33,498 bases of DNA from Gammaproteobacteria bacterium. Its GTDB lineage: Bacteria > Pseudomonadota > Gammaproteobacteria > Pseudomonadales > Azotimanducaceae. A program made the translations under genes and the position numbers. The stretch spans positions 1 through 33,498 of the forward strand of contig VXYL01000105.1 of assembly GCA_009846005.1 (NCBI GenBank), given 5' to 3'. Below the pieces are notes generated by a model, which was not told where the DNA came from, made no database searches, and saw only the letters and a list, made by a program, of their open reading frames with translations. Below are positions 1-33,498 of the stretch, one piece after another (within the stretch, counting starts at the first letter, position 1; the number at the start of each line of letters is the position of its first letter).

Positions 1-413
1 TCCCCCCCCGGGCTGCCTCGCCCGCGACCGCCGCCACCACCGCCGCCCCCGCCGCGGTACGACCAGCCGGCCTCGCCGTGGCTCACGAGGGCGATGTCGA
101 TGATGCCGGCGTGGATTGCCGCCAGGGCGTGGTGGACGTGGATCTGGAACGAGCACCCACCGACCGACGTGGTGTCGAGATAGCGGGGCTTCAAGCCAAG
201 ATGCTCCGCCAGCTCCCCGGACCATCCGGCGGAAAAAATACCCTGGATGTCCGCGATGGGGATGCCGGTCTGAACACTGACGTTCTTGATGGCTTGGATG
301 TGGTGCTGAAGTGACGTCACCTTGTGGCCCGTCAGGTCTTCGGGATAGCCGATCACATCGGACTCGGCTGCTCCGACGATCGCGGCCGCGTTGCTTAGAT
401 TCGCTGCACCCAT
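1..413 (-). CDS. Thiolase-like acyltransferase, N-terminal part (truncated by window edge)
   Basis: Reading the minus strand from the ATG at 413 gives about 137 residues before the window ends. The start resembles lipid-transfer/SCP-x type thiolases: an AAIVGAAES opening strand, and a VGGCS motif whose Cys87 would be the catalytic nucleophile. A GGGGGAG stretch upstream is a good ribosome binding site. The ATG lies two bases after the stop of the DUF35 gene, so the two are almost certainly co-transcribed. In this family DUF35 proteins partner thiolases as acyl-CoA binding subunits, in CoA-ester condensation or cleavage (fatty acid or steroid side-chain type). Residues 121-129 are nine consecutive glycines followed by a Gly/Arg stretch, where relatives have a shorter loop. 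The substrate cannot be told. Confidence 0.85.
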   Translation of the reverse strand, partial: MGAANLSNAAAIVGAAESDVIGYPEDLTGHKVTSLQHHIQAIKNVSVQTGIPIADIQGIFSAGWSGELAEHLGLKPRYLDTTSVGGCSFQIHVHHALAAIHAGIIDIALVSHGEAGWSYRGGGGGGGGGRGRGSPGG

Positions 414-415
414 GA

Positions 416-868
416 CTACTCCCCCGACTCGACGACGCGCCAGAACGGGATGAAGGTGTCGTCGTTGGCCTGCTCGAACTCGACCTCGACCCTCGCGCCG
501 ATCTTGATTCCTTCCGGCTTGGTGGGGTCGACGCCGCGCAGAACCGTCATCATGCGATCCCCTTCGTCGAGGTCGATGTACGCCGTGACGTAGGGCACCT
601 CCTCCGCCCAGCCGCCGAATGCGCGGTGCTGGACGGCGAAAGTGTGCAGCCGGCCCTTGCCGCTGCCCTCGATCCACTCCAGGTTCGTGGAGTGGCAGAA
701 AGGGCAGATCAGGCGCGGGTACCAGTGCACGCGATTGCAGTCGCGGCATCGTGGCAGCATCAGCTTGCCGGCCTTGGTTCCTTCCCAGAACGGTTTGGTG
801 TTTTGCCCTTGGGGTGGGATCGGTTTGTTATAGGCCACGGTGTCTCCGCTGGTCTTGGCGTCGGTCAA
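416..868 (-). CDS. Zn-ribbon OB-fold protein (DUF35 family), thiolase partner
   Basis: A 150-residue protein of typical DUF35 size. An N-terminal helix (about 20-38) leads into a rubredoxin-like zinc ribbon with cysteines 41, 44, 55 and 58 (CRDC and CPFC), followed by an OB-fold from about residue 62 to the end. In characterised members the ribbon and OB-fold bind acyl-CoA and complete the active site of a partner thiolase or hydratase. The thiolase gene follows two bases downstream on the same strand, which fits that role. The ATG at 868 is followed by MTDAKT, and no better upstream start was seen. The promoter should lie in 869-967, back to back with that of infC, but no convincing minus-strand boxes are visible. 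Confidence 0.9.
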   Translation of the reverse strand: MTDAKTSGDTVAYNKPIPPQGQNTKPFWEGTKAGKLMLPRCRDCNRVHWYPRLICPFCHSTNLEWIEGSGKGRLHTFAVQHRAFGGWAEEVPYVTAYIDLDEGDRMMTVLRGVDPTKPEGIKIGARVEVEFEQANDDTFIPFWRVVESGE

Positions 869-967
869 GCGGAGTAACTTATCACGGCAAGCCGCGCGGC
901 GGTGTCTCGTGCTTCGGAATAGCCGTCGTGTGCGACATGAGCCATGGCGGGCGTAGGAAAACGGCTG

Positions 968-996
968 TTGTTTGAACCTACCTCCCCCATTAGAAT
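968..996 (+). promoter_or_regulatory. Candidate sigma70 promoter for the infC operon
   Basis: TTGTTT at 968-973 and TAGAAT at 991-996 are separated by 17 bases. Both are close to consensus and lie about 90 bases upstream of the infC start. The 218-base gap between the DUF35 gene and infC holds nothing else recognisable. Assignment is by eye only. Confidence 0.45.
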
Positions 997-1074
997 CCGC
1001 GCTGTTTGGCCGTCTTGCGGTGTCCCCGCGAGGCGCGATGCGAAATTGACCGGGGACCGCGGGGTCGGACCGGC

Positions 1075-1089
1075 AAGGAGACGCCTATC
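1075..1089 (+). promoter_or_regulatory. Ribosome binding site and AUC start codon of infC
   Basis: AAGGAG at 1075-1080 is followed six bases later by ATC at 1087-1089, in frame with IF-3. No ATG, GTG or TTG at the right distance gives a normal IF-3 N-terminus; the in-frame ATG at 1006 lacks a good site and would add 27 residues unlike the family. infC genes commonly use AUU or AUC so that IF-3, which rejects such codons, represses its own translation. Confidence 0.85.
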
Positions 1090-1635
1090 AAGAGATCGAG
1101 TCCGAAAGCGCAGGCAGGCGAGCGCGCCGTCCTGAACGAGGACATCCGTGCGCTTCGGGTGCGCTTGATCGGGTCCGATGGCAACCAGGTTGGAATCGTC
1201 CCCCGCGACGATGCGTTGAGCGAAGCCCGCTCAGAGAGCCTAGACCTGGTGTTGATCGCCCCCAACGCCGATCCGCCGGTCGTGAAGGTGATGGACTACG
1301 GCAAACACCTGTTCGAGCAGAAGAAGGCCAAGGCCGCGCAACGCAAACGCCAGAAGCAGATCCACGTCAAGGAGATGAAGTTCCGACCGGGTACCGAGGA
1401 AGGCGACTACCAGGTCAAGTTGCGAAACCTAGTCCGCTTCCTAGAGGACGGCGACAAGGCCAAGGTAAGCATGCGCTTCAAGGGCCGCGAACGGGACCAT
1501 CCGGAGATCGGCATGGACGTGCTGAAGCGCATTGAGGACGATCTCGACGAATTGGCGAGTGTGGAAACGGAGCCGAAGTTCGATGGACCGCGCCAGATGA
1601 CGATGGTTCTGACGCCAAAGAAGCGGCGTAAGTAG
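1087..1635 (+). CDS. infC: Translation initiation factor IF-3
   Basis: With the AUC start the protein is 182 residues, close to the 180 of E. coli IF-3. The N-domain begins with NEDIRA, and [13 protein letters not shown] closes it near residues 58-70. A lysine-rich linker helix follows, then the C-domain with [15 protein letters not shown] and FKGRE, ending in a basic tail. IF-3 binds the 30S subunit, keeps 50S away and checks the start codon and initiator tRNA. The gene is followed by rpmI and rplT as in most bacteria. thrS, the usual upstream neighbour, is absent here and a divergent DUF35 gene takes its place. Autoregulation through the AUC start is expected from the family. Confidence 0.95.
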
Positions 1636-1734
1636 GCGCGCAAGTGAGCGGCGCGAAGCTGCGCCGTCGATCTCAACCGATCCAGGCAAGGCAGGCCCAG
1701 CGAGAGGATCTGCCCGGGACAACGAGGACGATTC

Positions 1735-1935
1735 ATGCCCAAACTGAAGACCAACCGCGGCGCGGCGAAGCGTTTTCGCCGTACCGCCAAGGGGTTCAAG
1801 CACAAGCGGAGCAACAAGAGTCACATCCTCACGAAGATGGCGCCAAAACGGAAACGCCAGCTTAGGGGGTTCAAGGATGTGTCCGCCGCGGATGCCGCGG
1901 CGGTGAAACGCATGGTGCCGAAAAAGGGCCGGTAG
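1735..1935 (+). CDS. rpmI: 50S ribosomal protein L35
   Basis: A 66-residue, highly basic protein starting [13 protein letters not shown], the standard L35 opening, with the HILTKM motif in the middle and a KGR end. The length matches the family (64-66). GAGGA at 1724-1728 is a suitable ribosome binding site before the ATG. It lies 99 bases after infC and 64 bases before rplT, in the usual order. L35 binds 23S rRNA in the large subunit. In E. coli and Bacillus, L20 represses this operon by binding the leader mRNA; whether that happens here cannot be judged, as no clear L20-binding fold was recognised in the gap before rpmI. Confidence 0.97.
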
Positions 1936-1999
1936 TACGCGGACTCCCCTTCCGCCGAGTTCAACACGGGCCAAGTTCAACACGGAAGAAACTTAAGAC

Positions 2000-2356
2000 A
2001 TGCCAAGAGCCAGAAACAGCGTCGCGTCCAGGGCGCGGCGAAAAAAGGTCTTGAAGGCCGCCAAGGGCTACTACGGTGCGCGCAGCCGATCGTTCAAGGT
2101 GGCGAAGCAGGCCGTCATCAAGGCCGGCCAGTACGCGTACCGTGACCGCCGCCAGCGCAAGCGCCAGTTCCGCGGGCTGTGGATCGTGCGCATCAATGCC
2201 GAAGCCCGTCGCCATGGCCTGTCCTACAGCCGCTTTGTGGCGGGCCTGAAGCGGGCATCCATCGACGTGGACCGACGGGTGCTCGCCGACCTGGCCATTC
2301 ACGAACAGGAGGCGTTCGCCGCCCTGGCCCAAAAGGCGAAAGCGGCGCTCGCTTGA
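2000..2356 (+). CDS. rplT: 50S ribosomal protein L20
   Basis: At 118 residues it is exactly the family length. The start [15 protein letters not shown], the [13 protein letters not shown] segment and the central [15 protein letters not shown] block are hallmark L20 sequence. The N-terminal basic helix threads into 23S rRNA and is needed for early large-subunit assembly; the C-domain is the part that acts as translational repressor in other species. It is the third gene of the infC-rpmI-rplT set and is followed after 45 bases by pheS. This order is conserved in gammaproteobacteria, and transcription probably continues into pheST. Confidence 0.98.
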
Positions 2357-2401
2357 CGCCGTAGCCGGACCGGCAACCGTCGCGCCCGGCAACCGCACGA
2401 C

Positions 2402-3418
2402 ATGAACGTTGATGGCATCGAGAAGGCCGCGTTGACGGCCGTTGACGCGGCGACGGATGAACTGTCCCTCGACGAAGCCCGGGTACGCTACCTCGGCAGG
2501 AGAGGCGAACTCACCGTGCTGCTCCGCTCCCTCGGTGGCATGGATGCGGCCGAGCGCCCCGCCGCCGGAGCCCGCATAAACGCTGCCAAGGTTCGGCTCC
2601 AACAGGCCATCGAGCGTCGCCGGAACGCGTTGGCTGCGGAGCAACTCGAACAGGAACTCGCCGAAGAGGCGGTTGACGTCACCTTGCCGGGCCGGTCGCG
2701 GCCGGGCGGCAGTCTGCATCCCATCACCATGACCTTCCGACGAATCGAGCGCATCTTCGAAGCCGCGGGCTACGACGTGGTCTCGGGTCCGGAAATCGAG
2801 GACGAGTACCACAACTTCGAGGCGCTCAACATACCCGCGGACCATCCGGCCCGCGCCATGCACGACACGCTCTACCTCGACAACGGCATGCTCTTGCGCA
2901 CGCACACCTCCCCCGTGCAGATCCGCACGATGGAAGCCCATCCTCCGCCGATCCGGGTGATCTGCCCCGGCCGGGTGTACCGCAAGGACAACATGGATGC
3001 GAGCCACAGCCCCATGTTCCACCAGGTGGAAGGGCTGGTCGTGGACGAGGGCATCGCCTTCGCGGATCTCAAGGGGGCGGTGGTCGACTTCGTGCACGGC
3101 TTCTTCGAACAGGATCTCGGCGTTCGTTTCCGACCTTCCTATTTTCCGTTCACCGAGCCGTCCGCCGAGGTGGACGTGCAGTGCGTGCACTGTTTCGGGG
3201 ACGGTTGCCAAGCATGCGGCCAGAGCGGCTGGACGGAGGTCTTGGGCTGCGGAATGGTGCATCCCAGCGTTCTCGCCAACGTCGGGATCGACACCGAGCG
3301 GTACACGGGGTTTGCGTTCGGTTTCGGGGTTGATCGGTTCGCGACCCTGTTCTACGAGATCGACGACATGCGGTTGCTGTTCGACAACGAACTGCGCTTC
3401 CTGGAGCAGTTCGCGTGA
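2402..3418 (+). CDS. pheS: Phenylalanyl-tRNA synthetase, alpha subunit
   Basis: The 338-residue alpha subunit charges tRNA-Phe as an alpha2beta2 enzyme with PheT. Residues 1-85 form the coiled-coil tRNA-binding arm. The class II catalytic core follows: RTHTSPVQ, then motif 2 around [19 protein letters not shown], then motif 3 [10 protein letters not shown] near the C-terminus. An insertion holding four cysteines ([17 protein letters not shown]) is the zinc-ribbon-like hairpin common in many bacterial PheS. The stop TGA overlaps the GTG start of pheT by four bases (GTGA), so the subunits are translationally coupled for equal production. Confidence 0.98.
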
Positions 3419-5793
3419 AGTACAGCGAGCAGTGGCTCAGGGAATGGGTGCCGGTCGCCGTCTCGACCCAAGAACTCTGCGATCAACTCACCAATGCCGG
3501 GTTGGAGGTGGAGGGCACGGCGGGGGTGGCGGGGGAATTCTCGGAGGTCGTCGTTGCCAAGATCACGGCCGTGGAACCCCACCCGAACGCCTCGCGGCTG
3601 TCGTTGTGCCGAGTAGACGATGGTGTGGGTTCGGCGACCGTCGTCTGCGGTGCACCGAACGCGAGCGTTGGGCTCGTGAGCGCGTTCGCCCGCGTGGGCG
3701 CGGTGCTCCCCGACGGCACGGTGATCGGGCGTTCCGAACTGCGCGGCGTGGTTTCGGAGGGGATGCTGCTTTCCGCCCTGGAACTTGGCCTCGACAGTGC
3801 TGCCGACGGCATCCTCGAACTCGATGCCGAGCTTGAGTGCGGAACCGATCTGCGCGTCGCGCTCGGTTTGGACGACGTCGTCATCGACATCGACCTGACG
3901 CCGAACCGCGGCGATGCGTTGAGTATCCGCGGCTTGGCCCGGGAGATTGGCGTACTCAACCGGTTGCCCGTCCGTGTTCCGCGAATCGATGCCGTTAGGG
4001 CGGACACGGATACGGAGTTCCGCGTCGAGGTCGCGAACACCGCCGGCTGCCCGCGCTACCTTGGACGCGTCATCGAGGGGGTCGACTTAAGCCGCCCTGC
4101 GCCGTGGTGGATACGGGAACGGTTGCGGCGCTCGGGACTACGCCCGATCGACGCTGCGGTGGACGTGACAAACTACGTTCTGCTCGAACTCGGTCAACCG
4201 ATGCACGCCTTCGATCTCGATCAGTTGTCCGGCGGCATCGTGGTGCGCAACGGTCGCCGCGGCGAGTCGATGACATTGCTCGACGGGCACCACGTCGAGG
4301 TAGACGAAACGGTATTGCTGATTACCGACCACAATGGTCCCGTCGCCTTGGCAGGCGTCATGGGCGGTGAAAGAAGTGGAGTTGGAACAGCAACCTGCAA
4401 TGTGTTTCTCGAATGCGCCTACTTTTCGCCTCAGACCACCGCGGCGACGTCCCGGCGCTTCGGCATCAATTCCGATGCCGCGTACCGGTACGCGCGCGGG
4501 GTTGATCACCAATTGCAGGCGACGGCCATGGAACGGGCCACCCGTCTGCTTGTCGACATAGCCGGCGGTCGCCCGGGTCCCGTCGTGGAGGCGGTGAGCG
4601 AGAAGGACTTGCCGCGGGCGAACCGGGTGGCGTTGCGCAAGTCGCGACTTGACCACTTGGTCGGAGAGGAGATCCCGGTGGAGGAGGTCGAGCGGATTCT
4701 CGATAGTCTCGAGCTATCGCCTTCGTGGGCTGGCGACGGCGATGACCTCGTCTGGACAACGACGAGTCCGAGTCATCGTTTCGATATCGCTCGCGAGGAG
4801 GACTTGGTGGAGGAAGTACTCCGGATCCATGGCTACGACGCCATCGACACGCGGGTGCCCATCGTGCCGCTGCCGCTCGGAAGGGCCCGGGTGAACGAAT
4901 TGCTCGATACGCGGCTAAAGGACCTGCTCGTCGACTTGGGATATGCGGAGGCTATCACCTACAGCTTCATCGACCCGAAGGTCGCCGACCTTTTCGATCC
5001 CGGTGGCGACCCGGTTTCGGTTGTCAATCCCGTCTCGAGCGAACACGCGGTGATGCGAACCAGCCTGCTTCCGGGGCTCGTGACTGCATTGCGCACCAAC
5101 CTGTCCCGGCAGGCGGCGCGCGTGCGGCTTTTCGAAACCGGGCAGTGTTTCCGCAAGGAGGCGGATGGTCTTGCGCAGTTGACGCTGTGCGGCGGTGTGC
5201 TGTTCGGTCCCCGGGAGCGGGAGGGCTGGGCGCATGATCGCAACCGGGTCGACTTCTTCGACGTCAAGGGCGACGTCGAACGGTTGTTCGCATTGGGGGG
5301 GCTCGACGTCGCCTTCGCGAAGGCGGCGGACCCCGTTCTTCATCCCGGTCAGGCCGCGGTCGTCCTCGTTGACGGCGAGCCCGCCGGACGGTTCGGGCGG
5401 CTGCACCCCGAGGTGGAGACCGTGCTGGAACTACCGGGCGGCGTGTACGTGTTCGAGCTCGAAGGCGACGCCGTGCTCGCGCGCCGTCGGCGGCGACACG
5501 GCTTTGTATCGCGCCAACCGTCGGTTCGCCGTGACCTCGCCTTGGTCCTAGACCGCGCCGTCCCGGCTGCGAGCATCGAGTCGATCGTACGATCACGCCT
5601 CGGCGAAATGCTGGCCGAGTTCACTTTTTTCGATGTCTATGCGGGTGAAGGCATTGATTCCAATGAGAAAAGTGTGGCAATAGGCTTGACCTTTCAGCAC
5701 GGGTCGCGCACCCTTACCGATACTGAGATTGCCCAACATCTGGATGACATGCTGCTCGATCTGAAGAGTAGACTCGGTGTTCGCCTGCGCTAG
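3415..5793 (+). CDS. pheT: Phenylalanyl-tRNA synthetase, beta subunit
   Basis: At 792 residues it is normal length for a full beta subunit. The order is: an N-terminal segment ([11 protein letters not shown]), an EMAP/OB-type tRNA-binding domain at about 40-150, the B3/B4 editing domain at about 200-390 (which hydrolyses Tyr-tRNA-Phe), the B5 domain, a catalytically inactive synthetase-like core with HPGQAA, and a C-terminal ferredoxin-like anticodon-binding domain from about 695. It starts with GTG overlapping the pheS stop. The next gene, ihfA, begins about 80 bases later, as in other gammaproteobacteria. Confidence 0.98.
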
Positions 5794-5874
5794 AGCGCAC
5801 GACTGGGCGAGCGCAGCCGGCCACGACGTGTTGTTGGGCCGCGGAACCTTTGATCCGCAGCGGGGGACTCGACG

Positions 5875-6180
5875 TTGGGTGCAATGACCAAGGCGCAGAT
5901 GGCGGACCGGCTGTTCGAGGATCTGGGCTTCAACAAACGGGAAGCCAAGGAAATCGTCGAGTCCTTCTTCGAGGAGATCGCCACCGCGCTCGAGCGCAAC
6001 GAACCCGTCAAACTTTCCGGATTCGGGAACTTCGACCTCCGGGACAAGCGCGAACGCCCCGGTCGCAACCCCAGGACCGGTGAGGAAATCCCCGTCTCGG
6101 CACGCCGAGTCGTCACGTTCCATCCTGGTCAAAAGCTCCGATCGCGGGTCGAGACGCATGTCGGGTCCGACACCGACTGA
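5875..6180 (+). CDS. ihfA: Integration host factor, alpha subunit
   Basis: This is the DNA-bending nucleoid protein subunit that pairs with IhfB. The 101-residue product carries [24 protein letters not shown] and the DNA-intercalating arm [12 protein letters not shown], followed by [18 protein letters not shown]; all match IHF-alpha closely. Start choice: TTG at 5875 sits seven bases after GGGGGA and gives MGAMTKAQM, matching the E. coli MALTKAEM spacing. The ATG at 5884 is 16 bases from that site and is the alternative. The gene follows pheT and overlaps the start of the MerR-type gene by 23 bases, the order seen in many proteobacteria. Confidence 0.96.
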
Positions 6181-6514
6181 CCAACTGCCGCCGATCCCGC
6201 CGAAGCGCTACTTCACGATCGGCGAAGTGAGCGACTTGTGCGAGGTGAAGACCCATGTCCTGCGTTATTGGGAGCAGGAGTTCAACGACCTAAGCCCGGT
6301 CAAAAGGCGCGGTAACCGACGCTACTACCAGGAGCACGACATCCTGCTCGTCAGGCGCATCCGAGCTTTGCTCTACGATCAGGGCTACACGATCGGCGGG
6401 GCCCGGCAGAGACTCGCCGGTGGGGATGCGAGACAGGATCAAACCCAGGTCCGGCTCGTCGTCCGGCAGCTGATCGCCGAGTTGGAGGACGTGCTGGCGG
6501 TTCTGAGATCGTGA
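6158..6514 (+). CDS. MerR-family transcriptional regulator
   Basis: A 118-residue protein with a MerR-type winged helix-turn-helix: [22 protein letters not shown] (about residues 17-38, shown without spacing) followed by a RRYYQEHD wing. After the DNA-binding part comes only a short C-terminal helix, with no cysteines for metal binding and no effector domain. This small MerR type regularly follows ihfA in proteobacteria; its target is not known to me. The ATG at 6158 lies inside the end of ihfA in another frame, suggesting coupled translation. The stop at 6512-6514 is one base from the stop of the convergent oxidoreductase gene, leaving no room for a conventional terminator between them. Confidence 0.9.
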
Positions 6515-6515
6515 G

Positions 6516-7544
6516 TCAGGTCGCGATGGCCCGGGCGATTTCGCCCCATCTGTCGAGCATCGTCGGGTCGCGCCGGATCGAATCCCGGGCGAGGTAGGTG
6601 ACGAGGCGCGTCGCGACGCCTTCATAGCGGCGGATCAACACATCGGCCAAGTCCTCCCAGGTGGCCACGACGGCGAAGTGGTCGAGCATCTCGTCGGTGA
6701 TCAGATCCGCTGCGCCGGCCGCGTCGCCAGCGCGTAGCCGTGTCCGGATCTTGTCGGTCGTGCCGGGAAATCCAAGGTCGTCGAACTGGAAGGCGTAGTT
6801 GGGCGTCGATCCGTAGAAGGCGAGTTGGGTTTTCGTACGTTCAACGAAGGGGGCACGTTCCTCGGGGGTGTCGCCGGGAATCGCGAACGTCGGGACGATC
6901 AGGTCGATCGCGCCGGGGTCGCGGCCCGCCTTGACGGCGCCTTTCGCCAAGGCGGGCCGCAGGCGATTGTTGATGTAGTGCATGGAGTGCATGGGATGGA
7001 CGTGCACGCCGTGGGCGACTTCGCCGGCGACCTGGCACATCAGGGGGCCGACGGCGGAGATGTCGACCTTGATGTCGCCGTACTCGTGCCGTGGCGGAAT
7101 CCACTCGGGACGTAACAGGTTCAACGAGTAGAAGGGTCCGGAGTGGTCGAGTCGAGCCTCGCCCCGAAACGCGGCGAGGCTGGCGTTGACGGCCTGCACG
7201 TAGTCCCGCATGCGCGCTGCGGGGTGGTCGAACTCGGATGCATAGCGGCGCGTGACGTGTGCGCGGACCTGGCTGCCGAGGCCGAGGCGAAAGCGCCCGT
7301 TGGTGTTGCGGGCCAGTTCCCAGGCGATTTGCGCCGCGATCATGGGGCTGCGCGGAAAGGCCACGGCGATGCCTGTGCTGAATTCGAGCTTCGGCGCGGC
7401 GGTGGCCGCTGCGGCGATCATCATCCACGGCACTTGGCTCGTTTCGGTGAACAGCATGCCGGAGAAACCGGCGCCTTCGACAGCTAGGGCAAGCTTGGCG
7501 CTGTCCTGCCAGGTGAGGTTGCCGGTCATCAGGTCGAAATGCAT
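6516..7544 (-). CDS. LLM-class, probably F420-dependent oxidoreductase (TIGR03617-like)
   Basis: A 342-residue single-domain protein with the luciferase-like monooxygenase TIM-barrel pattern: GAGFSGMLFTE near the N-terminus, then FSTGIAVAFPRSPM, ELARNTNGRFRLGLGSQV and YGSTPNYAFQF. It resembles the F420-dependent family found in actinobacteria and some marine proteobacteria. Such enzymes oxidise or reduce small organic substrates using F420 or FMN; the cofactor cannot be settled from sequence alone, and no F420 biosynthesis gene is in the window. It stands alone, convergent with the merR gene and divergent from the exported nuclease gene. Confidence 0.85.
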   Translation of the reverse strand: MHFDLMTGNLTWQDSAKLALAVEGAGFSGMLFTETSQVPWMMIAAAATAAPKLEFSTGIAVAFPRSPMIAAQIAWELARNTNGRFRLGLGSQVRAHVTRRYASEFDHPAARMRDYVQAVNASLAAFRGEARLDHSGPFYSLNLLRPEWIPPRHEYGDIKVDISAVGPLMCQVAGEVAHGVHVHPMHSMHYINNRLRPALAKGAVKAGRDPGAIDLIVPTFAIPGDTPEERAPFVERTKTQLAFYGSTPNYAFQFDDLGFPGTTDKIRTRLRAGDAAGAADLITDEMLDHFAVVATWEDLADVLIRRYEGVATRLVTYLARDSIRRDPTMLDRWGEIARAIAT

Positions 7545-7644
7545 GGCGGTGCTCGTTTGTTTGCATGCTCAAGCCTAACGCAGCTTGCGGCCGCGGGCCC
7601 TCCTAACGCACAGTAGAGTTCGTTGTCGCGACACCGATGGGCGA

Positions 7645-8241
7645 ATGCATCGTCTCTTCGTGGGCGTGGCTCTGTTCGCGAGCACCAGCGTCGCCGACCC
7701 GACTTGGCGAGGACTGATCGTTGCGGACGAGGATCGCTGTGCGCCGTACGATCGTGCCGAATACCGCTACCCGGCTTCCGTGGAAGACGCGACGATCTCG
7801 CTGCTGGGCGATGTCGTCAGTCCCTATACGTGCGAGCTGTTCGCCTCCAAACGCGACACCGAAGTCGATCACATCGTTGCGTTGTCCGAGGCGCACGACA
7901 GCGGTTTGTGCCGCGCCGACGCCGAAACTAAGCGCCGGTTCGCCCGGGACGTCGCCAACCTGACCTTGGCATCGCCGTCGCTGAATCGGTCCAAGGGCGC
8001 CCGCGACGGGGCGGATTGGGAGCCCGAACACAACCGATGCTGGTTCGCGACGCGCATCGTCGACGTGCGCAACGCCTATGGCCTGACCATCGATCGACGT
8101 GAAGCGGATGCGCTGGAGACGATCCTCGCCGGGTGCTCTTCCGCGGATGGCAGGGAACCGCACTGCGAATCCCGGTCGGTATTCCGAAGGGTGCTGCTGC
8201 CTGTACTCGGCACGGCCGCTCGCAAGGACAACAGTCGATGA
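7645..8241 (+). CDS. Exported HNH-type endonuclease (DUF1524/GmrSD C-terminal-like)
   Basis: The ATG at 7645 gives 198 residues opening with a short signal peptide (MHRLFVGVALFASTSVA, cleavage probably before DPTW). An upstream in-frame extension back to 7585 would bury it and is disfavoured. The nuclease core is EVDHIVALSEAH (Asp75-His76) followed by NLTLAS and LNRSKGARDGADW, with Asn105, Asn114 and Lys117: a beta-beta-alpha metal finger as in secreted HNH nucleases. Six cysteines (32, 63, 89, 132, 164, 174) would suit disulphides in the periplasm or outside. Likely roles are nutrient scavenging from DNA or degradation of environmental DNA. No immunity-like gene or secretion apparatus is adjacent. 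Confidence 0.8.
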   Translation: MHRLFVGVALFASTSVADPTWRGLIVADEDRCAPYDRAEYRYPASVEDATISLLGDVVSPYTCELFASKRDTEVDHIVALSEAHDSGLCRADAETKRRFARDVANLTLASPSLNRSKGARDGADWEPEHNRCWFATRIVDVRNAYGLTIDRREADALETILAGCSSADGREPHCESRSVFRRVLLPVLGTAARKDNSR

Positions 8242-8330
8242 TCCGGCGGGAGTGGCTTTCCCCTTTTTTTGAACATTCGCCACCTGCCCGATAAGCTCCC
8301 GCGCGGGATGGGAGACAAACGGGTCGCTTT

Positions 8331-9893
8331 ATGACGCTGATCACTTGGTCGGGGGTGTTCCTCGTGTTCTACATCGGGGCCATGCTGGCCATCGGCTACC
8401 TCGGCGGACGTCGCGTACAGCATGCCGACGACTTCGCCACGGCGCGGGGATCCTACGGGCCGCTATGGTTGGCGTTTGCATTCGCGGCGACAACCGCCTC
8501 CGGTGCGACCTTCCTCGGCGGGCCCGGGCTCGCCTACGTGTACGGAACGCCGACGATCTGGGGCAATTTCCTGTATCCCATCGGCGTCTACTTCGGCGTG
8601 CTGATCTGCATGCGCCTGATCGCGACGTCGGGCAATCGGTTCGGCAACCGCTCGATACCGGAATACCTGGGCGACCGCTACCAGTCCAACGGCATCCGGG
8701 TGATCGTTTCGGTGTTCTCGCTGGTGCTGTTCTTCTACATCGTCGGGCAACTCGTGTCCGGGCTGGTGATGTTCGAGGTCATGCTGGGCATGGACCCCTT
8801 GTGGGCCCTGCTGGTCACGTCCGTGGTGCTGGTCATCTACGTGTTCATGGGCGGCGCCCACGCGGACATCCTGACCGACGGCGTGCAGGGGATCATGATG
8901 CTCGTGCTCGCCGCTGTGGTGATCGTCCTGTTCGTGTTCGGGGTCGGCGGGGACGGCAGCATGCTGGGCCTGTTCGACAACCTCGAGGCGCAGGACGACA
9001 ACCTCGTCGGCCTCCTGAACACCACGACCCCTCTTTACCACTCGTGGTGGTCCATCGCCTGCATCGTGGTGGCGCACCTACCCCTGGGCCTGCTTCCGCA
9101 CCTCGGCAACAAGCTGTGGGCGTTGAAGGACACCGGCCAGCAACGCTCGTTCATCAAGCTGGCTTTCGCGTTCGGGATCACGTTGGGCATGCTGGGACTC
9201 GGCGGCCTGCTCGCCCGCGCCTTGCTCGGTGACTCGCTGGACAACCAGAACCAGGCCCTGCCGATGCTCTTCATCGAGTTGTTCCCGCCCTGGCTCGCGG
9301 CTTTGATCGGCGTGGGTATCCTGGCGGCGATTATGTCCACGGCGGACGGCCTCGTCGTGTCGTCGTCCCAGGTCATCGCCAACGACCTCTACCGGCGTAC
9401 GTTGGCTCAGCACTTCGCGCCGAATGCCACGGAGGAGGAACGCGACCGCCAGGAGTTGCTCATCAGCCGCTGGGCGACGGTGGTGGTGATGATCATCTGC
9501 ACGGCGCTGGCGTGGATCCTCATCGACATGAACGTCGCCTTGATCGTCTGGATCGGCATCGGCGGCATGATGGCGGCGTTCGCGGGACCGCTGGTCATGG
9601 GGGCGTTGTGGAAAGGTGTGACCCGGGCGGGCGCCTATGCCGGCCTGCTCTCGGGATTCGTGACCTTCGTGGTGCTTCACAATGGGTGGTTGAGTCCCGA
9701 TTGGTTCGACGGCGGCGTCCTCGACACGGCCATCACCTGGCTATACGGCGAGGCGCCCAACCCGTTCTCCTGCGCGGCGATCGGGGAGGGGGTCGGCGTG
9801 GTGCTCACGTTCGTCGTCTCGAAGCTCACCGCCCCGCTGCCGGCGGAACACCTCGACGAGATGTTCGACGCCGACGAGGCATCGGCGGCCTGA
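8331..9893 (+). CDS. Sodium:solute symporter (SSS family)
   Basis: A 520-residue inner-membrane protein composed of about 13 hydrophobic segments, the usual SSS size. Family features include the early SYGPLWLAFAFAATTASGATFLGGPG stretch (helix 1-2 region, unbroken at about residues 42-67), RSIPEYLGDRY, and ILAAIMSTADGLVVSSSQ in the helix that forms the sodium site. It would import an organic solute with Na+. The branch looks like proline/pantothenate/sugar-acid carriers, but the substrate is not predictable. It starts a three-gene set: the SDR gene begins one base after its stop, and the hydrolase overlaps the SDR. A weak TTGAAC at 8269-8274 may belong to its promoter. Confidence 0.9.
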   Translation: MTLITWSGVFLVFYIGAMLAIGYLGGRRVQHADDFATARGSYGPLWLAFAFAATTASGATFLGGPGLAYVYGTPTIWGNFLYPIGVYFGVLICMRLIATSGNRFGNRSIPEYLGDRYQSNGIRVIVSVFSLVLFFYIVGQLVSGLVMFEVMLGMDPLWALLVTSVVLVIYVFMGGAHADILTDGVQGIMMLVLAAVVIVLFVFGVGGDGSMLGLFDNLEAQDDNLVGLLNTTTPLYHSWWSIACIVVAHLPLGLLPHLGNKLWALKDTGQQRSFIKLAFAFGITLGMLGLGGLLARALLGDSLDNQNQALPMLFIELFPPWLAALIGVGILAAIMSTADGLVVSSSQVIANDLYRRTLAQHFAPNATEEERDRQELLISRWATVVVMIICTALAWILIDMNVALIVWIGIGGMMAAFAGPLVMGALWKGVTRAGAYAGLLSGFVTFVVLHNGWLSPDWFDGGVLDTAITWLYGEAPNPFSCAAIGEGVGVVLTFVVSKLTAPLPAEHLDEMFDADEASAA

Positions 9894-9894
9894 C

Positions 9895-10686
9895 ATGGGC
9901 GCAGCATTCTACGAGCACCTGTTCGGCGTTCGCGGAAAGATCGCCCTGATCACCGGCGGCACGCGGGGGATCGGCCTGATGATCGCGGAAGGTTTGGTCC
10001 GAGCGGGAGCCCGGGTCTACGTGTCGTCGCGCAAGCTCGACGCCTGCGCGGAAACCGAACGGGCGTTGGGCGAATTGGGCGAGTGCACCGCGATTCCGGG
10101 CGACCTGCGCGATGTCGCGGGGTGCGACGCATTGGCGGCGGCAATCGGAGAGCGCGAGGACAGGCTGCACATTTTGGTGAACAACGCTGGGTTGACCTGG
10201 AGCCTGCCGGTCGACGAATTCACGGAGAAAGCCTGGGACCGGGTAGTCGACCTGGACGTCAAGAGTCCGTTTTTTCTCACCCAGAAGCTACTTCCGGTCA
10301 TTCGCGCCGCAGCGAGCCACGACGAACGCGCCTCCATCGTCAACATTTCCTCGGTGAATGCCGTAAAGCCAAGCGGGCTTGCCAACTACTCCTACGTCGC
10401 CGCGAAGGCGGGCTTGTGCCAACTCTCGGCGCAATTGGCGCGCGACCTGATGGCCGATCACATCAACGTCAACGTCATCGCCCCGGGCCCGTTCAAGTCG
10501 AAGATGACGGCACCGCTGTTCGCCACCGAAGAGCAGGACCGGCGCATGATCGATAGCTTTCCGATGAAGCGCTGGGGACGCATGGAGGACGCGGCCGGCC
10601 TGACCATATTCCTGTCCTCACGGGCCGGTTCCTATCTCACCGGCCAGACCATCCCCTGCGACGGAGGCGCGACCACCATTGGCTGA
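9895..10686 (+). CDS. SDR-family NAD(P)-dependent oxidoreductase
   Basis: A classical short-chain dehydrogenase of 263 residues. The nucleotide-binding motif TGGTRGIG is at 20-27, NNAG at 96-99, the catalytic serine in NISSVNA near 152-153, and Tyr167-xxx-Lys171 in YSYVAAKAG; the C-terminal PCDGGAT is typical. It interconverts an alcohol and a ketone. It resembles gluconate 5-dehydrogenase and 3-oxoacyl reductase-like members, but the substrate is open. Context (Na+ symporter upstream, esterase downstream, all overlapping or one base apart) suggests a small catabolic unit for an imported ester or sugar derivative. Confidence 0.92.
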   Translation: MGAAFYEHLFGVRGKIALITGGTRGIGLMIAEGLVRAGARVYVSSRKLDACAETERALGELGECTAIPGDLRDVAGCDALAAAIGEREDRLHILVNNAGLTWSLPVDEFTEKAWDRVVDLDVKSPFFLTQKLLPVIRAAASHDERASIVNISSVNAVKPSGLANYSYVAAKAGLCQLSAQLARDLMADHINVNVIAPGPFKSKMTAPLFATEEQDRRMIDSFPMKRWGRMEDAAGLTIFLSSRAGSYLTGQTIPCDGGATTIG

Positions 10687-11788
10687 CCGACTCCACGATA
10701 CCGCGGTTGTGCTTTGGCCTGAAGGGGCGCCGCGAGCCGTCGGTGACCTCGACATCGACCGCCCGCAGTTGACGATCCACCTGTCGGAGTCTGCTACGGC
10801 GACCGGTGCCGGCGTGATCGTGAATCCCGGCGGCGGTTACCGTAAATTGGCGTCGGACCACGAGGGCCTCCAGGTCGCGCGGTGGCTCAACCGTCGCGGG
10901 ATCGCCGCGTTCGTGCTCCGCTACCGTCTAGGCGAGCGATATCACTCCGATGTGTCGCTGCTCGACGGCCTGCGCGCCGTGCGCCTGGTTCGGCATCGTG
11001 CCGCGGACTTCGGAATCGCCGAGAATCGAATCGGCATGCTGGGCTTCTCCGCCGGCGGCCATGTGGCCGTCGCGGTGGGAACCCGGTGGGATGCGGGCAA
11101 CCCCGAGGCGGTTGACCCCATCGAGCGGGTGTCCAGCCGTCCCGACTTCCTCGTCCCGGTGTACGCCGTCACGAACGGCATCCTGCGCGGCCGCAAAGCC
11201 GACGAGTACACGCCAGCGGACGTTCGCGTCAACGAGTCGACGCCGCCGACCTTTCTCGTCCACACCCACGAGGACGGCATCGTGCCCGCCTCGCAATCGA
11301 CGCTGTTCTACGATGCGCTACTCGCCGCGGGTGTCCAGGCGGAACTACACATATATGGGTTTGGCGAACATGGCACGGGACTCTCCCCCGGCGACCCGGA
11401 TTTCCGCGAGTGGCCCGTGCTCCTCGTCAACTGGCTGCGACGGTGCGGTTTCATGTCGGCCGGGAACCGGCAGGGCGTAAACGGCCGCGTGACGCTCGAT
11501 GGCGAAGCCATGGGCATGGCGTGGGTGACGTTTTGCCCCCTCGACAAGAATGCGCCCATCGCCCGGGGGCGTTCCTCGCGCAACGAGGGGGGCAAGTTCT
11601 CGATCCCCGCATCCCACGGAGTCGTTCCCGGTGCGCACCAAGTCGTCGTGCATCACGTTAGCGAGCAATTCCAGGACTGGAATACGGGTGCGTACACGCT
11701 TGACGATGCCGTATGTTATGACGTCGGGGTGATGGAGATCGGCGACGAACCGGTAGCGATCAACGTGTCCGCTGGGAAGTACGGGTAA
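10679..11788 (+). CDS. Alpha/beta-hydrolase (acetylesterase-like) with C-terminal transthyretin-like domain
   Basis: The TTG start at 10679 lies inside the SDR gene, 11 bases after GGAGG (10663-10667), giving 369 residues. Residues 1-260 are an alpha/beta-hydrolase of the BD-FAE/acetylxylan-esterase type: NPGGGY (49-54) as oxyanion loop, nucleophile Ser124 in GFSAGGH, and likely Asp199 (HEDG) and His231 (GEHG). No signal peptide is seen, so it is probably cytoplasmic. Residues about 265-369 form a beta-rich domain (NGRVTLDGEAM, GGKFSIPA, VPGAHQVVVHH) resembling the carboxypeptidase-regulatory/transthyretin-like domains abundant in planctomycetes, an unusual addition. It probably removes acetyl or other acyl groups from a small substrate handled by the preceding two genes. 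Confidence 0.82.
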   Translation: MADRLHDTAVVLWPEGAPRAVGDLDIDRPQLTIHLSESATATGAGVIVNPGGGYRKLASDHEGLQVARWLNRRGIAAFVLRYRLGERYHSDVSLLDGLRAVRLVRHRAADFGIAENRIGMLGFSAGGHVAVAVGTRWDAGNPEAVDPIERVSSRPDFLVPVYAVTNGILRGRKADEYTPADVRVNESTPPTFLVHTHEDGIVPASQSTLFYDALLAAGVQAELHIYGFGEHGTGLSPGDPDFREWPVLLVNWLRRCGFMSAGNRQGVNGRVTLDGEAMGMAWVTFCPLDKNAPIARGRSSRNEGGKFSIPASHGVVPGAHQVVVHHVSEQFQDWNTGAYTLDDAVCYDVGVMEIGDEPVAINVSAGKYG

Positions 11789-11842
11789 CGTCGGCCCGGC
11801 CAAGCGCCGTCGCCCGTTTCACCACCCGGGTCTTGCCGACAC

Positions 11843-11867
11843 GGGATGGGAAAAGCCCGTCCCCTAC
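11843..11867. repeat. Dispersed inverted repeat, copy 1 (over the lexA stop)
   Basis: GGGATGGG (11843-11850) pairs with CCCGTCCC (11856-11863) around a five-base loop AAAAG, followed by CTAC. Copy 2 at 31071-31095 shares the same layout and the CCCGTCCCCTAC end. The lexA stop codon (complement of CTA at 11864-11866) lies inside the repeat's flank. It sits between the convergent hydrolase and lexA genes and may act as a transcript end. Confidence 0.6.
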
Positions 11868-12463
11868 AGATCCCTTCGAATAACACCGACGCTCAACCCC
11901 TCGATGACGAGCTCCTGGCTGCGCAGGTCCACCTCGATGGGATCGTAGGCTTCGTTCTCCGCCTCGAGAACGACCCGGGTCCGGGACTTCCGACGCAATC
12001 GTTTCACGGTCACGTCGTCGTCGATGCGGGCGACGACAATGGCGCCGTTGGCGGCTTCCGGGGTCTTGTGTACGGCGAGCAGGTCGCCGTCGAGGATGCC
12101 TGCGTCCACCATGCTGTCCCCCTCGACACGTAACAGGAAGTCGGCGGCGGGGCGGAACATCGCCGGCGGCACGTTGCAGGTCTCTTCGATGTGCTCCTGT
12201 GCGAGGATGGGGCTGCCTGCGGCCACCCGGCCGACGACCGGCAGGCCTTCGTCGACCGGGAGCCGAATTCCCCGCGACGTGCCCGGCACGATCTCCAAGG
12301 CACCTTTGCGCGCCAGCGCTTTCAGGTGCTCCTCCGCGGCGTTGGCGGACCGGAATCCGAGTTGCCGCGCGATGTCCGCGCGGGTCGGCGGGTAGCCCGT
12401 CTCGGTGATGTGCGATCTCACCAGATCGAGGACCTCGGCTTGGCGAGCGGTCAACTGTTTCAT
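11864..12463 (-). CDS. lexA: SOS repressor LexA
   Basis: A 199-residue LexA, near the E. coli length (202). The winged HTH occupies the first 70 residues ([31 protein letters not shown]). The self-cleavage Ala-Gly bond lies in VAAGSP, the catalytic serine in EGDSMVD and the catalytic lysine in VHKT. It represses DNA-repair genes and is cut after RecA activation. The start at 12463 (MKQLTARQ) matches E. coli MKALTARQ; an in-frame ATG at 12481 would begin only a few bases after the predicted transcript start and is less likely. An SOS box covers its promoter, so it is autoregulated. It is divergent from mscS. Confidence 0.97.
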
Positions 12464-12490
12464 GGGCGGCTGTCCATCCATCCAGTACGG

Positions 12491-12506
12491 CTGCGATTAT
12501 ATACAG
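12491..12506 (-). promoter_or_regulatory. LexA (SOS) box over the lexA -10 element
   Basis: CTG-N10-CAG, read on the minus strand as CTGTATATAATCGCAG, matches the enterobacterial SOS-box pattern. A perfect -10 (TATAAT, plus positions 12496-12501) is embedded in it, so LexA bound here would block RNA polymerase on lexA. The -35 is weak. The box also lies 101 bases upstream of mscS on the other strand; no strong mscS promoter is seen near it. Confidence 0.9.
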
Positions 12507-12606
12507 TCTTTGGGGAATGTGAAGGCCCGATTTCTTGCACATGGCAAGCCACGTCGGGGGATTCCCTCCGTTATCATCGCGGCGGTCAACCTCAGGGGTA
12601 GTCGCA

Positions 12607-13713
12607 ATGCAGCGCGCGATGGAGATCTTGGGCGTCGGGGCCGACGCGTCCGTCCAGTGGGTCGTTGTGTTCGGCATCGTCTTCGCAACCCTGGTGCTTC
12701 GCTACGTCGCCAAGCTCCTGTTCGACCGCTTGGCCAAGCAGCTCGAGCGAACCAAGAACCTCTACGACGACGCGCTTCTGGACGCTGCCCGGAAGCCCAT
12801 CGGCTGGGCGATCTGGTCGCTCGGCATCCTGTTCGCCGCGGAGTACGCGTTGCGGGGAGCGGAATCCGATCTCGTTGCGTACGTCGATCCGGTGCGCGAC
12901 GTCATCGCCATCATCCTCCTGGCGTGGTTCGCCATTCGCCTGATCCATTTCGTGGAAGGGCACGTCACCGATCCCGAGTACCGCACCGATCCGATCGACA
13001 AGACCACGGCCGCGGCCATCGGCAAGCTGCTGCGGGCTTCAGTGCTGATCACGGCGTTGCTGATGGCCTTGGCGTCGCTCGGCTTCTCGGTTACCGGCGT
13101 GCTGGCCTTCGGCGGTCTCGGCGGTCTCGCCGTGGGCTTCGCGGCCCGGGATCTCTTGGCGAACTTCTTCGGCGCGCTGATGATCTTTCTCGACCGGCCG
13201 TTCGCAGTGGGAGACTGGATCCGGTCTCCCGACCAGGAGATCGAAGGCACGGTGGAGGAGATCGGCTGGCGCCAGACCCGGATCCGCACATTCGACCAAC
13301 GACCGCTGTACATCCCGAACTCAACGTTCGCCACGTTGACGGTGGAGAATCCCCAACGGATGCTCAATCGACGCATCTACGAGATCATCGGCGTCCGCTA
13401 CGACGATGTGGGCGTCCTCAAGGCGGTGATCGACGACATCCGCGACATGCTCGTAAACCACGAAGCCATCGACACGACCCGCACGTTGATGGTGAACCTG
13501 TTGAGTTTCGGGCCGTCCTCGCTTGACGTGATGATCTACACGTTCACCAAGACCACCGTCTGGACGGAGTTCCATACCATCAAGGAGGACGTACTGTTCC
13601 GAATAGCAGCGATCGTGGAGGGACACGGCGCGGAGATGGCGTTCCCGACCCAGACGGTGCATGTCGCCTCGCCCGCGCCAGAGCCCGAGCAGCCCATGAG
13701 CCAAGGTCCGTGA
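12607..13713 (+). CDS. Mechanosensitive channel of the MscS family
   Basis: The ATG at 12607, eight bases after AGGGG (12594-12598), gives 368 residues. Five hydrophobic segments (about 17-36, 65-82, 97-115, 143-163, 165-195) precede the soluble part. The last is the pore helix, glycine/alanine rich (GVLAFGGLGGLAVGFAARDLL), followed by the conserved FLDRPFAVGDWI leading into the MscS beta domain and an alpha/beta C-terminal domain. It sits in the inner membrane and releases solutes on osmotic downshock. It has two more membrane helices than E. coli MscS (286 residues). The stop overlaps the GTG of the phosphoribosyltransferase by four bases. Confidence 0.92.
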   Translation: MQRAMEILGVGADASVQWVVVFGIVFATLVLRYVAKLLFDRLAKQLERTKNLYDDALLDAARKPIGWAIWSLGILFAAEYALRGAESDLVAYVDPVRDVIAIILLAWFAIRLIHFVEGHVTDPEYRTDPIDKTTAAAIGKLLRASVLITALLMALASLGFSVTGVLAFGGLGGLAVGFAARDLLANFFGALMIFLDRPFAVGDWIRSPDQEIEGTVEEIGWRQTRIRTFDQRPLYIPNSTFATLTVENPQRMLNRRIYEIIGVRYDDVGVLKAVIDDIRDMLVNHEAIDTTRTLMVNLLSFGPSSLDVMIYTFTKTTVWTEFHTIKEDVLFRIAAIVEGHGAEMAFPTQTVHVASPAPEPEQPMSQGP

Positions 13714-14252
13714 GCCAGTTGCTCCCTCACGGTGCGCGTTGCGTGTTCGACGCCGAGACCGTCGATGTCGCCGTGGATCGAGTGGCCGTGGAGATGGCGC
13801 TCAATCTCTGGGATGCCCGGCCGGTGGTCATCTGCCTCATGAACGGCGGCCTCCCGTTCACCGCCGACCTCCTCCGGCGGTTTCACTTCGATCTCGAACT
13901 CGACTATCTGCACCTGTCTCGCTACCGACATACCACGGGGGGCGAGATCCGTTTTGTGCGCCGGTTGGAACGCCCGCTGAAAGGACGCACGGTGCTACTG
14001 GTGGACGATGTGCTTGACGAAGGCGAGACCTTGGCAGCGGCGCAGCGGGAGGTGAGGGCGGCGCAACCGGACGATCTGTTGAGTGCCGTCCTCGTTCGCA
14101 AGGACACCCAAGCGGCAGCCGAAGCCGACTACGTGGCCTTGGAGGGCCCCGACGAATTCCTGGTGGGGCGCGGCATGGATTGCGACGGCGCGTTTCGACA
14201 GTTGTCGGGGATCTACGCGCTGCCTGCGGGCTGGCCCGGCACGGCACCGTGA
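13710..14252 (+). CDS. Purine (hypoxanthine-guanine type) phosphoribosyltransferase
   Basis: A 180-residue type I PRTase. The PRPP-binding loop VLLVDDVLDEGETL is at about 95-108, and MNGG at 44-47 is the pyrophosphate loop. Overall length and motif spacing fit the Hpt branch, which converts hypoxanthine or guanine and PRPP into IMP or GMP. It starts with GTG overlapping the mscS stop, and its own TGA overlaps the GTG of the next gene (GTGA). The coupled partner is methylthioinosine phosphorylase, which releases hypoxanthine, so this enzyme probably salvages that base. Purine preference (hypoxanthine versus guanine) is inferred from context. Confidence 0.88.
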   Translation: MSQLLPHGARCVFDAETVDVAVDRVAVEMALNLWDARPVVICLMNGGLPFTADLLRRFHFDLELDYLHLSRYRHTTGGEIRFVRRLERPLKGRTVLLVDDVLDEGETLAAAQREVRAAQPDDLLSAVLVRKDTQAAAEADYVALEGPDEFLVGRGMDCDGAFRQLSGIYALPAGWPGTAP

Positions 14253-14986
14253 CGATCGGGATTATCGGCGGCACCGGGCTCGCCACGCTAGGCGAGCGGC
14301 CCACGGCGGTGGCGGACTCGGCGGAGACTCCCTTCGGCTTGGCATCGGGCCTGCCGCGGCGATTCGCGGAACTGCCCAATGCGGTGTTCCTGAACCGCCA
14401 CGGGGATCGGCATACGGTGCTGCCGCATCTGATCAACTACCGAGCCAACGTCTGGATGATGAAGAACTCGGGAGTCGACGCCATCGTCGCCGTGTTCGCC
14501 GTCGGCGGCATCGCACGTTCACTGGCCGATGGCGACTTCGTGCTCCCCGATCAACTCGTGGACTACACCTGGGGCCGCGCGCACACCTTCGCCGGGACGG
14601 ACAATTTCCTGCACGTTGACTTCTCCGAGCCCTTCGACGCGGGACTGAGGCAAGCGCTTTCGCGGTCAGCGGACCGAATCGGTCTTGATCTTTGTGATGG
14701 CGTCTACGGCTGCACCCAGGGTCCGCGCTTCGAAACCCCCGCGGAGATCGACCGGATGGAGCGGGACGGCTGCACGGTGGTCGGGATGACCGCGATGCCG
14801 GAAGCCGCACTGGCCCGGGAACTCGACCTGCCCTACGCGGGCATTTGCCTGGTGGTGAATCCGGCCGCGGGGCGGGGCCTCGTCTCGCTCGAACTGGCGG
14901 ACATGCGAAAGGTCGTGACCGACGCGGAACCGACGATACGGCGTCTACTGGTCGAGTTCCTCCAACTCGTCGAGCAGCCCGGCTAG
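14249..14986 (+). CDS. S-methyl-5'-thioinosine phosphorylase (MTAP/PNP family)
   Basis: The GTG at 14249 gives 245 residues starting TIGIIGGTG, the family's phosphate-binding N-terminus. Further motifs are LNRHGDRH, the CTQGPRFETPAEI block and VGMTAMPEAALARE. Enzymes of this subgroup in Pseudomonas use methylthioinosine, made by deamination of methylthioadenosine, instead of methylthioadenosine directly; the products are hypoxanthine and methylthioribose-1-phosphate. The neighbourhood (csiV and mfd next, lexA nearby) resembles that of the characterised Pseudomonas enzyme. The upstream Hpt can take the hypoxanthine. The last 42 bases overlap the 3' end of csiV on the other strand. Confidence 0.88.
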   Translation: MTIGIIGGTGLATLGERPTAVADSAETPFGLASGLPRRFAELPNAVFLNRHGDRHTVLPHLINYRANVWMMKNSGVDAIVAVFAVGGIARSLADGDFVLPDQLVDYTWGRAHTFAGTDNFLHVDFSEPFDAGLRQALSRSADRIGLDLCDGVYGCTQGPRFETPAEIDRMERDGCTVVGMTAMPEAALARELDLPYAGICLVVNPAAGRGLVSLELADMRKVVTDAEPTIRRLLVEFLQLVEQPG

Positions 14987-15985
14987 GCCGTCGGGCAGCG
15001 GCACGGGGTCTACCCGAGCCAGGATTCCGATTGCCGGGTGGTCCAGGTAGTGGGGTTCGTCGCTGCGCATTCGCCGTTGCTCGGAGACGAGGGCGATGCC
15101 AGCGTCGGCGAGGCGGTACTCGAACAGGATTCGCAAGTGAACGAATCGACCCAAGGTGACGCTAACCACCCCCTCCAGCGGATAGCGGCGCGTTTCGTCC
15201 ATGGCGCCGATCTGTACCACGAGCGGTTGCGGCCGTTCCCGCGCCGGCAGGGGCTGGTGCCAGTTTCCCGCGGCAATGATGTCGTAGCGTCGGGCAAGGG
15301 CCGAGCGTTCGGCAGCGAAGCCCGGTGTCGAACGGTCCCAGACGTAGCTGCCGCGAAGTAGCTGGTCCTCGTATTCTGCGAAGGCGAGAGCCAAGGTGTC
15401 CATTGCCTCCTGTCGGGGATCGGCGACGTCTTGAACGCCGTTTTCGAAGTCGATGGGTTGGGCATCCGGCGGAGTCTCCGGTGCCGGTCCGGGCACGCTT
15501 TGATACATGCCCAGCTCGATGCCGTCGAGTTCCATCCGCCACGGGTCCGTCGGAAGGCAGGGATCCGGCGGTTCGGCCAGCGGCATTTCGAACGGGTGAA
15601 CCCACGGTTGGATCATCGGGTTCCAGGATTCCGTCCCGCAGGGTCCCGTGAGCCACGCCGGCGGCGGCAGGTTCGAAATGACGACGGGCAAGTCCCGGTC
15701 GATGGGCGCCGCGGGACCGAACGGGTACTCCACATCCGCGTCGCCGGTTGCTTCAGCCAGCGGAAATGCATGTTGCGGGTAGCGGACGGTCTCCAGAAGA
15801 CGCGTGCGTGCGGCGATGCCATCGGTACTGAAACCCTCCCGGTCGGCAACCTCGGGGCTTTGTTCGAAGACGATGAGTTCGATGCGGTACCAGTTCTCGC
15901 GCAGGAAATCCTCCGCCTCAACCGCGCCGAGTCGCGTTCCCCAGATCGCCACGGCGACGAGCAGCAGGAACGTTGGCCGATTCAC
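14945..15985 (-). CDS. csiV: CsiV-like periplasmic/outer-membrane protein
   Basis: A 346-residue protein with a signal peptide (first ~22 residues, FLLLVAVAIWG core) followed by ENWYRIELIVFEQ, the hallmark start of CsiV proteins, and a C-terminal beta-rich region (MDETRRYPLEGVVSVTLGRFVHL, about 245-275). In Vibrio cholerae CsiV is a peptidoglycan-binding protein needed when D-amino acids are present and linked to the lipoprotein activator of PBP1a. It lies 15 bases downstream of mfd, probably co-transcribed, as in other gammaproteobacteria. Its 3' end overlaps that of the convergent methylthioinosine phosphorylase gene. Function here is assigned by family only. Confidence 0.85.
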   Translation of the reverse strand: MNRPTFLLLVAVAIWGTRLGAVEAEDFLRENWYRIELIVFEQSPEVADREGFSTDGIAARTRLLETVRYPQHAFPLAEATGDADVEYPFGPAAPIDRDLPVVISNLPPPAWLTGPCGTESWNPMIQPWVHPFEMPLAEPPDPCLPTDPWRMELDGIELGMYQSVPGPAPETPPDAQPIDFENGVQDVADPRQEAMDTLALAFAEYEDQLLRGSYVWDRSTPGFAAERSALARRYDIIAAGNWHQPLPARERPQPLVVQIGAMDETRRYPLEGVVSVTLGRFVHLRILFEYRLADAGIALVSEQRRMRSDEPHYLDHPAIGILARVDPVPLPDGLAGLLDELEELDQ

Positions 15986-16000
15986 GCCGGCGTGCGCACC

Positions 16001-19000
16001 TTAACGGCTCGCCAGTTCGAGGGATTCCCGGCGATCCGTCGCGGTATCGCCGTGGAGTTCCTTCAGGAGTGCTTCGATGAACTGAAACCGGGTGTCGGGA
16101 TGCGCCATGCCGCGCCGCACGAGCAGGCGGTTCCCGGCGCGACCGTCGCCGTCACGATAGCGGAAGGTGTCCGGCTCGCGCTGCACCAATCGCACGATGG
16201 TGATCGGGGCGACAACGGTTTCGGCGGTGAATTCGATGCGTCCGCCTGCGGGCCCGACGTCGATCCGATCGATCCCGAGTCGCGACGCGTCGAGCTTGAT
16301 CGTGGTGGTGCGGAACAGGTTCCGGACCGGGTCCGGCAGCAAACCGAAACGATCAATCATCTCGATCTTGAGTTCGTCGAGCTCCGCCTGCTCCGCAGCA
16401 TTGGCAACGCGCTTGTACATGATGAGCCGGGCGTGGACGTCGGGCAGGTAGTCGTCGGGAATGAGCGCCGGAACGTGCAGGTTGACATCGTGGCTGGTGG
16501 GCAGCGGCGCGTCGAGATTCGGGGTCTTGCCGGCCTTGATCGCGGCGACGGCCCGTTCGAGCATCTCCATGTACAGCGAGAAGCCGATGTTGGCGATCTG
16601 TCCGGATTGCTCTTCGCCGAGGAGCTCGCCGGCGCCGCGGATCTCCAGGTCGTGGGTGGCAAGAGTGAAGCCGATGCCCAGTTCGCCGGCCGCCTGCACC
16701 GCATCCAGTCGTTTCGCGGCATCGGCCGTCATGGCCTTAGGGTGCGGCGTCATGAGGTAGGCGTACGCCTGGCGGTGTGACCGGCCGACGCGCCCGCGCA
16801 ACTGGTGGAGCTGCGCGAGTCCGAACTTGTCGGCGCGCTCGATGACCATGGTGTTGGCGTTCGGGATGTCGATGCCGTTTTCGATGATGGTCGTGCAGAC
16901 CAATACGTTGATGCGGCGGTGGTAGAAGTCCGCCATGACGTCGCCGAGCTTGCGTTTCGCCATCTGTCCGTGGCCGATGCCGATGCGCGCCTGGGGCGCC
17001 AGTTCGGCGACTTCGTCCGCCGCGCGCTCGATGGTGCGCACCTCGTTGTGCACAAAGAACACCTGTCCGCCGCGGGCGAGTTCGCGGGCGATGGCCTCGG
17101 CGATCACCGAGCGCCGCTTCTGCATGACGAAGGTCTTGATGGACAGGCGGCGAGCCGGCGGAGTCGCGATGATGGACAGGTCGCGGATGCCCGACAGCGA
17201 CAGGTTCAAGGTGCGCGGAATCGGCGTCGCGGTCAGTGCCAGAACATCCACCTCGGCACGCAGGTTCTTGAGCTGTTCCTTCTGTCGCACGCCGAAACGG
17301 TGTTCTTCGTCGATGACCACGAGACCGAGGTTCTTGAAGGCGAACGCCTTGCCGAGCAGCCGATGTGTGCCGATCACGATGTCCACCTGACCCGTTGCAA
17401 GACGCTCGGCGACGGCGTTCACCTCGCCGTCCGCGCGCAGCCGCGACACGACCTCGATGCTCACCGGCCAGTCGGCGAAGCGGTCGCCGAAGGTCTCGAA
17501 GTGCTGCTGGGCGAGCAGGGTGGTGGGGGCGAGTACCGCGACCTGGCGGCCGCTGGCGACCGCCAGGTAGGCGGCCCGCATGGCCACCTCGGTCTTGCCG
17601 AAGCCGACGTCGCCGCAGATCAGCCGGTCCGTGGCTTTGGCACCGGTCAAGTCCTCGATAACCGTGTCGATGGCGGCGTCCTGGTCGGGCGTCGGTTCAA
17701 ACTCGAATTGCTCCACGAAGCGTCGGTAGTCGTCGTCCGGCTTGCCGAACGCGAAACTCATCGACGCCTCGCGGCGGGCGTAGATGTCGAGCAATTCCGC
17801 CGCGGCATCGCGCGCGCGCTCGGCCGCCTTGCGCTTGGCCTTGGCCCACTGGTCCGAACCGAGCCGGTGCAGGGGGGCGTGCTCCTCGTCGGCGCCGGCG
17901 TACCTCGACACGAGATGCAGTGCGGTGACAGGAACGTACAGCTTTGCTTCTTCGGCGTACTCGAGCGTGAGGAACTCCATCGGGTGTCCGTCGATGGTGA
18001 GCGTCTCGAGACCCCGGTAGCGCCCGACGCCGTGGTCGATATGCACCACCGGTGAACCGATGTTCAGTTCGATCAGGTTCTTGATGACGAGATCGGGGTC
18101 GATGCCGCGCCGGCGCGTGCGTTCGGCGACCGCCTTGTCGGTGCGGTGCCCGAAGATCTCGGTCTCGGTGACGACAGCGAGATCGGGCAGCCAGAAGCCA
18201 CGCTCGATGGGCGCGATGGCGATGCCCAGTTTCGTGTCCGCCTCCACGAAGGACGCGAATGCCGCCGCATCCGCGGTGGCAACACGTGCTCTGCCGAGAA
18301 ACTCCTCGAGGTGAACCTTGCGCCCTGGCGTCTCGGCTGTTAGCAGGATCCTCGCCCCGGCATTGCCCACGAAGCTACGCAGCCGCGCTGCGGGATCCTG
18401 GGCGCGGTGATTGGCGGCCAGTTCGGGCAACGGGCTTCCGGCGAAGTTCACGCGGTGTCGACGCCGTGCGGCGCCCGGATCGATTCGCGCCCGTCCGTAG
18501 CGTTTGATGCGCGCGTCGAGATCCCTGGCGCGCATGTAGAGCGCATCGGGCGGGAGAATCGGGCGCTCAACGTCGTGACGCAGCGACTCGAATCGGGCGG
18601 CGACTTCGGCAAGGTGTCGTTTCGCGGCGGCGTCGATGTCCGCATCCAGCACGAACACGGTGTCGTCCGGCAGGTAGTCGAAGAGTGTCGCGGTGTCTTC
18701 GTGGAACAAGGGCAGGTAGTACTCGACGCCCTGGGGGGCCAGTCCCGAACTCACGTCCTGGTAGACGTGGCAGCGGCGCACATCGACGTCGAACGTGCGG
18801 TGCCAGGCGGCACGGAAGCGGGCGATGCCGGCCGCGTCGATGGGCATTTCGCGGGCCGGCAGGACGCGCACCCGTTGGGTTTCCGAGACCGTTCGCTGCG
18901 AGTCCGCATCGAACAGTCTCAGACTGTCGATCTCGTCGTCGAAGAGGTCGATCCGCACCGGATTCGTGCCGCCCATCGGAAAGATGTCGACCAACGACCC

Positions 19001-19498
19001 GCGTACTGCGAACTCGCCCCGTTCCGTCACCGTGTCCACGGCCCGATAGCCGGCACTCGCCAGGCGTTGCCGCTCGGTGGCGGTGTCGAAGGTCTCGCCC
19101 ACGGCAACGACCAACGACTGGCTTTGTACGAAACTCGGCGGGGCGAGGCGTTGCAGCAGTGTGGTGACCGGCACGACCAGGACGCCGCGTTTCGTGCCGG
19201 GCAACTCGTAGAGCGCCTCCAGGCGCTCGGAGACGATGTCCTGGTGGGCCGAGAAGTGATCGTAGGGGAGGGTTTCCCAGTCGGGGAAGGTCAGCACGGG
19301 TACCGCTTCCGACGCGAAGAAGCGTATCTCGCTCATCGCGTGAAACGCAGCCTCAGTGTCCGTCGCCACGTAGACGACGAGGTGTTCCGTGCTGGCGGCG
19401 AGCCGAGCGGCCATCAAGGAACCACCACTTCCGTGGAGTCCCTGCCAGTTGTGGATGAGGTGTGGCGCCGGGGTCTCGGGCGCCGGCGAAGATCGCAT
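16001..19498 (-). CDS. mfd: Transcription-repair coupling factor Mfd
   Basis: At 1165 residues this is a full-length Mfd (E. coli 1148). The N-terminal UvrB-homology part recruits UvrA (FPDWETLPYDHFS near 75-90). The RNA-polymerase interaction domain at about 485-550 contains GSPVVHIDHGVGRY. The RecG-like translocase follows, with Walker A GDVGFGKTE near 630, VIDEEHRFG as the DExH box, and GRVGRSHRQAYAYL as motif VI. The TRCF C-domain ends the protein. It pushes stalled RNA polymerase off lesions and loads the excision repair proteins. It is transcribed divergently from the permease-like gene and heads the mfd-csiV pair. No truncation or frameshift seen. Confidence 0.98.
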   Translation of the reverse strand: MRSSPAPETPAPHLIHNWQGLHGSGGSLMAARLAASTEHLVVYVATDTEAAFHAMSEIRFFASEAVPVLTFPDWETLPYDHFSAHQDIVSERLEALYELPGTKRGVLVVPVTTLLQRLAPPSFVQSQSLVVAVGETFDTATERQRLASAGYRAVDTVTERGEFAVRGSLVDIFPMGGTNPVRIDLFDDEIDSLRLFDADSQRTVSETQRVRVLPAREMPIDAAGIARFRAAWHRTFDVDVRRCHVYQDVSSGLAPQGVEYYLPLFHEDTATLFDYLPDDTVFVLDADIDAAAKRHLAEVAARFESLRHDVERPILPPDALYMRARDLDARIKRYGRARIDPGAARRRHRVNFAGSPLPELAANHRAQDPAARLRSFVGNAGARILLTAETPGRKVHLEEFLGRARVATADAAAFASFVEADTKLGIAIAPIERGFWLPDLAVVTETEIFGHRTDKAVAERTRRRGIDPDLVIKNLIELNIGSPVVHIDHGVGRYRGLETLTIDGHPMEFLTLEYAEEAKLYVPVTALHLVSRYAGADEEHAPLHRLGSDQWAKAKRKAAERARDAAAELLDIYARREASMSFAFGKPDDDYRRFVEQFEFEPTPDQDAAIDTVIEDLTGAKATDRLICGDVGFGKTEVAMRAAYLAVASGRQVAVLAPTTLLAQQHFETFGDRFADWPVSIEVVSRLRADGEVNAVAERLATGQVDIVIGTHRLLGKAFAFKNLGLVVIDEEHRFGVRQKEQLKNLRAEVDVLALTATPIPRTLNLSLSGIRDLSIIATPPARRLSIKTFVMQKRRSVIAEAIARELARGGQVFFVHNEVRTIERAADEVAELAPQARIGIGHGQMAKRKLGDVMADFYHRRINVLVCTTIIENGIDIPNANTMVIERADKFGLAQLHQLRGRVGRSHRQAYAYLMTPHPKAMTADAAKRLDAVQAAGELGIGFTLATHDLEIRGAGELLGEEQSGQIANIGFSLYMEMLERAVAAIKAGKTPNLDAPLPTSHDVNLHVPALIPDDYLPDVHARLIMYKRVANAAEQAELDELKIEMIDRFGLLPDPVRNLFRTTTIKLDASRLGIDRIDVGPAGGRIEFTAETVVAPITIVRLVQREPDTFRYRDGDGRAGNRLLVRRGMAHPDTRFQFIEALLKELHGDTATDRRESLELASR

Positions 19499-19598
19499 CT
19501 GGCTATGTTATCACCGACAGCGTGGCGAACGACGCGCGGTCGGTGGCAGGCGTAGAATCGGTTGCCTTTTCGCGGTCCGGAGACAACCGGTACGTAGC

Positions 19599-22500
19599 GT
19601 GAGTTTCGACCCGACGCTCGCAGTTGCGATTGCCCAGATGCGGTCCGCCCGACGGTCTATTCGGACCTGGGCATTCGGGATGCTTGCGGGGGGAACCACG
19701 ATCGCGGTCAGCGTCTTCTTCGCCTACGCGCACGGCGTGCTTGGCAGCGCCAACGCAGGACGGTTCGGGCCACGATTTCTGATCGCGGAACTGGGTGTCT
19801 ACGTGCTTTGGCTGAGTCTCGTCGGCGTCGTGTTCATCGCGTTCGATCTCCGCCACGGCGACATGCGGGCACGCATCGCCGAAGCCCTCGACACGCGATC
19901 CGTCTCCAACTTGACCATGATCGCCGGCCGGACGCTCGGGGTGGTCGCCGCGGTGGCGTTGCCGGTGCTGGTCACCGTCGCCTTGCTGCAGGTCTTGGGC
20001 ACCGTGGCCCGTGCTACGGGCTTCTGGATGGGCGATCCAATCGAGCCGGTATCGCTGGCATCGTTCCTCTTGCTTGACGTTCTCGTGGCAGTCTTTGTCT
20101 GGACCGCGACGGTGTTGCTGCTGTCATCCGTGTTTGGCAATCGCCTCGCGGTAGTCCTCGTGGCCGCGATGCTCTTGGCGCTGCAGTCCTGGGCGGTGAC
20201 GACGGTTCCCGCGTACCTGCTGCCTGCCGTCTCGGTGGTGGCCAATAGCGGCGGTTGGGCGTCGGACATCACCGCGCAGTTCGCGGATCTGGACCGTGTT
20301 CTGCAGCGTAGCGCGGTGCTGGTTCTCGGCGTCGGCATTTGCATCTTGGCGGCGGCGCTGTACCCGCGGCCGGCGGGTGGTTCCCGTTTCCGGCTGTCAG
20401 TTCTCGGCACGGTCGTCGCGCTGGTCGCGGTCACCGGCCTTGCCGCGGTTGCCTTGCGGGGCGTGGGAACGATCGATAAACGGGACGGGTGGCTCGCGGT
20501 CCATCGCGCGGCGGCGACAACAGAGACTGCGTGGCCAGACATCGAACGGATCACCGGTGCCGCAAGGATCGATCCGGGAGAGCAGCTCAACCTCGACATC
20601 GCCCTGCATTTGCGGGTCAAGGAAGCGGAGACCCCATCCTGGACATTCAGCTTCAATCCCGGTTTGCGGGTGACGGCGCTGCGGCACGGTGAGAAGGCGA
20701 TTCCCTTCGTCCACGAGTCGGGTTTGCTGACGATCGAGACCGGTCGGTTGATGGAAGCTGGACCGACTTTCGTCCTCTCGATGCAGGCCCAGGGCGTCCC
20801 CGACCCGGACTTCGGCTATTTGGACAGTGCCGCGGATTGGCGACGCCGACCGGGCACGAACCTGCTGAAGTTCTTGGGAACCGAGGCATCCGTGTTCCAC
20901 CGCAACTACGTCGCTCTGACGCCGGCGGTGCACTGGCTTCCGGCGTCCGGCAGCAACGTCGACCGGGAGGATCCGTCGAAGCGGTTGGCGGATTTCTTTC
21001 ATCTCGACCTTGCGGTTGAAGTTCCCGCCGGGTGGTGGGTTGCCGGACCCGGTCGGCAACCGCAAGGCGAGGGCGCGTCGAGGCTCCACCGGCTCCGGAC
21101 CGACTCGCCTATCCAAGAAGCGGCGCTTTTTGCGTCGGACTTCGAGCGGATAGCGGTGAACGTGCAGGGTATCGAACTGGAATTGCTCGTGACCCCCAAG
21201 CACATGCCGAATCTCGATTACTTCGCCGAGGCCGGCGACGAGATCACGAAGCAGCTGACTGACATCTTTGCCAAACTCGATGGTACGGATCTCGCCTACC
21301 CCGAACGTGTCCTGAGCCTGGTTGAAGTACCCTCGTCGCTACGGACCTATCGCGGTGGCTGGCGAATGGATGCGGTGCGCACGCCCGGTGTCGTGTTGCT
21401 GCGCGAGGAGGGTCTGCCCACGTTCCGACCCGGCTACTACGGTCGGGAGGTTCCTGCCGATCGCCGACAGGATTTCCTCGTCTCCCGGCTACACATCTAC
21501 TTCCTCAACGCCTGGAACAGCGGCAATGCGTATCAAGGCTTGGCCGGCAACCTGATTGCGTCGACGAGCCCGGTAGGCACGGGGGCCGTAGCACTCGATG
21601 CCGTCACCCGTGATTTGGCATACCGTGTGCTGAATCCGTGGGGGCCCGAAAGCTCCGTCTGGTTCTCAGCGTATTCTTACGACACGGACGCGGTTTTGGG
21701 CTCCTCGGCGTGGGACATGATCGCAGGTCTTGCCACCGGTCACTTCGGAAGCATGTTGGGCAGAACGTCCTGGTGGCGCGGCGACATGTGGGAGGAAGCC
21801 GCGCGAACTTCGCTCGCCCAAGCCGGCGGCGGCCAAGACCCTCACCTCGAGTTCAGCCTGCTGTCCCTGAAGGGCAATGCGTTGGAAGACATCGTGCTCG
21901 GCGTCGCGGGGGTCCAGAAAACGGGTGCGCTGTTGGGCGAACTGCGCCGCCGCTACGAAGGCCGGCCGTTTTCGAAGGACGACTTCCTGATTGTCGCGAA
22001 CGAAACTATGGCTGACCTGTCCGGAATCATCGACGAGGCTCTGCACGAACCCGCCCTGCCGGGTTTCCTGGCTTCACCTGCTACCGTGGTCCGCCTTGCG
22101 GACGACGACACCGGACGATCGCGCTATCACGTCACCGTACATGTCTACAACGGCGAGCCGGTCGCTGGATGGCTACGATTTGCCCAATACGACATGATAT
22201 GGGGCGAGGGGGAGCCGATTCGGGTGCCGGGCGAGTCGTCAACGGAGATCGGCAGGGTATACGACGCACCCCCAGATCAGCTCTGGCTGCACCCCTACCT
22301 GTCCTTGAACCGGCGGGAGATCCGACTCGATCTAGTGAATTCCGCGCCGCCGGCATTGCCGGATGAGGATGGTTTCGTAGGTACAAGGCCGAGTACGTGG
22401 AGGCCGCCGGCGGTCGAAGGGATCGTCGTCGACGATCTCGAACCGGGGTTTACCTGGGAGGGTGCGTCCACGCGCACGGCTCGTAGGAGCCTCGTCGACC

Positions 22501-23000
22501 AATACCTCGGTTGGACGGAGACCCTCGACCACGGGCTCCCCGTTCGAGCAAGCGAGGCAGGAGCTTGGGTTCGGCGGAACGTCCCATCCGCTTGGGGCAG
22601 TTACCGTCGCACAGTCGCCATGGCTTCCCCCGGTGGCACGGACTATCGGGTTTTCTTCACGGCGGAACTCGACGACGGCTCGTGGCACCTGGACTACTAC
22701 CTGCCGGAGCGGCGCATCCCCGGGAGGTGGGAAGGCGATACGGAACGACTCATGTACCCGCGGTTGGGCACCATGGAGATGAAACTGAGCGCCTTCGAAA
22801 ACGCCGACTATGCGACGGGGAGTTCCCGAAGGCCAGTGCGGGAATGGAGCATCGACTTCGACGCCGGCCTTGGCGAAACGGGCTGGAACAAGCTCGGCCA
22901 GTTCGACCATCCGGGCGGCGAGATTCGGCTTGAGATATCGAATCGCACGTCCGGAGACGCGGTTGTCGCCGATGCGGTTCGATGGCGCCGGGCAGAATAG
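19599..23000 (+). CDS. ABC-2-like permease / M1-peptidase-like / golvesin-like fusion protein
   Basis: The GTG at 19599 gives 1133 residues. The first 290 hold about seven hydrophobic segments (24-45, 64-84, 110-135, 155-178, 182-205, 237-255, 266-286), like the permease half of ABC permease/M1 aminopeptidase fusions. Residues about 300-930 resemble an M1-type peptidase region facing the periplasm, but no HExxH zinc motif exists; the expected area (about 620-640) reads SRLHIYFLNAW. From about 940 the protein has a golvesin-like beta domain ending VADAVRWRR. No ATPase gene is adjacent. Probable role: a non-catalytic binding or scaffold membrane protein, not a working aminopeptidase. A longer reading frame upstream overlaps mfd and is not used. 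No strong ribosome site precedes the GTG. Confidence 0.7.
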   Translation: MSFDPTLAVAIAQMRSARRSIRTWAFGMLAGGTTIAVSVFFAYAHGVLGSANAGRFGPRFLIAELGVYVLWLSLVGVVFIAFDLRHGDMRARIAEALDTRSVSNLTMIAGRTLGVVAAVALPVLVTVALLQVLGTVARATGFWMGDPIEPVSLASFLLLDVLVAVFVWTATVLLLSSVFGNRLAVVLVAAMLLALQSWAVTTVPAYLLPAVSVVANSGGWASDITAQFADLDRVLQRSAVLVLGVGICILAAALYPRPAGGSRFRLSVLGTVVALVAVTGLAAVALRGVGTIDKRDGWLAVHRAAATTETAWPDIERITGAARIDPGEQLNLDIALHLRVKEAETPSWTFSFNPGLRVTALRHGEKAIPFVHESGLLTIETGRLMEAGPTFVLSMQAQGVPDPDFGYLDSAADWRRRPGTNLLKFLGTEASVFHRNYVALTPAVHWLPASGSNVDREDPSKRLADFFHLDLAVEVPAGWWVAGPGRQPQGEGASRLHRLRTDSPIQEAALFASDFERIAVNVQGIELELLVTPKHMPNLDYFAEAGDEITKQLTDIFAKLDGTDLAYPERVLSLVEVPSSLRTYRGGWRMDAVRTPGVVLLREEGLPTFRPGYYGREVPADRRQDFLVSRLHIYFLNAWNSGNAYQGLAGNLIASTSPVGTGAVALDAVTRDLAYRVLNPWGPESSVWFSAYSYDTDAVLGSSAWDMIAGLATGHFGSMLGRTSWWRGDMWEEAARTSLAQAGGGQDPHLEFSLLSLKGNALEDIVLGVAGVQKTGALLGELRRRYEGRPFSKDDFLIVANETMADLSGIIDEALHEPALPGFLASPATVVRLADDDTGRSRYHVTVHVYNGEPVAGWLRFAQYDMIWGEGEPIRVPGESSTEIGRVYDAPPDQLWLHPYLSLNRREIRLDLVNSAPPALPDEDGFVGTRPSTWRPPAVEGIVVDDLEPGFTWEGASTRTARRSLVDQYLGWTETLDHGLPVRASEAGAWVRRNVPSAWGSYRRTVAMASPGGTDYRVFFTAELDDGSWHLDYYLPERRIPGRWEGDTERLMYPRLGTMEMKLSAFENADYATGSSRRPVREWSIDFDAGLGETGWNKLGQFDHPGGEIRLEISNRTSGDAVVADAVRWRRAE

Positions 23001-23013
23001 CGGCAAATAGCCT

Positions 23014-23029
23014 TTGACAGCGTTGTCAA
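23014..23029. promoter_or_regulatory. LacI-type operator 1 (overlaps receptor -35)
   Basis: TTGACAGCGTTGTCAA is a 16-base palindrome with one mismatched pair and the central CG step typical of LacI/GalR-family operators. It differs from operators 2 and 3 by one base in the 14-base core. A repressor here would cover the -35 element. Confidence 0.75.
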
Positions 23030-23042
23030 CTTCCGCTATAAG
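23014..23042 (+). promoter_or_regulatory. Promoter of the TonB-dependent receptor gene
   Basis: TTGACA (23014-23019, perfect -35) and TATAAG (23037-23042) are separated by 17 bases. Transcription would begin near 23049, leaving a leader of about 70 bases before the ATG at 23122, which has GGGGAA five bases upstream. The -35 lies inside operator 1, and operator 2 begins at the expected start point. Confidence 0.8.
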
Positions 23043-23049
23043 GCGCGTG

Positions 23050-23065
23050 TTGACAACGTTGTCAT
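23050..23065. promoter_or_regulatory. LacI-type operator 2 (at receptor transcription start)
   Basis: The core TGACAACGTTGTCA (23051-23064) is a perfect 14-base palindrome with a central CG. It lies 36 bases centre-to-centre downstream of operator 1, over the predicted start point. The identical 14-mer recurs at 31207-31220. Confidence 0.8.
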
Positions 23066-23121
23066 CGCGCGACGAGTGTCCGTGATGGGTATTTTAGGGC
23101 GTACAGCAGTGGGGAATCCGC

Positions 23122-26085
23122 ATGCCTAACCAAGTCTTCAAGAAGACGCCGATCGCGGCTGCGGTTTCGCTTGCCATCGCCAGTAGCGCGGCTACTGCAC
23201 AGGAAGCGGAACAGGCAGGCCAGGCCGGGCCCATCGAAGAGGTCGTCGTCGTGGGGATCCGTGAGAGCCTGAAGAAGTCGATGGATTTGAAGCGGAACCG
23301 CGATGGGATCGTCGACGCGATCACCGCGGAGGACATCGGCGACTTCCCTGACAGCAACCTCGCGGAGTCGCTACAGCGCATCACCGGGGTGTCCATCGAC
23401 AGGGAACGTGGCGAGGGCGCGCGGGTCACAGTTCGGGGTTTCGGACCCGACTTCAATCTCGTGCTTTTGAACGGTCGCCAGATGCCGACGAGCAGCGGGC
23501 TCGGCCGGTCATTCGACTTTGGCAACTTGGCGTCGGAAGGCATCAGTGCGGTGGAGGTCTACAAGACCGGGACGGCAGACGTGCCGACCGGCGGCATCGG
23601 GGCCACCCTGAACATCCGCACGACCCGCCCGCTTGAAGCGCCGGGCATGAATTTCACCGCCGCCGGCAGCGGGCTTCACGACACCTCGACGGAGGACGGC
23701 GGCGCATTCACGCCCGAAGTCTCGGCGCTGTTCTCGAACACCTTCGCCGACGACACCATCGGCATCGCCCTGAGTGCCGTGCGACAGGACCGCAACAACG
23801 GGGCAAACACCGCGAGCGTTGGTGGCTGGCGCACATTCCCCGGCGAAGTGGACAATTGCTGGTGCGGCATCGGCCCATCCGAGTGGGGTGGGATTCCCCC
23901 GCACACCGACCCCAACCAGCAGAACAGGCCCGGGGCGGGCGACCTCTATTCCGTGCCGCAGAACATCGGCTACGAGCTCGCGGAGTACGAGCGGCTGCGC
24001 ACCAACGGCCAGTTGACCTTGCAGTGGCAGGCATCCGACGCGGTTCGGGCAACGCTCGACTACACGTTCTCGGAGGTGGAACTCGAACGCACCTACACCA
24101 ACCTGTCGGCTTGGTTCAACTTCGGTGGCCAGGAGACGCTGTGGACCGACGGGCCGCAGGCGTCGCCGATCGTCTACACCGAGAACCTTCCCAACAGCGA
24201 CTACTCCATGGCCGCCGGCAACGATGCGTGGATCGCCCAGAACGGCGCCACGGGCCTCAATCTGGTTTGGGACGTTACGGATCGGCTTTCCGTCGAGTTC
24301 GACTACCACGACTCCACCGCCGAGCGGAAACCGAACAGCCCCTTCGGCGACTCGTCGCTGCTGTCCACGGCCGCGTTCACCCGGGACCGGACAACCGGGC
24401 ACTTCGATGCCGAGTTGCCGGTGCTCGAGCTCACCCTCAGACGCCCGCTGTCCCCGGACGACATGATCGTCACGGGAAGCGTGTTCACCAACAACTTCGC
24501 CAAGATGAACATCGAGCAAACCCACGTCGGCGGCGTGTTCGACTTCGACACGGGCTTCATCGAGAACATCGATTTCGGCATCCAGCTGACCGAAGTGAAC
24601 AACCGTTCGGCGGGCTCGGTGGTTCAGCGCGATGCGTGGGGCGGCGTGACCCAACCCGGTGCGATCGCGGATCTGTTGACGCCTGCCTCCGCGTTCGACG
24701 CGTTCGACCAGATTCCCGGCGGCGACGACAATCGGCGTCAGGTCGACTACTTCACGTTTGACATGAGGGAGGTGATCGCGCGCACCGAAGCGCTGATGGC
24801 GTCGGGCGAAGCGTCCACGTTCTTCCTGCCCGACATGGGGGATTGCGGGACGGGGCTTTGTACGTCGAGCCGCTTCACCTCCGACAGAAGAACGACCGAG
24901 GAGTCGCTGGCGGCACACATCCAGGTGAACATGTCCGCGGAGTGGGGGACAACCCCCGTCGACCTCAGGCTGGGCCTGCGCTACGAGGATACCGACATCT
25001 CGTCCCAGGCGCTGTCGCCGGCCTTCACGAGAATCGATTGGGTGGCGGGCAACGAGCTGTCGGCGGTTCAGGGTGCGCCCGACTTCACCTCGCTCGAAGG
25101 CAACTACGACCTGCTGCTGCCCAGCGTCGACTTCAAGATCGATTTGACCGACAACCTGGTCGGCCGGCTCTCGTATAGCTCGACCCTGACGAGACCCAAC
25201 TACGGCGACATCCAAGGTGGGCAGACCATCAATTCCCTGCTGCGGATCGATGGCGGCACGGGCAACCGCGGCAATCCCAACCTGCTGCCGTTCGAGTCGA
25301 GGAACAGCGACGTCTCGTTCGAGTACTACTACGGCGGTGACAGCTATGTCGCCGTGGGGTACTTCCACAAGGATGTCGACAATTTCATCGGCACGTCGTC
25401 GGTGGTCGAGGAGACTTTCGGTCTGCCGCACCCGGCCCTCGGGCCGCTGGGCGACGAAGCCCGGGCAGCAACCGGTAGTAGCGACGGCGGTGCGCTGTAT
25501 ACATGGATTCTCGAGAATCGCGCTGATGCTGCGGGCGTCGATGCGGCGAACGGCGTGATCACCGGGGTTCAAGGACGCGACCCGGCGGCGCCGTTCAATC
25601 TCACGATACCGATCAATATCGAACAGGCCACGATGAAGGGTTGGGAGGTGGTCGCCCAGCACAACTTCGGCGACAGCGGGTTCGGCGTCATTGCCAATGC
25701 CACGATCGTCGATGCGGATGTGGGATACGACAACTTCAGCCTGGCCCAGCAGTTCGTGCTGACGGGCTTAAGCGACTCGGCCAACCTGATTGCGTTCTAC
25801 GACAAGAATGGCATTAGCGTCCGCTTGGCCTACAACTGGCGCGACGATTTCCTGGCCGGTACGGGGCAGAACAACGTCGGTGCCGGACCGCCGACCCATG
25901 TGGCTGCCTACCAGCAGGTGGACATAAGCGCGAGCTATTGGTTTACGGACAATATGCAGGTGTACGTCGACATGCTCAACGTCACCGACGAGACGACCCA
26001 TGTCTACGGTCGCCACCGGCTGCAGACCCTGTTCGCCGGTCAGGCCGGCCCACGCTACAACGTTGGGTTCAGGTACAAGCTCTAG
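23122..26085 (+). CDS. TonB-dependent outer-membrane receptor (Xanthomonas/Caulobacter type)
   Basis: A 987-residue receptor. A signal peptide (about 1-27, ending AATAQ) is followed by a TonB-box-like EEVVVVG at 39-45 and a plug domain with DGIVDAITAEDIG, FPDSNLAESLQR and ITGVSIDRERGEGARVTVRG (adjacent blocks, about 60-110). A large beta-barrel follows and ends YNVGFRYKL. This pattern is the TIGR01782-like family that imports oligosaccharides and other carbon sources using TonB energy. The paired LacI-type operators at its promoter and the same operator before the GH3 gene point to a glucan-type sugar as ligand. A strong terminator follows. It is the only outer-membrane transporter in the window. 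Confidence 0.95.
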   Translation: MPNQVFKKTPIAAAVSLAIASSAATAQEAEQAGQAGPIEEVVVVGIRESLKKSMDLKRNRDGIVDAITAEDIGDFPDSNLAESLQRITGVSIDRERGEGARVTVRGFGPDFNLVLLNGRQMPTSSGLGRSFDFGNLASEGISAVEVYKTGTADVPTGGIGATLNIRTTRPLEAPGMNFTAAGSGLHDTSTEDGGAFTPEVSALFSNTFADDTIGIALSAVRQDRNNGANTASVGGWRTFPGEVDNCWCGIGPSEWGGIPPHTDPNQQNRPGAGDLYSVPQNIGYELAEYERLRTNGQLTLQWQASDAVRATLDYTFSEVELERTYTNLSAWFNFGGQETLWTDGPQASPIVYTENLPNSDYSMAAGNDAWIAQNGATGLNLVWDVTDRLSVEFDYHDSTAERKPNSPFGDSSLLSTAAFTRDRTTGHFDAELPVLELTLRRPLSPDDMIVTGSVFTNNFAKMNIEQTHVGGVFDFDTGFIENIDFGIQLTEVNNRSAGSVVQRDAWGGVTQPGAIADLLTPASAFDAFDQIPGGDDNRRQVDYFTFDMREVIARTEALMASGEASTFFLPDMGDCGTGLCTSSRFTSDRRTTEESLAAHIQVNMSAEWGTTPVDLRLGLRYEDTDISSQALSPAFTRIDWVAGNELSAVQGAPDFTSLEGNYDLLLPSVDFKIDLTDNLVGRLSYSSTLTRPNYGDIQGGQTINSLLRIDGGTGNRGNPNLLPFESRNSDVSFEYYYGGDSYVAVGYFHKDVDNFIGTSSVVEETFGLPHPALGPLGDEARAATGSSDGGALYTWILENRADAAGVDAANGVITGVQGRDPAAPFNLTIPINIEQATMKGWEVVAQHNFGDSGFGVIANATIVDADVGYDNFSLAQQFVLTGLSDSANLIAFYDKNGISVRLAYNWRDDFLAGTGQNNVGAGPPTHVAAYQQVDISASYWFTDNMQVYVDMLNVTDETTHVYGRHRLQTLFAGQAGPRYNVGFRYKL

Positions 26086-26097
26086 GAGTCCCCTCTC

Positions 26098-26126
26098 CGG
26101 CTGCACTTCGGTGCAGCCGTTTTTTT
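26098..26126 (+). terminator. Rho-independent terminator after the receptor gene
   Basis: CGGCTGCAC (26098-26106) pairs perfectly with GTGCAGCCG (26111-26119) around a stable TTCG loop, followed by seven T. It ends the receptor transcript 13 bases after its stop. The halogenase gene begins 52 bases later with no clear promoter between, so it may depend on read-through. Confidence 0.93.
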
Positions 26127-26178
26127 CGTATCATCGGCGCGATTTCCCAACGCTCGCCGCCATCGCGTGGGCGGCTAA

Positions 26179-27729
26179 ATGGCGATGAACCGTGCAATCC
26201 GCAAGGTCGTAATCGTCGGCGGTGGCACGGCAGGCTGGATCACGGCCAACGTCATCGCCGCCGAGTGTCGACGAACTCACCGCGAGGTGTCCCTCGTCGA
26301 GTCGCCGGATGTCCCGACGATTGGCGTCGGCGAAGGCACGTGGCCATCGATGCGCATGACGCTTCGCCGCATCGGGCTCTCGGAAGCCGAGTTCGTTCGA
26401 ACGTGCGATGCGAGCTTCAAGCAGGGCACGCGGTTCTACGGCTGGTCTGGTCGCAAGGGCCGGGATGAGTACTGCCATCCGTTTAGCCTGCCGGTCGAAT
26501 ACGCGAGTCTGAATCCCGCCACGTATTGGCTGGCATCGGGGTCGAAGACGCCGTTCGCCGAGTTCGTGACGCCCCAAGCTAGATTGATCGAACTGGGCTT
26601 GGCACCCAAGCAGGCCACCACACCGGAATACGCGTTCGCGTTGAATTACGCCTACCATCTCGATGCGGGCCGATTCGCCTCGTTGCTCAAGGAGAAGGCC
26701 GTGGGTGCCGGTGTGCGCTACATCGTCGGCAACGTCGAACATGTTGACCCGTCCTCGGGCGGCGACATTGCCGCGGTCGTACTCGACACGGGCGAACGGG
26801 TCGACGGCGATCTGTTCGTCGACTGCACGGGCCAACGCGCGCTGTTGATCGGCGGTCACTACGGCGTGCGATTGGTTTCCGCCAGGGATTGGCTGTTCAA
26901 CGATCGGGCCATCGCGGTGCAGGTCCCTTATGCACGCCCCGATGCGCCAATCGCATCGGCTACCTATGCGACGGCGCAGCCGGCGGGCTGGATCTGGGAT
27001 ATCGGCCTGCAGACGAGGCGTGGCATCGGCTACGTGTATTCGAGTGCGCATGTCGACGACGAAGCGGCGCATGGGGCGTTGCAGGGTTATGTCGAGCGAA
27101 CGTCGCCAGGGGTTGACGTCGGCGCCTTGTCGTACCGGACGATACCGTTCGAGCCCGGCTACCGCGCGGTGTTCTGGCACAGGAACTGCGTGGCGGTAGG
27201 GCTCGCCGCGGGTTTCGTCGAGCCTCTGGAAGCCTCGGCGCTCGCGCTGATCGAACAGTCGGCGGCCATGATCGCGGAGCAGTTGCCCCGTGACCGACAC
27301 ATCATGGAAGTCGCCGCCAAGCGCTTCGATTCCAAGATGCACCATCACTGGGAGCGGATCGTCGAATTCCTGAAGCTGCACTACGTTACCAGCGTCCGCG
27401 CCGACGAATACTGGCGCGACAACCGGGACCCGACCTCGTGTCCTCGGGGCCTGCGCGACAAACTAACCCTGTGGCAACAGCAAACTCCCTGGCACGATGA
27501 TGCGCCACGGGTGGACGAGCTGTTCCCGTCGGCAAGCTACCAGTACGTACTCTACGGGATGGGGTTCAGGCCGAAATTCGATGTCCGGAACGCCTCGCCG
27601 CAGGACGAAACACGCGCCCGGGCGGATCGGGCGTTCCACGACACGCGAACCAAATCCGAACGCCTTGCCGAGGTGCTGCCCGACAATCGGACACTGTTGT
27701 GTAGCATCGTGCAACGCCCGGCGGGATAG
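26179..27729 (+). CDS. Flavin-dependent tryptophan-halogenase-like protein, copy 1
   Basis: A 516-residue FAD enzyme of the tryptophan halogenase family. GGGTAGW (14-20) binds FAD. Lys81 in SFKQG corresponds to the catalytic lysine of PrnA/RebH, and EPLE (348-351) carries the partner glutamate. The family motif WxWxIP is present only as WIWDIG (271-276): the final proline is glycine, a departure from halogenases with known activity. Relatives beside TonB receptors form a group separate from antibiotic-pathway halogenases, and substrates are mostly unknown. It lies after the receptor's terminator and heads the cassette of four genes on one strand. The ATG at 26185 is an alternative start. FADH2 would have to come from a reductase encoded elsewhere. 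Confidence 0.88.
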   Translation: MAMNRAIRKVVIVGGGTAGWITANVIAAECRRTHREVSLVESPDVPTIGVGEGTWPSMRMTLRRIGLSEAEFVRTCDASFKQGTRFYGWSGRKGRDEYCHPFSLPVEYASLNPATYWLASGSKTPFAEFVTPQARLIELGLAPKQATTPEYAFALNYAYHLDAGRFASLLKEKAVGAGVRYIVGNVEHVDPSSGGDIAAVVLDTGERVDGDLFVDCTGQRALLIGGHYGVRLVSARDWLFNDRAIAVQVPYARPDAPIASATYATAQPAGWIWDIGLQTRRGIGYVYSSAHVDDEAAHGALQGYVERTSPGVDVGALSYRTIPFEPGYRAVFWHRNCVAVGLAAGFVEPLEASALALIEQSAAMIAEQLPRDRHIMEVAAKRFDSKMHHHWERIVEFLKLHYVTSVRADEYWRDNRDPTSCPRGLRDKLTLWQQQTPWHDDAPRVDELFPSASYQYVLYGMGFRPKFDVRNASPQDETRARADRAFHDTRTKSERLAEVLPDNRTLLCSIVQRPAG

Positions 27730-27737
27730 GAAGAACC

Positions 27738-28475
27738 GTGGCCGATTTCGCGCTGTTGAACAACGTCGACCACCAGGACGTGAGGATCATCACGGACCGG
27801 TCGTCGCGCTATGGCGACAACGTGATGCTCGCGCTGACCTTCCCGTTCGAGTTCCGGAACGTTCAAGCCCACTATCCGATCCTGTTCCAGGGCAATGCCA
27901 GCGATGGCTACTACCCCGTCGCCTTGTTCGGCTTCGAGAAGGGCGAGAACCTGTTTCTCGACGAAGCCGGGTGGCACGCGGGGTACATCCCCGCGATGAT
28001 CCAACGCGAACCGTTCCTGATCGGCTTCCAGGAGTCCGCTCGCGACGGCGAGGGCGAGCGAACACGGGTGCTGTCTCTTGACATGGAGCATCCACGCGTC
28101 AATACGGCCATGGGGGAGCCTCTTTTCCAGCCGCTGGGCGGCAGGACGCCCTTCCTGGAGAATGCCGCCAACCTGCTGGAGACGATCTACCTGGGGATCG
28201 AGCACAACAAGACGTTCGTTGCCGCCTTGCAGGAACACGATCTGCTCGAGGCCTTGACGTTTGAGATCGCCTTGAAGGACGGTACCCGGAACCAGTTGAT
28301 CGGCTTTCACTGCCTCGTCGAGGAGAAGGTGCAGGCGTTGTCCGGCGCAACGCTGGGCGACTTCAACGAGAAGGGCTATCTCATGCCGATGTTCATGGCG
28401 TTGGCGTCCCTTGCGAACATGGAGCGCCTCGTCGACCTGAAGAACAAACGCGTCGCGGGAGAATCCGGCCAATGA
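27738..28475 (+). CDS. SapC-family protein
   Basis: A 245-residue protein of the SapC family (PF07277-like), marked by HYPILFQGN, YYPVALFGFEKGENLFLD and AGYIPAMIQREPFLIGF in the N-terminal half. There is no signal peptide and no membrane helix. The family was named for an S-layer secretion locus in Campylobacter, but its biochemical role is not established, and no S-layer protein or transporter is in the window. It starts with GTG, five bases after AGGAAG, nine bases after the first halogenase. Its TGA overlaps the cupin-like ATG by four bases, so the two are translationally coupled. SapC, cupin and halogenase genes recur together beside TonB receptors in other proteobacteria. Confidence 0.85.
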   Translation: MADFALLNNVDHQDVRIITDRSSRYGDNVMLALTFPFEFRNVQAHYPILFQGNASDGYYPVALFGFEKGENLFLDEAGWHAGYIPAMIQREPFLIGFQESARDGEGERTRVLSLDMEHPRVNTAMGEPLFQPLGGRTPFLENAANLLETIYLGIEHNKTFVAALQEHDLLEALTFEIALKDGTRNQLIGFHCLVEEKVQALSGATLGDFNEKGYLMPMFMALASLANMERLVDLKNKRVAGESGQ

Positions 28476-29488
28476 CCGCCGGCGTCGATTTGCGGCCCAT
28501 GGCGTCGATCGACTGTCCGGACGGGGTCGTTCCGGACGCAGTGGTGAATGCCGCCGAACCCGTTGTGCTGCGGGGATTGATCCGGGATTGGCCCGCGGTT
28601 CGCGAATGCGGCGCCTCGATTCCGGCCGCTGCGGGCTACCTGTCGAAGTTCTGGACGAACGCGCCGGTAACCGCCTACGCAGGCAGGGCGTCGATCAACG
28701 GGCGGTTCTCGTACAACGACGACTTCACCGGTTTCAATTTCGATCGGGGCAAAGCGCCCTTGTCGCAGATTTTCGACAAGCTCGCCGAAACGGGCCGGGA
28801 AGACCGTCTTGCGACCATCTACGTGGGTTCCACACCCGTGGACGGTTGGCTACCCGGGTTCCGCGGCGACAACGACGTCGCGCTTCCGGTCCCGGATCCG
28901 CTGGTGAGTTTCTGGCTTGGCAGCCAGACCCGGATCTCCGCGCACTTCGACTTTCCGGACAATCTGGCCTGCGTGGTGGCGGGGACAAGACGGTTCACGC
29001 TCCTGCCGCCGGATCAGATTGGCAACCTCTACGTCGGCCCGCTCGATCCGACGCCTTCCGGTCAGGCGATCAGCCTGGTCGACTTCAATGATCCGGACCT
29101 GACGCGACATCCGCGGTTCCGAGACGCGCAGAGGCATGCGCGGTCGGCGGTGCTCCACCCGGGGGATGCCATACGCATCCCGAGCATGTGGTGGCACCAC
29201 ATCGAGTCGCTGAAGGACTTCAATCTTCTTATCAACTATTGGTGGTGCACGACGCCCGCGTCGATGGGGTCGCCTACCGACGCCCTCATCCACGCCATCC
29301 TGTCGCTGCGGGATCTGCCCGAGAGGCAGCGGGAAGCCTGGCGCGGGCTCTTCAATCACTACGTATTCGATGCCGATGAAGAGGTCTATCGGCACATTCC
29401 CGAGCGCGGCAGAGGGTGCTTGTCGACGCTCGACGAAGCGGGGGCAAAGCAGTTGCGCGCGCTGCTGCTCAACAGGTTGAACCGGTAG
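28472..29488 (+). CDS. Cupin-like (JmjC/cupin_8) putative Fe(II)/2-oxoglutarate oxygenase
   Basis: A 338-residue protein of the cupin_8/JmjC-like type. The iron-binding triad is likely His158 and Asp160 (SAHFDFPDN) with His242 or His243 (MWWHHIES), preceded by HPGDAIRIPSMWW. The core FTLLPPDQIGNLYVGP is typical of this group, whose known members hydroxylate protein or tRNA side chains using 2-oxoglutarate. No signal peptide is seen. It overlaps SapC by four bases and is followed 18 bases later by the second halogenase. All residues needed for an active oxygenase appear present. The target is unknown; cassette context suggests it acts on the same molecule as the halogenases. Confidence 0.82.
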   Translation: MTAGVDLRPMASIDCPDGVVPDAVVNAAEPVVLRGLIRDWPAVRECGASIPAAAGYLSKFWTNAPVTAYAGRASINGRFSYNDDFTGFNFDRGKAPLSQIFDKLAETGREDRLATIYVGSTPVDGWLPGFRGDNDVALPVPDPLVSFWLGSQTRISAHFDFPDNLACVVAGTRRFTLLPPDQIGNLYVGPLDPTPSGQAISLVDFNDPDLTRHPRFRDAQRHARSAVLHPGDAIRIPSMWWHHIESLKDFNLLINYWWCTTPASMGSPTDALIHAILSLRDLPERQREAWRGLFNHYVFDADEEVYRHIPERGRGCLSTLDEAGAKQLRALLLNRLNR

Positions 29489-29506
29489 CACGGCGCGCCC
29501 GGGGTA

Positions 29507-31009
29507 ATGGAGGCGGTTTTGGAGCGCAGAAAGATCCACAAGGTCGTGATCGCCGGCGGGGGCACCGCCGGATGGATGGCGGCCGCATCGTTGGCGAAGC
29601 TTCTCGGCAAAACGCTCGACATCACCTTGGTCGAGTCGGACGAGATCGGCACGGTGGGCGTGGGCGAGGCCACGATTCCCACCCTGCTGACCCTGCATGA
29701 GCTCTTGAAGATCAAGGAACAGGATTTCGTCAGGGCGGTGCAGGGCACGTTCAAGCTCGGCATCTCGTTCGAGAACTGGCGGGACGTGGGCGAGCACTAC
29801 ATCCATTCCTTCGGTTGGACCGGCAAGGACAGTTGGGCCGCAGGCTTCCAGCACTTCTGGCTCAAGGGCCGGAAGATGGGGATAAGCCGGGAGTTCGGCG
29901 AATACTGCAAGGAGTGGGTCGCGGCGAAGCGGAATCGTTTCGCGGTGTTGCCCAATCACGGACTCAACTATGCCTACCACTTCGATGCGTCCCTTTACGC
30001 GAGATTTCTGCGTGGCATGGCCGAGGCGCATGGCGCCGTGCGGCAGGAAGGCCGCATCGAGGCGGTCGAGCAAGACCCGGCAAGTGGCTACATCACGGGG
30101 ATCCGCCTGCAGTCCGGCCAACTCATCGAAGGCGACCTGTTCATCGATTGCACCGGTTTTAGGGGGCTCCTGATTGAACAGACCCTCAACGCCGGCTACG
30201 AGGATTGGCGACATTGGTTGCCATGCGACGGCGCAGTCGCCGTGCAAACCGAAGCCCAGGCGCCGCCGATCCCGTACACCCGTTCCATCGCGAGGGAGGC
30301 TGGCTGGCAGTGGCGGATTCCGCTGCAGCACCGCGTCGGCAACGGCGTGGTCTTCGGTTCCGCATACTGGTCCGACGACGAGGCCGTGGCCCGTCTGCTG
30401 GGCAATGTCGAAGGTGCCGCGCTCACCGAGCCCCGGGTCATCAAGTTCCATACCGGCCAACGGCGTCGGCACTGGCACAAGAACTGCGTTGCCATGGGGC
30501 TGGCATCCGGGTTCATCGAGCCGTTGGAGTCAACCAGCATCCACCTGATCCAGCGCAGCATCATCCGCTTGATGCAGATGTTTCCCTACGACGGCATCCG
30601 GGAACCCGATGTCGACGAGTTCAACAACCAGATGAAATTCGAGATCGACAACGTGCGGGACTTCATCGTCCTGCACTACCACGTCACGAATCGGAGAGAT
30701 ACGCCGTTCTGGCGATACTGCGCATCCATGGACATACCGGATTCGCTTCGCCACCGCATCGAGCTGTTCAGGCAAGCCGGCCGGGTGTTCAAGGTGCCCA
30801 CCGAGTTGTTCGGCGAGAACTCGTGGATTCAGGTGATGCTCGGCCAGGGGCTCGTCCCGGAGCAGTACCATCCGATCGTCAACATGATGAGCGACGACGA
30901 ATTGACACGGTTCCTTTCGGGCATTCACAGCACGGTCGCCAACATGATCGGGCAGCTTCCCGAGCACCAGCGGTTCATCGACCACTACTGCAAGGCGAGT
31001 CCGGCGTAG
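29507..31009 (+). CDS. Flavin-dependent tryptophan-halogenase-like protein, copy 2
   Basis: A 500-residue family member. It has GGGTAGW at 17-23, Lys83 in TFKLG matching the catalytic lysine, the intact motif WQWRIP (267-272), and the EPLEST segment (338-343) with the partner glutamate. All hallmarks of an active flavin halogenase are therefore present, in contrast to copy 1. The two copies share the family frame but differ widely (insertions after residue 90 and different C-terminal thirds), so they are not a recent duplication. The gene lies 18 bases after the cupin gene and ends the cassette. Halide preference and substrate cannot be told from sequence. Confidence 0.9.
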   Translation: MEAVLERRKIHKVVIAGGGTAGWMAAASLAKLLGKTLDITLVESDEIGTVGVGEATIPTLLTLHELLKIKEQDFVRAVQGTFKLGISFENWRDVGEHYIHSFGWTGKDSWAAGFQHFWLKGRKMGISREFGEYCKEWVAAKRNRFAVLPNHGLNYAYHFDASLYARFLRGMAEAHGAVRQEGRIEAVEQDPASGYITGIRLQSGQLIEGDLFIDCTGFRGLLIEQTLNAGYEDWRHWLPCDGAVAVQTEAQAPPIPYTRSIAREAGWQWRIPLQHRVGNGVVFGSAYWSDDEAVARLLGNVEGAALTEPRVIKFHTGQRRRHWHKNCVAMGLASGFIEPLESTSIHLIQRSIIRLMQMFPYDGIREPDVDEFNNQMKFEIDNVRDFIVLHYHVTNRRDTPFWRYCASMDIPDSLRHRIELFRQAGRVFKVPTELFGENSWIQVMLGQGLVPEQYHPIVNMMSDDELTRFLSGIHSTVANMIGQLPEHQRFIDHYCKASPA

Positions 31010-31070
31010 GGCCTTGTCGCCCGTAGGGCGTGCGGTTGCCCGGGTTCGGGAAGCGCGGTTCGATCGGCGC

Positions 31071-31095
31071 GGGACGGGACAAGCCCGTCCCCTAC
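31071..31095. repeat. Dispersed inverted repeat, copy 2
   Basis: GGGACGGG (31071-31078) pairs perfectly with CCCGTCCC (31084-31091) around ACAAG, then CTAC. It is the same design as copy 1 at 11843-11867 (five-base loop ending AAG, then CCCGTCCCCTAC). Two copies in 33 kb, both in gene-end positions, suggest a REP-like family in this genome. Confidence 0.6.
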
Positions 31096-31205
31096 CGGTC
31101 GCCGCGCCAGGCGTTGCAGGGGTGCCCCTTGCCCTCGCCCGAACAACGCACGGCGCGGTGACAACGTCCGACGCGCACGCCAGGTAGACGGCGAGTCGCT
31201 ACCTG

Positions 31206-31221
31206 TTGACAACGTTGTCAT
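31206..31221. promoter_or_regulatory. LacI-type operator 3 upstream of the GH3 gene
   Basis: The core TGACAACGTTGTCA (31207-31220) is a perfect palindrome identical to operator 2. Its TTGACA (31206-31211) may double as a -35; the -10 17-18 bases on is poor (TAACGT at 31230-31235). It ties the GH3 gene to the same regulator as the TonB-dependent receptor. Confidence 0.8.
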
Positions 31222-31337
31222 CCGCACCGTAACGTGTCTGCGTTGGCGTTGGCCAACCTACCACCCGGTTGGACTTTGGGTACGAAAGGGCGGGCGTCAG
31301 GCGGCTTTTGTCGGCGCCCGATCTGAATGCATGCAAG

Positions 31338-33290
31338 ATGCGTGAAATAGCTTCGCGATGGCCAGCGAGCGCCAGTCGGCTCGATCCCATGCACCCGTCC
31401 GAACGACGCGTCCAGCGCATTGTCGAGCGATGCCTGCGGGGCTTGAGCGTCGAACAGAAAGTCGGCCAGATGGTCCAGGCGGAGATCGCCAACGCGACGC
31501 CGACCGAGGTTGCCGAATTCGCCCTTGGATCGATTCTGAACGGCGGCGGCAGCTTCCCCGGCGGCAACAAGCAAGCGAGCGTCGACGACTGGCGGGCGCT
31601 CGCCGACGCCTACCACGGCGCCGTACGGAAAAGCACGCATTCGGACCACCCCGTGCCCATCCTTTGGGGAACCGATGCGGTCCATGGCCATTCGAACGTC
31701 TACGGTGCGACCGTGTTTCCCCACAATATCGGCCTCGGGGCGGCGCGCGATGGCGACCTGATGGAGGCCATCGCCGTTGCCACCGCCCGAGAGGTGGCCG
31801 CCACGGGGATTGACTGGACGTTCGCGCCGACGCTCGCGGTGGCCCGGGACGACCGCTGGGGTCGCACCTACGAGAGCTTCGCGGAACACCCCGACGTGGT
31901 GGTCGAATACGCATCCCGCATCGTTGCCGGTCTGCAGGGCGTGGCCGGTGAACCGGACTTCCTGGGCCCGGGTCGGATATTGGCCACCGGGAAGCATTTT
32001 CTTGGAGAAGGCCACACGACGGACGGCCGGGACCAGGGCGATGTCGTCTGCTCCGAGGACACGCTGCGGGACCTCCATGCCGGAGGACACCGGGCGGCGA
32101 TCGCGGCCGGCGTGCAGACCGTGATGGCCGCCTTCAACAGTTGGCATGGCACCAAGGTCCACGGCCACCGCTACCTGTTGACCGACGTGCTGAAGGGCGC
32201 CCTTGGTTTCGATGGCTTCGTGGTCAGCGACTGGGATGGGTTTCTGCAGGTTGCCGAGGACCGCGCCGAGGCATGTGGCAGTTCGGTGAATGCCGGCGTC
32301 GATTTGCTGATGGTGGGCGTCGAGTGGCGGGCCGCCTACCACGACCTGCTTCAGCAGGTCTCCGCTGGCGCCGTACCCATGGCACGGATCGACGATGCGG
32401 TGCGGCGCATTCTGCGTGTGAAGGCACGGGCGGGACTGGTCTCATGTGCCCGGTCCTCAGCGCGTCCCGCGACGGTCGAGGAATCGGTTGTGGGCGAACC
32501 GAGCCATCGCGAACTGGCACGGCGGGCGGTTCGCAGGTCGCTGGTTCTGCTCAAGAACGACGGGGTGCTGCCCCTGAAGCGCGATGCCAAGGTGCTGGTC
32601 GCGGGCGACGGCGCGGACAATATCGGCAAACAGTGCGGCGGCTGGACCCTTACCTGGCAGGGAACGGGGAACGACAACTCGGACTTTCCCAACGGCATGT
32701 CGTTGTTCGATGGGTTCGTCGAGGCAACGGCCCACCATGGTGGCTCCGCCATACTCAGCCCGAACGGCGAGTTCGGGGGAGACTCGCCCGACGTTGCCGT
32801 CGTGGTGTTCGGCGAAGAACCCTACGCGGAAGGAGACGGCGACCGGGACCACTTGAGCTATTCGACGCTTCATGCGGAACCCCTCGCGATCCTGCGCCGG
32901 TTACAGGAACGAGGCATACCCACGGTGTCGGTCTTCCTCACGGGCCGACCCATGTGGGTGAATCCCGAACTCAATGCATCCGATGCCTTCGTTGTCGCCT
33001 GGCTACCAGGGACCGAAGGCGGGGGGGTGGCCGACGTGCTGTTTCGCGGCCCCAACGGCAAGTTGGATCACGACTTCCATGGTCGGCTGTCGTTCTCCTG
33101 GCCGCGCCATGCCATGCATACGCCGCTCAACGTTGGCGACACCGACTATGCGCCGTTGTTCCCCTATGGATACGGTCTGCGATACGGCGATGCCATTGAC
33201 CGCCCGGGCCGGCTCGACGAGACCGATTCCGCGCGCGGCATGCCGGCCCGCGACAGGCCCTGCACAATGGGCTCGACCTACCCGAGGTAA
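31338..33290 (+). CDS. GH3 family beta-glucan exohydrolase (beta-glucosidase-like)
   Basis: With the ATG at 31338 the protein has 650 residues. The N-terminal TIM-barrel shows EQKVGQM, LWGTDAVHGH, GKHF (near 218-221) and the nucleophile Asp298 in VVSDWDGF. The second domain has FGEEPYAEGDGD, where the barley ExoI-type acid/base glutamate lies, and the family end FPYGYGLRYG. This type removes glucose from ends of beta-1,3/1,4-glucans. No signal peptide is seen from any start, suggesting cytoplasmic action on imported oligosaccharides. The start is uncertain: TTG at 31269 and ATG at 31389 are in frame, but homology-like sequence (WPASASRLDP) begins soon after 31338. It is shorter than ExoP-like enzymes, which carry an extra C-terminal domain. 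Operator 3 controls it. Confidence 0.9.
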   Translation: MREIASRWPASASRLDPMHPSERRVQRIVERCLRGLSVEQKVGQMVQAEIANATPTEVAEFALGSILNGGGSFPGGNKQASVDDWRALADAYHGAVRKSTHSDHPVPILWGTDAVHGHSNVYGATVFPHNIGLGAARDGDLMEAIAVATAREVAATGIDWTFAPTLAVARDDRWGRTYESFAEHPDVVVEYASRIVAGLQGVAGEPDFLGPGRILATGKHFLGEGHTTDGRDQGDVVCSEDTLRDLHAGGHRAAIAAGVQTVMAAFNSWHGTKVHGHRYLLTDVLKGALGFDGFVVSDWDGFLQVAEDRAEACGSSVNAGVDLLMVGVEWRAAYHDLLQQVSAGAVPMARIDDAVRRILRVKARAGLVSCARSSARPATVEESVVGEPSHRELARRAVRRSLVLLKNDGVLPLKRDAKVLVAGDGADNIGKQCGGWTLTWQGTGNDNSDFPNGMSLFDGFVEATAHHGGSAILSPNGEFGGDSPDVAVVVFGEEPYAEGDGDRDHLSYSTLHAEPLAILRRLQERGIPTVSVFLTGRPMWVNPELNASDAFVVAWLPGTEGGGVADVLFRGPNGKLDHDFHGRLSFSWPRHAMHTPLNVGDTDYAPLFPYGYGLRYGDAIDRPGRLDETDSARGMPARDRPCTMGSTYPR

Positions 33291-33498
33291 GGCGTCGGAC
33301 AGGTCCGCCTGGGTGGGAGGTCTTTCGGACACGTCGGTCCTGTTGCGCCTCGATACGCCAACCCCCTAGAATGCCTTGGATTCCGGAGAGAGAGGCAGGG
33401 GCTTCTTTCGCCGGACTTTCTCGTGGGCGCATGGATGGCAAAGAGGATCCCTATCCGCAGCGGTGCGATGTAGGCGCCGGCAGAGACACAGATGAAAG
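33291..33498. other. Window tail, probable promoter region of a next gene
   Basis: A possible promoter is TTGCGC (33343-33348) and TAGAAT (33367-33372) with an 18-base spacer. An ATG at 33431 opens a frame (MDGKEDPYPQ) that runs off the edge, too short to judge. The imperfect hairpin at about 33296-33307 has no T-run. Confidence 0.3.

Follow-up and report, generated by a model that had tools for sequence, protein, structure and literature searches.

Introduction

A precedent for a halogenase-like enzyme that modifies protein tryptophan before export is QhpG, a flavoprotein that dihydroxylates tryptophan of a leader-bearing protein before that protein leaves the cell (PMC7876137). The native substrates of two flavin-dependent halogenases, Xcc4156 (6y1w) and BrvH (6frl), are given as unknown in the available passages on them, in which the Xcc4156 authors also describe an open active site that might accept peptides. 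The PDB entry 2pyx is cited in the available passages of the Xcc4156 literature as an unnamed, unpublished entry, and a literature search returned no paper naming a second 'tryptophan halogenase' structure, 9ltb. On the side of nutrient uptake, the CUT loci of Xanthomonas bring together a TonB receptor, a glycan enzyme and a regulator in each locus, as described in the available parts of PMC1790865, whose main text does not contain the string 'halogenase'. In those parts, the locus of the sucrose importer SuxA is described as four genes with no halogenase among them, a point against the reading that the receptor is the substrate of the halogenases.

Here we analysed a locus of a marine bacterium in which a TonB receptor, two halogenase-like genes, a SapC gene and a Cupin_8 gene follow one another on a single strand. 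Unlike the QhpG system, its cassette has no radical SAM enzyme or protease; unlike the cassette, Xcc4156 and BrvH are not mentioned beside a receptor, SapC or Cupin_8 gene in the passages on them.

Results

The window (the whole stretch of 33,498 nucleotides that was analysed) carries the following features, in the order receptor, hal1, SapC, Cupin_8, hal2.

23015..23028, + strand: operator-like palindrome, one mismatch to TGACAACGTTGTCA
23051..23064, + strand: operator-like palindrome TGACAACGTTGTCA, exact, with its first base 71 bases upstream of the receptor start
23122..26085, + strand: TonB-dependent receptor, TIGR01782, 987 aa, signal peptide starting MPNQVFKKTPIAAAVSLAIA
26098..26119, + strand: terminator-like hairpin and T run, between receptor and hal1
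26179..27729, + strand: hal1, PF04820, 516 aa, of a separate clade that occurs with SapC
27738..28475, + strand: SapC family protein, PF07277, 245 aa, GTG start
28472..29488, + strand: Cupin_8 (JmjC-like) protein, PF13621, putative iron oxygenase, 338 aa
29507..31009, + strand: hal2, PF04820 halogenase-like, 500 aa, closest to Xcc4156 (6y1w)
31207..31220, + strand: operator-like palindrome TGACAACGTTGTCA, exact, upstream of GH3
31269..33290, + strand: GH3 glycosidase gene by profile match, true start possibly further in

The first-pass annotation had described four packed genes on one strand, and all four frames are indeed intact, separated by 8 and 18 bases at two junctions and overlapping by 4 at the third. 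Pfam profile matches agree with its two flavin halogenase-like enzymes (403 bits for hal1 and 638 bits for hal2 against PF04820), its SapC protein (212.2 bits against PF07277, cut-off 28.9) and its Cupin_8 protein (223 bits against PF13621). The receptor scores 604.6 bits against TIGR01782 (cut-off 310), and its structural model (pLDDT 88.0) matches TonB receptors in Foldseek; the GH3 protein reached no NCBIfam equivalog cut-off. The annotation had also noted the lack of a natural-product core gene and of a flavin reductase, and neither was found in 18 annotated plasmid loci or among the eight window proteins scanned, a subset of the window's genes.

Exact copies of TGACAACGTTGTCA occur twice in the whole 4.96 Mb assembly, once on the receptor side and once on the GH3 side, and this exact palindrome pair linking the receptor to the GH3 gene is new here. 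With this palindrome upstream of both the receptor and GH3, which may reflect a common regulator as in a CUT locus, the locus looks like a glycan-utilisation locus. Several sister loci also have paired palindrome sites upstream of the receptor. Neither the palindromes nor the hairpin 3' of the receptor gene figured in the first-pass annotation. In our own scan, a terminator-like hairpin lies 3' of 34/72 halogenase-linked receptors (19/39, 12/26 and 3/7) versus 15/52 unlinked ones.

Of the original 122 halogenase rows, five divergent ones were left out, and 117/117 of the others retain the catalytic Lys and Glu. Window hal2 has the FAD motif, both catalytic residues and WxWxIP, and aligns to Xcc4156 with one single-residue gap. 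Its SapC-linked clade keeps GGGTAGW, K and E in 43/43 rows and WxWxIP in 41/43. The hal1 clade also keeps K and E (48/48 rows) and GxGxxG, with one row carrying A at the second position. In this clade WxWxIP is replaced by WxWxI[G/A] and E-S by E-A, the Ser after the catalytic Glu having become Ala, each in 48/48 rows. The nearest structures to hal1 are 2pyx and 9ltb (516 and 487 bits), and its match to the QhpG equivalog NF049967 (50.8 bits) falls below the cut-off of 240.

An apparent HxD...H iron triad had been noted in the Cupin_8 protein, and this pattern aligns with human FIH. FIH and JMJD5, which are protein hydroxylases of the JmjC type, are its nearest PDB relatives; the bacterial Cupin_8 protein aligns with them over the HxD...H core. 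The SapC model is confident (pLDDT 96.8) and had no PDB match by Foldseek at an E value of 0.001 or better. At the level of the phylum, 79/100 SapC loci are without a receptor, halogenase or Cupin_8. We considered a recurrent partner for standalone SapC and dropped it, since the widest neighbour cluster covered just 11/84 loci once SapC and its antisense frame were set aside. No paper containing both 'SapC' and 'tryptophan halogenase' was retrieved in our literature search.

Recurrence of such genes beside TIGR01782-like receptors had been stated as known, with a comparison of genomes as the suggested check, and the comparison bears it out: in 12 genomes picked for having both families, 51/57 halogenases have a TIGR01782 receptor no more than 5 kb away, where uniform placement would give about 2.3. 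In 41 cases the halogenase follows the receptor on one strand. Two of the other six halogenases are 6 to 7.5 kb from a listed receptor, and one hal1-SapC pair is about 100 kb from the nearest. Conversely, for 80/121 receptors of these genomes no listed halogenase is closer than 5 kb, and in the window genome a second receptor, 77% identical, is without a cassette in its 1.5 kb flanks. SapC is present in 22/23 genomes with a strong PF04820 match versus 67/199 overall. The enzyme set is modular across loci, with order and modules kept across Alpha- and Gammaproteobacteria, and three different families adjoin the halogenases: Cupin_8, 2OG-FeII_Oxy_5 with TPR, and DUF6445. A 2OG-like motif in DUF6445 was spotted by eye.

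Receptor class tracks enzyme set. On the receptor tree, the full-cassette class (39 rows) requires 4 label changes against a shuffled mean of 33.9. Over 60 pairs, receptor distances follow hal2 distances with a correlation of 0.85, versus 0.63 (sd 0.05; 0/1000) when partners are shuffled per genome; for within-genome pairs alone the correlation is 0.38 versus 0.19 (sd 0.09; 19/2000). For the 21 receptor and halogenase pairs without SapC, the correlation is 0.72 versus 0.19 (0/1000). The within-genome tree test was not significant, either for the full class alone (250/1000) or for hal1 (53/1000), and matching receptor and enzyme trees can come from linkage alone.

A receptor stands in the same gene run in 18/18 annotated plasmid loci and is the sole gene besides the enzymes seen in all of them, while the annotated glycan enzymes differ: beta-glucan, agar, sucrose, starch, fucosides and xylan are represented, with ligands inferred from the annotated enzyme names. 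These loci include ones from Catenovulum, Pseudoalteromonas, Sphingobium and Asticcacaulis. An aromatic group on the imported ligand had been one proposed target. This is disfavoured because the glycan enzymes, among them those for sucrose, starch, agar and beta-glucan, change while receptor and halogenase stay, and the ligand was set aside as substrate.

Tryptophan columns were compared across 87 class-wise representatives drawn from 128 receptors. The 16 full-cassette representatives have Trp above 0.6 at columns 236, 255, 331, 383, 506, 640, 735 and 906. A universal target tryptophan was rejected, as the halogenase-only class (24 representatives) has no Trp column above 0.6. The earlier suggestion that the enzymes may act one after another on one target gains no support here: the set is modular, and no Trp was found to be shared by linked receptors as a whole.

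From a column-by-column independent-pair run over the receptors (249 tests), one lead was taken up, on a signal-peptide column, where the motif considered is F-x-[K/R/P]. In gammaproteobacterial receptors the raw counts, with two rows unscorable, are 28/33 for the full cassette, 6/7 for halogenase with SapC, 13/16 for halogenase only and 10/44 for unlinked receptors. A receptor is called 'unlinked' here when the stretch examined has neither a halogenase nor SapC nor Cupin_8; that stretch was 1.5 kb flanks for L162-L221 and less than 1 kb for L242-L261. The latter 20 controls were chosen at a distance of over 5 kb from every listed halogenase, and L244 (halogenase) and L248 and L250 (Cupin_8 gene) were relabelled. 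After correction, in which seven loci with the F upstream of the likely start were set by hand to 'no motif' and receptor L183, which lies at a contig end, was treated as linked, the motif is found in 48/57 linked and 6/43 unlinked receptors (Fisher p 8e-13, a value that takes no account of kinship). Independent pairs gave 4.7 for and 1.1 against over all rows (median p 0.25), 5.0 and 0.4 in Gammaproteobacteria (median p 0.0625) and 2.7 versus 0.4 for SapC-linked receptors only (median p 0.5).

Under a slightly different rule for the start of the N-region, fresh linked receptors have the motif in 6/6 cases (L263, L266, L279, L301, L302 and L314), as does the L269 receptor, and fresh unlinked receptors, judged on 1.5 kb flanks with already counted loci left out, in 4/9. 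L302 counts as linked through a Cupin_8 match on the opposite strand, and the L269 receptor is unlisted by the profile model used. Outside Gammaproteobacteria the motif occurs in 0/5 full-cassette receptors, in 2/10 halogenase-only receptors (0/10 corrected) and in 2/7 unlinked ones (0/7 corrected); it occurs in 3/14 alphaproteobacterial plasmid receptors. The surroundings of the six motif-bearing unlinked receptors yielded no relative of a halogenase, SapC, Cupin_8, DUF6445 or 2OG-FeII_Oxy_5, and none was present among ten scanned genes neighbouring such receptors. By these counts the motif is enriched in linked gammaproteobacterial receptors but not exclusive to them, and it was rejected as an exclusive tag.

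Discussion

The reading that we favour, tentatively and short of calling it probable, is that the four genes form an accessory protein-modification kit within a glycan-utilisation locus, with the receptor as its substrate before export. Since receptor and GH3 share the operator-like palindrome, a sugar signal could switch both on together, and the hairpin 3' of the receptor gene may yield more receptor than enzymes. The modification would take place in the cytoplasm and precede Sec export. The newly made receptor chain would be held or presented by SapC, one of its side chains would receive a hydroxyl group from Cupin_8 in the manner of FIH, and its aromatic residues, most likely tryptophan, would be halogenated or hydroxylated by hal1 and hal2, after which the receptor would be exported and inserted in its modified form. 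A protein target, as first proposed, is plausible because the site of Xcc4156, to which hal2 is closest, might take peptides and Cupin_8 resembles FIH and JMJD5. A far broader version looks doubtful to us: that in many Proteobacteria TonB sugar receptors are post-translationally brominated or hydroxylated in the cytoplasm, ahead of export, by class-matched enzyme sets, with SapC as a new presenting protein and the gammaproteobacterial F-x-[K/R/P] at the start of the signal peptide, directly ahead of the hydrophobic core, as a recognition tag, like natural-product leader peptides.

An open halogenase site and an FIH-like oxygenase would suit any protein, a hal1-SapC pair can stand far from listed receptors, and the receptor comparison gave no target residue. 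The kit might instead modify a different protein or peptide that is exported or sits at the surface, and stand beside the receptor since the two share a role in glycan uptake. We regard this as rather unlikely, as besides the enzymes the receptor alone was seen in all 18 annotated loci and the carbohydrate enzymes vary. Phenolics can occur on plant and algal glycans, which would fit enzymes acting on a small aromatic (a glycan-borne phenolic or cellular indole) for detoxification or as a signal. According to the available passages, BrvH slowly brominates free indole, although its authors question whether indole is what it acts on in nature. Such a substrate seems improbable, with the same enzymes in loci annotated for sucrose, starch, agar and beta-glucan enzymes and no aromatic pathway noticed in the annotations of those loci.

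The altered WxWxIP proline and post-Glu Ser of hal1, with its weak QhpG match, would also suit a QhpG-like tryptophan monooxygenase that is no longer a halogenase, so that only hal2 halogenates, or neither does. This too seems improbable, given the conserved catalytic Lys and Glu and a score below the QhpG cut-off. That the genes co-travel by linkage only, without a common target, is very improbable: trees of linked genes would agree anyway and many receptors have no listed halogenase nearby, but order and modules persist across two proteobacterial classes and other oxygenase-like families also adjoin the halogenase.

If modification of the receptor is correct, outer-membrane nutrient receptors would bear halogen or hydroxyl modifications, SapC would gain a role, and a source of natural halogenases for proteins, each suited to its target, would become available. 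The receptor pairing offers open-site halogenases such as BrvH and Xcc4156 a concrete candidate substrate, the neighbouring receptor. Should the target be something else, the way in which the enzymes are distributed with receptor classes still confines the search to a substrate that is receptor-associated rather than sugar-associated.

Gene content and recurrence of the cassette

The four genes of the cassette (hal1, SapC, Cupin_8 and hal2) were found where the first-pass annotation had placed them, intact and tightly packed on a single strand behind a TIGR01782 TonB receptor. Hal1 and hal2 were assigned to PF04820, SapC to PF07277 and the third gene to PF13621 (Cupin_8), with a GH3 glycosidase gene downstream. 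No obvious signal peptide was seen in the cassette enzymes when the sequences were inspected by reading. Upstream of the receptor lies a 1203-aa reading frame (window 19389-23000) with a membrane permease-like start by eye, for which Pfam and NCBIfam gave no match at E 0.001.

SapC was present in 18/38 near genomes (the window's own counted). Within the genus, a receptor orthologue was found in 11 of 16 genomes, and SapC in 10 of these 11 versus none of the five without the orthologue (Fisher p 0.0014); the receptor-positive genome lacking SapC (G005) carries its receptor as fragments. Across 199 phylum genomes (own counted), SapC was found in 67 and a PF04820 match at E 1e-30 in 23, of which 22 also carried SapC (Fisher p 5e-11, kinship uncorrected). 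The earlier claim that such genes recur beside TIGR01782 receptors was borne out in 12 genomes picked for having both SapC and PF04820, where 51 of 57 halogenases lay within 5 kb of such a receptor against 2.3 expected under uniform placement. In these genomes, 41/121 receptors had a halogenase within 5 kb, all halogenase counts being 'at least' values with up to seven candidates scored per genome. A sister receptor in G002 (L038, G002:C455) is interrupted by an in-frame stop and lies in pieces in the assembly.

Cassette forms
receptor-hal1-SapC-Cupin_8-hal2
receptor-SapC-Cupin_8-hal2
receptor-hal1-SapC
receptor-SapC-Cupin_8-SapC
receptor-Cupin_8
receptor and one or more halogenases

SapC copies were of two sorts, with or without a receptor, halogenase or Cupin_8 nearby. 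All three were absent around 79 of the 100 phylum SapC copies examined (up to 8 kb per side), a subset of those found, with stretches often cut at contig ends and a receptor model built from TIGR01782-type receptors that could miss other types. No recurrent neighbour of standalone SapC was found among 84 loci. In the 12 genomes, a halogenase lay within 3 kb of 20/30 SapC copies (18 by coordinates; L114 and L122 by sequence). SapC was visible in 36 of 48 hal1-clade rows, a count biased because many loci were fetched via SapC; of the other 12 rows, 11 show the same genes with little flanking sequence, and in L215 SapC lies 170 bases away. All six hal1-clade tree genes found independently by the PF04820 scan of the 12 genomes had SapC within 400 bases. 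At L144, the closest listed TIGR01782 receptor to a hal1-SapC pair is about 100 kb away, as though the pair served a receptor in trans. At L023:8636-11255, Cupin_8 is flanked by two SapC genes behind a receptor; the stretch examined contains no halogenase. Very divergent PF04820 proteins (L222:5480-6946, L225:1841-3364), each lying behind a receptor with an ordinary halogenase on either side, are possibly non-catalytic partners.

Receptor pairing with enzyme sets

In a phylogeny of 128 receptors, 14 changes sufficed for the unlinked label (shuffled mean 40.7; 0/500 as low) and four for the full-cassette class (shuffled mean 33.9), the latter spanning gammaproteobacterial loci and the alphaproteobacterium Croceicoccus. 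Receptor distances correlated with the distances of the nearest hal2-type enzymes at r = 0.85 (60 pairs), which fell to 0.63 (sd 0.05) when same-genome paralogue partners were shuffled (0/1000 reached 0.85). Within-genome pairs alone (38) gave r = 0.38 versus 0.19 (sd 0.09; 19/2000), and 21 receptor-halogenase pairs without SapC gave 0.72 versus 0.19 shuffled (0/1000). The within-genome pairing test was not significant for the full class alone (250/1000) or for hal1 (53/1000). Since physical linkage alone can produce matching distances, we read them as showing inheritance as a unit, not contact.

Another receptor of 77% identity (L184, G000:C93:12918-15869) is present in the window's genome, with halogenase, SapC and Cupin_8 absent from the 1.5 kb flanks examined; it carries W at the signal-peptide position that is F in most linked receptors. 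Second copies (77-78% identity) also occur in cassette-bearing G003, G007 and G011.

The enzymes and their predicted mode of action

Hal2 aligned to Xcc4156 with one single-residue gap. Passages of the literature term the native substrates of Xcc4156 and BrvH unknown (PMC5945002, PMC7336383), and the Xcc4156 structure authors describe an open site, possibly for peptides (PMC7336383). Cupin_8 is closest to the JmjC hydroxylases FIH and JMJD5. The roles of the catalytic Lys and Glu, the WxWxIP Pro and the Ser after Glu are known for halogenases; the hal1 clade keeps the Lys and Glu in 48/48 rows and lacks the Pro and Ser in 48/48. The predicted SapC structure is confident (pLDDT 96.8); its best PDB match, at E 0.026, fell short of the 0.001 cut-off. 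Two other regions of the window's genome (G000:C103:53786-54943, G000:C62:8085-9164) match PF04820 more weakly and might, at a guess, encode LodB- or QhpG-like flavoproteins.

Cupin_8, DUF6445 and 2OG-FeII_Oxy_5 genes near halogenases
L262, L265: Cupin_8, beside halogenase
L274: DUF6445, between receptor and halogenase
L263: DUF6445, convergent with halogenase
L269: TPR protein with 2OG-FeII_Oxy_5, beside halogenase

Both DUF6445 sequences have an HxD...H...R pattern and, by eye, read as 2OG-oxygenase-like.

The simplest reading of the cassette, which we rate a little short of even, is a predicted protein-modification kit that would act on its receptor before export. A precedent is QhpG, a halogenase-like flavoprotein working on a leader-bearing protein before export (PMC7876137). 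No common target residue was found in a receptor alignment of class-wise representatives, which counts against receptor modification. In a bolder version, the receptor's signal-peptide start would be a recognition tag for the putative kit; kinship may explain the signal-peptide enrichment behind this idea.

In the open-access literature without supplements, no paper was found that mentions both SapC and tryptophan halogenase (with or without TonB-dependent receptor), or halogenase together with both SapC and TonB. Nor did any paper there join the term TonB-dependent either to flavin-dependent halogenase and cupin or to tryptophan halogenase and polysaccharide utilization; TonB does occur alongside flavin-dependent or tryptophan halogenase. 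Glycan-locus papers among the matches listed had no count for tryptophan halogenase, and halogenase, SapC and cupin are absent from the main text of three of them (PMC1790865, PMC5943477, PMC6952198). Related literature includes PMC5945002, PMC8269204 and PMC7336383.

Glycan context and regulation

A terminator-like hairpin between the receptor and enzyme genes may set their stoichiometry. It does not mark the halogenase-linked receptor class, because our scan found one after 34/72 linked but also 15/52 unlinked receptors.

We examined 18 plasmid loci (16/91 hal2-matching and 2/43 SapC-matching records), chosen by annotation and similarity, with less similar matches (e.g. Streptomyces, Burkholderia) left out. 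An annotated TonB receptor stood in the halogenase's gene run in 18/18, divergently transcribed in five (L267, L270, L271, L272, L277). Carbohydrate enzymes were in view in all except L265: GH16/GH3, agarase, GH32 with amylosucrase, GH68, alpha-amylase, GH97, fucosidases, GH43 and GH9. Across these loci the receptor is constant and the glycan varies. By our own reading, the window's class is tied to GH3 in 23 of 30 non-duplicate full-cassette loci.

The palindrome TGACAACGTTGTCA has exactly two sites in the 4.96 Mb assembly, beginning 71 bases upstream of the receptor start and 62 bases upstream of the listed GH3 start; a further copy, with one mismatch, starts 36 bases upstream of the receptor-side site. 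Allowing up to two mismatches near receptor or GH3, sites were found in 10/10 same-genus and same-family cassette loci, 8/11 further named sponge-type loci (L044-L055 without L053) and 0/17 more distant loci. At L024, 813 bases separate the site from the GH3 start as listed. This distribution suggests that the receptor, the cassette and GH3 form a single glycan-utilisation unit with a putative dedicated regulator.
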